In this document: piece after piece, positions 1-64,000 of the stretch | Numbering within the stretch: position 1 is the stretch's first letter | Layout of the letters: the number at the start of each line of letters is the position of its first letter | Notes under the pieces: model-generated | What the model was told of the DNA's origin: nothing | Database searches by the model: none | The model's input: only the letters and a program-made list of their open reading frames with translations | Assembly (NCBI GenBank): GCA_012522805.1 | Contig: JAAYJS010000020.1 | Location: 26,863 to 90,862 of the forward strand | Direction: 5' to 3' | Source: Eubacteriaceae bacterium | Lineage (GTDB): Bacteria; Bacillota; Clostridia; Eubacteriales; Eubacteriaceae | Length of the DNA stretch: 64,000 nt | Program-made: the position numbers and the translations under genes

Positions 1-525
1 ATGACCAAAAGGGAAATTAGAATTTTAACCATCGCCCTTTTGGAAGTTAAAGACAATGACATCGTTGTAGACATCGGTGCCGGTACCGGCGGTTTGACTA
101 TGGAGGCAGCTTACGCAACGCCAAAGGGCAAAGTGTATGCAGTAGAGACGAAACCGGAAGCCATACAATTGATCAAAGAAAACGCCCGCCAATTTGGTTG
201 CGATCATATCCAATTGATAGAAGGGCGCGCACCGGAAGCATTGAAGAACATTGAAACCCCCGTCGACAAAGTGATCATAGGCGGTACCGGTGGAAAGATG
301 GAAGACATATTTGTTTGGAGTCACCAAGCCATGGTTACGGGGGGGCGCATTGTTGCGAATTTTGTGACTTTGGAAAATGCCGCAGAGGCTATGGCATTCA
401 TGAAAAAATATTTTATAGAGGCGGAATTAATACAAGTTGCCATCAGCAGAGGAGATGCCATTGGCGGTTTAACTCTGTTGCGGGCGGCCAATCCCATATT
501 TATCATAACGGGCAAAAAAGGATAA
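1..525 (+). CDS. cbiT: CbiT-type cobalt-precorrin (C15) methyltransferase/decarboxylase, probably 5' truncated by window edge
   Basis: SAM-MTase motif VVDIGAGTGGLTMEAA; MTKREIR near N-terminus matches the internal start region of CbiT; first gene of a cobalamin operon. Confidence 0.85.
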   Translation: MTKREIRILTIALLEVKDNDIVVDIGAGTGGLTMEAAYATPKGKVYAVETKPEAIQLIKENARQFGCDHIQLIEGRAPEALKNIETPVDKVIIGGTGGKMEDIFVWSHQAMVTGGRIVANFVTLENAAEAMAFMKKYFIEAELIQVAISRGDAIGGLTLLRAANPIFIITGKKG

Positions 526-582
526 AATAGGTTGAATCCTATCGGCAAAATGGAAATGGAAAGGTAGAGACAGGGAGAAATT

Positions 583-1833
583 ATGAAACTGGTAGTTGTT
601 GGAGTAAATCATGTAGATACACCTTTAGAAATTCGGGAAAAGGGTGCTTTTACAACCAGTCAAATCAATCAATCCATAGCGAAGTTAGTAGCACATCCGG
701 AAATATCCGAAGCGGTGGTACTTTCCACCTGCAATCGCAGCGAAATTTACGTTGCAACCCCGGAAGATACGGCACAACGTGCCGAGGAGATAGTTAAAAA
801 GTTTTATTGCTTGGAAAAATCTCAAAAGCTACAACCTTACCTTTTTTCTGAAAGCGATCGCTGCGCCATTCAACACCTGTATCGGGTGGTAGCGGGTCTC
901 AACTCCATGATATTGGGCGAGGACCAAATCCTCGGACAGGCAAAAGAGGCGTTGGATAAAGCGCATCGTGCGGAAGGTGCGGGCAAGTATTTAACCAAAG
1001 CTTTCAGAGAAGCGATTACCTTCACAAAAAAAGTAAAAACAACCTATAAAATATCGGAAACACCCCTGTCTTTAAGTTCCACAGCGGTGAAGTATGTCAA
1101 GCGGCATGTGGAAGATTATGCCAACAAAAACATTTTGATTATCGGATCGGGTAAAATGGGTCTTTTGGCCTTGCGCTATATGGCTTCGGAAGGATTTAAA
1201 AGAGTCTTTATGACCAACCGAACCTATCACTCCGGCGATGAGTACCGTCATATCTACAAAGGCATCAACGTCTACCGCTATGAAGATCGCTATCGCCTGA
1301 TCAGCGACATGGATGTGGTCATCTCAGCGACGGCATCCCCTCACTTGGTCATTAAAAAAGAAAGCATGAACCCTCGAAAAAAACCATTGCTGATGATTGA
1401 CTTGGCTTTACCGAGGGATGTAGACAGAAATGTAATGGATCTCGAGGATGTGACGCTGTTGACCATCGACGATTTTAATCATTTTATAGATGAAAAAAGT
1501 CAAGAGAGGTTGGAAATTGCTAAAAAAATTGAAAAAGAAATCGATGTAGAAATCAACGATTTGGTAGAATGGATTGATAAATCCAAAGTCGACAACATGA
1601 TTGGCAGATTTAACCGCGTGGCTATGGCTAGGGCGGATGAAACCATCGACCTACTCAATGAGCGATACGACTTTGAAGGAAAAGATAAAGAATATTTAGA
1701 AAAAATAGTTAAATCTAAGTTTCGTCAAATGATCATGCCCGCCATTCACGGGTTAAAATCCTTGGAGGGCAAATCGACCATTGAGGATGTTCAGCATGCC
1801 TTGAATTGCATATTTGAGGGAGGCGAAGGATGA
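583..1833 (+). CDS. hemA: Glutamyl-tRNA reductase
   Basis: VVLSTCNRSEIY active-site motif, GLNSMILGEDQILGQ, Rossmann domain; RBS-like gggagaaatt upstream. Confidence 0.96.
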   Translation: MKLVVVGVNHVDTPLEIREKGAFTTSQINQSIAKLVAHPEISEAVVLSTCNRSEIYVATPEDTAQRAEEIVKKFYCLEKSQKLQPYLFSESDRCAIQHLYRVVAGLNSMILGEDQILGQAKEALDKAHRAEGAGKYLTKAFREAITFTKKVKTTYKISETPLSLSSTAVKYVKRHVEDYANKNILIIGSGKMGLLALRYMASEGFKRVFMTNRTYHSGDEYRHIYKGINVYRYEDRYRLISDMDVVISATASPHLVIKKESMNPRKKPLLMIDLALPRDVDRNVMDLEDVTLLTIDDFNHFIDEKSQERLEIAKKIEKEIDVEINDLVEWIDKSKVDNMIGRFNRVAMARADETIDLLNERYDFEGKDKEYLEKIVKSKFRQMIMPAIHGLKSLEGKSTIEDVQHALNCIFEGGEG

Positions 1834-2432
1834 AAATCCCGGTTCTTTTAAATTTAAAAGATCGCAATGCTCTAGTCGTTGGTTTGGGAACTGTGGGATT
1901 GCGTCGACTGAACACTTTGCGCCAATACCCTTGCACGGTTTATGCCATCGGCAGCGATAGAGACAAGCGTTGTCCGCAAGAGGTACCTATCTTAGACAGT
2001 CGTTACGATAAGAAATACCTAAAAGGAATGGATTTGGTGGTGGCTGCCACCGACGATCGCGTCATCAACGATCTGATTGTTGCCAATTGCAAAGAGAAAA
2101 ACATCTTGGTCAATCGCGTGGACGACCCCGACAGCTGCGACTTTATCTTCCCCTCTGTGGTGCGCCGTGGCGATTTGAGCATCGCCGTTTGCACCGAAGG
2201 GGCAAGCCCCGGTTTAACCAAAAAAATTAGACAGGAGTTGGAAACGCAGTATGGGAGCGACTACGCCAGTCGTCTATCTCTGATGAAGAGCATCAGGGAA
2301 TCAATCTTAGAAACAGAAAAAAACCCAAAGCAGAAACAAGAAAAATTACGTGCATTAATAGATATGTCGGAGAAAGATCTTCAAATAGAAAAGGAGAAAT
2401 ATGAAAATTATCGTAGGCTCCAGGGGCAGTAA
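1830..2432 (+). CDS. Precorrin-2 dehydrogenase / sirohydrochlorin chelatase family (CysG N-terminal/SirC-like)
   Basis: N-terminal nucleotide-binding VVGLGTVGLRRL, VVAATDD, DDPDSCDFIFPSVVRRGDLSIAVCTEGASPGLTKKIRQELE; overlaps hemA stop by 4 nt. Confidence 0.92.
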   Translation: MKIPVLLNLKDRNALVVGLGTVGLRRLNTLRQYPCTVYAIGSDRDKRCPQEVPILDSRYDKKYLKGMDLVVAATDDRVINDLIVANCKEKNILVNRVDDPDSCDFIFPSVVRRGDLSIAVCTEGASPGLTKKIRQELETQYGSDYASRLSLMKSIRESILETEKNPKQKQEKLRALIDMSEKDLQIEKEKYENYRRLQGQ

Positions 2433-4818
2433 ACTAGCGTTGACACAAACGAAATGGCTGATCAACCGCCTAAAGGACAAGAACCCGGAAGTAGAATTCG
2501 AACTGAAAATCATCAAAACCAAAGGGGATCAAATACAACATATTGCATTGGATAAGATAGGTGACAAAGGTTTGTTCACCAAAGCCTTGGAAGATGCACT
2601 CTTGTCAGGAGAGATCCATATGGCGGTACACAGTATGAAAGATATGCCCTCGCGTTTGCCCCGGGGTTTAACCTTAGGTGTACCGACGGTCAGAGAAGAT
2701 GCCAGAGATGTTTTAGTGACACCCCATGCTATCCAATCACTCAAGGACATCCCTCAAAATGGAACGGTGGCTACGGGTTCTAAACGCAGAGCGTATCAAT
2801 TAAAAGCCCTCAGACCCGATCTAACCATCGTGGGGATTCGTGGCAATATCGATACTCGCATTCAAAAAATGTTGGATCAACAATTGGACGGCGTGATCTT
2901 AGCGGCATCCGGTCTGAAAAGAGCGGATCTATTTGAAAGCGATCGTTATCATTGTTATTCATTACCTGAAAAAGAATTTATCCCTGCACCCGCCCAAGGA
3001 ATTTTAGCCGTTGAAATCTCTGAAGATAACGAAGATGTCAAAAAAATGCTGAATACCATTGTGGACGAAGATACCCACCGTCAAATGCTGGCGGAAAGGG
3101 CTTTTTTAAAGGCCTTAGACGGTTCCTGTCACATACCCATGGGAGCGTATTTGGACATAGCAGGTGAGAGCATCACCCTCTATGGGCTCTACGGCAATCA
3201 AGACGGTTCTGTTTTACATCGAGATGCCATAACCGGAAAAATCGGGGAAGAAGAGAGCGTAGGGCAACGTTTAGCAGCTCAATTAAAAGAAAAAGTTGCA
3301 AAAGACATCACTCCGGGTACAGTTTACCTGACCGGTGCCGGCTGTGGCGATGAAGGGTTGTTAACGGTCAAAGCGCAAAAAGTATTGAGAACTTGTGACG
3401 CCTTGGTGTACGATGCCTTGATCAACAACAATTTCTTAAGAGAAACCAAGCCGGGATGTGAACAGATTTATGTGGGCAAACGGGCCAAAAACCATGCCAT
3501 GCCCCAGGATGATATCAACAAGCTCTTAGTACGCCTTTCCAAAGAGGGCAAAAATGTTGTCCGTTTAAAGGGTGGCGATCCCTACGTCTTTGGACGTGGA
3601 GGGGAAGAGGGCGAAGTTTTATACGATGCCGGTGTTCCCTTCGAAGTGATCCCCGGTATCACCTCGGTTATCGGAGGTCTGGCTTATGCGGGTATCCCCA
3701 TTACCCATCGCGATTGTGTGGCTTCTTTCCAAATCGTAACCGGTCACAGAAAAGAAAACGGGGAAGACTTGGATTGGAAAGCCCTTGCCGAATACAAAGG
3801 CACAACGGTCTTTTTAATGGGGGTTAGAAACCTCAAGTCCATTATGGACCACCTAAGAGCCAACGGTATGCGAAAAGATATGCCCGTTGCAGTCGTCCAC
3901 AAAGCTTCGACGCCCTCACAACGCGTGGTGACAGGAACGATCGAAACCATTCACGATACGGTGGTATCCGAGAAAATCACTGCGCCCAGTTTAATAGTGG
4001 TGGGAGATGTCGTTCATAAAAGAGAAAAGCTACGTTTTTTCGATAACAAACCACTTTTTGGAAAACGCGTCGTGGTAACCCGTTCCCGTCAACAAAGTTC
4101 TAAAATGGTTCAACAATTGGAAGCCTTGGGCGCAGAGGCCATCATGTATCCGACCATCGTCATCGAGCCGATTGCAGAAGAAGTAGAACGTTTAGCTGAT
4201 ACCTTGGAGGAACTTAAATCCTTTACCCATTTGGTCATCACCTCGGTGAACGGTGTGGAGATATTTTTCAGAACGCTCTACAACAAGGGGCTGGATGCCC
4301 GTGCCCTCGCCGGCTTACACATCACCGCAGTGGGTCCGGAAACGAAAAAAGCTTTCGAACAAAATGGCGTTGTACCAGATTTTATGCCCAAACGTTATGT
4401 CGGGGAAGATTTAATCGACGGTTTATGGCCTGTCACCGACGAAAACTCAAAAATCCTCATACCCAGATCCAAAAATGCACGGATTGATGTCGTAGAAGCA
4501 TTTCGAAAAAAATGTGTGGTGGAGGAAATCCAAATCTATCAAACCCTGCGGGAAGATTCTGAAGATGTGGACATGCTTGCCTTGTTAAAAGAACAAGCCA
4601 TCGATTATATTACCTTTACCAGCTCGACCACAGCCCAGTACTTTTTAGAAAAAATTGGAAAAGAAAACATCCAATGGACAGAGAACAGTAAAACCGTATC
4701 CATCGGCCCCATCACCTCAGCGAAAATGAAAGCCCTCGGATTGCATCTCAGCATGGAGGCGGAGGTATACACCATATCCGGGATGATCGATACGATCTTA
4801 AAAGATGTTCAAGGTTAA
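2401..4818 (+). CDS. Trifunctional fusion: porphobilinogen deaminase (HemC) - uroporphyrinogen-III C-methyltransferase (CobA) - uroporphyrinogen-III synthase (HemD)
   Basis: Single 805-aa ORF: HemC region with GSRGSKLALTQT and cofactor-Cys motif DGSCHIPMGA (~aa 1-300); CobA region TGAGCGDEGLLTVKA, GGDPYVFGRGGEE, VIPGITSV (~304-550); HemD-like region VVVTRSRQQSSKM ... ITFTSSTTAQYF (~555-805). Confidence 0.93.
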   Translation: MKIIVGSRGSKLALTQTKWLINRLKDKNPEVEFELKIIKTKGDQIQHIALDKIGDKGLFTKALEDALLSGEIHMAVHSMKDMPSRLPRGLTLGVPTVREDARDVLVTPHAIQSLKDIPQNGTVATGSKRRAYQLKALRPDLTIVGIRGNIDTRIQKMLDQQLDGVILAASGLKRADLFESDRYHCYSLPEKEFIPAPAQGILAVEISEDNEDVKKMLNTIVDEDTHRQMLAERAFLKALDGSCHIPMGAYLDIAGESITLYGLYGNQDGSVLHRDAITGKIGEEESVGQRLAAQLKEKVAKDITPGTVYLTGAGCGDEGLLTVKAQKVLRTCDALVYDALINNNFLRETKPGCEQIYVGKRAKNHAMPQDDINKLLVRLSKEGKNVVRLKGGDPYVFGRGGEEGEVLYDAGVPFEVIPGITSVIGGLAYAGIPITHRDCVASFQIVTGHRKENGEDLDWKALAEYKGTTVFLMGVRNLKSIMDHLRANGMRKDMPVAVVHKASTPSQRVVTGTIETIHDTVVSEKITAPSLIVVGDVVHKREKLRFFDNKPLFGKRVVVTRSRQQSSKMVQQLEALGAEAIMYPTIVIEPIAEEVERLADTLEELKSFTHLVITSVNGVEIFFRTLYNKGLDARALAGLHITAVGPETKKAFEQNGVVPDFMPKRYVGEDLIDGLWPVTDENSKILIPRSKNARIDVVEAFRKKCVVEEIQIYQTLREDSEDVDMLALLKEQAIDYITFTSSTTAQYFLEKIGKENIQWTENSKTVSIGPITSAKMKALGLHLSMEAEVYTISGMIDTILKDVQG

Positions 4819-4834
4819 AGAGAAAGGAAAGTCT

Positions 4835-5806
4835 ATGTTATTACCAACAAGGCTCAGGAAAAATAATGCCATACGCGCGTTAGTACGAGAAACGCACTTG
4901 TCGATGAATGATGTCGTCTATCCGATTTTTATCGTCGACGGTAAAGGGATCAAGCGAGAAATTCCCTCGATGAAGGGCCAATACCATTATTCCGTTGACA
5001 TGTTGGAAGAGGCTGTTGCAGATTTTAGTGCAAAGGGTATCGGTTACCTACTATTGTTCGGCGTTCCGGATCAGAAAGACGCCGAAGCGACACCGGCCTT
5101 TGCGGAAGAAGGGTTGGTACAACAAGCCACGCGCGCCATTAAAAAAGCCGATCCGAATATGTACGTCATCACCGATGTCTGCTTATGTGAATACAAAAGC
5201 GATGGCCATTGTTGTTTTTTCAACGAAGACGGCGCCATCAATCGTGAGCGTTCCTTGGAAACCCTATGTCGCGTGGCGGTAAGCCATGCCGAAGCCGGTG
5301 CCGACATGGTCGCCCCTTCGGATATGATGGATGAGCGCATCGGTCAAATTCGAGAAGCTTTGGACTTAGCAGGTTACGAAAATATTCCCATCATGGCGTA
5401 TTCCGCTAAATACGCTTCGGCTTTTTACGGACCTTTTAGAGATGCGGCCAATTCGGCCCCTGCCTTCGGCGACCGCAAGGCCTATCAAATGGATCCGGCT
5501 AATGCGGAAGAGGCCTTAAAGGAAATCGCCTTAGATATCCAAGAGAATGCCGATATCGTCATGGTTAAACCGGCCATGCCCTACTTGGATATTCTTGCAA
5601 AGGGAAAGGAAATATCTTATTTGCCCATGGCGGCTTATCAAGTCTCCGGCGAATACGCCATGTTACAAAATGCGGTGGATCAGGGCTTGCTGGATGAGAA
5701 GGCCTTGTTCGAAGCGCTGTTATCCATTAAACGCGCCGGAGCCGACATTATTCTTACGTATTTTGCACCTGTTTTACAGGATTTGATAAAGGAGTATCAA
5801 GCGTGA
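4835..5806 (+). CDS. hemB: Delta-aminolevulinic acid dehydratase (porphobilinogen synthase)
   Basis: DVCLCEYKSDGHCCFF metal-binding motif, MVKPAMPYLDI, QVSGEYAM; start placed at 4835 (MLLPTRLRK) behind aaagg RBS rather than ORF start 4805. Confidence 0.96.
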   Translation: MLLPTRLRKNNAIRALVRETHLSMNDVVYPIFIVDGKGIKREIPSMKGQYHYSVDMLEEAVADFSAKGIGYLLLFGVPDQKDAEATPAFAEEGLVQQATRAIKKADPNMYVITDVCLCEYKSDGHCCFFNEDGAINRERSLETLCRVAVSHAEAGADMVAPSDMMDERIGQIREALDLAGYENIPIMAYSAKYASAFYGPFRDAANSAPAFGDRKAYQMDPANAEEALKEIALDIQENADIVMVKPAMPYLDILAKGKEISYLPMAAYQVSGEYAMLQNAVDQGLLDEKALFEALLSIKRAGADIILTYFAPVLQDLIKEYQA

Positions 5807-7095
5807 AAAAACACGACAAAAGTTATCAACACTATCAAAACGCATTAAAAGTGATTCCGGGCGGGGTCAACTCGCCTGTTCGGGCTTTTCAATCCGTGGG
5901 TATGTCACCCGTTTTTATAGATTACGGAGAAGGCGCCACTGTCTACGATGTGGACGGCAATGCCTACACCGATTATATTGGATCTTGGGGCCCACTCATT
6001 TTAGGACACGGCTCGCCGGTTTATACCGAAGGCATAGCAGAGCGCTTAGAGAAGGGATCTACTTTTGGTGTGCCCACTGCCGTAGAAGTTGCTTTGGCCG
6101 AAGTGATCATCGATGCCATCCCCTCCATGGAGATGGTGCGCATGGTTAACTCCGGAACGGAAGCCACCATGTCCGCCATACGCTTGGCTAGGGGCTACAC
6201 CGGTAAAAACAAATTTATAAAATTTGAAGGTTGTTATCATGGCCACAGTGATGCCTTATTGGTAAAATCCGGATCCGGGACCCTCACTTACGGCGTACCG
6301 ACCTCTGCCGGTGTTACAGCCGGTGCCGCCCAAGATACCTTGGTTGCAACCTATAACGACTTAGATTCCGTGGCTGCTTTATTCGATGCTTACCCCGACG
6401 AGATCGCCTGCGTGATTGTGGAGCCCGTAGCGGGTAATATGGGTGTTGTCCCTCCGGCGCAAGGTTTTCTAAAACAATTAAGAGAACTGACGGAAGAAAA
6501 GGGTGCCCTTTTAATTTTTGACGAAGTCATTACCGGCTTTCGTTTGGATTATGGAGGCGCTCAAAATTATTTTGAAGTGCAGCCGGACTTAACCACCTTG
6601 GGTAAAATCATCGGCGGCGGTATGCCCGTAGGTGCCTTTGGGGGTAAAAGAGAGATTATGGAAAAACTGGCTCCCACAGGTCCCGTATACCAAGCCGGCA
6701 CCCTATCGGGAAATCCGGTAGCGATGACCATGGGCCTGAATACCCTACATTACCTCAAAACCCATCCTGAAATTTATACGTTTATGGAAGACATGGCCAT
6801 TTGTTTGGAAAAAGGTTTTTTACAAAATGCTGAAGAAGCAGGTATACCCATAGCTGTTAACCGCATTGGCGGGATGTTGTCGATGTTTTTCACAGACGAA
6901 AAAGTAGGGGATTACACCTCTGTTATGGGATCGGACACCGATCGTTACGCCCAATATTTTAAAGAGATGTTGGAGTTGGGGCAATTGTTGCCACCGGCTC
7001 AATTTGAAGGTATCTTTTTATCCGCTGCTCACTCAAAGAGCATCATAGAAGAAACTTTAGCAGCGCAAAAAAGCGCTTTTAGAAAAATAGTATAA
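5803..7095 (+). CDS. hemL: Glutamate-1-semialdehyde 2,1-aminomutase
   Basis: GTG start; VIPGGVNSPVRAF, MVNSGTEATMSAIRLARGYTG, IFDEVITGFR, TLGKIIGGGMPVGAFGG. Confidence 0.96.
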   Translation: MKKHDKSYQHYQNALKVIPGGVNSPVRAFQSVGMSPVFIDYGEGATVYDVDGNAYTDYIGSWGPLILGHGSPVYTEGIAERLEKGSTFGVPTAVEVALAEVIIDAIPSMEMVRMVNSGTEATMSAIRLARGYTGKNKFIKFEGCYHGHSDALLVKSGSGTLTYGVPTSAGVTAGAAQDTLVATYNDLDSVAALFDAYPDEIACVIVEPVAGNMGVVPPAQGFLKQLRELTEEKGALLIFDEVITGFRLDYGGAQNYFEVQPDLTTLGKIIGGGMPVGAFGGKREIMEKLAPTGPVYQAGTLSGNPVAMTMGLNTLHYLKTHPEIYTFMEDMAICLEKGFLQNAEEAGIPIAVNRIGGMLSMFFTDEKVGDYTSVMGSDTDRYAQYFKEMLELGQLLPPAQFEGIFLSAAHSKSIIEETLAAQKSAFRKIV

Positions 7096-7120
7096 GAAAT
7101 AAAAAAGATTAGGAGTCACT

Positions 7121-7915
7121 ATGTCAAAAAAGGCTTTACTCGTTATCAGCTTTGGCACCTCTTACAACGCAACGAGAGAAAAAACCATCGGTGCCATCGA
7201 AAGGGATTTACAAGAATCCTATCCGGATAGAGATTTTTACAGAGCGTTTACCTCCCGGATGATCATTAAAAAACTCAAGGAAAGAGATGGAGAAGCCATC
7301 GATACACCCTTAGAAGCCATACAAAAATTAAAAGATGCCGGGTACGACGATGTAGTTTGTCAAACCACCCACGTCATCAATGGTTACGAATACGATTTAA
7401 CCATCAGTGAACTGAAACAATACTGCAATGATTTTAAATCCTTAACCATTGGTTTCCCTTTACTTTCATCCACCGAAGACTACCATCAAGTCGTCGAAGT
7501 TTTGGAAGAGATCATACCGGACTTAAAAGAAGGAGAAGCCTATGTATTTATGGGACACGGCTCCGATCATCACGCCAATGCGACCTACCCCGCATTGGAC
7601 TTTCAATTCAAACACACGGGGTACGAAGACGTGTATATGGCCACGGTAGAGGGCTTTCCGGAATTATCCCATATCTTTCCAAAACTCCATGAAAAAAAGT
7701 ATACTAAAGTATATTTGGCACCCTTTATGGTGGTTGCCGGCGATCATGCCATCAACGACATGGCAGGAGACGATGAAGATTCATGGAAAAATGTTTTTGT
7801 AAAAAATGGTTTTGAAGTTGAATGCGTCTTAAAAGGTTTAGGCCAATACGAAGGTATACGTAAAATATTCGTAGAGCATTGCCACAATGGTAAACAAGTG
7901 TGCGAATTGTTGTAA
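7121..7915 (+). CDS. cbiK: Sirohydrochlorin cobaltochelatase
   Basis: LLVISFGTSYNATREKTI and FMGHGSDHHANATYPALD motifs of CbiK; context. Confidence 0.93.
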   Translation: MSKKALLVISFGTSYNATREKTIGAIERDLQESYPDRDFYRAFTSRMIIKKLKERDGEAIDTPLEAIQKLKDAGYDDVVCQTTHVINGYEYDLTISELKQYCNDFKSLTIGFPLLSSTEDYHQVVEVLEEIIPDLKEGEAYVFMGHGSDHHANATYPALDFQFKHTGYEDVYMATVEGFPELSHIFPKLHEKKYTKVYLAPFMVVAGDHAINDMAGDDEDSWKNVFVKNGFEVECVLKGLGQYEGIRKIFVEHCHNGKQVCELL

Positions 7916-7961
7916 AACAATTCTATACTCGGTTTGATTGTTGGCACAATCAGGAGAAAAT

Positions 7962-8723
7962 ATGAAAAATACGATTTATATGATAGGTGCAGGCCCCGGG
8001 GATCCGGAGCTGATTACCCTAAAAGGCAAACGCCTGATCGATGAAGCGGATGTTATCATTTACGCCGGTTCTTTGGTGAACCCAAAGGTGTTGGAAGGGC
8101 ATAAAGAGAATGCACAGATACACAATTCCGCATCCATGACCTTGGATGAAGTCATCGAAGTCATGGAACAGGGTATAGCGGCCGGTAAAAAAGTGGTGCG
8201 AGTCCACACGGGGGACCCTTCCATTTATGGTGCGATTCGAGAACAAATGGATCGTTTGGAAGCCTTGGACATTCCCTATGAGGTGGTACCCGGTGTCTCT
8301 TCTTTCGTGGCTTCTGCAGCTGCTTTAAAAAAGGAGTTCACCTTGCCCGAAGTCTCTCAAACAGTGATCTGTACCCGATTGGAAGGCAGAACACCGGTAC
8401 CGGAGAGAGAACAATTGGAATTATTGGCAAGCCACCGCACCTCCATGGCCATTTTTTTATCCGTTCAAATGATAGAAGAAGTCATCGATCGTCTGTTGAC
8501 CCATTACCCGGCGACCACGCCCATCGCCATCGTACAGCGCGCCACTTGGGAAGACCAAAAAATAGTGATGGGTACCTTAGAGGATATTGCAGAGAAAGTG
8601 GCGGATGCCGGTATTACCAAACAAGCACAAATTTTGGTCGGAGATTTTTTAGGAGATAGGTATGCCCTCTCTAAATTGTACGACCCATCTTTTAGCCATG
8701 AATTTAGAAAAGCTTCCCGATGA
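7962..8723 (+). CDS. cbiF: Cobalt-precorrin-4 C11-methyltransferase
   Basis: MIGAGPGDPELITLKGKRLIDEADVIIYAGSLVNP; VHTGDPSIYGAI; ATG at 7962 behind caggag RBS. Confidence 0.95.
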   Translation: MKNTIYMIGAGPGDPELITLKGKRLIDEADVIIYAGSLVNPKVLEGHKENAQIHNSASMTLDEVIEVMEQGIAAGKKVVRVHTGDPSIYGAIREQMDRLEALDIPYEVVPGVSSFVASAAALKKEFTLPEVSQTVICTRLEGRTPVPEREQLELLASHRTSMAIFLSVQMIEEVIDRLLTHYPATTPIAIVQRATWEDQKIVMGTLEDIAEKVADAGITKQAQILVGDFLGDRYALSKLYDPSFSHEFRKASR

Positions 8724-9783
8724 CGAGAAGTGGGCTATAATAACAGTAACCCGACAAGGTGTTGAAAAAGCACGGGAAATGGCCCAGGCCATCTCCGAGA
8801 AATCGCCGGATATCATCACCATAAAAAAATACCAAAGCCGAGATACTAAAGTTTTGGAAGGTTCTTTTAAGGACGGTTTTAAGCAAGTAGCACAGACCTA
8901 CAATGTTTTGGTGTGCATCATGGCGACGGGTATTGTGGTACGTGCCATGGCCCCTTTACTCAAACATAAAGCCTTGGATCCGGCTGTTTTGGTCGTGGAC
9001 CCTAAAGGGGAATACGTCATCAGCTTATTGTCCGGTCACCTAGGGGGTGCCAACGAGGCAACCCGTTATCTTGCTGCAAAATTAGGCGCCCAAGCGGTGA
9101 TTACCACAGCGACAGATGTTTTGGACTCTATGGCGGTGGATACCTTGGCCCAGGCATTGAATGGAGCGGTAGAAAATTTTGTCGATGCAAAAACAGTCAC
9201 AGCACTCATCCTGGACGGACAGCCCGTAGAATTTTTAAACCGGTGCGAATACCCTGTCAAGCACATTGCTTTTCCCGAAAATTTTGGTGAAAACATTTCA
9301 AATCCAAAGGCCCGTGTGGTTTTTACAGATACAATGGTCGGTCAATACAACATGCCGACGGCAGTGATTGTACCCAAAGCCTATGTGTTGGGCATCGGTT
9401 GTCGGCGCCATACGAAAGCGCAGACCATTATCGAAAACATACACGCCATGCTGGAAGCTGAAAATCTTTACCCCCAGTGTATTGCAAAATTTGCAACCAT
9501 CGGTTTAAAAGCCGACGAAAAGGGTTTATTGGAAGCTTGCAAACACTTTGGAGCGAAACTGACAATTGTACCCGATGCCATGATCAAAACAGTGGAATCA
9601 AAATTTCAATTTTCCGATTTGGTTTATCGTACAACGGGTTTGGGTTCTGTCTGTGAACCGGCAGGCTATGTTGTATCCGGTTTTGGGGACTGTCGCGTTT
9701 CAAAAATTAAGGGAAACGGGATGACCCTTTCTCTATGGAAAATAAACGAAAGCATTTTAAAACATAAGGAGAATTATGAGTAA
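8698..9783 (+). CDS. cbiG: Cobalt-precorrin-5A hydrolase
   Basis: ATGIVVRAMAPLLKHKALDPAVLVVDPKGEYVISLLSGHLGGANEATR; start ATG 8698 overlaps cbiF by 26 nt. Confidence 0.94.
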   Translation: MNLEKLPDDEKWAIITVTRQGVEKAREMAQAISEKSPDIITIKKYQSRDTKVLEGSFKDGFKQVAQTYNVLVCIMATGIVVRAMAPLLKHKALDPAVLVVDPKGEYVISLLSGHLGGANEATRYLAAKLGAQAVITTATDVLDSMAVDTLAQALNGAVENFVDAKTVTALILDGQPVEFLNRCEYPVKHIAFPENFGENISNPKARVVFTDTMVGQYNMPTAVIVPKAYVLGIGCRRHTKAQTIIENIHAMLEAENLYPQCIAKFATIGLKADEKGLLEACKHFGAKLTIVPDAMIKTVESKFQFSDLVYRTTGLGSVCEPAGYVVSGFGDCRVSKIKGNGMTLSLWKINESILKHKENYE

Positions 9784-10516
9784 TAAAATTTGGATTGTGG
9801 GATTAGGTCCCGGATTACATGACCATATGACGCCGGCAGCTCAAGATGCCTTAAAAGAAGCGGAAGTGGTCGTTGGTTATAAAACCTACATTGACTTAAT
9901 CAAGTTTTTCTTAATTGACAAAGAAGTTTATGCTTCAGGCATGCGCAAAGAAATTGACCGTTGCAAAGAAGTGTTGGAGATAGCCAATCAAGGCAAATCC
10001 GTGGCTTTGGTCAGCTCCGGCGATGCGGGCGTTTACGGTATGGCCGGTATCATGTTGGAGTTGGTGGAAAGCGAACAGGCAGATGTCGACGTCATCGTCA
10101 TTCCGGGGGTATCGGCTGCAAATGCCGCTGCTGCCACTTTAGGGGCACCTCTCATGCACGACTATTGCGTGATTTCCCTGAGTGATTTATTAACGGATTG
10201 GGATATCATTAAAAAACGCATCGCCTGTGCAGGTGAAGGAGATTTTGTTGTTTCCTTATACAACCCACGCTCTAAGGGCAGACCGAATAACATCGTCGAA
10301 GCCAGAGACATTCTATTAAAATACCGTTCACCTCAAACGCCGGTTGGCATTGTCACAAACGCAAAAAGAGAAAACGAATCCATGGTCATCACCGATTTGG
10401 AAAACATGTGTGAAGAAGAAATCAATATGTTTTCCATGGTGATCATCGGTAATTCCAAAACCTTTGTAACAGAAGACGGCACCACCATGATTACACCTAG
10501 GGGTTATAAATTGTGA
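9776..10516 (+). CDS. cbiH: Precorrin-3B C17-methyltransferase (CbiH/CobJ)
   Basis: IWIVGLGPGLHDHMTPAAQDALKEAEVVVGYKTYIDLI; SSGDAGVYGMAGI; VSLYNPRSKGR. Confidence 0.95.
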   Translation: MSNKIWIVGLGPGLHDHMTPAAQDALKEAEVVVGYKTYIDLIKFFLIDKEVYASGMRKEIDRCKEVLEIANQGKSVALVSSGDAGVYGMAGIMLELVESEQADVDVIVIPGVSAANAAAATLGAPLMHDYCVISLSDLLTDWDIIKKRIACAGEGDFVVSLYNPRSKGRPNNIVEARDILLKYRSPQTPVGIVTNAKRENESMVITDLENMCEEEINMFSMVIIGNSKTFVTEDGTTMITPRGYKL

Positions 10517-11268
10517 TCCTCGTATTAGGAGGCACCTACGATAGTCGCATGTTGGTGGAAGCTTTGTTAAAAGACGACCACCATGTGGTGTACTCATCTG
10601 TGACGCAATTCAATACAAATCTTTTGCCGGTTGACAATCGCTTAACTTTGCATATCGAGGCCATGAATGGCAGCGAAATGGAAGCTTTCATACAAAATAG
10701 GGGTATTTCCCATATAGTGGATGCCACACACCCCTATGCCGAAGAGGTATCCGTCAATGCCATCACGGCGGCGAGTACCTGCCACGTACCCTATCTGCGC
10801 TTGGAACGTCCGGGTTTGATCGAAGACGGCAGACACTTTGTCGGCTTTGATACTTATGAAGAGATGGTGGCATTTTTAGAAAAGAAGCAAGGCAATATTT
10901 TAGTAACCACCGGTAGCAGACAATTGGAATACTACCAACGGCTGAATAAAAATAGATTGACGATACGCGTGTTGCCTTCAGCGTCGGTGTTAACCAAATG
11001 CGAGGCATTGGGCTACAAACCCTCCGCCATTATAGCGATGCAAGGACCTTTTACCAAAGCGATGAATGAACTGATCATAGAGGAACGCCGAATTGCTTAT
11101 TTAACGACGAAAGACTCGGGTAATGTCGGCGGTGTGGCAGAAAAACTATCTGCTGCTAAGGACAAAGGAGTCATGGTTCTGTTTTTACGCAGACCGAAGA
11201 TCGATTATCCCAAAAAGGTTCATGCCATCGACGAAGTGATTGAGGAATTAAAGGAGAAATATGAGTAA
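10513..11268 (+). CDS. cbiJ: Precorrin-6A / cobalt-precorrin-6A reductase
   Basis: VLGGTYDSRML, IVDATHPYAEEVSVNA, YLRLERPG, ITKDSG-like TTKDSGNVGGVAEKLSAA; GTG start. Confidence 0.93.
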   Translation: MILVLGGTYDSRMLVEALLKDDHHVVYSSVTQFNTNLLPVDNRLTLHIEAMNGSEMEAFIQNRGISHIVDATHPYAEEVSVNAITAASTCHVPYLRLERPGLIEDGRHFVGFDTYEEMVAFLEKKQGNILVTTGSRQLEYYQRLNKNRLTIRVLPSASVLTKCEALGYKPSAIIAMQGPFTKAMNELIIEERRIAYLTTKDSGNVGGVAEKLSAAKDKGVMVLFLRRPKIDYPKKVHAIDEVIEELKEKYE

Positions 11269-12751
11269 AAAAATAATGTTTTTGGGAACCGGATCCTCAG
11301 TAGGAAAAAGTTTGTTAACCGCGGCATTTTGTCGGGTTCTCAGCGACAAAGGCTTAAAGGTTGCCCCCTTTAAATCTCAAAATATGTCTTTAAATTCCTA
11401 CATTACGGCAGATGGGAAAGAAATGGGCAGGGCTCAGGTTACCCAATCGGAATGTGCTCGCATTGAGCCCAGGGCAGAAATGAACCCGGTGCTCTTAAAA
11501 CCCAATTCCGATACCGGCTCTCAGGTAATCTTAAACGGCGTCCCGGAATTTAATATGGACGCCAGAGAATTTCACGCCTACAAAGCGCAGTTGAAAGAAG
11601 TTGTTGTCAAGGCCTTTCAGGATTTAGAAAAAGAGTTTGATTACATTATTATGGAAGGTGCCGGATCTCCCGCAGAAATTAACCTGAGGGAAAATGATTT
11701 GGTGAATATGGGTATGGCGGAAATGGTCGATTCTCCCGTTATTTTGATTGGAGATATCGATAAAGGCGGTGTCTTTGCTTCTCTTTACGGAACAGTCAAA
11801 CTATTGGAACCGGAGGAACAAGCTCGGATTAAAGGCTTTATCATCAATAAATTTAGAGGCGATGTCACATTGTTGGAACCCGGCATCGATACCATCGTGG
11901 AAAAACTGGGCATTCCTTGCTTAGGTGTCATGCCCTATACGCGTTTAGTCATAGACGATGAAGATTCCGTCACCGACCGTTGGACTGAAAAACCGGAGGG
12001 CGCCATCACCGTTGGTGTGGTACGCTTGCGACATATCTCGAATTTTACCGATTGCACGGTATTTGATATGTACCCGGATATTTCCGTCGAATACTATGAA
12101 AACCAAAGGCAGATGGCCCATGCCAACCCGGATTTATTGGTTATCCCCGGAAGTAAAAATACCATAGACGACGTCAAGGTATTGCGAGATAGCAAAATGG
12201 AAGGTGAGATATTACGCCTACACAAAAGCGGTGTACCGATTGTGGGTATTTGCGGCGGTTATCAAATTCTTGGCAATACAATCGAAGATCCCGCAGGGGT
12301 AGAATCAAATCTAAAAGAGATCGAAGGATTGGGATTATTGGATATCCAAACGGTTTTAGGTGATGAAAAGGTCACCATGCGACGTGCCGGCGAAATCCTC
12401 CACGATGTGATGGGAATCGACACGGCTTCTGTGGCGGTAGAGGGTTATGAAATCCATATGGGGACTACAACTTTAGGTGAAAAAGCTAAGCCCTTTAGCC
12501 GACTGGAAGACGGTAGGGAAGACGGCGCCATATCGGAAGATGGCAACGTGATGGGTACCTATCTCCATGGCATTTTCGATAACGACATTTTTAGAGAAAA
12601 ATTGATCCGGCATATCCGGGAAAAGAAAAACTTGGAGGATAACACCGTCTTTGACTACAAAGCCTTTAAAGAGAGTCAATACGATCAATTGGCACAGGCC
12701 TTTGTGGCGCATATCGATGTCGATACCCTCATCCAAATGATGGAGGGATAA
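11261..12751 (+). CDS. cbiP: Cobyric acid synthase
   Basis: MFLGTGSSVGKSLLTAAFCRVL, APFKSQNMSLNSY, MEGAGSPAEINLRENDLVNMGMA, VGICGGYQILG, GTYLHGIFDND. Confidence 0.96.
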   Translation: MSKKIMFLGTGSSVGKSLLTAAFCRVLSDKGLKVAPFKSQNMSLNSYITADGKEMGRAQVTQSECARIEPRAEMNPVLLKPNSDTGSQVILNGVPEFNMDAREFHAYKAQLKEVVVKAFQDLEKEFDYIIMEGAGSPAEINLRENDLVNMGMAEMVDSPVILIGDIDKGGVFASLYGTVKLLEPEEQARIKGFIINKFRGDVTLLEPGIDTIVEKLGIPCLGVMPYTRLVIDDEDSVTDRWTEKPEGAITVGVVRLRHISNFTDCTVFDMYPDISVEYYENQRQMAHANPDLLVIPGSKNTIDDVKVLRDSKMEGEILRLHKSGVPIVGICGGYQILGNTIEDPAGVESNLKEIEGLGLLDIQTVLGDEKVTMRRAGEILHDVMGIDTASVAVEGYEIHMGTTTLGEKAKPFSRLEDGREDGAISEDGNVMGTYLHGIFDNDIFREKLIRHIREKKNLEDNTVFDYKAFKESQYDQLAQAFVAHIDVDTLIQMMEG

Positions 12752-12752
12752 A

Positions 12753-13760
12753 ATGGTATTTCACGTCAGTCCGGAACTGTGGTTATCAATGGTTGTCATG
12801 GCGGTAGTCGTCGATTGGATTGTCGGCGACCCCCCTCATTTACCCCATCCCATCGTTGCCATCGGAAAACTAATCGGATTCTTGACAAGAGTATTAAACA
12901 AAGGCAACAACCGTCAGTTTAAAGGCTTAGTGATGTGGTTGGTGGTTATTTTTATAAGCGGTTTGACGATGCTGGCCATTCAATGGTTGGCATATGTCGT
13001 ACATCGTTGGGTTTTCATTGCCATATCCGTTTATTTATTGGCCACTACTTTGGCTTCCACATGCTTAAAGCAAGAGGTTCTGAAAGTTTCCAACGCTTTA
13101 AAGGAAAACAACCTGAACAAAGCTAGAAAGCTTTTGAGCTATTTGGTGGGTCGAGATACAGAACAGCTCAACCAAGAGGAAATTGTCAAGGCGACTGTAG
13201 AAACCACAGCGGAAAACACGGTGGATGGCGTATTAGCACCATTGTTTTACATGTTCGTCGGTGTCTTTTTCTCTCACTTTAATGAATTTTTAAACCCTTT
13301 GGTCATGGCTATGGTTTACAAAGCAGTTAACACCATGGACTCTATGGTCGGTTATATCCATGAACCCTATACCGAATTCGGTTATTTTCCGGCGATTTTA
13401 GACGATGTCTTTAATTATCCGATTGCCCGAATTGGATCTATCTTCATGTTGATCGGCGGCTTTTTGTTGGGACACGACATTCAATATGCTTGGAAGATCT
13501 TCACGAGGGATTCTAAAAACCATCGAAGTCCCAATGCAGGTTTTCCGGAAGCGGCTGTGGCAGGTTTGCTCCAAATACGCTTAGGGGGTAGCAGCACCTA
13601 CTTTGGTCATATCTCCCATAAGCCCACCATTGGCGACGAGAAAAACCCCTTGGTGTATCAGAATATAGAAAGCGCTGCAGAAATGATATCTTCAGCGGAA
13701 ACGGTGATGTTGGTATTGGTCGTAGCGGCCTTTGCTATCATCTCCTATGTGCTTGCATAA
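12753..13760 (+). CDS. cbiB: Adenosylcobinamide-phosphate synthase
   Basis: VVDWIVGDPPHLPHPIVAIGKLIGFL; VGRDTEQLNQEEIVKATVETTAENTVDGVLAPLFY; MVYKAVNTMDSMVGY. Confidence 0.95.
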   Translation: MVFHVSPELWLSMVVMAVVVDWIVGDPPHLPHPIVAIGKLIGFLTRVLNKGNNRQFKGLVMWLVVIFISGLTMLAIQWLAYVVHRWVFIAISVYLLATTLASTCLKQEVLKVSNALKENNLNKARKLLSYLVGRDTEQLNQEEIVKATVETTAENTVDGVLAPLFYMFVGVFFSHFNEFLNPLVMAMVYKAVNTMDSMVGYIHEPYTEFGYFPAILDDVFNYPIARIGSIFMLIGGFLLGHDIQYAWKIFTRDSKNHRSPNAGFPEAAVAGLLQIRLGGSSTYFGHISHKPTIGDEKNPLVYQNIESAAEMISSAETVMLVLVVAAFAIISYVLA

Positions 13761-13769
13761 GGAGGGCTT

Positions 13770-14828
13770 ATGAATCAGCACGGTGGTTATACCGGTGACA
13801 ATAAAAACATTTTAGATTTCAGCATCAACATCAACCCCTTGGGTATGCCTCAAACCATACGGCAAGCATTGCACTCTGCATTGGACGAGGTGGATATATA
13901 TCCGGAAATTGATGGCAAATCTGCCAAGCATGCCTTGGCTCAAGCACTGGGCTGCTATGAAAACCAATTAATTTTGGGTAATGGCGCTTCAGAACTCATT
14001 TATTTATTTCCTAGAAGTATCACGCCGGGCAAAGCACTGATCCTCTCTCCGACTTTTAACGAATACAAACGCGCTCTGACACTCAACAATTGGACTTATA
14101 CACCCTTTTATCTGAAAAAAGAAAATGGTTTTCGTATAGAAGTTGAAGAGCTCGTCAAAGCTTACGAGAGCCATCGGCCGGACGTCGTATACATTTGCAA
14201 CCCTAACAACCCCACCGGTACTTTATATAGCTTGGAAGTAATGAAAAAATTGATCGGCAGTTTGCCCGACAGTGTCTTGTGGTTTATCGATGAATCCTTC
14301 ATTGAATTCACCGAGGAAGAAAGTTGCGATCAATTGGTGCGGGACGGCTGGAAAAATATTTTTATTCTCCGGTCTTTGACCAAGTTTTTTGCACTTCCGG
14401 GTTTGAGGTTGGGTTATGCCATCGCATCGAAGGCAATGATCACAAAACTAAACCGTTACAAAGAACCTTGGACTATCAACACCTTGGCTCTGGTTGCAGC
14501 GGAAAAAATTTATGACGATTCGGAGTATATCCAAAAAACAAGAGACTACATTCGAAAAGAACGTCAAAGAGTGTTCAGAGAATTTCAGAATATTAACGGA
14601 ATTATACCATATCCCAGCGGGGCAGATTTCCATTTAATTGCCTTGGAAAACAACAACACGGATTGGTTGTTGAAAGCTCTCAACGAAAAAAACATCCACA
14701 TTCGAACCTGCGAGGACTTTCATGGCTTAGAAGGCACGCATTTTCGCGTTGCTATCAAAAGTATCGAAGACAACAATCGCTTAATCAAAGCATTAAGGGA
14801 AGTTATGGAGGCATCCCATGAAGCCTAA
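13770..14828 (+). CDS. cobD: Threonine-phosphate decarboxylase-type PLP enzyme (CobD)
   Basis: LDFSININPLGMP, GNGASELIYLFPR, CNPNNPTG, SLTKFFALPGLRLGYAI; cobalamin operon context. Confidence 0.9.
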   Translation: MNQHGGYTGDNKNILDFSININPLGMPQTIRQALHSALDEVDIYPEIDGKSAKHALAQALGCYENQLILGNGASELIYLFPRSITPGKALILSPTFNEYKRALTLNNWTYTPFYLKKENGFRIEVEELVKAYESHRPDVVYICNPNNPTGTLYSLEVMKKLIGSLPDSVLWFIDESFIEFTEEESCDQLVRDGWKNIFILRSLTKFFALPGLRLGYAIASKAMITKLNRYKEPWTINTLALVAAEKIYDDSEYIQKTRDYIRKERQRVFREFQNINGIIPYPSGADFHLIALENNNTDWLLKALNEKNIHIRTCEDFHGLEGTHFRVAIKSIEDNNRLIKALREVMEASHEA

Positions 14829-15381
14829 TCAAGAAATCATCCTCATCACCGGTGGTGCTAGAAGTGGCAAAAGCACCTATGCGGAAAAAATCGTCGCGGA
14901 AAGTCCGGAGCCGGTGGTGTACATCGCCACGGCGATTCCCTTTGATGAAGGGATGAAGGACCGAATCAAAAAACATAGGGAACAACGCCCGTCGCACTGG
15001 CAAACCATCGAGCGATACAAAGACTTTGAAAAACTGAGGGACGATCCTCATTTTTCTAAAGCGGAAACGGTTTTATTGGACTGCCTAACGGTGATGATCA
15101 CCAACAACATGATCGATGAACCTGTGGATTACGATTTGTGCCATATAGACGAAGTCAATCGTATTGAAACTAAAATTAAAAAACAGGTGACCACCCTATT
15201 GGATATGTGCAAAAATAAAAAGCTGGTTGTCGTTACCAACGAAGTTGGTATGGGATTGGTACCGGCTTATCGACTGGGCAATTATTTTAGAGATATCTCA
15301 GGTCGGATGAATGCTTTGGTCGCTCAAAAAGCCGATGAGGTCTATTTGGTCGTTTGCGGAATACCGCAAAAAATAAAATAA
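14818..15381 (+). CDS. cobU: Adenosylcobinamide kinase / adenosylcobinamide-phosphate guanylyltransferase
   Basis: ILITGGARSGKSTYAE P-loop, KHREQRPSHWQTIE, VTNEVGMGLVPAYRLGNYFRDISGRMNALVAQKADEVYLVVCGIP. Confidence 0.95.
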   Translation: MKPNQEIILITGGARSGKSTYAEKIVAESPEPVVYIATAIPFDEGMKDRIKKHREQRPSHWQTIERYKDFEKLRDDPHFSKAETVLLDCLTVMITNNMIDEPVDYDLCHIDEVNRIETKIKKQVTTLLDMCKNKKLVVVTNEVGMGLVPAYRLGNYFRDISGRMNALVAQKADEVYLVVCGIPQKIK

Positions 15382-15440
15382 TTGACAAAAAAACAGGATA
15401 TGAGATACTCGTATTTATAATCTGTAAATGAGGAGTAAAG

Positions 15441-15947
15441 ATGAAATTATCCCAATTGTGGAAAACAGAAGTAGAAAAACATAACGACGGCGCTGATGGC
15501 CAGTATCAGTTTTGGCAAAACTATTGTGATAGCGAGAAAAAGATCTATCGGGATATTTTAGCTGAGAAAAACAACCATATCACTGTTGTTCCGAAGGATT
15601 TGGCTGCACGTTACGATATGCCGCTTGCTTGGATAGGTGGATTTTTAGAAGGCATCGAAGAAAGTCTCGATAATAAAATCGCAGCTCCTGAAGATATTTC
15701 CGAGGAAACATCCGTCGAATTAGATATAAACTTTGAGAAATTATACAAGAATATGCTAGCAGTCCCGGCAGACTGGTTGTACAATTTGGAAGAATGGAAC
15801 GGCATTTTTTCTACAGAGGATAGAGAGCGCTTTACCAAAGAATACAAACAATCTAAAACCTACGTAAGGGAAAATAAAGTTGGACGTAACGACCCATGCC
15901 CCTGTGGTAGTGGAAAAAAATATAAAAAATGTTGTGGAAAAAATTAA
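15441..15947 (+). CDS. SEC-C motif (zinc-binding) protein of unknown function
   Basis: C-terminal [22 protein letters not shown]; remainder not recognised. Confidence 0.8.
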
Positions 15948-15949
15948 AA

Positions 15950-15984
15950 AGAGAAGACAAATATCATATTTGTCTTCTCTTCTT
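15950..15984 (+). terminator. Intrinsic terminator after SEC-C gene
   Basis: 14-bp perfect stem agagaagacaaata / tatttgtcttctct, 3-nt loop. Confidence 0.8.
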
Positions 15985-16115
15985 AGTTTTCACTGCTCCT
16001 ATACGTGACGCATAAATTTGTTAAGGATTGGGTACGAATGTAAAGCTAGGTTTAGTTGCAAAGACCACCAACAAATGATCTTTCGTTTTCGATCTTCAAA
16101 ATGACGATTATAAAC

Positions 16116-16565
16116 CTACAATTTTAGGTTTATTCCCGAAATATAATTTAATAGCAAATTCTCAAATGTTTGGTTATCCTTTTCTTTTCTTTTTTTGAGA
16201 CCTTTTGCGATACCTTGCTTCCGATCTTCGATTTCTAAATGTCGTTCATACAGCAAATAGTCGATACCGGCAAGATTCATAATATAGCCGTCGGGATGTA
16301 AAACCGCGGTAACCTTATCGACAATCTTCTTGGCTAAAGGGATATGGGATGTCACCACAAGATCATGTAATCCTGCCATTTCCAATAGCTTTTTATTGAT
16401 GGTTCCGGGTTCCAAAACGGTTCTTTTTAAAACACCGTCGTCCACGTCGTCCAATGAATCAATGGGGTTTAACAAAAGCACTTCGATGTGGTGCAGTTCG
16501 CCTAAACGATGGCACAAATTTTTAATACCGGAAGGGCAATGTTCGCCATCAATCAATATTCTCAT
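16116..16565 (-). CDS. YaiI/YqxD-type (UPF0178/DUF188) protein
   Basis: MRILIDGEHCPSGIK, DLVVTSHIPLAKKIVDKVTAVLHPDGYIMNLAGIDYLLYERH resembles YqxD core (ADACPV ... DIPLA ... G..Y...NI). Confidence 0.7.
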   Translation of the reverse strand: MRILIDGEHCPSGIKNLCHRLGELHHIEVLLLNPIDSLDDVDDGVLKRTVLEPGTINKKLLEMAGLHDLVVTSHIPLAKKIVDKVTAVLHPDGYIMNLAGIDYLLYERHLEIEDRKQGIAKGLKKRKEKDNQTFENLLLNYISGINLKL

Positions 16566-17080
16566 CTCAAATTCTCCTCAATTAGTAAGTGGTGTCTTTT
16601 AAAAGCTAGTCGTCGCTACTCATCTTATCATAAAGAGACCTCAGTACAAATTAATGGTTAAAAAAACACAATTTGTGCAGAAAACTAATTGAATGGTGGT
16701 TTAAAATAGGTGACGAAGGCGGGGGGATAGCTATGGTATTAAGAAGATAACGGTTAATTTCTATTTGAGATGATCCAAGCGATTGGCGAGAAAGTAACGG
16801 CGGATCTTTTGCTAAAAAATCAACTCATCTTAAGATGAACACCCTTCACCTTAAGGAGAGAACTCGTAGACAATCACAGTATCCGAATGAAACGGAAAAG
16901 AGGTAAGTGGCACTGGATTAGATACGATTAATGGCTCAAGCAACTTGAACACAGCGTCGAATCAACGCGTCAGGTGCAGAAATTTTATATTTAAGCTTTG
17001 AGTATAAAAAGGTATGTCGATCAGAAAAATATGCCAGACTAATGAAGTTTGCTACAGCCAAAGGATTGATTAAAAAATAT

Positions 17081-17109
17081 TTGACAAAGCGCGGTTAAGT
17101 TTGTATAAT
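17081..17109 (+). promoter_or_regulatory. Consensus sigma70/sigmaA promoter for tRNA-Ser
   Basis: TTGACA (17081-17086), 17-bp spacer, TATAAT (17104-17109). Confidence 0.85.
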
Positions 17110-17150
17110 GTATGAGTATGTAAAAATATCAATTCATTGATAGAGGACGC

Positions 17151-17240
17151 GGAGAGATGACCGAGCGGCTGAAGGTGCACGCCTGGAAAGCGTGTGTACG
17201 CGAGAGTGTACCGAGGGTTCAAATCCCTCTCTCTCCGCCA
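17151..17240 (+). tRNA. tRNA-Ser(GGA), CCA encoded
   Basis: Acceptor GGAGAGA/TCTCTCC + G + CCA; anticodon loop ctGGAaa; long variable arm; GGTTCAAATCC T-arm. Confidence 0.95.
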
Positions 17241-17269
17241 TTTTTTTACACATTTTTAGTCGATATAAT

Positions 17270-17540
17270 TGGTCGCACTAGACGGAGAGATAGCGGTGCT
17301 CTGTAACCTGCAATCCGCTATAGCAGGGTTGAATTCCTCAAAAAGGGTGGTTGATTCTGGGTCTGCCATCGGAAAGTGGTGTTGACGACCGGACCCTACG
17401 CAACAGAACCTCGGGAACCCCGTCAGGTCAGGAATGAAGCAGCGGTAACCGGGACATTCTGTGTGCCGAAGGACTCTCTGGTAAGAGCTAACTATCGGTG
17501 TAACGCCGGAAGAGGTCATTCGATGCGAGGTGTGCGACTT
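17270..17540 (+). ncRNA. ffs: SRP RNA (large bacterial 4.5S/6S-type, ffs/scr)
   Basis: Conserved domain IV core cgtcaggtcaggaatgaagcagcggtaa at ~17421-17447 within a ~270 nt structured non-coding region; exact ends uncertain. Confidence 0.88.
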
Positions 17541-17573
17541 GAGTGTTGACTAAGATATGAGAAATATAAATTC

Positions 17574-17626
17574 AAAGAGGGACATCTTGAGAATATTCAA
17601 AATATTCTCAAGATGTCCCTCTTTTT
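17574..17626 (+). terminator. Strong intrinsic terminator downstream of SRP RNA
   Basis: 24-bp perfect stem aaagagggacatcttgagaatatt / aatattctcaagatgtccctcttt, 3-nt loop, T-run. Confidence 0.9.
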
Positions 17627-17838
17627 TAATTTACATGAGCTATGATCTTAAACAAAGTCTGCCAAGGGGCCAAAAGAAGAGTACAACCACAGGCAATGAG
17701 AAAAAATTGTACAAATAGCTCGAGATATGGGCTAACTTTATCCAGCATTAGGTATATATTCTACATTGTCAATTCATTGACAGATCAAAATGTAAGTGAT
17801 ACAATTACAGAACAATTATAATCTGAAGGAGAAATATA

Positions 17839-18168
17839 ATGAAGATTAACATGGATAAGGCGATTGTCGAATTTATTCCTGAAACAGAAGTAGAGACGGC
17901 AGAACTAGAGGCATTGTGGATAAAGATAGCCAATTGTGTCGGAGACGACAAAAAACTTTCACCGATCGGGGTGTATATACCCAGTGAGAAAAACGTTGCA
18001 CGCTTTCACATCGGTGGATTATCTGAAGTCGAAGCCAACGCTGTTCCTGAATTACGAGCACCCTTTGACTGCACCGTTTACTGCTTAACTTGCAACAAAA
18101 TGCAAAAAGTAGCTAAAGGTGACTTGGTGCCGATTTGCTGCGGCAAAGTTATGGAAATCATGGATTAA
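17839..18168 (+). CDS. Small protein with C-terminal desulforedoxin-like metal site; function unknown
   Basis: C-terminus YCLTCNKMQKVAKGDLVPICCGKVM resembles desulforedoxin C-x2-C-x(n)-CCG-x2-M; N-terminal part not recognised; ggagaaatataATG RBS. Confidence 0.6.
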   Translation: MKINMDKAIVEFIPETEVETAELEALWIKIANCVGDDKKLSPIGVYIPSEKNVARFHIGGLSEVEANAVPELRAPFDCTVYCLTCNKMQKVAKGDLVPICCGKVMEIMD

Positions 18169-18199
18169 TCATACTGAGTTAAAGGATAAAACTCAATGG

Positions 18200-18238
18200 A
18201 CTCTACCGTCATGATAAATATGGTGGTAGAGTTTTTTC
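18200..18238 (+). terminator. Probable intrinsic terminator
   Basis: actctacc ... ggtagagt stem followed by tttttt. Confidence 0.7.
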
Positions 18239-18417
18239 TTTTCTCTTCGAGTTTTCGTATTGACGAACCGATTGATGGTTTGATTGCTAGTTGTTTCATA
18301 TCGTTCAAAACACTACCATAGTATTTAATTTTATTGTTGCTATTTATGTTTTGAAAGTTAACTGAAACAAAAAAAGTATAGAACTAATTTTTTATTTTAT
18401 TTCAATAATATTCTATT

Positions 18418-18675
18418 TTAATTGCATTTACAAAGAAAAGTGATGTTTTTGGTTTTGTAATGACTATCTAGCAAATTAATGATCAAGACGTCAGTTGTCT
18501 CAATTAGGAGAATGCTCCCATAACTGCTACTAATCATCCAAACACTTCTCTTATCACCTAGAAAAGTATTTATATTTTTTAACACTAACGGATAGAATCT
18601 TTGTAGTGTTCTTAGCAATTTTTGATCCGAATTTTTTATTTTATCATCTCTAGCTCTAGCCTTCTTGATATATTA
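18418..18675 (-). pseudogene. Possible remnant of a GAF-domain N-terminal region of a sigma54-type or similar regulator
   Basis: Minus-strand frame reads KKARARDDKIKNSDQKLLRTLQRFYPLVLKNINTFLGDKRSVWMISSSYGSILLIETTDVLIINLLDSH then stops; resembles the N-terminal sensor region of activators but no ATPase/HTH follows. Confidence 0.35.
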
Positions 18676-18751
18676 CTGATAAATTAATTGGTTGGAACTG
18701 TAGCTTTATTATTATTTGAGTCTACAAAATAAAAATGCGTTAATCATTTTT

Positions 18752-20191
18752 TTAGAGATATGGTTCTGAACGTTCTAACAGAGATTTAAACTTACTTATC
18801 ACCCATTTTTTATCTTTCTGTATTAATGGTATTTTTGTCCATAATTTTTCAAAGTATTGGTATAGAACAAAAACGGCAGTTGGATCTTCTACATACAATC
18901 CATAATAGTCTTTATCTAAATAGTTAAAGCTTGAAGCAAATGCATATTGGTTATTCTCCACCACAAACACAACATTTTTGGCAACAATCTTAGGTATTTT
19001 ACCTAAAAGAGTGACTTCAAAACAAGAGTTTGTTTCAAGTAGATTGATTATTTGAAAAATTTCATCACAAATCACTTTTAAGGTCACTGAAGAACTTTTG
19101 TGAGTAGTAATACTCTTACAAAGCATACTGATTAAATATTCAGTTTTATGCAAATCATAAATTAATCGTAGATTGAAAGATCTTTCATCGCGATTCATAG
19201 ATGTCTTTGCCTGATCATTATTGTTGGTTATGGTGTTTGAAATGAAAGAAAATGGATGTGGACTAAAAAAATAAACCGTCTCTTTAGACATAAGTTTTTG
19301 TCTAATATAATCTTCTAACTCATGAATATTTTCAAAATATAGATGGGTATAAATAGGAAGGCTTTTATTTTCTAGTGTTTCGTATAATTGCTGGTAATAG
19401 TTTACAGTCCGTATATCTGTATGATATTCAGCATATCTTTGTATAGGAAGAGCCTCATTGTACTGACAAATCAAGGCAGCTTTATTCTTTATGATTAGAA
19501 TGTCTGAAAAGTTTGTTGGTACTTGATAGGGTGGCAAATAAAAAGTTTTAACTCGGTGATTTAAATTAAGCTCAATATCACGCTCAAAAATATTGATTAA
19601 AGTATCGTGTTTTGCATTGAAAGTATGTATGATATGTAATTGATGATTTTTCAAGATTTCTGTTAAAAGTAATCTTCTTCTTTCTTGAAAATTTGTTTTG
19701 CTTTTTTTCCAAGAATCTTCTTCAAAATCATAGATCAAGAAGATTTGATTTGGAGGTAGTGACTTTAAGTATTCTAAAATCCTCACTACGGCTTTTTCAC
19801 GGCCGCTATCATAATAATAAATAGAAATCTGAGCTCTGTAGCTATTACAATCTAACGTACTATTAGAAGTACCTTCAGATATGAACTCATTAGTTAACCA
19901 TTTTTTCAATAAAATGTAAAGTTGATGAGAAGTAAGATTCTCAAAATTTGTAGATATGGATTGATCAGTTAACAATGCTTTAATTTTCTGATAACTATTT
20001 TTCTCATCAATTTTCATGTAGTATTCGCAAATCAAATCAGCGTAAACAGAATCTGCTTTAAGTAATCGTTTATTATTGCGCCATTTACTCACAAGAGATG
20101 CGCTTATATGCAGAACTTCGGTCAAATCTTTGATGCGTGAGTTAAAACATTCCATGAGTAAGTATAGATTTGAGTGTTTCAATTGATTCAT
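18752..20191 (-). CDS. Long HTH (XRE-like) transcriptional regulator, 479 aa
   Basis: N-terminal HTH-like segment IKDLTEVLHISASLVSKWRNNKRLLKADS; remainder unassigned; divergent from UroD operon. Confidence 0.65.
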   Translation of the reverse strand: MNQLKHSNLYLLMECFNSRIKDLTEVLHISASLVSKWRNNKRLLKADSVYADLICEYYMKIDEKNSYQKIKALLTDQSISTNFENLTSHQLYILLKKWLTNEFISEGTSNSTLDCNSYRAQISIYYYDSGREKAVVRILEYLKSLPPNQIFLIYDFEEDSWKKSKTNFQERRRLLLTEILKNHQLHIIHTFNAKHDTLINIFERDIELNLNHRVKTFYLPPYQVPTNFSDILIIKNKAALICQYNEALPIQRYAEYHTDIRTVNYYQQLYETLENKSLPIYTHLYFENIHELEDYIRQKLMSKETVYFFSPHPFSFISNTITNNNDQAKTSMNRDERSFNLRLIYDLHKTEYLISMLCKSITTHKSSSVTLKVICDEIFQIINLLETNSCFEVTLLGKIPKIVAKNVVFVVENNQYAFASSFNYLDKDYYGLYVEDPTAVFVLYQYFEKLWTKIPLIQKDKKWVISKFKSLLERSEPYL

Positions 20192-20236
20192 AAATAATTT
20201 TCTTTCAAAAATTTATCAGAAGAAACTGAGTGTTTT

Positions 20237-20265
20237 ATTTTATCAGCTGTAAAATTATTTGTCAA
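20237..20265 (-). promoter_or_regulatory. Putative promoter of the HTH regulator gene
   Basis: Minus strand TTGACA (20265-20260), 17-bp spacer, TAAAAT (20242-20237). Confidence 0.6.
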
Positions 20266-20295
20266 ATTGTATTTATGACAAAGAAGTATAAATCA

Positions 20296-20324
20296 TTGTG
20301 CACAATAAAAACACTTAGTATAAT
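20296..20324 (+). promoter_or_regulatory. Putative promoter of the UroD/permease operon with embedded palindrome
   Basis: TTGTGC (20296-20301), 17-bp spacer, TATAAT (20319-20324); perfect 12-bp palindrome ATTGTGCACAAT at 20295-20306. Confidence 0.6.
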
Positions 20325-20428
20325 CATAAAAAGATGAAATTTCATAAAATAGCCTCCGGAGAAGCACCTAATTAGAAGAGAAATATTGTAAAATACAATA
20401 AATTAAAAAAAGGAGTGAGTTTTTTTAG

Positions 20429-21760
20429 ATGGTTTCAAAAACAGAGTTATTTAAAGACGTATTCGAAGGAAGAGTACCAAAACGTGTACCAATTTCTGCG
20501 AAATTACCATTTGAAGCATGTATTGAGTATGCGGGTCTACCAATTGTAGAAACACAATGGAATTTCAAGGGGGTCGATAAGGCGTATGAAAGTTTATGTC
20601 AGATTATTCAAACCGATACGATACCAGTCGGAGGTGAAGAAAAAAATCCAGCTGTATTTAAAATTTTAGATTCACAGGGCTATCAAGTAACATCTTCTGG
20701 GAGCATTCAACATGCAGATTGTGTGACATTATTTCCGGAGGAATATTCTGAGTTTAGTAAGAATCCCACAAATTTTTTTGTAGAAAAAATCTTTCCAAGA
20801 ATGTTTAAAGCATTAGATAGCAATGCTGCTAAACGGTCGATGGTTTTGGCTGAAGCTGCTATGGCTTTTAACGAAAGGTCAATGAATGTTGGCCAACTTA
20901 TAAAAGTGCTTAGTGATAAATATGGATTCTTTGTTCCTCCTAGAGGTAGTTCGGTCGTTGTACGAGCACCTTTTGATGTAATAGGAGATTTTTTAAGAGG
21001 TTTTAAGGGGGTTTCTGCAGATTTAAGACGCTTTCCTGAAAAAATACAAGAAGCATGCGATGCACTTCTGCCATTTCAGATCAAAAGAGGTTTGCCTTCA
21101 AACAGATCTGTTCTCGGCTCGACGTTTATTCCCTTGCATTTTGCAGGATACATACGTCCAAAAGACTTTGAGAAAGTTTATTGGCCATCGTTAAAAAAGT
21201 TTGTAGATTATTTATACAGCAAAGGACAAATTTGCAACTTGTTCTGTGAGCATAATTGGATGCGTTACTTAGATTTTTTATATGAATTACCACCGGGTAC
21301 TCGTTTTATATTTGAATACGGTGATCCACAGAAAATAAAAGACAAACTTGGGAAAAAACACATTATCAGTGGCTTATACCCATTAACTTACCTCAAAATG
21401 TCTAAAAAGGAAGAATGTATTGACAAAGCGAAAGAGCTTATCGATGTGTTGGCGCCTGGTGGGAATTATATCTTCAGTTTTGATAAAAATCCTTTGAGCT
21501 TAAATAGTATTAATTTTGACAATTACAAAGCCGTTATCGATTACGTTGCAGAAAATGCTTTTTATCCAAATGCAGGAGAAAAGAGCATTCATTATCAATG
21601 GAATGAAGACTGCAATTCATTAGGACCCTATGAACTTGAGTCAGATTATTATTTGGAACATTTTTCCGAAGGATATTCTCATTCCATAGATGGGTTGATG
21701 GATGAACAGTTAAAAAAATACAATTCAATGCTTTTCAATATGCTTATGAGAAGTTTATAG
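20429..21760 (+). CDS. Uroporphyrinogen decarboxylase superfamily protein (divergent), paralog 1
   Basis: RVPKRVPISAKLP start region, GTRFIFEYGDPQKIKDKLGKKHIISGLYP, LAPGGNYIFSFDKNP; same domain order as UroD/MtaA-like proteins. Confidence 0.75.
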   Translation: MVSKTELFKDVFEGRVPKRVPISAKLPFEACIEYAGLPIVETQWNFKGVDKAYESLCQIIQTDTIPVGGEEKNPAVFKILDSQGYQVTSSGSIQHADCVTLFPEEYSEFSKNPTNFFVEKIFPRMFKALDSNAAKRSMVLAEAAMAFNERSMNVGQLIKVLSDKYGFFVPPRGSSVVVRAPFDVIGDFLRGFKGVSADLRRFPEKIQEACDALLPFQIKRGLPSNRSVLGSTFIPLHFAGYIRPKDFEKVYWPSLKKFVDYLYSKGQICNLFCEHNWMRYLDFLYELPPGTRFIFEYGDPQKIKDKLGKKHIISGLYPLTYLKMSKKEECIDKAKELIDVLAPGGNYIFSFDKNPLSLNSINFDNYKAVIDYVAENAFYPNAGEKSIHYQWNEDCNSLGPYELESDYYLEHFSEGYSHSIDGLMDEQLKKYNSMLFNMLMRSL

Positions 21761-21779
21761 ATTTATAAGGAGAAAATTT

Positions 21780-23156
21780 ATGAGAGATAAAATGAGAACT
21801 CACGAAACAAAGATAAAATGGTTTTTCATTATTTTTGTGCCTCTTGTTATTCAATTAATTCCGACGAATGATACTTTTACGGTTCCGATTAGATTGTTTA
21901 GTGGTGTAACATTAGGTGTTATTCTAATGTTTGCATTCGAAGTATTGCCGAGTTTAATACCTGCATTGCTTTTGCCAGTATTTTATATATTAGCAAGGCT
22001 AGCACCACCAAACATTGTCTTTTCACCATGGCTTGGAACCATTCCTTGGATGTTTCTAGGTGGATTTTTATTTGCTAATATTCTTATTAGAATAGGTCTT
22101 TTAAAACGCGTCGCTTACTGGATTCTACAGCGAACAGGAGAATCCTACTATGGTTTGCTAGTGGGAATTATGCTTTCAGGACTTGCTATCAATTTATTAG
22201 CACCCGGTAAAGCTATTTTACCACTTGCTGGTTTAACATATGGTATTTGTATGGCTCTGAATTTAGGAAGGACTAAAGAAGCAGCGGGAATAATGATGGC
22301 CGGATTCTTTTCATCTTATATACCGTTACAGTTTATTTATAATCCGTCTTTTGCGGTTATCCCGAATATGGCCGCTTCAATCACTGACCCGTCAATATCA
22401 TTTATAGATTACTTCATTCACAACATACCTTTTATTTTATGGATACCAATTGTTGTCTTTATGACTGGTAAGTTATGTAAACCAGAAAAAAAGTCTTATA
22501 AACTGGACTTTATTAGTGAAGAATTGAAAAATATGGGCAAAATGACTCTAGACGAGAAAAAGGGTGTTGTCATGAGTTTGGCGTTGTTAGTGTATTTATT
22601 AACTCAAGGTCTTCATAAGTTGGATCTTTCATGGGGATTTTTATTAGCCGGTTGCATCATGTATTTACCAGGATTCAATGTTGGTTTGAAAGAAGATATA
22701 CAAAAGATTGACTTTTCTATGATTTTCTTTACTTCAGCATGTTTAACGATAGGCGCAGTTGCAAACGAACTTGGATTTGGTGGAATGATAGCTCAAACGG
22801 TGTTACCGTTCCTGACGGGGAAAAATATTTTTGTAATGCTTGGTGCAATTTGGGTGATCTGTGTAATTGCGAATTTCCCTCTTACGCCTATGGCAATTTA
22901 TGCAACCTTTACACTTGCTTTCACAGAAATTGGAATGCAGCTTGGAATTAATCCTTTTGCGATTTTTTATACGATACAAGCAGGAAGCGCAGAAATACTC
23001 TTCCCATATCAATGGGCATTGCCACTTTTCTATGTTTCTTTTGGTCTCATCTCAACTAAGGATTTTATGAGAATTTGGGGTGTTAAGATGGCGATGTCAA
23101 TTGTGTTCTTAATGCTTATCGTCGTTCCTTATTGGAAATTAATTGGATTAGTATAA
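21780..23156 (+). CDS. DASS/SLC13-type anion (carboxylate) permease
   Basis: 458 aa, many hydrophobic TM segments, PWMFLGGFLFANILIRIGLLKRVAYWIL and late FPLTPMAIYATFTLAF as in anion permeases. Confidence 0.75.
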   Translation: MRDKMRTHETKIKWFFIIFVPLVIQLIPTNDTFTVPIRLFSGVTLGVILMFAFEVLPSLIPALLLPVFYILARLAPPNIVFSPWLGTIPWMFLGGFLFANILIRIGLLKRVAYWILQRTGESYYGLLVGIMLSGLAINLLAPGKAILPLAGLTYGICMALNLGRTKEAAGIMMAGFFSSYIPLQFIYNPSFAVIPNMAASITDPSISFIDYFIHNIPFILWIPIVVFMTGKLCKPEKKSYKLDFISEELKNMGKMTLDEKKGVVMSLALLVYLLTQGLHKLDLSWGFLLAGCIMYLPGFNVGLKEDIQKIDFSMIFFTSACLTIGAVANELGFGGMIAQTVLPFLTGKNIFVMLGAIWVICVIANFPLTPMAIYATFTLAFTEIGMQLGINPFAIFYTIQAGSAEILFPYQWALPLFYVSFGLISTKDFMRIWGVKMAMSIVFLMLIVVPYWKLIGLV

Positions 23157-23165
23157 GGAGAAAAA

Positions 23166-24512
23166 ATGGAAAACTGTCAAATTCATAAAAACTTTTCTGA
23201 TATATATGATGGAATCATTCCTAAACGGGTACCTATTGGGGCAATATTACCATTGGAATTTTGTATTCAGTATGCAGATTTAGATTTAGCGGAAACTCAA
23301 TGGACCCTTGATGGTGTTTATGAGGCTGCTGATGAGCTTTGTAATATGTTGCCTTTAGAAATGGCTCCATTAGGAACACCAAGATATCCAGCTTATCTTA
23401 CAATACTAAAAGCTAAAACTTACAAAATGGGTGAAAGTGGTTTCATGCAGCATCCTGAAATAGAAGGTATGCTTTCAGAAGAATATCCACTGTTCAACCA
23501 AAATCCAAGAGATTTTATCATCCAAACAGTTTTTCCAAGACTTTTTGAAAATTGGGATACAGATCCTATCAATAGAACATTGCTTTTTTCACAGGCTTTG
23601 TTAGCATATAAGGATTATCAAACACAACACCTTACCATTGTTCAAAAACTTAGAAAAAATCATGATTTTCACACACCACCAGCAGGATCTATAGGTGGAG
23701 TCACGGTACCTTTTGATTATTTGGCTGATTTCTTGCGTGGGTTTACAGGTATTACCATCGATGTAAAAAGACGTCCAGAAATGATACTAGAAGCTTGTGA
23801 AGCAGTATTACCTTTTCTTCTCGAAAAAGGATTACCAGCCAATCCAAGTAAATACGGTCAAACATTTATCCCGTTACATATGGGAACTTACTTGAGAGAA
23901 AAAGAATTCAAAAAACTTTATTGGCCATCATTTAAAAAACTTGTTCAGTTGATGGCAGATGCGGGACAACCAGCTTATATCTTTTGCGAAGATGACTGGA
24001 CACGTTATTTAGATTATCTTCAAGATTTACCGGAGGGTACACGTTTTTGCTTTGAATATGGAGATCCTGTGCAAATAAAGAAGAAATTGGGTCACAAACA
24101 TATTTTATCAGGTTTATATCCTATTAGATATCTAAAGACCGCGACTAAACAAGAATGTATCGATAAAGCCAAAAAATTAATGGATATTTTGGCTCCTGGT
24201 GGTAATTATATTTTCAATTTTGATAAAAATCCTTTTGTCATCGGTGATGTAGATTTGGATAATTATAAAGCTGTGTTGGAATTTGTGCTTGAATATGGGA
24301 GATATGACAATAGTGGCCAAAAATCTAGAGAAACATTGAATAGAGAATTCAGTCAAGATACTTTACAAAAAGGCTTGAAATATGAATCCAAATACGGCGA
24401 ATTTGACTATAGTAATGTTGATTTTGTAGGAAAAGAATTAGGAAGTACTGTCGAGCCAATTTTAAAGAAATATCATCAGGAAGTATTTAATTTCTTGATA
24501 AGATTGGTATAG
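23166..24512 (+). CDS. Uroporphyrinogen decarboxylase superfamily protein (divergent), paralog 2
   Basis: Extended similarity to 20429-21760 product: GTRFCFEYGDPVQIKKKLGHKHILSGLYPIRYLK ... LAPGGNYIFNFDKNP. Confidence 0.75.
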   Translation: MENCQIHKNFSDIYDGIIPKRVPIGAILPLEFCIQYADLDLAETQWTLDGVYEAADELCNMLPLEMAPLGTPRYPAYLTILKAKTYKMGESGFMQHPEIEGMLSEEYPLFNQNPRDFIIQTVFPRLFENWDTDPINRTLLFSQALLAYKDYQTQHLTIVQKLRKNHDFHTPPAGSIGGVTVPFDYLADFLRGFTGITIDVKRRPEMILEACEAVLPFLLEKGLPANPSKYGQTFIPLHMGTYLREKEFKKLYWPSFKKLVQLMADAGQPAYIFCEDDWTRYLDYLQDLPEGTRFCFEYGDPVQIKKKLGHKHILSGLYPIRYLKTATKQECIDKAKKLMDILAPGGNYIFNFDKNPFVIGDVDLDNYKAVLEFVLEYGRYDNSGQKSRETLNREFSQDTLQKGLKYESKYGEFDYSNVDFVGKELGSTVEPILKKYHQEVFNFLIRLV

Positions 24513-24599
24513 TCGCGATAAGAATTATTAAATTTATTCGATAATTAAACCTTGTTCATACAAAAGGAAAGTATACAATTTGTAAAATCACTTTGATAA

Positions 24600-24662
24600 T
24601 AAAAAAAGCTATCTTCCTAGGGAAATGGAATTAAATCCAACGATTGGGGAGGTAGTTTTTTT
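24600..24662 (+). terminator. Possible intrinsic terminator after UroD operon
   Basis: aaaaaaagctatcttcc ... ggaggtagttttttt imperfect stem with T-run. Confidence 0.5.
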
Positions 24663-24751
24663 ATAAAACTGTACTTTAGTTATTCAGTTTTATTGTCGCA
24701 AAGCTTTTCATGAAAAAACTTTTTATCTCATGACATACTTACTTATACTTA

Positions 24752-24828
24752 TGGTGCGCCCGATACGATTCGAACGTACGGCACATGGCTTCGGAGACCA
24801 TTGCTCTATCCACCTGAGCTACGGGCGC
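24752..24828 (-). tRNA. tRNA-Arg(CCG), CCA encoded
   Basis: Minus strand GCGCCCGTAGCTCAGGTGGATAGAGCAATGGTCTCCGAAGCCAT...CGGGCGCACCA; anticodon CCG. Confidence 0.95.
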
Positions 24829-25085
24829 ACATCATCAATACCATGAAAATGGTACGCAAGCTATTATATCATAGCTTGTTTTTTTTGTCATAATTATTAT
24901 AATAATTTTACTGGAATCGATGCTGTCTATCAAACTTCTTAATGATTAGTCCTGTATATCCATGCTCCTTTGCACTCATTGAAAGATAGTGATAGAATAG
25001 AAAAGATATGAATAGAAAATGATGATCTTAAGATACGATTTTAGAGTTAAAAGATCTTTATAGAAAGAGAGGTCAGAATAATCAT

Positions 25086-26864
25086 ATGCAAATGAAAACG
25101 AGTTATTTAATATCCAGATTCATACCCTATTATAAAAAATACTGGAAAACCTTGACGATAGATTTATGTTTTGCAGCTTTAACAACTTTATGCGATATGG
25201 CCTTACCTATGATCGTTCGCTATATAACCGATGCGGCAAGGCAAGGCTCATCTTTTTTAAGCATCCAAGATATTTTATTTGTAGGTGTGCTTTACATTTT
25301 TTTGCGCATTGTAGATGCTGTGGCTGCTTACTATATGGCGAATATCGGCCATGTCATGGGTGCCAAAATCGAAACCGATATGCGTCGTGATTTGTTTCAT
25401 CACCTGCAACAGCTTTCCTTTTCCTATTATAACAACACCCAGGTTGGCCAGATTATGGCGCGTATCACTTCGGACCTTTTTGACGTAACGGAGTTTGCAC
25501 ACCATGTACCGGAAGAGTTTTTTATCGCAGGTTTAAAAATTACCATTGCATTTGTCATCCTTATACAGATCAATGTTCCCTTAACCCTTATGATTTTTGC
25601 CATTATTCCGTTTATGCTTTTCTTTTCGACCCGATACAATCGAAAAATGCGTCGTGCATTTAAAATGAGTCGAACACAAATAGGCGAGATCAATGCACAG
25701 GTAGAGGACTCTTTGTTGGGCATTCGTGTCGTCAAGAGCTTTGCCAACGAAGAAATGGAGTGCATGAAGTTTGAAGAAAGCAACTCCGAATTTTTAGGCA
25801 TCAAAAAAATAAGCTATCGTTACATGGGCGGATTTATCACCATGATACGCTTTTTCGACTCCGCCATGTACATTACCGTTTTAATGGGTGGATCCTTCTT
25901 GCTGTTAAAGGGCCAGATATCCCGCGGTGATTTTATCGCGTATTTGTTATTTGTCACCACGTTGTTGACCAGTATTCGAAGGGTTGTTGAGTTTACGGAG
26001 CAATTCCAAAGAGGTTTAACCGGTATCGAGCGATTCATTGAAATATTGGACGAACCCTTTGAAATTATCGACGTCTCCGGCGCAAAAGTTTTAAGCGACG
26101 TACAAGGTCAGATCGATTTTGATAACGTCAGCTTTCAGTATTCCGACGGAGATAGCGAAGTGCTGTCGAATATCGATTTACATGTCGAACCCGGAGAAAA
26201 CATCGCTATCATTGGGCCTTCCGGCGGAGGGAAAACAACTTTATGCAATTTGATTCCCAGGTTTTATGATGTGACCGGCGGCAGTATCAAAATAGACGGT
26301 CAAGACATACGGGATGTCACCTTAAAATCCTTAAGGTCCAATATCGGTATGGTGCAACAAGACGTATACTTATTTTCCGGTACTTTAATGGAAAACATCG
26401 CTTACGGTAAGCCTGGGGCGACTGAGGAAGAAATTATTGAAGCCGCCAAATTGGCCGGCGCCCACGATTTTATTATGGCGTTGAATGAGGGCTACCATTC
26501 CTATGTCGGTGAAAGAGGCTTAAAATTGTCGGGAGGACAGCGACAAAGAATCAGCATAGCCCGCGTATTCTTGAAAAATCCACCCATACTGATTTTGGAT
26601 GAAGCTACATCCGCTTTGGACAATGAGAGCGAACGCTTGGTTCAACAATCTTTAAAACAATTGACCAAGGGACGGACAACCTTTACCATTGCCCACCGTT
26701 TAACGACGATACGTCATGCGGATATTATATTAGTTTTGACCAAAGAAGGAATTGTTGAAAGAGGTACCCACGAAAACTTACTCAGTGAAGAAGGGGTGTA
26801 TCACCATATGCTAACGATGTACGAGGACAACGAAGCAGAAGAAGAGGCCATCGATGAGAAATAA
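25086..26864 (+). CDS. ABC transporter, fused permease/ATPase (exporter type)
   Basis: Walker A GPSGGGKTT, LSGGQRQRISIAR signature, ILDEATSALD; N-terminal TM domain. Confidence 0.93.
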   Translation: MQMKTSYLISRFIPYYKKYWKTLTIDLCFAALTTLCDMALPMIVRYITDAARQGSSFLSIQDILFVGVLYIFLRIVDAVAAYYMANIGHVMGAKIETDMRRDLFHHLQQLSFSYYNNTQVGQIMARITSDLFDVTEFAHHVPEEFFIAGLKITIAFVILIQINVPLTLMIFAIIPFMLFFSTRYNRKMRRAFKMSRTQIGEINAQVEDSLLGIRVVKSFANEEMECMKFEESNSEFLGIKKISYRYMGGFITMIRFFDSAMYITVLMGGSFLLLKGQISRGDFIAYLLFVTTLLTSIRRVVEFTEQFQRGLTGIERFIEILDEPFEIIDVSGAKVLSDVQGQIDFDNVSFQYSDGDSEVLSNIDLHVEPGENIAIIGPSGGGKTTLCNLIPRFYDVTGGSIKIDGQDIRDVTLKSLRSNIGMVQQDVYLFSGTLMENIAYGKPGATEEEIIEAAKLAGAHDFIMALNEGYHSYVGERGLKLSGGQRQRISIARVFLKNPPILILDEATSALDNESERLVQQSLKQLTKGRTTFTIAHRLTTIRHADIILVLTKEGIVERGTHENLLSEEGVYHHMLTMYEDNEAEEEAIDEK

Positions 26865-28173
26865 AGAAAACTACTTGCAAGAAAACTTTGAAATTGCACC
26901 GGGGACCACGGCGTTTGTCGACCGAATTGCAAAGAAAAATGAAAAGATTCTCAATGCTATGGACAAGATGGCAGAGATGCACCAATACCGAGTCATCAAA
27001 GCCATGCAAAATGCTGGATTAGCAGAACACCATTTTAACGGCACCACGGGTTATGGCTATGACGATATGGGCAGAGATGCCTTGGAAGCCATTTATGCCG
27101 AAGTTTTCGGTGGGGAAGACGCCTTGGTCAGACCTCACATCGCTTCAGGAACCCATGCGATCGCCCTATGTTTATACGGCATTCTACGCCCCGGCGACGA
27201 ACTATTGTCCATTACGGGTAAACCTTACGACACCATCGTATCGGTTATCGGTTCGGAGAACAATGAAAAGGATGAGGGAACTTTAAGGGATTTGGGGGTA
27301 CACTACCGTCAGGTTGAATTGACCGAATCCGGCGATATCGATATCCAAGCAGCTTTGTCTCATCTCAATGAAAAAACAAAAATGGTGTACATGCAGCGCT
27401 CCAAGGGATACAGTTGGCGCAAAGCGTTGACCATTTCCGATATTGAAAAAGCAGTTGCCCTAATCAAAAAAGCAGCACCGAAGGTCAAGATTTTTATAGA
27501 CAATTGTTACGGGGAGTTCTTAGATACAAAAGAACCACCCCATGTCGGTGTGGATTTAATTGCAGGCTCCCTCATCAAAAATCCGGGCGGCGGTATTGCG
27601 CCCACCGGTGGCTACGTTGTCGGCAAAAAAGATTGCGTCATGCAAGCTGCCGCACGTTTGTCGGCCCCCGGCATTGCGAAAGAAGTCGGCGCGACTTTAG
27701 GCGTCAATCGTATCTTGATGATGGGGTTATTTTTAGCCCCCACCGTTGTAGCCCAAGCCATTAAGACAGCTATTTTAATGGCAGCTTCTTACCGGGAACT
27801 GGGTTACGAAGTTTGCCCGAGTGTTGAGGATTATCGTTCCGATATCATTCAAAGTATTCAATTTGGCGTTCCGGAAGCGGTGACGACATTTTGTAAAGCC
27901 GTACAGGAAGCAGCGCCGGTGGATTCCTACGTAACGCCGGAACCCTGGGACATGCCCGGTTACACTTGCCCGGTCATTATGGCGGCAGGTGCTTTTATTC
28001 AAGGATCTTCAATAGAATTGTCAGCCGATGCCCCAATGCGAGAGCCCTATATTGCTTATTTTCAGGGAGGCTTAACCCATTACCACGGCAAACTTGGTTT
28101 ACTCTTAACGCTAGAAAGGTTAAAACAAGCCGGATTATTAAAAAACAAGGAGAAATTGGAGAATGTTAAGTAA
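26854..28173 (+). CDS. Methionine gamma-lyase family / aluminium-resistance-like PLP protein (YnbB-like)
   Basis: [72 protein letters not shown]. Confidence 0.88.
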
Positions 28174-28444
28174 AGAAAAAATAGATCGTATCAACGAATT
28201 GGCCCGTAAGGGAAAACGAGGAGAAACCTTAACCACCGAAGAAAAGGCTGAACAACAAGCTTTAAGGCAGGAATATATAACTGTTTTCAGAGAAAGTTTG
28301 CGCAGTCAATTGGAACGAATCGAGTTCGTTGATGAAGAACCGGACTACACCGAAGAAGAAAAAGCGCACATAGCGGAAGTTTCAAAAAAATTGGAAAAAG
28401 AGTACTTGGAAGAACAGAAGAAAAAGAATGGTGGAAGTTTATGA
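28163..28444 (+). CDS. DUF896 (YnzC-like) protein
   Basis: [45 protein letters not shown]. Confidence 0.88.
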
Positions 28445-29901
28445 CAAAATTAAATGCCAGTGAATTACAAGAAAAATTAAGTCGCAAGGTTCCAAACGCT
28501 TGGGAAAAAGTTGATGAAACAGAAAAAGAAAAAGCCTTTGCCATCAGCGAAACCTATAGAGCATTTTTGAGCCATTGCAAAACCGAGCGTGCCTGCAATG
28601 CATATTTTGTAAAAGAAGCACGAAACAGGGGCTTTGTCGATTTATACCAATGGCCACAAGACCAACCTTTAAAACCCGGAGATAAAGTTTATGTCGATCA
28701 TCAAAACAAAGCAGTGCTGCTTTTTGTCATCGGCGAACAACCCTTATCCAAGGGGTTGAACATCATCGGTGGACATATCGATTCCCCTCGATTGGACTTG
28801 AAGCCCAACCCTCTGTACGAGGAGTGCGACCTTGCATTTTTAAAAACCCATTACTACGGCGGCATTAAAAAATATCAATGGGTTACCATTCCTTTGGCAC
28901 TTCACGGTGTCATCATCAAAAAAAATGGTGAAAGGGTAGATGTTGCGATTGGAGAAAACCCGGAGGATCCGGTATTCGTCATCACCGATTTATTACCCCA
29001 TTTAGCGCAAGAACAAATGCAAAAAAAGATGTCTAAGGGTATCGAAGGTGAAGGGCTCAATTTACTAGTTGGGAACATTCCCTATGGGGACGACGAAATT
29101 AAAGAGCCGGTCAAACTGGCCATACTCGAGCATTTGTACCAAACCTACGGTATTGTGGAAGAAGATTTTGTTTCAGCGGAATTGGAGGCAGTTCCGGCAG
29201 GTGCAGCGCGAGATGTCGGCTTTGATAGAAGTATCATCGGCGGTTACGGACAAGATGACAGAGTCTGCTCTTACACGGCAGCATTGGCACTATTTTCAAT
29301 AACAGAAATGGTAGAACGCACTGCCTGTGTGATTTTAGCGGATAAGGAAGAAATAGGATCCTACGGCAGCACGGGCATGATGTCGAAATATTTTGAATAT
29401 GCAGTAGCGGAACTGGCTTACCTAAGTGGCGAAGCCTTACCCGAATCCGCCTTACGACGCGGGTTTATGCAATCCGATGCGTTGTCCGCAGATGTCAACT
29501 CAGCTTTTGACCCCAACTACACGGGAACCCACGATTTGAAAAATGCATCCTATGCGGGTAAAGGTGTGACGATTTCCAAATATGGCGGAGCAAGGGGCAA
29601 AAGCGGTTCTAACGATGCACATGCCGAATTCATGGCAAGCCTGCGCTCCTGTTTTGATGAGGCGAACGTTGCTTGGCAAACCGGAGACCTAGGTAAAGTG
29701 GATTTAGGTGGAGGCGGCACCATCGCTTGGATGATGGCGCAATATGGCATGAATGTCGTCGATTGTGGTCCTGCTTTGCTCTCCATGCATGCACCCTTCG
29801 AATTATGTGCAAAAATAGATATCTACATGACCTATAAAGCCTATCGTGCCTTCTTATTAAATTATCGTAAACTACAGATAACTACAAAGAAGTCGATGTA
29901 A
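28441..29901 (+). CDS. M18 family aminopeptidase
   Basis: [60 protein letters not shown]. Confidence 0.92.
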
Positions 29902-30078
29902 ATACATAAATATTATGTAACTTTATAAAAATAGATAAAATTTGGATTTTTTCCCACTTAAAATCATCATGAATGCGATTTTTCAGAGGCATTTGCGTTG
30001 AGAATTTACACTATACGTAAACGTTTCTAAATGATAAAATACATAATGGAATTTGAGTAAAGTGTTTTGGAGGTAAAG

Positions 30079-31407
30079 ATGAAATCAAAAACTTTCCGTG
30101 GTGGGATCCACCCGCCCTATCGGAAAAAAAGAACAGCTGAGGCATCCGTGAAGGTCGCTACCGAACCGGAAATCGTGACGATTCCTATGACTCAGCATAT
30201 CGGTACACCAAGTAAACCTCTAGTTAAAAGGAAAGACTATGTTTATCTCGGACAAAAAATCGGCGATTCAGATGGTTTTGTTTCGGTGCCGGCTCATGCC
30301 AGTGTCAGCGGTACGGTTGTCGCAGTAGAACCACGCCATCATCCCGGTGGAGATGACATTATGTCTGTTGTCATTGAATCCGACGGTTTGAATCAAGTAG
30401 ATCCATCCATTAAACCCTACGGTAATTATCAAAACTTTGAACCTAAAGAAGTGATCAGTATCATTCAAGATGCCGGTATCGTTGGGCTGGGTGGCGCCAT
30501 GTTTCCAACCCATGTCAAACTGTCGATCCCACCGGACAAGAAGGTAGATTGTATCGTGTTGAACGGTGCGGAATGCGAACCCTATATTACAGCCGATCAC
30601 CATCTCATGATGGCGAGACCCAAACGCGTTTTACAGGGATTGCGCATAGCCATGTACGCAACCGGCGTTACCAAGGGCTATGTCGGAGTAGAGGATAATA
30701 AACCGGCAGCAATAGAAAAACTAAGAGAAGCTCTCACACCGGAAGACAATATCGAGATTGTTCCCTTGGAGACAAAATACCCTCAAGGGGGCGAAAAACA
30801 ACTCATCAATGCCGTAACAGGTAGAGAAGTGCCCTCCGGCGGGTTACCTGCAGATGCCGGCGTCGTTGTACTGAATGTCGCAACTGCCAGTCAAATTGCA
30901 GTGACCTTTGAAACCGGAATGCCCTTGCATTCTCGACTTTTAACCTGCACAGGAGATGCTGTTAAAGAAGCGCGGACCTTTGAAGTTAGAATCGGAACAC
31001 CTCTGCAAAACATCATAGACTTGTGTGACGGTTTTGTAACGGAACCCCATAAGATTATTATGGGAGGCCCCATGATGGGTCTTGCTCTGTTCGGTACAGA
31101 TGTTCCGGTAATCAAAGGTACTTCCGGCATTTTGTGTCTGACAGAAAAATCGGCTTTTGTTCCGGAACCGCAAAACTGCATTCGATGCGGTAAGTGCGCC
31201 GACATTTGTCCGATCCATTTGCAGCCGCTTTATATTTCAGCATATGCTCAAAAAGGGTTATGGGCGCATTGTGAAGAATTACATGCTTTAGATTGTATAG
31301 AGTGTGGCAGCTGTTCCTATATTTGCCCTGCCAAACGAACCCTTGTTTCCTCAATCAGAGTGGCAAAACGAGAAATTAATGATTTGAGAAGAAAAGGTAA
31401 GATTTAG
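30079..31407 (+). CDS. rnfC: RnfC subunit of ferredoxin:NAD+ oxidoreductase
   Basis: GGIHPPYRKK, GLGGAMFPTHVKLSIPPDKKVDCIVLNGAECEPYITADH, two 4Fe-4S CxxCxxCxxxCP motifs; start ATG 30079. Confidence 0.96.
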   Translation: MKSKTFRGGIHPPYRKKRTAEASVKVATEPEIVTIPMTQHIGTPSKPLVKRKDYVYLGQKIGDSDGFVSVPAHASVSGTVVAVEPRHHPGGDDIMSVVIESDGLNQVDPSIKPYGNYQNFEPKEVISIIQDAGIVGLGGAMFPTHVKLSIPPDKKVDCIVLNGAECEPYITADHHLMMARPKRVLQGLRIAMYATGVTKGYVGVEDNKPAAIEKLREALTPEDNIEIVPLETKYPQGGEKQLINAVTGREVPSGGLPADAGVVVLNVATASQIAVTFETGMPLHSRLLTCTGDAVKEARTFEVRIGTPLQNIIDLCDGFVTEPHKIIMGGPMMGLALFGTDVPVIKGTSGILCLTEKSAFVPEPQNCIRCGKCADICPIHLQPLYISAYAQKGLWAHCEELHALDCIECGSCSYICPAKRTLVSSIRVAKREINDLRRKGKI

Positions 31408-31415
31408 GAGGCACT

Positions 31416-32372
31416 GTGAAAAACTTATTTGTATCATCATCACCACATATCAGAAGCATTGAAACCACATCCAGTATTATGCAGAATGTGGTCATCGCTC
31501 TGTTGCCTGCATTGGCAGTTGCAGCTTATGTTTTTGGACTTCGCGTACTCATGTTGGTGGCGGTTTGTATTGCCAGTTCGGTTGCGACTGAATGGATTAT
31601 TCAAAAATTATTGAAACAACCAATCACCATCGACGACTGGAGCGCTGTCGTTACCGGAATATTGTTGGCTTTTAACCTGCCAATCAATGCACCTTGGTGG
31701 TTAGGGGTATTAGGCTCTGTTTTTGCCATCGCTTTGGTTAAGCAATGCTTTGGCGGTTTAGGTCACAATTTTATGAACCCCGCATTGGCTGCCAGAGCAT
31801 TCTTGGTAGCATCATGGCCAGTACGTATGACGGGAAGCGCTTATATTCCCTTAACGGATACCTTTACATCTGCTACACCCTTAGGAATGGTCGAAGCGGG
31901 GATGGATCCGTCCCTCTTGCCTTCACATTTGGATTTATTTTTAGGATTGAACGGTGTTTATGGCAGTATTGGAGAAATATCCGCTTTAGCCTTGATACTG
32001 GGTGGCGTCTATTTAATTGTGAGAGGTGTCATTTCTTACAGAATTCCGGTCACTTACATCGGAACTGTAGCCGTGCTATCCTTAATTTTTAAGCAAGATG
32101 TTTTATTTCAATTGTTGAGTGGTGGCTTGATGTTGGGTGCTTTCTTCATGGCTACCGACTATGTGTCATCACCTTCGTCACCAAAAGGACAGATTATTTT
32201 TGCAGTGGGGTGTGGTTTATTAACGGTTATCATACGCCTGTTTGGCGGTTATCCGGAGGGTGTTTCTTATTCCATTCTTTTAATGAACGTAGCTGCACCT
32301 TTAATTGAAAAATACACCAGACCGAAAATTTATGGTCTCAGACCGAAAGAAGTAAAGGAAGGAGGACAATAA
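31416..32372 (+). CDS. rnfD: RnfD membrane subunit
   Basis: FVSSSPHIRS start; FGGLGHNFMNPALAARAFL; DYVSSPSSPKGQIIF; position in operon. Confidence 0.95.
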   Translation: MKNLFVSSSPHIRSIETTSSIMQNVVIALLPALAVAAYVFGLRVLMLVAVCIASSVATEWIIQKLLKQPITIDDWSAVVTGILLAFNLPINAPWWLGVLGSVFAIALVKQCFGGLGHNFMNPALAARAFLVASWPVRMTGSAYIPLTDTFTSATPLGMVEAGMDPSLLPSHLDLFLGLNGVYGSIGEISALALILGGVYLIVRGVISYRIPVTYIGTVAVLSLIFKQDVLFQLLSGGLMLGAFFMATDYVSSPSSPKGQIIFAVGCGLLTVIIRLFGGYPEGVSYSILLMNVAAPLIEKYTRPKIYGLRPKEVKEGGQ

Positions 32373-32373
32373 A

Positions 32374-33162
32374 ATGACAGAGAATAAATCAGGTATCGAA
32401 TGGGGAAAAGTTGTCCGACTGGGTTTAATTCTTTTTGCTATTACCGCTGTCTGTTCCGCAGCATTAGCTTTTGCCAATGCAGCAACCCATACGATTATTG
32501 AAAAACGAAACGAAGAAGCCAATATTGTCGCAAGACAAGCGGTACTGTCCGAGGCGGATCGTTTTGAAAAAATCGAAAATTTAGAAGCCATTGCAAGTGA
32601 AGTCAATCCGAACGAACCGGAAGCCATCGTTGAAGCTTATGCCGGCTACAAAGGCGATGAAATTGTCGGTTATACAGTAAAAACCAATCCGAAAGGCTAT
32701 GCCGGCGGCATTGAGATGTTAACGGGATTCAAACTGTCGGATAAAAGCATTGAAGGCATTACGATTATCAATCAATCTGAAACCCCGGGTTTAGGGGCAA
32801 AAGCCGCTGAGTCTAATTTTCAGGATCAATTTAAAGGCAAAGACGGTTCTCAACCCATTAAGGTCATCAAAAGTGGTGCTGCTGTGGACAACCAGGTAGA
32901 CGCTATTACCGGTGCTACCATCACATCCAATGCAGTTGTCAACGGTGTGAATCTTTCTGAAATGGTGTTCTTAAAATTAATCGATGCACCACAAAAAATA
33001 GATTCTCAACCTGAAGGGGATGAAGCCGCACAACCGGCAGAAGAGAACAATGATACGACAGAGGACACCAAGACAGAACCGACGGCCAATACCAACCGGA
33101 TGTTGAGCGGACTCATTGTCTCCAAAAACTTGTTTTCGAGAATCGTGGAGGTTGTAAAATGA
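32374..33162 (+). CDS. rnfG: RnfG (FMN-binding) subunit with extended C-terminal tail
   Basis: SETPGLGAKA; VDAITGATITSNAVVNGV flavinylation-type motif; acidic tail afterwards. Confidence 0.93.
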   Translation: MTENKSGIEWGKVVRLGLILFAITAVCSAALAFANAATHTIIEKRNEEANIVARQAVLSEADRFEKIENLEAIASEVNPNEPEAIVEAYAGYKGDEIVGYTVKTNPKGYAGGIEMLTGFKLSDKSIEGITIINQSETPGLGAKAAESNFQDQFKGKDGSQPIKVIKSGAAVDNQVDAITGATITSNAVVNGVNLSEMVFLKLIDAPQKIDSQPEGDEAAQPAEENNDTTEDTKTEPTANTNRMLSGLIVSKNLFSRIVEVVK

Positions 33163-33815
33163 AAAAATATTTTGGTTATCTAACCAATGGTATTATTAAG
33201 GAAAATCCGATTTTTCGACTATTACTTGGAATGTGCCCGACTTTGGCAGTTTCGACCTTAGCCATCAACGGCTTAGGTATGGGATTGGCAACGACGGCGG
33301 TTCTCATCGGTTCCAATGTGTGCATCTCTGCACTGCGTAAAATTATTCCCGATGATATTCGTATACCCGCTTTTGTCGTTGTCATTGCATCCTTTGTTAC
33401 CATTGTCGGTATGCTCATGAAAGCCTATGTGCCGGCTTTAGATGCAGCATTAGGGATTTTTATTCCGCTCATCGTTGTAAACTGCATTATTTTAGGACGT
33501 GCAGAAGCTTTTGCTTTCGGCCATACTGTTTTTGAATCCTTAGCTGATGCTATCGGTATGGGGTTAGGCTTTACCATGTCCTTGACGGTATTAGGTGCTG
33601 TTCGTGAAATTATCGGCGCCGGTACAATTTTTGGTTTCAGTCTATTTGGTGCAGCGTACGAGCCGATGATTTTAATGATTTTACCACCGGGCGCCTTTTT
33701 AACCTTAGGGTTGGGGATCGGTTTAATCAACAAAATTTCCAATCTATCAAGAAAGAAAAAAGCTGAAAAAGAAAAAGACATCGAATTGTCGCAAATAGTA
33801 GAGGAGGCCGCTTAA
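33159..33815 (+). CDS. rnfE: RnfE membrane subunit
   Basis: NGIIKENPIFRLLLGMCPTLAVS; IVVNCIILGRAEAFA. Confidence 0.95.
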   Translation: MKKYFGYLTNGIIKENPIFRLLLGMCPTLAVSTLAINGLGMGLATTAVLIGSNVCISALRKIIPDDIRIPAFVVVIASFVTIVGMLMKAYVPALDAALGIFIPLIVVNCIILGRAEAFAFGHTVFESLADAIGMGLGFTMSLTVLGAVREIIGAGTIFGFSLFGAAYEPMILMILPPGAFLTLGLGIGLINKISNLSRKKKAEKEKDIELSQIVEEAA

Positions 33816-33816
33816 G

Positions 33817-34392
33817 ATGAAAAATATTTTAATCATTCTTGTCAGTGGTGTCTTTGTTCAAAACTTTATTACAAGCCGATTTTTAGGTATTTGTCCATTT
33901 CTTGGCGTATCTAAAAAGATCGAAACAGCTATGGGTATGGGAGTTGCGGTTACCTTTGTTATGGCCTTGGCATCCGCAATTACCTATGTCATCCAATACG
34001 CTGTCTTAAACCCCATGGGTTTGGCTTATTTACAAACGATTGCCTTTATCCTTGTCATTGCTACCTTGGTGCAATTTGTCGAAATGGTTATCCACAAATC
34101 AAGCCCTGGTTTATATGAGGCTTTAGGGGTTTATTTACCGCTGATTACTACCAACTGTGCGGTATTGGGTGTCGCAGTGCTCAATATACAAGAAGGCTAT
34201 AATTTTATCGAAACGCTATTCAACGGTGTTGCCGGTGCCTTAGGGTTTACACTAGCCATTGTTATGTTTGCCGGCATCCGCGAGCAATTGGAAATTTCCG
34301 ATATACCGGAAAGCCTTCAAGGTTTCCCGATAGCCCTTGTTTCAGCGGGCTTAATGTCAGTTGCATTTTTGGGATTCTCAGGAATGCTATAA
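33817..34392 (+). CDS. rnfA: RnfA membrane subunit
   Basis: FVQNFITSRFLGICPFLGVSKK; YLPLITTNCAVLGVAVLN. Confidence 0.95.
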   Translation: MKNILIILVSGVFVQNFITSRFLGICPFLGVSKKIETAMGMGVAVTFVMALASAITYVIQYAVLNPMGLAYLQTIAFILVIATLVQFVEMVIHKSSPGLYEALGVYLPLITTNCAVLGVAVLNIQEGYNFIETLFNGVAGALGFTLAIVMFAGIREQLEISDIPESLQGFPIALVSAGLMSVAFLGFSGML

Positions 34393-34398
34393 GGAGGT

Positions 34399-35298
34399 AT
34401 GGATAGTATGATGGATATTTTATTACCGATTCTCATCTTAGGTGGTATTGGTTTATTATTCGGAATTGGACTGGCCATTGCTTCTAAAATCTTTGAAATA
34501 GAACAGGACGAAAGAATCCCACAAGTGCGGGCGGCATTGCCCGGCGCAAATTGCGGTGGTTGTGGTTATCCGGGATGCGACGGTTTGGCATCTGCTATCG
34601 TGGCAGGTTCCGCCTTGGTGACCGCTTGTCCCGTTGCCAGTTCCGATATGGTAGAGGCCATTTCTGGAATTATGGGTGTTACCGCATCGGAAACCGAAAA
34701 AATGATTGCCAATATTCATTGCAAAGGCGATTGCACCATTGTTGAAGACCGTGCAACCTATTACGGGATACACGATTGTAAAGAGGCGGTCATTGCCAAT
34801 GGCGGTACCAAAGCCTGTCGTTACGGATGCTTAGGAATGGGAACCTGTGTCAGAGCTTGCCAGTTCGATGCATTGACGATTAATGTCAACGGCCTTGCAG
34901 AAGTAGATGTCGATAAATGCACCGCTTGCGGTCAATGTATCGACGCCTGCCCCAAAGGCATTATCTCCTTAGCACCCTACGGACAAGTCATCCACGTGGA
35001 TTGTAGCTCCAATGCCAAGGGCAAACAGGTACGATCGGTTTGCAGCGTTGGCTGTATTGCTTGTAGAGCCTGTGTCAGAGCTTGCGAATACGATGCCATC
35101 GAGATGGTCGACAATTTGGCCGTTATTGATTATGACAAATGTGTACAATGCGGTGCTTGCGTCGAAAAATGCCCTACAAAAGCCATTACTTTTGAGGGTA
35201 GAGAAATACCGGAAGAACATAAAAGAAAAACAGATCTGGAGAAACCAATAGCAGTCGATCTTTCCGAATTGGAAGAAAAAGCACCGGTTTCTAAATAG
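34399..35298 (+). CDS. rnfB: RnfB iron-sulfur subunit
   Basis: ALPGANCGGCGYPGCDGLASAI; multiple CxxCxxCxxxCP ferredoxin motifs. Confidence 0.95.
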   Translation: MDSMMDILLPILILGGIGLLFGIGLAIASKIFEIEQDERIPQVRAALPGANCGGCGYPGCDGLASAIVAGSALVTACPVASSDMVEAISGIMGVTASETEKMIANIHCKGDCTIVEDRATYYGIHDCKEAVIANGGTKACRYGCLGMGTCVRACQFDALTINVNGLAEVDVDKCTACGQCIDACPKGIISLAPYGQVIHVDCSSNAKGKQVRSVCSVGCIACRACVRACEYDAIEMVDNLAVIDYDKCVQCGACVEKCPTKAITFEGREIPEEHKRKTDLEKPIAVDLSELEEKAPVSK

Positions 35299-35334
35299 AA
35301 TCATAGAATCGAAGAGCATCAAAGAAAAAAAAAA

Positions 35335-35375
35335 CGAGCCCCCGCAGATGGATTTCAGCCATCTGCGGGGGCTCG
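35335..35375 (-). terminator. Strong terminator between convergent rnfB and CoA-transferase genes, best oriented for the minus-strand gene
   Basis: 17-bp perfect GC-rich stem cgagcccccgcagatgg/ccatctgcgggggctcg, 7-nt loop; A-tract immediately left reads as T-tract on minus strand. Confidence 0.85.
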
Positions 35376-35420
35376 TTCAATTTGTTGTAGAATTACTATT
35401 GTTTATCGAACAGGTGCTCT

Positions 35421-36764
35421 TCAGCGCTTATTCGTTCTTCTCCAAATGTTCATCTTTTCTGCTTCTTCTATGAGGCCATCTCTAAATTCCGGAGCGGCTA
35501 AATTGATGATACCTTCCGCTCTTTCCCAAGTGCTTTTTCCTTTACAATTAAAGATTCCGTATTCCGTTACCAAGTAGTTGGTATTGGGACGTGCTGCTGT
35601 AATAGCGGATCCGGTGTTAAAATTACCGACAATGCGGGATTCCAGTTTATTTTCTCTCTTATTGAAGAAACTGGAGGAGAGACAGATAAAACTCTTGCCG
35701 CCTTTGGACAAGTAAGCACCCAATACAAAGTCTAACTGACCACCGGCACCGGAAATATGCCTGAATCCCGAACTCTCTGAGGAGACCTGTCCCCACAAAT
35801 CGACGTTGACCGCATTGTTGATGGATATAAAATTATCCAATTGGGCAATAGTTTGGGAAGCATTGGTGTAATCGACGGGAGCGGCCATAGCCATAGGGTT
35901 ATCATCGAGAAAATCGTAAAGCTCTTGGCTTCCGGCTGCAAAGGCATAGGTTTGTCTAAAACGGTCGATATTCTTTTTGGCGCCGGTAATTTTACCCTTT
36001 TTGGTCATATCTACGAAGGCATCGACGTACATTTCCGTATGGACACCCAAATCCTTTAAATCGGAATCGGCTATGAGTGAGCCTACCGCATTGGGCATGC
36101 CACCGATACCCAGTTGCAAGCATGCACCGTCGGGAATTTCGTTAACGATGAGCTTGGCAACCTTTTCGTCCACTTCACCGAAACTGCCCGATGGGAGAGC
36201 GGCAATACTGGGGTTTTCACCTTCGACGACATAATCGATTTGGTCGATATGTACATCCGCTTCAAAACCGCCTAAAGCCCGCGGCATATTCTCGTTGACT
36301 TCGAGGACAACAATCTTTGCTTTTTCCAAAACCGCCATAGCATGGGAAGCAGAAGTACCAAAATTAAAAAATCCGTGTTTGTCCATGGGTGTGGTTGTTA
36401 AAAAAGCCACATCGACATCGCAATTTTCCCGATACCATTTCGGCAACTCCGAATATCTCAAAGGGCTGTAAAAAGCAGCAGGACTGGAATTGATCAGACC
36501 TCTGTCCGGGCCACCGGCATGCCACGACATCCATGTAAAATGTTCTTCCATGTTGTCCACTTTAAATATTTCCGGTTGCCATAACAAGACGCCACCACGC
36601 ACTTTGACATCCGTCAGTTCCTCTGCTCTTTTGGCGAGTTCGGCATCGATGGCTTGGGTGGTATTGATACACCAACCATAATCGATCCACATGCCACTTT
36701 CCACAAAGGACGCTGCTTTTTCCGCTGAAATCAACTTATGCTGATATTTCTCTTGATAGCTCAT
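35421..36764 (-). CDS. Acetyl-CoA hydrolase/transferase family (butyryl-CoA/4-hydroxybutyrate:acetate CoA-transferase type)
   Basis: [65 protein letters not shown]; start ATG 36764 behind aagaaggggg. Confidence 0.88.
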
Positions 36765-36940
36765 TAATGAACCCCCTTCTTTTTTACTTAACAGATGACG
36801 ACACATCAGTTTGTAAACACTCAAAGTTAAGAGTATTTACAACATCGGATCAATTCTATTATTTCAAAACTGACAAAATATATCAAGTTATATATTTTTT
36901 TACAATCATCTATTAAGCTATTGCATACAGTATAATCTAA

Positions 36941-37831
36941 TTAATTAACAAATTCTATAGAAACTACACCGACTCCGCTTTCAATTTTTATGACATGGGG
37001 GCCGTTGTCGGGCAGAGCGATGTTTTCATAGCGCTCACCGTTAATTTTTACCGTGCCGACACCTTTGTCGATATCAAAGCGGTAGTCCTCCATGTCTCCA
37101 TGAATTTTGAGGGTCACTTGTCCCATTCCGCTTTTCACTTCCGTCTCTCCGGTTAATACACCTTCGATGATGATGTCGCCAACTCCGGCTTCTAAATCCA
37201 AGTCTTGGATAATGGCGTTTTGAATGTTGACCGCTCCCACTCCGGTTTCAAATTTGGCTTCGTCACTGATAACCAAACCGTCAACTTTTAATTTGCCCAC
37301 GCCACTTTTTAACTTCAGTTCCTTTGTTTTTAAATTCTCAAGATTGAAAACACCGAGACCAAATTCTATTTCAGCCTCATCTAAGGCTTGCCCATCTTTA
37401 AATACGGTGATTTTGTTTTGATTTTTTAAATCTTCGTTTTTATTTTTGATATTAACCACACCAACTAAATTATTTGGATCGGTTTCTACAACCAGCTTAT
37501 CTCTATCTTTATAAGCATCGATAGTTATTTTTTCTGTAAAAACCTTTTCGTTCCAATAAATGTCGTAACCATTTTTTTCATTATCACCTGAGATGTAATT
37601 GAATTCTCCGAAAATAACTTTTACTTTCAAAGAGTTAAAATCCAAGTTTTCTTTCTTGGTGAAGATATCCCCTTCGACGACAGCAGAGTCTGAAGAACTT
37701 TCTGCTTGACTATTCGATGGTTCTTCAGTTCTATCCACATCGGTAAACATCTTCATTCCAGCTGTAAACAAAATATACGCTAAGATGACGCCTCCGGCAA
37801 TCATTAGAATCTTTTTTATAAATGGATTCAT
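36941..37831 (-). CDS. Membrane-anchored DUF4097-like beta-repeat protein
   Basis: N-terminal TM IKKILMIAGGVILAYILFTA; recurrent G-V/M-G-x-V/L/I motifs (GVGKLKV, GVGAVNI, GVGDIII, GMGQVTL, GVGTVKI, GVGVVSI). Confidence 0.7.
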   Translation of the reverse strand: MNPFIKKILMIAGGVILAYILFTAGMKMFTDVDRTEEPSNSQAESSSDSAVVEGDIFTKKENLDFNSLKVKVIFGEFNYISGDNEKNGYDIYWNEKVFTEKITIDAYKDRDKLVVETDPNNLVGVVNIKNKNEDLKNQNKITVFKDGQALDEAEIEFGLGVFNLENLKTKELKLKSGVGKLKVDGLVISDEAKFETGVGAVNIQNAIIQDLDLEAGVGDIIIEGVLTGETEVKSGMGQVTLKIHGDMEDYRFDIDKGVGTVKINGERYENIALPDNGPHVIKIESGVGVVSIEFVN

Positions 37832-37977
37832 ATAAACCTCCTATCTGGTTCCTAGTATATCTGTAACATCTAAATCTAATCTTATGTTTCAACAAAGGCA
37901 TATTTGTATCGAAAATCTTTTGATAAAGTCAGCTATCAATGATAGAATAATAAAGACTATTTTTATGGAGAAAACTA

Positions 37978-38517
37978 ATGATTTTATCGGATAAAACAAT
38001 CTCAAAATATTTGGAATCAGGCGAATTGGTCATCGAACCAATGGTTAAGGGACAAATTCAACCTGCATCGGTGGACATTCGTCTGGGAAGACATTTTTTA
38101 AAACTGGATGAAAATAAATTTGAAGCCATGACTATGACAGATGAAATTCACTATGTGGAATTCGAAAGCGATTCGATCATCATCCCGTCCAATTCTTTTT
38201 TACTGGCAACGACAATGGAATATATCAAGTTGCCCAATTATTTAACCGCTTTTGTGGAAGGTAGGAGTTCCATCGGAAGAATGGGCTTATTTATTCAAAA
38301 TGCCGGCTGGGTCGATGCCGGATTTGAGGGGGAGATCACCCTGGAATTATTCAATGCCAATCGATTGCCCATTCGTTTGGAGGCCGGCAGGCGTATTTGC
38401 CAACTGGTCTTTGCAGAAATGGACGAAGTTGCTTTAAACCCATATCAAGGAAAATACTTAGGGCAACGTCGTGCGGTGGGTTCTAAAATATTTTTAGATG
38501 AGGACCGGAATGACTAA
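37978..38517 (+). CDS. dcd: dCTP deaminase
   Basis: [59 protein letters not shown]. Confidence 0.95.
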
Positions 38518-39700
38518 ACACCCTCAGGAGATCTACTTGGATCATGCGGCAACCATGCCCCTTCATCCACAAGTCATGGAAGCGATGCTACCTTACTTCG
38601 AAGACCATTATTACAATCCCTCCGCCCTGTATTGGCCGGGTGGCGCGGTAGAGAAGGTTTTAAAACAATGCAAGGAAAGCTTTGCATTGAAGATCGGTGT
38701 TACTCCGGAGGAAGTGTTTTTTAATTCCGGCGGTACGGAAGGTAACAATACCTTGATACGCGGCGTTGTGGAAGATTTAAGACCGGCTTTAAAAAAAGAT
38801 GCCAGGCTGATTACCACTATGATCGAACACCCTTCGGTGATGGAAGTTTTCAGATTTTACGAAGCGAAGGGCATGGATGTTGTCTATTTACCGGTGGACG
38901 ATTGTGGCCGCGTCAAATTGGATGTCTTGAAAAAAGAAATGACCGAAAAAACCGTTTTGGTTTCTATTGTCGGTGTCAGCAATGAAATAGGCACAGCGCA
39001 GGATTTAAAAGCCATTGGCGCTATCATTAAGCGCATCAATCCAAACTGTATCTTTCACTCGGATTTTGTACAAGGCTTTTTAAAAATGCCCTTGGATATT
39101 GCCGCATCTCATTTGGATGCGGTTACTTTTTGTGCACATAAAGTGATGGGACCTAAGGGAATCGGAGCATTGTATCTAAAAAAGGGTTCTAAATGTGCAC
39201 CGCTTTTGTTGGGCGGCGGGCAAGAAAATAATTTTCGTTCAGGGACTGAAAATGTTCCTTCGATTGTCGGTATGGTAGAGGCGATAAAAATTTTTTCTGA
39301 ATTGCACAAACATCAAGATAGGGGCGCATCAGCCTGTCGGCGAGCATTGTTGCAAGTCTTAGAAAAAGAGCTTCAGGATTTTAAAGTTATCGAAGACCCC
39401 CAAGGCTCTCCCTATGTACTTTGTTTGTCTATCTCCGGGATTAAAGCGGAGGTGTTGCTACACGCATTGGAAAAAGAGAATATTTATCTATCCACAGGGT
39501 CAGCATGTTCTAAACACAGTAAGGAAGACCAAAGGACGTTACGTGCCTTGGGACTATCCGATGCGGAGCGGGAAGGAGCCATACGTCTGTCTTTCTCTCC
39601 TTTATCCGAGCCCGACCAAATGGAAAAAGTAGCGGAGGCGATCCTTCGTCAAACCGCTTATATACGAAAGATTATTGCTTTTAGAAAGGGGAATAAATGA
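38510..39700 (+). CDS. Cysteine desulfurase (NifS/IscS family)
   Basis: [63 protein letters not shown]. Confidence 0.94.
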
Positions 39701-40860
39701 ACCGCATCATTCTTGTAAGATATGGAGAAATCAGTTTAAAGGGTTTAAATAGAAATTATTTTATCGATTGTTTGGTACGTAATATTCGAACGGCTTTAAA
39801 ATCCGTGTGTCAAGCAAAGACAGAAAAAATCCAAGGTAGAATCATCATTCACTTAAACGAAGCCGATTTGGACCAAGCACTGGCTGCGGTGACCAAAATT
39901 TTCGGTATTGTCTCCGTTAGCCCCGGTGTGGTCATCTCTTCCGACATGGCGGATATAGAAAACCAAGTGCGCATCGAAGCGCAAAATGCGGATTTTAAAA
40001 CCTTTAGGGTTTCCGTCAAAAGAAGTGACAAAAGTTTTCCAATGACATCGATGGATTTAGCCCGACACTTGGGAGCTGTTGTTTTAAGAAATTGTGATGG
40101 TATCTCCGTAGATTTACACAACCCCGACCTGCACTTATGGGTAGAAGTTAGGGGAAAAAAGCAAACTTATGTTTATCATCAAATCATCGCCGGTCGTGGT
40201 GGCATGCCGGTTGGAACAGCGGGTAGAACCGCCTTGTTACTTTCCGGAGGTATTGACAGTCCTGTAGCGGGCTACATGATGGCAAAAAGAGGGCTTGAAT
40301 TGATAGGTGTTCATTTTCATTCTTTCCCCTTCACCTCGGATCGAGCCAAAGAAAAGGTGGTGGATTTAGCAAAAATATTGGCACAATATACGGGAAAACT
40401 AAAACTATACATCGTTCCTTTCACGGAGATACAGACAAAAATTGTCGAATTGTGCCCGGAGCGGCAAACCATTTTAATCATCAGGCGCTATATGATGCGC
40501 ATAACGGAACGCATTGCAAAAATAGAAAATGCAAAATCATTGACCACCGGAGAAAGCTTAGGTCAAGTAGCCAGCCAAACCCAAGAAAGTCTGACAGTCA
40601 CCAACGATGTGGTGGAGATGCCGGTATTCAGACCGTTAATCGGGATGGATAAAGTCGAAATTGTGGATATTGCCCAGCATATCGGAACTTTTGAAACCTC
40701 TACTTTACCCTATGAAGATTGCTGCACCGTATTTGTACCGAAACACCCGGAAACAAAGCCAAAATTGGACAGAATCAGAGAGTCAGAAAAGGAAATCGAA
40801 TTGTTGGCAGAAGATCTGATAGCCACTGCTATTGAAGAAGCCGAGATTTTAGAACTTTAA
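39697..40860 (+). CDS. thiI: tRNA 4-thiouridine synthase
   Basis: LVRYGEISLKGLNR, LLSGGIDSPVAGYMMAKRG, TGESLGQVASQTQESL. Confidence 0.96.
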   Translation: MNRIILVRYGEISLKGLNRNYFIDCLVRNIRTALKSVCQAKTEKIQGRIIIHLNEADLDQALAAVTKIFGIVSVSPGVVISSDMADIENQVRIEAQNADFKTFRVSVKRSDKSFPMTSMDLARHLGAVVLRNCDGISVDLHNPDLHLWVEVRGKKQTYVYHQIIAGRGGMPVGTAGRTALLLSGGIDSPVAGYMMAKRGLELIGVHFHSFPFTSDRAKEKVVDLAKILAQYTGKLKLYIVPFTEIQTKIVELCPERQTILIIRRYMMRITERIAKIENAKSLTTGESLGQVASQTQESLTVTNDVVEMPVFRPLIGMDKVEIVDIAQHIGTFETSTLPYEDCCTVFVPKHPETKPKLDRIRESEKEIELLAEDLIATAIEEAEILEL

Positions 40861-40908
40861 AAAAATATAAAGTATTGATGTCTATACTGTTCAGAGGAGG
40901 TGTACATT

Positions 40909-41352
40909 ATGTCTATGTATTGGGGACCGACAACATGGCTAGCCCTTAGTATTGTCTTTTTGATTGTCGAAATTGTCACAGTAGGTAACCTAATCTCTAT
41001 TTGGTTTTCCATAGGTGCCGCTTTGGCTTTCCTGGTACATATACTGGGAGGTTCCTTTGGATTACAAGTGGCGGTTTTTATCATAGTTTCTGTTGCACTT
41101 GCGGTTTTAACCAGACCATTGAGCAAGAAATTAATTGGAAAAAGAGCTTTAAAAACAGATGTCAATAGAATTATCGGAAGTACGGGAGTTGTGACTAAAA
41201 CCATTGATAACGTACACGGTAAAGGTACGATCGTGATCAACGGAATGGACTGGTCGGCCCGAAACGTTGACGGCGATCAAGTCATTTTAGAAAATACAGA
41301 AGTAGAAGTGATTCGACTGGATGGTGTAAAAGCCTTAGTTAGACAAAAGTAA
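40909..41352 (+). CDS. NfeD family membrane protein
   Basis: N-terminal TMs and C-terminal OB-like GSTGVVTKTIDNVHGKGTIVINGMDWSARNVDG; next to SPFH protein. Confidence 0.88.
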   Translation: MSMYWGPTTWLALSIVFLIVEIVTVGNLISIWFSIGAALAFLVHILGGSFGLQVAVFIIVSVALAVLTRPLSKKLIGKRALKTDVNRIIGSTGVVTKTIDNVHGKGTIVINGMDWSARNVDGDQVILENTEVEVIRLDGVKALVRQK

Positions 41353-41363
41353 AGGAGTTAAAT

Positions 41364-42254
41364 ATGCCCTTTGTATTGATTCTTATTATATTAGTTATTG
41401 TGCTCATTATCAGTAATTCGAGAATTGTTCCCCAAGCACACGCGCAAATCGTGGAGCGTTTAGGTGCTTACCACGCAACTTGGGGTACTGGTTTTCACAT
41501 TGCGATACCTATTATCGATAAAATTTCTAAAAAAATCAGTTTAAAAGAACATGTGTTGGATTTTCCACCACAGCCGGTTATTACAAAAGACAATGTCACC
41601 ATGCAAATTGACACGGTCATTTACATGCAAATTGTCGATCCCAGATATTATCGTTACGGGGTAGAGCAACCCTTAAAAGCGATCGAGAATTTGACTGCAA
41701 CCACCTTGAGAAACATCATCGGTGATTTGGAGCTGGACCAAACGTTGACATCTAGGGACACCATCAACACGAAAATGCGTGCCATCTTGGACGAAGCCAC
41801 AGACCCATGGGGTATTAAAATTAATCGTGTAGAGCTCAAAAATATTATGCCACCTGCGGAAATTCAAAACGCTATGGAACGTCAAATGAAGGCAGAGCGT
41901 GAACGTCGAGAAAAGATACTTCAAGCGGAAGGTGAGAAAAAATCAGCTATCCTGGTTGCGGAGGGTGAAAAAACCGCTGCAATTCTAAAAGCGGAAGCAG
42001 ATAAAGAAGCTAGAATTCGCATTGCAGAAGGGGAAGGTCAAGCGATCCTTACGGTTCAAAAAGCAACGGCAGAAGGGTTAAAAATGCTCAACGAAGCCAA
42101 TCCTCAGCAGAATATCGTTGCATTAAAGGGTTTGGAGGCTTTGGAAAAAGTTGCGGACGGTCAGTCCACAAAAATTATCATTCCTTCAGAACTTCAAAGC
42201 ATTGCTGGTTTAGCGACAGCAGCAGCAGAAATATTCAAAGATGCAAAGAAATAG
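41364..42254 (+). CDS. SPFH/stomatin/QmcA-like protein
   Basis: IVPQAHAQIVERLGAYHATWGTGFHIAIPIIDKISKKI; LRNIIGDLELDQTLTSRDTIN; coiled-coil AEGEKKSAI. Confidence 0.93.
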   Translation: MPFVLILIILVIVLIISNSRIVPQAHAQIVERLGAYHATWGTGFHIAIPIIDKISKKISLKEHVLDFPPQPVITKDNVTMQIDTVIYMQIVDPRYYRYGVEQPLKAIENLTATTLRNIIGDLELDQTLTSRDTINTKMRAILDEATDPWGIKINRVELKNIMPPAEIQNAMERQMKAERERREKILQAEGEKKSAILVAEGEKTAAILKAEADKEARIRIAEGEGQAILTVQKATAEGLKMLNEANPQQNIVALKGLEALEKVADGQSTKIIIPSELQSIAGLATAAAEIFKDAKK

Positions 42255-42269
42255 ATTTTACATTCTATG

Positions 42270-42299
42270 CCCTCTGTAGTAAAATACAGGGGGTTTTTT
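42270..42299 (+). terminator. Intrinsic terminator
   Basis: ccctctgta gtaaaa tacaggggg followed by tttttt. Confidence 0.8.
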
Positions 42300-42355
42300 G
42301 ATGAACAGAAAATTGGAAATGTGCCATTGCAAATGAGGGTTATAAGGTAGGTAGG

Positions 42356-42922
42356 ATGGGTAAAGCAGCGAGGAAAAGAGCGTATATATTAGAAAAGGCC
42401 AAGGGCGTTTTTATGGAAAAAGGTTTCATTGCCGTGACCATGAAAGACATCGTCGATGCCTGTAATATCAGTAGAGGAGGCCTATACCTGTACTTTTCTT
42501 CCACAGAAGAGGTGTTCCTAGCTTTATTTTTAAGGGAAGCGGAATACGAACAACAACGTATGGAAATTGCTATTTGGGAAAACTTACCGGCAAAAGAGAT
42601 CTTGTTGGACTATTTAGAAAAAAGAAAAAAGTTGATTTTAAAAAAGAGCCCCTCCTTAACCCAAGCCGGCCACGAATTTTTAACCCGTAATTCGGATGCC
42701 CAAATGATTAAAAAGTGGCAATTTGACGGAATTGCAGAAATGCTCAGAGGCCTGATCCTTTACGGTATCCAAACAAAGGAATTTAAACAGGTGGATGCAG
42801 GCACATGGGCACGTCATATCGCCTTATTTTTATATGGGTTGGAATTAACAGCCCAGTCTTTAGATCTGCACGAAGGCATCGTCGATGAACAAATCAACTT
42901 TACCATACGCGGGTTGGTTTGA
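42356..42922 (+). CDS. TetR/AcrR family regulator
   Basis: RAYILEKAKGVFMEKGFIAVTMKDIVDACNISRGGLYLYFSSTEEVFLALF. Confidence 0.92.
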   Translation: MGKAARKRAYILEKAKGVFMEKGFIAVTMKDIVDACNISRGGLYLYFSSTEEVFLALFLREAEYEQQRMEIAIWENLPAKEILLDYLEKRKKLILKKSPSLTQAGHEFLTRNSDAQMIKKWQFDGIAEMLRGLILYGIQTKEFKQVDAGTWARHIALFLYGLELTAQSLDLHEGIVDEQINFTIRGLV

Positions 42923-43084
42923 TAAATCGCAATCATCCATTGATGATGAGATCTACTACCATTGGCATGCGTAGAGGTTTTCACTTTTACAATAAGCACC
43001 GTAAGAAAAAAATTAAAATATTTATCAGAGTCGCTTGTTATACTGAGAAAAAGGCATCCGGTTCTTAAAGTAAAGGAGAAAAAA

Positions 43085-44455
43085 ATGAAATACGATGCAA
43101 TTATAATAGGTTTTGGAAAAGGCGGAAAAACACTGGCCGGTTTATTGGGAAACAAAGGAAAAAAAGTCGCCGTTATTGAAGAATCCAAAAAAATGTATGG
43201 TGGTACTTGCATCAATGTAGGGTGTTTACCGACAAAATCCTTAGTAAAAAATGCAGATTTGGCAGCAGAAATCAAAGAAACCGATTTTCAAAAAAAGAAG
43301 ACCCGTTACCGTGATGCCATTGCCGAAAAAAATGCTCTGACCGCCATGTTGAGAAAAAAGAATTACGATAAATTGGCGTCTATTCCCACAGTGGATATCA
43401 TCGATGGAAAAGCAAGTTTTAAAGATGCACATCATGTTACCGTTCAAACTGAAGAAGATGCTTTAACTTTAAAAGGGGAAAAGATTTTTATTAATACCGG
43501 TTCGATACCCTTTGTGCCACCCATTCCGGGTGTGGAAGGAAACCCCCATGTCTTTGTCAGTGAATCTTTACTGGATTATGAAGAATTACCCCAAAAGCTA
43601 ACGATTATAGGAGGCGGTTTTATTGGATTGGAATTTGCTGCCAGCTATGCAGCTTTTGGTAGCGATGTAACCGTCATAGAAGGTGCAGAAACCTTTATCG
43701 CAAGGGAAGATCGGGACCTTGCCCAAAACATTCAGGAAAGCTTAGAAAAAAAGGGCGTAAAAATTCTAGTCCATGCAAAAACTTTAAAAATTGAAGAGGA
43801 CTCTGTAATCTACTCCCAGAATGGCGTAGAAGAAACGATAACGGAAACGAAAATATTGATTGCAACCGGGCGTAAACCCAATTCTGCGGAATTAAAGCTC
43901 GAAAATGCCGGTGTCAAAACCGATGAAAGAGGTTTGATTATTGTAGATGATTTAATGAAAACCAATGTGGACCATATTTGGGCAATGGGAGATGTCGCTT
44001 CCGTTCTACAATTTACCTATATTTCCTTAGATGATTATAGAATTGTAGCCTCTCAAGTGGTCGATGGGATCCAACCCTATAAGCGCACCGACAGAAAAAA
44101 CGTACCCAATTCCGCTTTCTTATCTCCGACTTTTTCCAGAGTCGGATTGACAGAAGCGGAAGCTCAAGCACAAGGTTTGGACTATAGAATCTATAAGATG
44201 CCGGCAGCGGCAATTCCAAAAGCCCAAGTCCTAAAAAAACCGATCGGTATGTTAAAAGCCATGGTAGATAACAAAACAAATCACATACTGGGCTGTGTTC
44301 TCTTTTGTGAAGAATCTCACGAGATGATCAACATTGTAAAACTGGCAATGGACGCAAAGCTTGGCTTTGAAGTGTTGAGGGATAATATTTACACTCATCC
44401 AACCATGAGCGAAGGGCTTAACGATTTATTTACCGAAGCATTCCGAGTTCAATAA
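43085..44455 (+). CDS. FAD-dependent pyridine nucleotide-disulfide oxidoreductase, RclA/hypothiocyanous-acid-reductase-like
   Basis: IIGFGKGGKTLAGLLG; MYGGTCINVGCLPTKSLV redox-active CxxxxC; C-terminal dimerisation domain; start ATG 43085. Confidence 0.85.
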   Translation: MKYDAIIIGFGKGGKTLAGLLGNKGKKVAVIEESKKMYGGTCINVGCLPTKSLVKNADLAAEIKETDFQKKKTRYRDAIAEKNALTAMLRKKNYDKLASIPTVDIIDGKASFKDAHHVTVQTEEDALTLKGEKIFINTGSIPFVPPIPGVEGNPHVFVSESLLDYEELPQKLTIIGGGFIGLEFAASYAAFGSDVTVIEGAETFIAREDRDLAQNIQESLEKKGVKILVHAKTLKIEEDSVIYSQNGVEETITETKILIATGRKPNSAELKLENAGVKTDERGLIIVDDLMKTNVDHIWAMGDVASVLQFTYISLDDYRIVASQVVDGIQPYKRTDRKNVPNSAFLSPTFSRVGLTEAEAQAQGLDYRIYKMPAAAIPKAQVLKKPIGMLKAMVDNKTNHILGCVLFCEESHEMINIVKLAMDAKLGFEVLRDNIYTHPTMSEGLNDLFTEAFRVQ

Positions 44456-44526
44456 AACTCGTTTTAATGTATTGCTATAAAGTTCAACGACAAGTTGACC
44501 TTGCGTTTGTTGTGAAAGAATAAAAG

Positions 44527-44575
44527 AAAAAGATCTACATCTGAAGCGTTGATCAGATGTAGATCTTTTTTTATT
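44527..44575 (+). terminator. Strong (possibly bidirectional) terminator between convergent genes
   Basis: 18-bp perfect stem aaaaagatctacatctga/tcagatgtagatcttttt, 8-nt loop. Confidence 0.88.
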
Positions 44576-44608
44576 TGATTGTGGTTAGTAAGTTATCCCA
44601 CTTTAAAG

Positions 44609-45790
44609 TTATTCTATTATGTTTTGTTGTGGTGTTTTTAATTCGCGGTATAAAAAAGCCGAAATAAATGTCGTCAAGGGGATGGTAAAGAGAATGCCAA
44701 AACTACCGATCAAGGCTTGCAAACTCTCTACAATGATCAACTCCTGGTTCAGCAATGCCTCTAAGGAGCCGGAATGGACCATCATCAACAAGATTTGGGC
44801 CATAGATCCACCAATATAGGCTAAAATCAACGTGTTGGTCATGGTACCCATCATATCGCGGCCTATGGCAAATCCGGAGCGCACCAATTGTGCAAAACCG
44901 ACGTTATCTTTTCCTGTCGCCTTCACTTCGTACAATGCGGAGGCAATAGACATAGCGACGTCCATTACCGCACCCATTGCACCGATAATAATACTGGCAA
45001 ACACCACACCTCTTAAATCGATCTGGACATTGGGAAGCATGGTTAAGTAGTGGGCGGAATCGTCGATTAGACCTGAAATCATCAAAATTTTATTCAGCGT
45101 TAGAGTCATCAATCCTGCTACAAAAATGCCGCCAACACAGCCCAAAATAGAGACTAGATTTTTAATTGAAAATCGGTTGATGATTAAAAAAGTCATCACA
45201 ATGGCATAAACACAGGTGATGATGGACCACAAATAAATATTGTGTCCGTTGATAACCGAGGGTAAAAACACAAAAAATATGGACATCACCGTCAAGGCCA
45301 AGGTAACAATGGTATTGAAACCCTTGGTACCACCGAATAACAATAGAAAGAAAAAGAATACCAAAGCTAAGATGATGATGGTATTAAAACGTTGAAATTC
45401 GTAGAAAACCCAACGTACACCGTCTATACGGGACACCCCTTGAAAAATATAAATCTTATCTCCGGTTTTTACCTGAGAGTAATGGCTTTCCATGGATTCC
45501 ATGATGTGTTGCGTCGTACTGACGGTTTCACCGGCTCTATCTCCGTGGGTAAAGCGACTTTGAAACAACACCGTAACGTTTTTGCCGGTAGCGGTGTCAC
45601 TTAAGGCAGCTTCTTCTTTTACGTTGATAATGTCCGTTACTTCCGCTCTTTCAATACCTAAATCTTGACCGATAAAAAAATCTCCGTCTCCTTCGACGTA
45701 GCGATTACCGATGACGATTAACAGTGTAAAGAAAATGATCAATGCAAAATAAATGAATATGTTTTTAATAGATAGGGTTGGTCTTTTCAT
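44609..45790 (-). CDS. YibE/F-like multi-pass membrane protein
   Basis: LFGGTKGFNTIVTLALTVMSIFFVFLPSVINGHN; GAMGAVMDVAMSIASALYEV; start ATG 45790, so the ORF N-terminal extension over the tRNA is not coding. Confidence 0.88.
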   Translation of the reverse strand: MKRPTLSIKNIFIYFALIIFFTLLIVIGNRYVEGDGDFFIGQDLGIERAEVTDIINVKEEAALSDTATGKNVTVLFQSRFTHGDRAGETVSTTQHIMESMESHYSQVKTGDKIYIFQGVSRIDGVRWVFYEFQRFNTIIILALVFFFFLLLFGGTKGFNTIVTLALTVMSIFFVFLPSVINGHNIYLWSIITCVYAIVMTFLIINRFSIKNLVSILGCVGGIFVAGLMTLTLNKILMISGLIDDSAHYLTMLPNVQIDLRGVVFASIIIGAMGAVMDVAMSIASALYEVKATGKDNVGFAQLVRSGFAIGRDMMGTMTNTLILAYIGGSMAQILLMMVHSGSLEALLNQELIIVESLQALIGSFGILFTIPLTTFISAFLYRELKTPQQNIIE

Positions 45791-45813
45791 AAATAGTTCC
45801 CCAAAAAATAAAA

Positions 45814-45888
45814 TGGAGCGGAAGACGAGATTCGAACTCGCGACCCTCGCCTTGGCAAGGCGATGCTCTACCACTGAGCCACTTCCGC
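45814..45888 (-). tRNA. tRNA-Gly(GCC), CCA encoded
   Basis: Minus strand GCGGAAGTGGCTCAGTGGTAGAGCATCGCCTTGCCAAGGCG...CTTCCGCTCCA; anticodon GCC. Confidence 0.95.
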
Positions 45889-45895
45889 TTTTGCA

Positions 45896-45980
45896 TGGTG
45901 CGGATGAAGGGAGTCGAACCCCCACATCGTAAGATACTAGATCCTAAGTCTAGCGCGTCTGCCAATTCCGCCACATCCGC
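45896..45980 (-). tRNA. tRNA-Leu(TAG), CCA encoded
   Basis: Minus strand GCGGATGTGGCGGAATTGGCAGACGCGCTAGACTTAGGATCTAG...CATCCGCACCA; anticodon TAG. Confidence 0.95.
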
Positions 45981-46183
45981 TTATTTAATTTCGTACTTTG
46001 ATATGATACCAACCATCATTTGAAATGTCAAGTTTAAGTTGAAGAAATTGCAGTTTTTTCCCTAATGGCTCATTTACAAAGTAGCAATCGTTATTGGATT
46101 TAAGACAATTGTAGCTTCGGGAAGAAATAAGGCAGGCGCGAATCCGGTTGTGTTGTTCGTCCATGAGTGATGAACTTAAAGAA

Positions 46184-47065
46184 TTAGAGAATATTATTTT
46201 CTATTAGCCATTTTTTAATAAAAGCTAAAAACAGCTGAGAAGAAGCGGAAATAAAATGAGCATTGTTCGTAGCTAAAACGAGGTGACGATAGTAGCGCTC
46301 TTTAAAGGGACGTATGGCAACCTTGGCGTGATTGGGAATACTGGAAAGAAAAAAGTGTGAAAACACACTGACGCCAAATCCCGATTCAATAAACTTTAGA
46401 GCCACCATTTCGTCGTATAGCTCTAAGAAGTGTGCGGGTTCAACCTCTGCAGACTTAAAAATAGCACCAATTTCATAAGCAAACTTTTCTCCAGAAAGAA
46501 TGTATTGGGTATTTTTCAAATCATAAATGGAAACGGCAGGCTTGGACGTGAGGGGATGCTCCAAAGGCAAAACAACCATGAATTCGTCTTTGATGATTCT
46601 CTCATAACTAAAGTCTAAAACCGATTGCTCGGATGTAATGGCAATGTCTATGGAACCCTGTGACAAAAGTTGAAAAATTTCTTTTTGATTTCCGATAAAA
46701 ATCTTAAAATCAATTTGTGGGTATCTTTGTTTAAAAGCTTTTATCATTTGCGGAAGGTAGGCAATTGAAAAACTAAAAAACAAACCCAATCGAACCAGTC
46801 CCGTTTCTGATTTTGTTAGGGCATCGGAAATGCGTTTGAGTTTATCTTGTTCTTGGCTAATCACTCCTATAGAGTCGATAACATCTTGGGCAGCAGGAAT
46901 GAGCACCACGCCGGTGTTGGTGCGCTTAAAAATAGGAAAACCCATTTCCTCTTCAAAGGATTTGATGGCTTGACTGATGGCAGATTGACTGTAATTTAAA
47001 TTGAGGGCAGTTTTTGAAAAACTACCTGTTTTGCACACATCTAAGATGATGTCGTATTTGTTCAT
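46184..47065 (-). CDS. LysR family transcriptional regulator
   Basis: N-terminal wHTH FSKTALNLNYSQSAISQAIKSFEEEMGFPIFKRTNTGVVLIPAA; substrate-binding domain. Confidence 0.93.
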   Translation of the reverse strand: MNKYDIILDVCKTGSFSKTALNLNYSQSAISQAIKSFEEEMGFPIFKRTNTGVVLIPAAQDVIDSIGVISQEQDKLKRISDALTKSETGLVRLGLFFSFSIAYLPQMIKAFKQRYPQIDFKIFIGNQKEIFQLLSQGSIDIAITSEQSVLDFSYERIIKDEFMVVLPLEHPLTSKPAVSIYDLKNTQYILSGEKFAYEIGAIFKSAEVEPAHFLELYDEMVALKFIESGFGVSVFSHFFLSSIPNHAKVAIRPFKERYYRHLVLATNNAHFISASSQLFLAFIKKWLIENNIL

Positions 47066-47372
47066 GAATGGCTCCTCCTATCAAGGATGCTTTGAATACA
47101 ATCATAAAGTATTATTGTTTAGAATGTCTGAAAATGGCTAGATCTCTTGAAGACATGTAAGCAAGAGGAACAAGAAAAAGGGTTCGCGCATTGGCAGATG
47201 TCCGCAATAAGAAAACCTGATAACGACCTTTGTATAGGATGAATACAATAGCTTTTGACAGATATCAGTAAAAATGGTAACGGCTATAAGTCTTTCTCAA
47301 ACGGCGTTCATGCAATTTCATAGTATCCTATGATCAGTGGATCTTATCTAGAACAGATGACGGGGGCAAAAT

Positions 47373-48340
47373 ATGAAAATTTATACCGAAGAACAAGTTA
47401 AACAAATTATTGATGAAAAAAAGCTATTCCTTCCATTAGGGAAGCCTACAAAGATTGTATCGCAGGCAAAATTTATGCAGGAGATCGGATTATCTTGCCG
47501 ATTCGCGGAGAAGAAAACGTCGGACAGTGGTTAGTGGCCAATAGTTTGGACAAACCTTATTTTGGAATGAAATTTTCTTCTGTATTTCCCAAAAATCGGG
47601 AGCTGGGTCTACCGGTGACCATCTCTAAGATTTCTTTGTTTTCTGCTGAAACCGGAGTCATTCAAGCCATGCTCGATGCAGACTACTTAACGGCAATCAA
47701 AACAGGTGGTAGCGCTGCCGTTGCAACGGATTTAATGGCCAGAAAAGATGCAACCGTTTTAAGCATTATCGGTACGGGTCTCCAAGCGTATTCGCAGGTT
47801 CTCGCCATTCAAGAAGTTCGAAAAATTGAAAAACTCTATGTTTATGATCTCGATATCAGTCGTGCTCAAAACTTTGTCAAAATGATTGAAACGGCCCAAA
47901 ATCGACCATACGATTTAATCGCGACAAATTCTGCCGTAGAATGCGTTACCAACGCCGATATTCTTTGCACCTGTACGGCATCGAAGGTACCTGTATTTTC
48001 CGGTAAAGATTTAAAGTCGGGTACTCACATCAACGCCATCGGTTCCTTTACACCTTTTATGCAAGAAATCGATGCAGAGACGGTACAAAGGGCCAATAAA
48101 GTCATTACAGAACACGTGGAAGGTTTGTGGGATGCTGCGGGAGATATTTTAATTCCCTACAACGAGGGTAAAATTACTAAGGATAAAGTAACAGGTTCCG
48201 TCGGAGAGGTGCTGGTTGGAAGGGTCGTTGGAAGAGAAAACGATGACGAAATAACCCTATACGAAAGTGTCGGTTCCGCAGTATTGGATATTGCTTTGGC
48301 CATTGTTGTGTACGAACAATTGTCAACGCATCAACTATAA
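47373..48340 (+). pseudogene. Ornithine cyclodeaminase/mu-crystallin family protein, frameshifted near N-terminus
   Basis: ATG 47373 reads MKIYTEEQVKQIIDEK in frame 0; from 47423 frame 2 continues AIPSIREAYKDCIAGKIYAGDRIILPIRGEENVGQW and the rest of the family (IGTGLQAYSQVLAI). A 7-A run (47416-47422) is one A short. Confidence 0.85.
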
Positions 48341-48420
48341 GAGAAATGTTATCCATATTTTGGCACATTCATATCACGATATGGGTCCGTTGATGTTGCT
48401 TATAATGAAAGGAAAGAAAA

Positions 48421-49488
48421 ATGAGTTTTAAAAGATTTATCAATTGCGTTGAAACCCACGACGGCGAGCCGATGCGCGTCGTAACGGGTGGCGTCGGTCA
48501 CATTCCGGGTAATAGTGTATACGAAATGGCGGAGTATTTAAGAACACAGGACGATAGTCTCCGTAAATTTTTGTTGAGAGAGCCTAGGGGTTATCCGCCT
48601 ATGTGCTGCAATATTTTAGTTCCCCCAAAACACCCCGATGCAGCTGCGGGTTTTATCATTATGGAGCAAGTGGAATATCCCATGATGTCCGGTGGCAACA
48701 CTATTTCTGTAGCAACTGTTTTATTAGAAACCGGGATCATACCCTCCCATGAAGGTCTCAATGAATTTAACTTAGAAGCACCGGCAGGTTTAATCGGCAT
48801 CAAAGCTATGGTAGAAAACGGTAAAGTTACCGCCGTCACCTTTAAAAATGTGCCGGCCTTTGCAGAATACTTAGACAAAGAGATTGCGGTGCCACATATT
48901 GGACACGGGGTCGAAAAAGTTGTCGTGGATGTTGCCTGGGGCGGTATGTTTTATGTGATGGCTGATGTCAATCAGTTTCCATGGGTTCAGCTGATACCGG
49001 AACATGGTAGAGAAATCGCAAGAATTTCGTCTCTTATTTTAAAAGCAGCCCAAGATCAATTACCTGTAGAAAATCCGGATTACCCAGGTGTGGGCATCAC
49101 CATTTCACAATTGTTTAAATCTGTAGACGATGACCCGGAGGCGGATGTACGAAATGCAGTGACTGTGGCCAGTGGCGAAGTCGATTTCGATAACCCCGCC
49201 ACTTGGATCGGTGCACTGGATAGATGTGCCTGTGATACCGGGACTTGTGCAAGATTAGCGGCCATGCACGCTAAAGGTCAAATAAAAGTGGGCGGATCTT
49301 TCCGCAACAAAGGTGTATTGGACGTGGTATATAAAGGTGAGTGTTTGGAAGAAGTAGATTTTTATGGTAAAAAAGCGGTTATTCCTGCCATTACCGGACG
49401 TTCTTGGATCTATGGCTTTAACAATCTCATCTTAGATCCCACCGATCCTTTCCAAGAAGGCTTCACTGTAGGGGATATTTGGGCGTAA
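48421..49488 (+). CDS. Proline racemase superfamily protein (hydroxyproline epimerase/dehydratase-like)
   Basis: Second catalytic motif DRCACDTGTCARLA; first catalytic motif altered to MMSGGNTI; ITGRSWIYGFNNLILDPTDPFQEGFTVGDIW. Confidence 0.9.
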   Translation: MSFKRFINCVETHDGEPMRVVTGGVGHIPGNSVYEMAEYLRTQDDSLRKFLLREPRGYPPMCCNILVPPKHPDAAAGFIIMEQVEYPMMSGGNTISVATVLLETGIIPSHEGLNEFNLEAPAGLIGIKAMVENGKVTAVTFKNVPAFAEYLDKEIAVPHIGHGVEKVVVDVAWGGMFYVMADVNQFPWVQLIPEHGREIARISSLILKAAQDQLPVENPDYPGVGITISQLFKSVDDDPEADVRNAVTVASGEVDFDNPATWIGALDRCACDTGTCARLAAMHAKGQIKVGGSFRNKGVLDVVYKGECLEEVDFYGKKAVIPAITGRSWIYGFNNLILDPTDPFQEGFTVGDIWA

Positions 49489-49662
49489 TTTCGTCTTTAT
49501 CAACAACGAATTGTCAGCAATCAAAACAGCTGTTGCATTGAAAGAAATTTCTGCAACAGCTATTTTAGACTTGTTTAAAGCTATTGGCCGAATTCACAAA
49601 AAATGGTCTCAAGCGCTCTTGACAAGTTGGTATCAAAAAGATAAACTGATTAAACACTTTAT

Positions 49663-49748
49663 GCGAGAGTGTTGGAATAGGCAGACAAGCACGTTTCAGA
49701 GGCGTGTGTACTTCGTACGTGTGGGTTCGACTCCCATCTCTCGCACCA
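49663..49748 (+). tRNA. tRNA-Leu(CAG), CCA encoded
   Basis: GCGAGAG...CACGT TTCAGAG GCGTG...GGTTCGACTCCCATCTCTCGCACCA; anticodon CAG, long variable arm. Confidence 0.93.
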
Positions 49749-50032
49749 TTTAAAATATAAACAGGTAAAATGATCAAAGCCTGTAAAAGTTTCAACCCAA
49801 GTTTCAGATGGTTCAAAAAAGAGCCATTTTAAACTTGGGTTCTTTATTTTTTTGTCTAAGGCAACAGTTCTTCTAACTTGAGAGACATGTTATTATTACG
49901 TTTCGAAAAATAGCAAGAAAGTTTGTATCCATTGCTTTGAATTTGAATTGTAAAGCGACGCACATTCTATCTGCCTATAAAATGATTGTTTACTCCAATA
50001 AACAGTTGCAAAATTACAGTTTCACAGGTCGA

Positions 50033-50842
50033 TCATCTTTTAAAGCGCATCACCACTTGGTAGATGGACGGTTTCCTTTTAAACCAAGCTAAGGCCATAC
50101 GCAGCGACAAGGGCAAATGTTTGGTGTCGGGCAGAGCGCTGCCCAAATCGGTTATCAACTGATAGTCCTCGATGTTGGGGCTCCACTTGGCGATTTCGTA
50201 AGGATCTTTGACGATAAAATGCATTTCAGCATTGGTGATACCCTTTTTTTTGACAGATCTATTGGACATCTTAATCATGCTCGGGCATTCGTTATCGAAA
50301 CTGAAAACCCCACCGGGAAAGCGGGCACCAAGCTTTTGGATCAAATCTTTGACCTGATATTTGTGTAGGTAAAAAATAACCCCGGCGCTCAATAGTAGAA
50401 TGCCTTTGTCGGGATCAAATTGGACGGTGTCCATCCATCGGTCATCCAACATAGAGCAGGCTATATTTAAATTTCGTTCTGAAGTGGGTAAATAGGTTTC
50501 CCTTAAAGCAATGACCTCGGGAAAGTCTAAGCTGTAGTAGGTAATTTTACCATTATCCAAAACTTCAAATAAGGAATCCAACCCGGCACCTAAATTGACA
50601 ATGGTAGCTTCCGGGTGTTTGTAGATGAACTTCCGGGCAATTTTGACATTCAGTTGGTAGCGCATACCGTAGATGAAAGCAGGGAAGATACCTTGGTCTT
50701 TTTCTTTTAACAGCTTGGTATCAAATTTTGAAATTAAATGGGCAGAATGGGGATCATTAAAATATCGAGGCCATTTTTCTTGAGCCTTAACCCTTCCTAT
50801 CAAGGGCAACAAAAGAGTTTCTTGAGTTGTATTTTTTTTCAT
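50033..50842 (-). CDS. Class I SAM-dependent methyltransferase, LCM/TcmP-like
   Basis: IVNLGAGLDSLFEVLDNGKITYYSLDFPEVIALR; LLLSAGVIFYL; start ATG 50842. Confidence 0.85.
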   Translation of the reverse strand: MKKNTTQETLLLPLIGRVKAQEKWPRYFNDPHSAHLISKFDTKLLKEKDQGIFPAFIYGMRYQLNVKIARKFIYKHPEATIVNLGAGLDSLFEVLDNGKITYYSLDFPEVIALRETYLPTSERNLNIACSMLDDRWMDTVQFDPDKGILLLSAGVIFYLHKYQVKDLIQKLGARFPGGVFSFDNECPSMIKMSNRSVKKKGITNAEMHFIVKDPYEIAKWSPNIEDYQLITDLGSALPDTKHLPLSLRMALAWFKRKPSIYQVVMRFKR

Positions 50843-51202
50843 TCTTTTCTTCTTTCTATGGGAATAAATGATCGTTGAAGGTGAAACTATTCTACCATAT
50901 GTTAGCCCAATAAAACAAACTGAAACAGTTATCTGCACAGCTGGTTCATGACCGGTTCATCAATCAGTTTTGTGTCGGTTCTTAGCAAGGTATTGAGTCT
51001 TGATAAAATTTTAAAATGCCAATTGTCGTTCTAAATCAATATGAAAAACGGCGATATTATGCTATACTAATTTTGATAAGTTCAATTGATTATCCTTTAA
51101 CGGCAAACAAATTATGAGCTAAACAAAACAATTCTTTTGGCAGGAAGGGATCGTTTCCATTCCGGTGAGTCAGTGATGAACTGAAGAAAGAGAGGCACAA
51201 CT

Positions 51203-51898
51203 ATGGCTGATGGCATTTTAAAAAGATTTAAAGATATTATGTCTGCGAACATTAACGCTTTATTAGATAAGGCAGAAGATCCGGAAAAAATGATAGACCA
51301 ATATATGCGGGATATCGAAAGCGATTTGGGCAAAGTTAAAGCGGAAACCGCTGCGGTGATTGCGGAAGAAACCCGCAATAGAAGAGAATTAAACGAAAAC
51401 ACCGAGCAGATTGCTAAGATGGAAAATTATGCCAAAAAAGCACTTGCCAGCGGTAACGAAGCCGATGCACGTAAATTTGTCGAAAAGAAACAATCCTTGG
51501 AACGCACACGGGCAGATTTAGAAAAATCTTTGGAAATTGCAACGCAAAATGCAGATCAAATGAAGCAAATGCACGATAAATTGATCAAAGATATTTCCAG
51601 CTTAGAATCCCGTAAAGCGGAAATCAAAGCAAAAATAAACGTCGCTAAAGCACAAGAAAAAGTAAATCAAGTTGGTGGCTCTGTTAAAGGTGTTAAAGGC
51701 AGCATGACCGCCTTTGATCGTATGGAAGACAAAGCCAATAGAATGTTGGATGAAGCCAACGCCATGGCAGAACTCAACAAAAACGCAGAAGCAGAAGATA
51801 TGGACGCCCTTAAAGCAAAATACGATGAATCGGATGCTACCGAATCCGAATCTGTAGATAACGAATTGGATAAGCTGAAAAAAGAATTAGGACTCTAA
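51203..51898 (+). CDS. PspA/IM30 family protein
   Basis: GILKRFKDIMSANINALLDKAEDPEKMIDQYMRDIESDLGKVKAETAAVIAEE. Confidence 0.93.
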   Translation: MADGILKRFKDIMSANINALLDKAEDPEKMIDQYMRDIESDLGKVKAETAAVIAEETRNRRELNENTEQIAKMENYAKKALASGNEADARKFVEKKQSLERTRADLEKSLEIATQNADQMKQMHDKLIKDISSLESRKAEIKAKINVAKAQEKVNQVGGSVKGVKGSMTAFDRMEDKANRMLDEANAMAELNKNAEAEDMDALKAKYDESDATESESVDNELDKLKKELGL

Positions 51899-51913
51899 TG
51901 AACGGAGAAGATT

Positions 51914-52906
51914 ATGGGCTTTTTTAGCAAACAATTTTCTAACGTCGTTGAATGGGAAGAGTACAACGACGAGATACTATTTTGGAAATGGTCCAATAAA
52001 GAGATTAAAAAAGGCAGTCGTCTCATTATTCGCCAAGGTCAAGATGCCATCTTTATGTACAATGGTAAAGTGGAGGGTATCTTTAAAGACGAAGGCAGTT
52101 ACGACATCGAATCTCAAATTATACCCTTCCTTTCCACATTGAAGGGTTTTCGATTTGGCTTCAATACCGGTTTGCGGGCGGAGGTGTTGTTTATCAACAC
52201 CAAGGAGCTCACCGTTAAGTGGGGGACAAAAAACGCCATCGCCATACCGGCTCCCAACTTACCCGGAGGCATGCCAATACGCGCCTTTGGTACCTTTAAC
52301 TGCAGGGTTTCCGATTATATGATTTTAATCGAAAAAATTGCGGGGATTAAAAGGCAATTTACCATAGAAGATATTAAAGAGCGTGTCATTGCTATGTTGG
52401 ACCAATTACTGATGAAGTGGATTGTCAGAGAAGGCAAGGATATGTTTAACCTCCAAGCCAATTCCTTTGATATCGGCGGTGGCATCAAAGAAGATCTGGA
52501 TATGGAAATGGAAAAAATAGGGATAGAGATTACAGGCTTTAATATTGCCAGCTTCTCCTATCCGCCGGAAATCCAAAAAATGCAAGAAAAGGTTGCCGGT
52601 CAAAGCATGATCGGCGACATGAACCGCTATACCCAGGCAGCCATGGCCAATTCTATGGAAAACGGCAAAGGCGGTGGAACCGCATCGGATATGATGGGCA
52701 TGCAAATGGGTATGATGATGGGTCAACAAATGATGAACCAAATGCAACAAGAGAAGCAACAAAATCAACAAACCGGTAGCAGTACACAGCAACCCTCCGG
52801 CACAAGCCCATCGGAAGGAGCGTTACCTAAATTCTGTCCGGAATGTGGACATAAAACCGAAGGGGGAAAGTTTTGCTCCAATTGTGGTCATAAACTCACT
52901 CCGTAA
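51914..52906 (+). CDS. SPFH/virion-core-like protein (YdjI-like) with C-terminal double zinc ribbon
   Basis: VVEWEEYNDEILFWKWSNKEIKKGSRLIIRQGQDAIFMYNGKVEGIF; C-terminal CPECGHKTEGGKFCSNCGHKL; Met/Gln-rich linker. Confidence 0.88.
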   Translation: MGFFSKQFSNVVEWEEYNDEILFWKWSNKEIKKGSRLIIRQGQDAIFMYNGKVEGIFKDEGSYDIESQIIPFLSTLKGFRFGFNTGLRAEVLFINTKELTVKWGTKNAIAIPAPNLPGGMPIRAFGTFNCRVSDYMILIEKIAGIKRQFTIEDIKERVIAMLDQLLMKWIVREGKDMFNLQANSFDIGGGIKEDLDMEMEKIGIEITGFNIASFSYPPEIQKMQEKVAGQSMIGDMNRYTQAAMANSMENGKGGGTASDMMGMQMGMMMGQQMMNQMQQEKQQNQQTGSSTQQPSGTSPSEGALPKFCPECGHKTEGGKFCSNCGHKLTP

Positions 52907-52925
52907 CTGCATAGGAAGGTGAGCT

Positions 52926-53996
52926 ATGTCTGAGAAAATCTATCATTGCAACAATTGTGGGGGCATTTATGAGTTTCATGTTCAATCCCAGAACTTAAAA
53001 TGTCCCAATTGCGGAACGGAAGAAGAAATACCCGATTTGGGAGGTGTGAGCGAACACCCGTTGCATCTGGGTATGCAACACTATGCCAGTGATGTACAAA
53101 AAGAAACAGAATCCGTCAATATGTTGGACTGTTCCTCTTGCGGTGCCAGTATAGAAGTGGCCGACAATTCGACGGCAACCAGTTGCCCTTATTGCGGTGC
53201 CCATATTGTGTTGGCACAAAAACAGGTAGAGACCATTACGCCGGACGGGATACGCCCCTTCCAGATCGATCAGAATCAAGTCGGAAACATTTTCCGAAAT
53301 TGGATCAAAGGCAAATGGTTGGCACCGAACGAGTTGAAAAACGCTTATCAACAAGACAAAGTCATGGGGATTTACGTCCCGTATTGGACATTCGATGCAC
53401 AAGTGGATACACGTTATACTTGCGATGTCGGGGACAATTATCAGGAAAGTTACAGAGATAAGGAAGGCAACTTAAAAACGAGGACAAAAATTAGATGGAG
53501 TCGTTCCTCCGGTCGATTTTCACATTTTTTTAACGATGTGTTGGTACGGGCAACCAAAGCGATCAAGGACACCTTGTTAAAAGCAGTGGGAGCCTATGAC
53601 ACCGAGACTCTAAAAAGTTATTCCTCCGCATATCTATCGGGCTTTTCTGCTGAAAGGCACAATGTTCCCATCGATGATGCGTATCTCGAAGCGAAGGTCA
53701 GTATGGATAATGTTTTAAAGGATATGGTCAGAAATATCGAATTGCGAAGACATGACCATGTCAATAACATTAGACTTCAAGTAGACTACGCTAAGGAAAC
53801 CTTTAAACATGTTATTTTGCCGATATACATTACGGCCTACTATTTTAAAGGTCAAACCTACAACGTCATCATCAACGGCGAAACCGGGAACATCTATGGA
53901 GAGTATCCGAAGAGTAAGGTTAAGATATTCTTGATCGTTTTGGCTATTCTTCTGGTGATCGCACTGGTTTACCTGTATTCAACCTACTCGCAATAA
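52926..53996 (+). CDS. Zinc-ribbon membrane protein (YdjG-like, TFIIB-type zinc fingers)
   Basis: CNNCGGIYEFHVQSQNLKCPNCG and CSSCGASIEVADNSTATSCPYCGAHIV; C-terminal TM IFLIVLAILLVIALVYLY. Confidence 0.82.
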   Translation: MSEKIYHCNNCGGIYEFHVQSQNLKCPNCGTEEEIPDLGGVSEHPLHLGMQHYASDVQKETESVNMLDCSSCGASIEVADNSTATSCPYCGAHIVLAQKQVETITPDGIRPFQIDQNQVGNIFRNWIKGKWLAPNELKNAYQQDKVMGIYVPYWTFDAQVDTRYTCDVGDNYQESYRDKEGNLKTRTKIRWSRSSGRFSHFFNDVLVRATKAIKDTLLKAVGAYDTETLKSYSSAYLSGFSAERHNVPIDDAYLEAKVSMDNVLKDMVRNIELRRHDHVNNIRLQVDYAKETFKHVILPIYITAYYFKGQTYNVIINGETGNIYGEYPKSKVKIFLIVLAILLVIALVYLYSTYSQ

Positions 53997-54004
53997 AGCA
54001 ATAA

Positions 54005-54043
54005 AAAAGGTTGTCCAAAATTTTAACTTTTGGACAACCTTTT
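54005..54043. terminator. Bidirectional terminator between convergent genes
   Basis: 16-bp perfect stem aaaaggttgtccaaaa/ttttggacaacctttt. Confidence 0.85.
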
Positions 54044-54049
54044 GTCATG

Positions 54050-54799
54050 TTATTCGTTGATCGTTACTTCGTATTTTTCTTTTAATTCTTCGATGCGTTT
54101 GATAAATTCTGCGTTTTGCTTTTCTCCGAGAAGGTATCGTTTCAGATTATCTTGTATCACTTCGAAGGGCAACAGTTCCGGATCCTTCGTGTCCGTTACT
54201 TTGATAATGTGATAGCCAAATTCGCTTTGAACCGGAGCGTCGGATATTTGGCCAACCTCCATAGCAAAGGCGGCTTCTTCGAAGGCGGGTACCATTCGGC
54301 CTTTGTGGAAAAAGCTTAAATCTCCGCCCTTTTCTTTAGAGGGGCAAGTGGAATACGCTTTGGCCGCCTCTTCAAAGGTTTTATCTCCGGCTTTAATTTC
54401 TGCTATAATGTCGATGGCTTGTTGCTCGGCCGGTACTAAAATATGGCTGGCGCGTATATTGGGCGCAGACATCATTTGTTCGGGATGTTTGTCGTAAAAA
54501 TCTTTGACTTCTTGATCATCGATGGTGACATTTTTCATAAAATCTGCGATGACAAAACTTTTTAATAATTTCGTCTTGGCATCTTCCAACATGATTTTGA
54601 ATTCTTCTTTTTCTTCAACCTTATCTTCCAAACCTTGTAAATAGAAAAGGTTTTGTGCGATCAATTCGTTCAATAACTCTTGTCGCCCTTTATCGGTTTT
54701 AAAGGGGTTTTGTTGTTCCGGTGGCAAATGTTGAATCAATTCGTTTAAATCGTGTTCATAGATTTTGAGGCCTTCTACTGAGGCTAAAACTTTACTCAT
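54050..54799 (-). CDS. Parvulin-type peptidyl-prolyl isomerase without signal peptide
   Basis: IRASHILVPAEQQAIDIIAEI...FEEAAKAYSTCPSKEKGGDLSFFHKGRMVPAFEEAAFAMEVGQISDAPVQSEFGYHIIKV. Confidence 0.92.
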   Translation of the reverse strand: MSKVLASVEGLKIYEHDLNELIQHLPPEQQNPFKTDKGRQELLNELIAQNLFYLQGLEDKVEEKEEFKIMLEDAKTKLLKSFVIADFMKNVTIDDQEVKDFYDKHPEQMMSAPNIRASHILVPAEQQAIDIIAEIKAGDKTFEEAAKAYSTCPSKEKGGDLSFFHKGRMVPAFEEAAFAMEVGQISDAPVQSEFGYHIIKVTDTKDPELLPFEVIQDNLKRYLLGEKQNAEFIKRIEELKEKYEVTINE

Positions 54800-54860
54800 G
54801 GTATCTCCTTCATCATTCTTGCATTTTAAAGTCTAATAGTTGAGGGTTCATTTGTCAACA

Positions 54861-55865
54861 TTAACTGAAGATGCGAATCTTTTCTTCAGGAAAATAGGAT
54901 GTTAATAAGGACTTCAAAACCTTGCTTTGTATCAAATCTTCACTAAAAGTGTGGGTGTTTTCTTTAAGGATGGTTGGGTGTACCAACACGGGGTTGTTCG
55001 GATCCGTTTTGACAAATTTTTTGTACTGTTTTTGGCTGATGCGAAAGCCGCCGATATTGATATCCCTTATTTGATTAAAATCCAAATATTGAGCCAATAA
55101 TGAGACCATTTCTTGATAATGGGAGACTAAATTCGGAAAGGGCAGCAGGGGCTCAAAGGAAAGTCGAACACGGGCCCCACCACGTTGTGCTTGGCGGATC
55201 GCCTGAATGCGAGCGGCTAAAGAAGGTGTTCTGGGTTCATAATAATCGATGAGGGTCTGTGGTAAAAGAGACCATGCCCATATTAAATTATCAGGTACCT
55301 GTGCAAAGGGAAAGGTATTGGCTTTTGTCTTGACTTCGATCGTTAAATGGGGATTGGCCCTCAGCAAAGGAAACCACGCTTCGATGAAGTGCGTGATGCC
55401 CTCTAAGGCCAAGAGATCGGAATCGTAGGAAAGAGCTAAATACACAGGTTGGCCATCTTGCAATAAATCTTCTTTGACAGAGCAAATCAAGTCATCGTTG
55501 TTAACAAAAATAACGCAATGGGCGGAAGGGTGCAGGGCTTTCAAATAACAATAGTGGCAGTTGTATAGGCAGTTTAAAACCGGAGAACAATAATAAAATT
55601 TTTCCTGTTCAAAATCTTCACAATAGGGTGAACCGTCGTAATAAAAATGAAACTTTTTCTCTGCTAGAATACATTGCACAGCATTTTTTTGCATCATATA
55701 ATTTTGGTTATTGCGATTAAAAACCTGAGCATAATCGTCGATGATTATCGAGTGTTTAGGTTTTATTTTTGAAAGGATCTTCCGTGTATTGGGATGATCG
55801 ACAACACCTTTTTCAATGTAAACTCTGGAAAAATTCGGTGCATTGTAGTTTTTCGATAAGTGCAT
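54861..55865 (-). CDS. Spore photoproduct lyase-like radical SAM protein
   Basis: Cx3Cx2C in CLYNCHYCYLKA; YYCSPVLNC; SPL-like organisation (VYLALSYDSDLLALEGITHFIEAWFPLLRANPHLTIEVKTKA). Confidence 0.8.
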   Translation of the reverse strand: MHLSKNYNAPNFSRVYIEKGVVDHPNTRKILSKIKPKHSIIIDDYAQVFNRNNQNYMMQKNAVQCILAEKKFHFYYDGSPYCEDFEQEKFYYCSPVLNCLYNCHYCYLKALHPSAHCVIFVNNDDLICSVKEDLLQDGQPVYLALSYDSDLLALEGITHFIEAWFPLLRANPHLTIEVKTKANTFPFAQVPDNLIWAWSLLPQTLIDYYEPRTPSLAARIQAIRQAQRGGARVRLSFEPLLPFPNLVSHYQEMVSLLAQYLDFNQIRDINIGGFRISQKQYKKFVKTDPNNPVLVHPTILKENTHTFSEDLIQSKVLKSLLTSYFPEEKIRIFS

Positions 55866-56367
55866 TGAATTGTGTGTTCCTCTCTAAAACAGTCAAGGTG
55901 GTGGGCAACGCGTTGAGAAGATCGCTTAAAGGCGGTAAAGCCGGATAAAGTTCTCGCCGCTTTTCATAAAGGCGCGCTTCATGGAATAATCGATGCTTTT
56001 GACTGGTCGTCAAGCGACGGCTTTGCTGATAGGGCTCCAGATGCATGCGCAAAGCATCGTCTTCTTGACACATAATCTCAAAATAATCTTCAACCATTTG
56101 CTTAAAATCAACGTACGCCTTTAAACCCCGTTCCTCTATTCCCGGTATCAAGATAAAGATGAGGTGGGGTGGTGTGCTTCTAAACAGGTTTTGAATTTTC
56201 TCACTGATGGCGCTTGGCATTAAGGTGATACTTTTTTCCGGAAAGGGATGCTTGAGCAATATATCCGGATAATACACATTGGGCTTGTCACTCTGCATCT
56301 GAATTTGGTTGACGAGGGTATACGTCGCTTCTCGATATTCCCAAAGTATTAAAAATTCGGGTTTCAT
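55813..56367 (-). CDS. Uncharacterised protein translationally overlapping the SPL-like gene
   Basis: 184-aa ORF overlapping downstream SPL-like start by 53 nt; no family recognised. Confidence 0.6.
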   Translation of the reverse strand: MKPEFLILWEYREATYTLVNQIQMQSDKPNVYYPDILLKHPFPEKSITLMPSAISEKIQNLFRSTPPHLIFILIPGIEERGLKAYVDFKQMVEDYFEIMCQEDDALRMHLEPYQQSRRLTTSQKHRLFHEARLYEKRRELYPALPPLSDLLNALPTTLTVLERNTQFNALIEKLQCTEFFQSLH

Positions 56368-56420
56368 TTTACTTCTTCCAATTTATGATATACTTTATAC
56401 TAGCATAAAAGGAGGTAGAA

Positions 56421-57083
56421 ATGAACAAAGCAATTATATTTGACATGGACGGCGTTATCATCGACTCCGAAACCGTTTATGCAGAAATAGAATGGCAAAT
56501 TTACCAGGAGTACAACGTTCCCATGACCAGAGAAGGCGCTATGCAAAGCATGGGGCGTGGGTTATTAAACTGGTGGGAAGAAATTGTAGAACGTTATGGT
56601 ATGCCCATCAGTGCGCAACAAGCGGCAGAGGAAGTAGCGAAGCGTTACATGACCTTTTTAACAGATCCTAACATCAAAAAGGAAGCTATGCCGGGCGCCC
56701 GTCAATTGATGCAAAGAATAAAAGAAGAAAAGAATTGGAGAATAGCCATTGCCTCGTCTTCGGACGCCAACGCTATCTCAGCGGTGATGGATATTTTCGA
56801 TCTTCATCCTTATATCGACTTTACCATATCCGGCAATGAAATTGTCGACAGCAAACCCCATCCGGAAATCTTTGAAAAAGTTGCAAAACATTTCGACTAT
56901 GCACCGCAGCAATGTTTGGTTATCGAAGACTCTCAGAGCGGTATACTCGCTGCAAAAGCGGCAAGCATGTATTGTGCAGCCTACAAAAGTGCACCGAAGG
57001 GTTTGGTAGACTATAGTTTGGCGGACTTTGCCTATGACAACCACCACAAAGTGTTGCCCATGATCGAAAAAGTACTGGAGTGA
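56421..57083 (+). CDS. HAD-superfamily phosphatase (beta-phosphoglucomutase-like)
   Basis: AIIFDMDGVIIDSETVYAE; IASSSDANAISAVMD; SKPHPEIFEKVA; VIEDSQSGILAAKAA. Confidence 0.93.
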   Translation: MNKAIIFDMDGVIIDSETVYAEIEWQIYQEYNVPMTREGAMQSMGRGLLNWWEEIVERYGMPISAQQAAEEVAKRYMTFLTDPNIKKEAMPGARQLMQRIKEEKNWRIAIASSSDANAISAVMDIFDLHPYIDFTISGNEIVDSKPHPEIFEKVAKHFDYAPQQCLVIEDSQSGILAAKAASMYCAAYKSAPKGLVDYSLADFAYDNHHKVLPMIEKVLE

Positions 57084-57490
57084 GAACACTGGTATAAATA
57101 AATAACAAAGCCAAAAATCCCTTCGCATCAAAACAACCGAGGTGTGGAGGTTTTTTTGTTGTTAGAATCAATTTAAAAAACTAGTAAGTAAAGTTCGGTT
57201 TTCAAAGTCAATAGCAAATTTCTAACGCATCCATCATTCTTTGCGACTCTTGTAACGAGTCCTGTCGGCATATTGAGAGCGACTTTATTGAACTTCTGCT
57301 CAAGGGCATTAAGGTATGTAGACAAAAGAAAGAAAATGGAAAGTAAATAACGCTTTATTGCGTGGTCTCTGTAAAAATCTGTGCCGTCAATCCAGCACGA
57401 TCATAGAGCTTCATTTTACCGGAGTCATCGTATAGGGAAGACAAATTCTTTTCTATTCTACAATGGGCAATTTTTCGTTATAAGGTTATA

Positions 57491-57519
57491 TTGAGAAGGT
57501 TAATGGATTGTGATATAAT
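57491..57519 (+). promoter_or_regulatory. Putative sigmaA promoter of the large surface-protein gene
   Basis: TTGAGA (57491-57496), 17-bp spacer, TATAAT (57514-57519), ~110 bp upstream of ATG 57628. Confidence 0.65.
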
Positions 57520-57627
57520 ACAAAGTAACTATGTATTTTATTCTTTTGATATAAAATGTCAAAAAGAAATGAAATATATAAAATAGAGTCGATTCATAAT
57601 TAAGATGATTAAAAGGAGAAGCCGTCA

Positions 57628-60600
57628 ATGAACACAAATCGTTTAATAGCGAATAAGAGATTTCGAAAAATAGTTGCACTGGTCATCACCCTGACATTGG
57701 TGATGCAATTTGGTAGCGGATTAAAAGCTTTGGATGAAACATCCGATGCACCGGTACCGCCTTCGGTCGTTGCACCTGAAGGCACTGGTAGCGACAATGG
57801 AGATGTCAATCCGGAGGATTCTCTTGTAAAACCCGGCACAGATGGTGTGGATGACCAACCGGCAAGTGTAACGTTGCCGGAGCCAACTCAAGGCGAGGCA
57901 GCAAGCCCTTCCGGCACTCAAGTGCCTCAGTCAACCAGCAGAAGCGTTCCCTCTGTTTTTGAGATTGTTTGGCTGGAAGGGGGGCTTAATACTTCTTCTC
58001 GTCAAGAAGGGGAAATTTCCGGAGATAATCAGGAAATCATGGACATTACGCCTTACGATAACGATCGCGTAAGACCGGCAATTTACCAGATTAATTTTAC
58101 CATGGGCGGAGATCGAGATGCCGCGCCGGGGGAAATAGAAATTAGGCTACCCAAAAGTATCTTCTCTGGCAGAGATGGTCAGCCGGTGGATGAGATAAAG
58201 TTGCCAATTGTTCAAGCGCCGGAAATAGGCGGAGCTACTAATTTTCACTATTGGATCGATACAGAAACCGACGAAATTGTAGTGACCAATTACGAAAACT
58301 TTTTAAGAACAGAATCCTTTACGGTTGCCATAGAAAATGACTTTTGGCCGTACCAAGTTGCCGACGGTTACAGTAACCCTAATATCCAAGCCAAAGTTTC
58401 CATCCAACAAGATGCTGGTACCGAACCCATTCAAGCAGAATCGAATACGCTAGAGGTGAACGTTCACACCACAGCGAAACTCAAACAGGTTCGAAAACAA
58501 AATTATGGGCGTTTAGAGACATGGGATCCCGCATGGGGAGAAAAACCGGAAGATGCGGACGATTACTTTTATGTTATGTGGCAACTCAGAATCGATAAAC
58601 CCATGAACAATACCCAGCCTTTTGAAGTTAAGTACGTGGATGTGGCGGACCCCTTGGGTGAGATCGTAGCATTTTCCGAGACTAGAGCTCATTGGGTCAT
58701 CAGCCCGCCATCTTCATGGACGTTAAACACGCAACAACCCGATGGGACAGATATTTTTAGCAATAAGGTCTTTTATAATGAAAACAAGCCTACGAACCAA
58801 AACTCAGACAATAAAATCGTTACCTATATCATTACAAAGTATCATAAAGATTTGGGTGTCGATGGCAAGGTTTTTAGAAACACCTTTACGGCGAACTTAA
58901 CCGGTGTAGACGGCGCCCATGACACTAAAAGTGCCAGCACTAGTTTTACCTATAAACCACCGGCACAGTATATAGGAGACGGTATAGCACAGAATAAAAG
59001 ATCTGGTAGCAGTATCCTTACTTCGGGGATGCTGGATGCGCTAGAAAAAGGGAACAATGTACGACCTTTGGGATCTTATAACGACTCATTTTATGTAACA
59101 GCACAAGCATACAGGGCAAAAGACATCAGCCAAGATGGAACGAAGGACTACACCTTGGAAATCGTAGACAACGTCATGGGCTTAAGGCAATATGACCTCA
59201 ATGGCAACCCAAGAGAACCATGGTTTGAGCTGTTAACTCCTGGGACGGATTTTAATTATATCCATGCTTATGTCAATCTAACCGAATACGACTCAACATA
59301 CGATATCAATAAAGGCTACACGAGTGTAGAGGCAAAGGATTACCAAAATTATAAACCCATAGAATTGTACGTTCAGCAAGATGGTGGATCGTCTTGGACG
59401 AAATTAGGAGAATTTAAACGCAACGGATCTTCAGACCAATATGATTTTACCAGACCGGACGGAACGGTTGAAAAATATACCAGTCGTTACAAACCTGTTA
59501 CATTACCGAGCAATACGACGAACATTAAATTTGTCTACACGGGAAAACGTTACGGCGCAAAAGTAGAGGGGCACTTCGGAATACAAATCAATTCCACAGA
59601 TACAGTGCGTGCTGCGGTTCAGCGAGCCAAAGATGCTGAAGAGAATACTTTAAATTTCTACAACATCAGTACCATGGGTGTCAAAGATAGCGAAGGGAAT
59701 TATGCCAACCAAACAGACAAATTTGCTATTGATAATGGCAGCGCCTATTATCCTGAAAATGTCAAAGATGCAGTAAAAGCCCAAGCAAGAGAGATGACAG
59801 GTGTGGACGGCGCCTATTTGGAGCATACTTCCTCATATATTGGGCTCAAATGGCTACACGTATCCAGCTGGTTGGGAAAGACAAATAAAAAACCGGTATC
59901 AGACTCTGTAAATGGCAGAGAAATTGTGGATTATACCCTGACAATGAGAGAATCGGTTACCCTCGACAAAAACACGATACCGGAGGAACAAGCAGAAGAA
60001 TGGGGTTTGGTTTCAGAGCAAAACAGAGGAGTTTTTTACGATTTGCTCCCACCGGGCACATGGGCGCTGAAAGACTCAATCAAAGCCTACACGGTGGATT
60101 ATTATTGGAACGGATACAGTGCGACTTCCTATAGGGGGGTACCCTGTGCTCATCAAGTAGAGTTTTTCCCCGATTGGAGAGGTTCGGGCATGACGATGAT
60201 GAAAATCACAGTCAAAGCGCCCATGGAGCACAATCTTGTCCGCAGGGGGATGACAGGACAAAACTACATGTTGTTTTCGGGATTTATCGTGGATTTTCAG
60301 GTTGCGAACCCTTGGGATAATATCCTCGATTCCGGAAAAACAATGTGGAATAGTGTGGCTTACCAAACCGGCGCGGACAGTTTGGCCCAGGGTTTGACCG
60401 ATATCAACCCGAATACAACGATCCAAGAAAAAGCGTGGTTTGAAGATGTCAACGAAGACAACGACCCCAACGAGAAACAATTTCTATATGCAGAAAACAA
60501 ACTCAACTTGACACCGTTGATTGCGACGGAAATAGGATTTACGAAAAAAGTAAAATCTGTTGACGAGCCGGTCTTTGGCTCCTTATCGGAGGTGCCGGTC

Positions 60601-63600
60601 GGCGGCAAATATGTGTACAGGCTTCGCTATGCGGTTAATAAAAACACTCAATCTAAAAACGTCGTCATATACGACATACTGGAAAATGCTTATGGGGATC
60701 ATACGCATTGGCAAGGCACCTTTGACCGTATCGATTTAAGACATGCCATTGAAAAGAATATTGAACCGGTGGTGTACTATTCGACACGAAACGATTTGAA
60801 CCCTAGGGATAACCCGGACGACGGCGATTTAACCAATGGGGAAATTTGGACCACCGAAGAACCTGCCGATAAGAGCACCATCAAAGCTATAGCTGTCGAT
60901 TTATCTAAAATGAAAGGTGGCGGCGACTATATCTTCCCGGCGGAAGCCACGCTACCGCTGTACGTTTATATGGATGCGCCGAATAGCGGTGTACCGGTTA
61001 CCAATCCCCCTGTGCACGCCTACAACGATGCCTACATCCGAGCTGTTAACATAGTAGGAACCGGTGTAAATGTGGATTTGAATGAAAAAACCGATGTGGT
61101 CAGGGTCTACATGAGAGAATTCGAGATGGATATCGAAAAAACGGCGAATCCAGCATCGGGAACTTTTGAAGATCCTACTGATCTCAGAGCCAATGATAAC
61201 AAACTGACTTACACCCTCAACATCACAGATAAAAATAAAAAGGATACCGCTAGAAATATCGTGGTTGAAGATGTTTTACCCGACGGCCTAGTCCTTGATG
61301 GCGAGATCCAATTTAAGTTTGGTCAGGATGGCGATAGTGGACTCATATCCGAATCCAATACCATTCATTTTAATCAAGACGGTCAGAAACTAACCTTTAC
61401 CATCGACAAATTATTTGCAGAAAACAATTTGGAACTGACCATTCCGGTTCGCGTCGATCCATCCACCATTGTGGGGGTCCATAGACCGGTTTTCCAAAAC
61501 CAAGCGATGATTACCAGTGTGGGTGGTAGGGAATTCGATGTTGCCAGCGAAACCACCTATCATAAAACGGAGATACCTGTAGAAGTTGTTGCTAAAAAGG
61601 TTTGGGATGACGGAAACAACCTCGGAGGTGTCCGACCGGAGAACGTGAAAGTCACCTTACACGCCAACGGTACTCAAGTTGGAGAAGTTGTTACGCTATC
61701 GGAGGATAATAATTGGGAAAACAAATGGAGTGGCTTGCCCTGCTCTGACGACGAAGGAAAACCGATTGATTACAGCATAGAAGAAAAGCCGGTCAACCAC
61801 TACGAAACGGTCATTGAAGAAAGTTTGGATGAAACCACCGGTGAAAAAGTATTCCGCGTTATCAACCAGTACGAAAGCACCAACCGCACGGTTAAAAAGA
61901 TCTGGGAAGACGACAATAACAAGAGAGGTAAGAGACCATCAGACATCAAGGTTCAACTCTTACAAGACGGAATCCCCTATCAGGACGAGATCGATCTCAA
62001 CGCATCCAATGGTTGGACCCATACTTGGGAAGGCATTCCTCTCAAAAACGAAGATACCCTTTACACCTACACCATTCGTGAGATTCCTGTGGATGGATAT
62101 GAAACCACCATTAAGGAAGAAATCGATCCGGAAACCAACGGTCTGGTTTTTGAAGTGACAAACGAGTACAAAACGACCAGTAGAACGATAGAGAAAAGAT
62201 GGGATGACAGAGGGAACGTACTGGAACTCCGCCCCGAAAGTGTCAAGGTACAATTAAAAGCCAACGGCACCAACCATGGCGGACCGGTCACCTTGAACGA
62301 GGATAACAACTGGCATCACCAATGGGACGATTTGGAAATACTGGATGACGATGGAAGGCCCATCGAATACAGCGTAGAAGAAGAATATCTGAAAGATTAT
62401 CAACATGAAATAGAAAAGATTGTAGAGGAAGTACCCGGCGGTCATGACGAAGAAGGAAACCCAGAACCGACCTTTATAGACAAAGGATTTATCATGACCA
62501 ACACCCTAGAGTTTACGGATAGATTCGTTTTCAAAATTTGGGAAGACGAAGAGGATGCAGCGGGCAAACGACCGGATTCCATTACAGTTCAACTTCTACA
62601 AGACGGAAGAGCTTACGGAGAACCCGTAGTGCTGAACGATGAAAACAACTGGGCCCATAGATGGGAGGATTTGCCGGCGACTAAGGGACAAGTTTATTAT
62701 GATTACGACCTTCACGAAATTCCGGTAGAAAACTATCGAGCGGAAATTGAAACGCTCTATAATTCAGACGAAGAAAATGAACAGTCAGAAATCATCTATT
62801 TTGTCACCAACATATATGATAGGCTCGAAGTATCCGCCACTAAAAAATGGGAGGGACTACCGGTTGATGAAAACGGGTCAACACCGGATGGACCACCGGT
62901 CCTATTGCAACTCAAACAAAATGGCGAGAACTTTGGCGATGCGGTGCAAGTGGAAGATACAGGAAGCCATGAGACAACCTACACATGGAGCAATCTGATC
63001 AAACACGCACCGGATGGTTCAGAGTATACTTACACCGTGGAAGAACCGACGGTCCCCAAGGGCTATGTGAAAACTCAAGAAGGCAATACCATCACCAATA
63101 CCTATAATGGAGTCGGTGAAAAAGATCCGATTGAATTCACCGCCACTAAGAAATGGGAAGGACTACCCGAAGGCACCAACGGTGTAGCCGTCAGCTTGCA
63201 ACTCAAACAAAATGGTGCTGACTATGGCGAAGCGGTACAAGTAGAAGACAATGGCAGCCATGAGGCAAGCCATACTTGGAACGACTTACCCAAGTACGCT
63301 CCAGACGGAAGTCCGTATACCTACACCGCCGATGAGACCACCGTACCCAACGGTTATGTGAAAACACAAGCAGGCAATATCATCACCAATACCTATAATG
63401 GAGTCGGTGAAGAAGAACCTGTTCAATTCACCGCTACCAAGAAGTGGGAAGGACTGCCGGAAGGCGCCAATGGCGCAGCCGTCAGCTTGAAACTCAAACA
63501 AAATGACGTTGACTATGGCGAAGCGGTTCAATTAGAAGATACGGGAAGCCACGAAGCGACCCATACTTGGAACAACTTGCCCAAGTACGCTCCCGATGGA

Positions 63601-64000
63601 ACAGCGTATTCCTATACAGTTGATGAAGTCACTGTGCCCAACGGTTATGTGAAAATTCAAGAAGGTAATACCATCACCAATACCTATAATGGAGTCGGTG
63701 AGGAAGAACCGATTGAGATCACCGCTACCAAGAAGTGGGAAGGCTTACCGGAAGGCGCCAATGGCGCAACCGTCAGCTTGCAACTCAAACAAAACGACGC
63801 TGACTATGGCGAAGCGGTTCAAGTTGAAGACAGTGGCAGCCATGAGGCAAGCCACACATGGAACGACTTACCTAAGTACGCTCCCGACGGAACGGCGTAT
63901 ACCTACACCGTAGATGAGGCAACCGTACCCAACGGTTATGTGAAAGCTCAAGAAGGCAATACCGTCACCAATACCTACAACGGTACCGGTGAAGAAGAAC
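57628..64000 (+). CDS. Large secreted Cna_B-repeat surface protein (3' truncated by window edge)
   Basis: ATG 57628 behind aaaaggaga RBS; signal peptide-like FRKIVALVITLTLVMQFGSGLKA; frame read at many points through to 64000 without a stop (TNTYNGTGEEE at edge); multiple Cna_B domains from ~61570. Absent from ORF track, presumably because no stop codon lies in the window. Confidence 0.92.
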   Translation, partial: MNTNRLIANKRFRKIVALVITLTLVMQFGSGLKALDETSDAPVPPSVVAPEGTGSDNGDVNPEDSLVKPGTDGVDDQPASVTLPEPTQGEAASPSGTQVPQSTSRSVPSVFEIVWLEGGLNTSSRQEGEISGDNQEIMDITPYDNDRVRPAIYQINFTMGGDRDAAPGEIEIRLPKSIFSGRDGQPVDEIKLPIVQAPEIGGATNFHYWIDTETDEIVVTNYENFLRTESFTVAIENDFWPYQVADGYSNPNIQAKVSIQQDAGTEPIQAESNTLEVNVHTTAKLKQVRKQNYGRLETWDPAWGEKPEDADDYFYVMWQLRIDKPMNNTQPFEVKYVDVADPLGEIVAFSETRAHWVISPPSSWTLNTQQPDGTDIFSNKVFYNENKPTNQNSDNKIVTYIITKYHKDLGVDGKVFRNTFTANLTGVDGAHDTKSASTSFTYKPPAQYIGDGIAQNKRSGSSILTSGMLDALEKGNNVRPLGSYNDSFYVTAQAYRAKDISQDGTKDYTLEIVDNVMGLRQYDLNGNPREPWFELLTPGTDFNYIHAYVNLTEYDSTYDINKGYTSVEAKDYQNYKPIELYVQQDGGSSWTKLGEFKRNGSSDQYDFTRPDGTVEKYTSRYKPVTLPSNTTNIKFVYTGKRYGAKVEGHFGIQINSTDTVRAAVQRAKDAEENTLNFYNISTMGVKDSEGNYANQTDKFAIDNGSAYYPENVKDAVKAQAREMTGVDGAYLEHTSSYIGLKWLHVSSWLGKTNKKPVSDSVNGREIVDYTLTMRESVTLDKNTIPEEQAEEWGLVSEQNRGVFYDLLPPGTWALKDSIKAYTVDYYWNGYSATSYRGVPCAHQVEFFPDWRGSGMTMMKITVKAPMEHNLVRRGMTGQNYMLFSGFIVDFQVANPWDNILDSGKTMWNSVAYQTGADSLAQGLTDINPNTTIQEKAWFEDVNEDNDPNEKQFLYAENKLNLTPLIATEIGFTKKVKSVDEPVFGSLSEVPVGGKYVYRLRYAVNKNTQSKNVVIYDILENAYGDHTHWQGTFDRIDLRHAIEKNIEPVVYYSTRNDLNPRDNPDDGDLTNGEIWTTEEPADKSTIKAIAVDLSKMKGGGDYIFPAEATLPLYVYMDAPNSGVPVTNPPVHAYNDAYIRAVNIVGTGVNVDLNEKTDVVRVYMREFEMDIEKTANPASGTFEDPTDLRANDNKLTYTLNITDKNKKDTARNIVVEDVLPDGLVLDGEIQFKFGQDGDSGLISESNTIHFNQDGQKLTFTIDKLFAENNLELTIPVRVDPSTIVGVHRPVFQNQAMITSVGGREFDVASETTYHKTEIPVEVVAKKVWDDGNNLGGVRPENVKVTLHANGTQVGEVVTLSEDNNWENKWSGLPCSDDEGKPIDYSIEEKPVNHYETVIEESLDETTGEKVFRVINQYESTNRTVKKIWEDDNNKRGKRPSDIKVQLLQDGIPYQDEIDLNASNGWTHTWEGIPLKNEDTLYTYTIREIPVDGYETTIKEEIDPETNGLVFEVTNEYKTTSRTIEKRWDDRGNVLELRPESVKVQLKANGTNHGGPVTLNEDNNWHHQWDDLEILDDDGRPIEYSVEEEYLKDYQHEIEKIVEEVPGGHDEEGNPEPTFIDKGFIMTNTLEFTDRFVFKIWEDEEDAAGKRPDSITVQLLQDGRAYGEPVVLNDENNWAHRWEDLPATKGQVYYDYDLHEIPVENYRAEIETLYNSDEENEQSEIIYFVTNIYDRLEVSATKKWEGLPVDENGSTPDGPPVLLQLKQNGENFGDAVQVEDTGSHETTYTWSNLIKHAPDGSEYTYTVEEPTVPKGYVKTQEGNTITNTYNGVGEKDPIEFTATKKWEGLPEGTNGVAVSLQLKQNGADYGEAVQVEDNGSHEASHTWNDLPKYAPDGSPYTYTADETTVPNGYVKTQAGNIITNTYNGVGEEEPVQFTATKKWEGLPEGANGAAVSLKLKQNDVDYGEAVQLEDTGSHEATHTWNNLPKYAPDGTAYSYTVDEVTVPNGYVKIQEGNTITNTYNGVGEEEPIEITATKKWEGLPEGANGATVSLQLKQNDADYGEAVQVEDSGSHEASHTWNDLPKYAPDGTAYTYTVDEATVPNGYVKAQEGNTVTNTYNGTGEEE
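63111..64000 (+). repeat. In-frame 291-bp (97-aa) tandem repeats encoding Cna_B domains
   Basis: Boundary sequence agtcggtga(a/g) recurs at 63111, 63402 and 63693, and the equivalent position at ~63984, i.e. exact 291-bp period; units read ATKKWEGLPEG..G..VSL.LKQN..DYGEAVQ.ED.GSHEA.HTWN.LPKYAPDG..Y.YT.DE.TVPNGYVK.Q.GN..TNTYNG. Confidence 0.92.

Follow-up and report, generated by a model that had tools for sequence, protein, structure and literature searches.

A DASS-type permease flanked by two UroD-fold proteins: a putative demethylation module in a Eubacteriaceae genome of acetogen genotype

The UroD fold is shared by first-step and second-step methyltransferases. Acetogens of the gut, among them Eubacterium, remove methyl groups from drugs and from compounds of the diet, and for the majority of their numerous methyltransferases the substrate is still to be assigned; a compact module is among the easier ones to assign, its permease and regulator being independent handles on the substrate. 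CdmB of Acetobacterium dehalogenans (PDB 9rui) is a corrinoid-dependent substrate:corrinoid-protein methyltransferase (MTI) for chloromethane, which its authors relate to the O-demethylases MtvB, OdmB, VdmB and MtoB; the enzyme is active without zinc and crystallised without metal (PMC13222342). In E. limosum, a single carrier, MtqC, encoded elsewhere, serves MtyB, MtcB and MtpB, and the gene of MtyB, like that of MtcB, adjoins an MFS transporter gene and has a divergent regulator (PMC8604678). According to the title of a work cited in PMC4791908, E. callanderi demethoxylates aromatic acids. Here, we describe a locus that shares features with these systems, located in a 64,000-nucleotide stretch of DNA of a Eubacteriaceae bacterium (referred to below as the window).

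Gene layout, regulator and permease

The initial annotation had described two paralogous UroD-fold proteins encoded on either side of a DASS-type permease gene. This is confirmed: the ORFs of the trio and of the divergent gene, REG, are intact where they had been placed (Table 1), UroD-A and UroD-B share 45% identity over 439 residues, far beyond chance, and their fold models agree. The motifs that had been quoted for both proteins are present as written.

Table 1. Coordinates of the trio and of adjoining features (window positions)
Feature	Position	Strand	Description
REG, divergent regulator-like gene	18752..20191	-	479 aa; unnamed family, weak N-terminal HTH
REG/UroD-A divergent promoter region	20192..20428		11/12 sigma-70-like match
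UroD-A	20429..21760	+	443 aa; UroD-fold putative substrate:corrinoid-protein methyltransferase (MTI)
Permease	21780..23156	+	458 aa; DASS/SLC13-type organic anion permease without the two SNT motifs
UroD-B	23166..24512	+	448 aa; second UroD-fold putative MTI
Possible intrinsic terminator, 3' of the trio	24856..24879	+	9-bp stem, T-run

Since the gaps between the three + strand genes are just 19 bp (UroD-A/permease) and 9 bp (permease/UroD-B), the layout suggests that the trio is read as one transcript. The sigma-70-like match between REG and UroD-A (11/12, 20265-20237) lies on the - strand, and the counts of promoter and of terminator patterns around the trio show no excess over shuffled sequence. 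An Rfam scan gave no riboswitch match in the vicinity of the trio. Upstream of REG, at 17151-17537, genes for a tRNA and a large SRP RNA stand in tandem.

As to the proposed divergent HTH regulator, the divergent 479-aa ORF stands, and its HTH is weakly supported: REG matches no Pfam family at cut-off, and HTH_3 was detected, at E 0.04, in one of its relatives. Among 61 relatives, the ten best homologues of REG (E < 1e-20) all lie within permease/UroD modules. One relative carries an in-frame TAG (L114:7638; G000:C46:27166-28104) and is situated between two permease genes with a UroD gene near; the locus is perhaps a decaying second module of the same genome. A distant relative in two further genomes (L156:7405-14991 and L157, genomes G090 and G406) adjoins genes for an amino acid permease and a glutamine-synthetase-like protein, together with three genes like the three parts of N-methylglutamate synthase, and this set is possibly a methylamine pathway in an acetogen.

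The permease matched Pfam Na_sulph_symp with 58.2 bits (cut-off 27) and also CitMHS, and it matched the DASS model TIGR00785 below cut-off. Searched alone against PDB sequences, it retrieved nothing; the profile of its subfamily retrieved plastid DiT1 (9mcr, E 6e-23) as the best match and VcINDY (4f35) at E 9e-14. By these comparisons, the protein is a member of the DASS/SLC13 family of anion carriers. Two SNT motifs are known from the Na+-coupled DASS symporters VcINDY and NaCT; both are absent from the permease, which has NxLxPG and NFxLTP instead. That it works as an exchanger is speculation. Relatives outside the order adjoin phosphodiesterase-like, enoate-reductase-like or arylsulfotransferase-like genes, and these neighbours give no consistent clue to the substrate. 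Because of these mixed neighbours and the missing substrate-telling motifs, we only infer that the permease takes a carboxylate. Relatives in other classes (L139, L144, L149 and L152) repeatedly adjoin a gene for a type I phosphodiesterase/sulfatase-like protein of ~680 aa (PF01663).

Family placement, conserved residues and corrinoid partners

Profile matches to known UroD families are marginal or absent: UroD-A scored 25.4 bits with Pfam URO-D, barely above the cut-off of 23.9, UroD-B has no Pfam match, and the NCBIfam hemE model matches neither protein. AlphaFold2 models (pLDDT 82.5 for UroD-A and 83.2 for UroD-B) were compared with known structures using Foldseek, and both matched UroD and MtaA structures at E values of 1e-7 to 1e-10, with UroD as the best match; the fold of the two proteins is therefore the UroD TIM barrel. 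At the sequence level, CdmB is the only clear relative in the PDB (E 3.6e-21 for UroD-A and 1.9e-20 for UroD-B; 22-25% identity in the aligned part). A profile of 26 family members retrieved CdmB at E 5e-50 and did not match UroD or MtaA. These results place UroD-A and UroD-B, as far as sequence comparison can tell, in the branch of the UroD superfamily formed by corrinoid-dependent MTI enzymes (the CdmB/MtvB/MtoB branch).

In the MtaA register, which comes from a weak profile comparison (hhalign probability 10%) and an MtaA alignment and is supported by the shared motif pattern, the H-x-C positions are occupied by L271-F272-C273 in UroD-A and by I-F-C in UroD-B, and the third Cys by G345. No H-x-C...C zinc site is present anywhere in either sequence; a canonical site elsewhere was considered and rejected on this ground, and C273 itself is present in just 2/12 corrinoid-linked members and in 35/75 members of the family. 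The residues that are kept across the family are, in UroD-A numbering, H237 (71/75), E274 (71/75), E296 (72/75) and D299 (71/75); they are identical in UroD-A, UroD-B and nearly all corrinoid-linked members. In CdmB, the four places are occupied by W, Q, D and N, so that UroD-A and UroD-B are closer to the unassigned majority of the family than to CdmB. The motif P-x-W-x-M-R-x-A-G-R, which we take to be the signature of uroporphyrinogen decarboxylase, was found in 0/78 family members. The earlier view that the proteins are neither canonical UroD nor canonical MtaA thus stands, the UroD signature, the hemE match and H-x-C...C all being absent.

The further step taken in the initial annotation, to leave the chemistry open on account of the missing H-x-C...C, is not borne out. 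The motif is absent family-wide, and CdmB is zinc-free. At L105, L106 and L011, relatives of UroD-A and UroD-B are encoded next to a pterin methyltransferase as well as a corrinoid protein, and at L109 next to a corrinoid protein; all of these relatives fall in the same tree as UroD-A and UroD-B. Because such corrinoid-adjacent members show the same pattern, with the H/E/E/D set and without H-x-C...C, the missing zinc motif is a trait of the family, and not a sign that the two proteins lack methyltransferase chemistry.

The same holds for the lack of an adjacent corrinoid or activator gene, which the initial annotation had also pointed out. The absence is real and extends to the whole contig of the window, on which genes of corrinoid proteins, pterin methyltransferases and activators are all missing. 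The genome, however, encodes 13 B12-binding_2 proteins, 6 Pterin_bind proteins and 2 RACo activators on other contigs. Given these partners and the non-local carrier that MtyB, MtcB and MtpB of E. limosum use, the missing local carrier is normal and no evidence against corrinoid chemistry. For MTIs of this branch, adjacency of the partner genes is common without being required, and presence in the genome has also been used for scoring completeness (PMC13222342). An acetogen genotype is marked by FTHFS and by two genes for the beta subunit of acetyl-CoA synthase, and Rnf-like genes were recognised by eye at 30067-32372 of the window. In the family to which UroD-A and UroD-B belong, therefore, the lack of H-x-C...C and of an adjoining corrinoid gene gives no ground for excluding corrinoid chemistry.

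Several observations were made on other members of the family. Corrinoid linkage is rarer among forms with a long C-terminal extension (2/39 vs 10/39, p 0.025), a difference that is inflated by near-identical rows and is given no weight here. A CdmB-like protein (L064:6682-7947; G000:C16) shares 72.5% of 269 aligned residues with CdmB and has no recognised corrinoid protein alongside; the organism that encodes it may handle halomethanes. In a Eubacterium-group genome (G368), the MTI-like genes of the UroD family number at least 28, and those examined at its loci L080, L081, L085, L089 and L092 are mostly without corrinoid neighbours and often paired.

Conservation of the unit and history of the pair

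The trio and REG occur in the same order in three Eubacterium genomes, G368 (L077), G396 (L103) and G401 (L104). Identity to the proteins of the window is 66-77% in the trio and 47-48% in REG. The proteins of L103 are identical to those of L009 from E. callanderi FD; organism titles are available for L009-L011, and the other genus names are deduced from sequence identity and from genus codes held in common. Neighbourhood analysis thus confirms the recurrence of UroD-permease-UroD synteny. Among 67 genomes of the order, the permease subfamily has 16 matches, all in six genomes, so that the 16 represent a handful of lineages and are not independent; a UroD-family gene lies within 511 bp of 15 of them and about 4 kb from the last one. 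In G368, the part of the genome that falls within 3 kb of a UroD-family gene is ~4% by a rough estimate, which was scaled up from 20 genes to 28. Outside the order, 0/20 permease relatives have a UroD-family gene within the stretches examined, some of which are short contigs. Variant arrangements were also observed: permease-UroD-permease-REG at L079 and L100, and an interposed REG or second UroD at L099 and L116.

In a tree of 78 rows, which was built by a quick search with SH-aLRT as its only support measure and whose placements are provisional, UroD-A falls in a set of 11 rows that is wholly permease-linked (98), and UroD-B groups with L010 and the Eubacterium orthologues (95). A larger set of 26 rows (99) encloses both; its other members are mostly Acetobacterium-group genes without corrinoid neighbours (genus code g2 being taken as Acetobacterium). 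A recent tandem duplication was rejected, the two proteins standing in separate supported sub-clades. Since they fall in different sub-clades, UroD-A and UroD-B are old, separately evolving paralogues that were brought or kept together. Such old paralogy is no less compatible with two specificities than with the heterodimer suggested in the initial annotation.

Proposed function and comparison with known systems

We consider it likely that the trio is an acetogen's module for substrate-specific demethylation, acting on an organic anion, most likely a methoxylated carboxylate; the demethylation is probably an O-demethylation. The computed basis of this reading is the fold, the family placement, the residues shared with corrinoid-linked relatives, the conservation of the unit and the presence of partner families in the genome; the direction of transport, the class of substrate, the division of labour, the origin of the carrier from another locus and the regulation are inferred. 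The permease would import the organic anion, most likely a methoxylated and probably aromatic carboxylate. UroD-A and UroD-B, as MTIs, would each take a methyl group from their own substrate and load it onto the Co(I) corrinoid of a carrier encoded at another locus, from which a pterin-binding MTII would pass it to tetrahydrofolate and the Wood-Ljungdahl pathway, while RACo-type activators would maintain the corrinoid in its reduced state. UroD-A and UroD-B probably have different substrates or attack different methoxyl positions, and REG probably induces the trio in the presence of substrate.

Membership in the UroD-family MTI group does not mean that an enzyme is an O-demethylase, because close relatives include the haloalkane enzyme CdmB. 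The methyl donor might thus be other than an ether, i.e., a haloalkane, an N-methyl or S-methyl compound or another methylated organic anion. CdmB, the sole sequence relative with a solved structure, accepts haloalkanes and not methoxylated aromatics, and the substrates of many clades of the superfamily are unassigned; however, the active site of CdmB differs at all four places (W/Q/D/N against H237/E274/E296/D299), and a module for haloalkanes would gain nothing from an anion permease of its own, so that we judge a non-ether donor unlikely. A further version of the demethylation reading, for which we would claim still somewhat less, is that UroD-A and UroD-B form an obligate MTI pair whose metal or acid site, made of His/Glu/Glu, is non-canonical. 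A DASS exchanger would supply this pair by trading methoxylated acid against demethylated product, and the pair would draw on a shared carrier pool. If true, acetogens would widen their methyl diet by means of permease-MTI cassettes rather than whole operons.

Two readings depart further from the demethylation module. The proteins could be corrinoid-independent, namely, novel UroD-fold decarboxylases or lyases acting on the imported anion, as their best fold match, UroD, and the contig without a corrinoid gene would allow. It is hard to reconcile with this that none of the family members has the UroD signature, that relatives with the same residues are encoded beside corrinoid protein and MTII genes, and that the PDB sequence search yields CdmB and not UroD, which makes it very unlikely. 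Least probable of all is a sequential pair, in which one partner is an MTI and the other an MtaA-like second-step enzyme transferring methyl from the methyl-corrinoid to an acceptor. The UroD fold spans both steps and two paralogues are encoded together here, but UroD-A and UroD-B have their conserved residues in common, belong to one clade near corrinoid-linked MTI-like proteins, and both lack the thiol-activating H-x-C...C of MtaA.

Chemistry and architecture of the proposed module are of known kinds, and the combination of a DASS permease with a UroD-fold pair does not seem to have been described. The initial annotation had put the system forward as a candidate undescribed module, and in agreement with this the combination was not found in the open-licence papers that were searched. 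Of the established UroD-fold enzymes, HemE is the best structural match, and UroD-A and UroD-B lack both its model match and its signature. The zinc methyltransferases MtaA, MtbA and CmuA (4ay7) share the fold and differ in the H-x-C...C site, which is L/I-F-C and G345 in the pair. The permease belongs with DiT1 and VcINDY in the DASS/SLC13 fold family by its subfamily profile and differs from the described carriers in the replacement of both SNT motifs and a score under the TIGR00785 cut-off.

CdmB resembles UroD-A and UroD-B as a UroD-superfamily MTI without H-x-C...C; unlike them, it lacks the H/E/E/D set, and its own carrier CdmC and MTII CdmA are encoded alongside. MtvB, OdmB, VdmB and the archaeal MtoB1/MtoB2, from the same superfamily branch as CdmB, are likened to UroD-A and UroD-B by description (PMC13222342). 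MtoB1/MtoB2 are paired MTIs with transporters, as in the trio, whereas the Mto operon encodes a corrinoid protein and a methyl-acceptor enzyme of its own, and its transporter is of the MFS and not the DASS type (PMC8630106). The quaternary-amine MTIs MtyB, MtcB and MtpB are stand-alone enzymes, with a transporter and a divergent regulator in the case of MtyB and MtcB, and with MtqC, the MTII MtqA and the activator RamQ encoded elsewhere; they differ in being single MTIs of the MttB superfamily with an MFS transporter (PMC8604678). The trio has the MtyB-type architecture, made of members of another protein superfamily.
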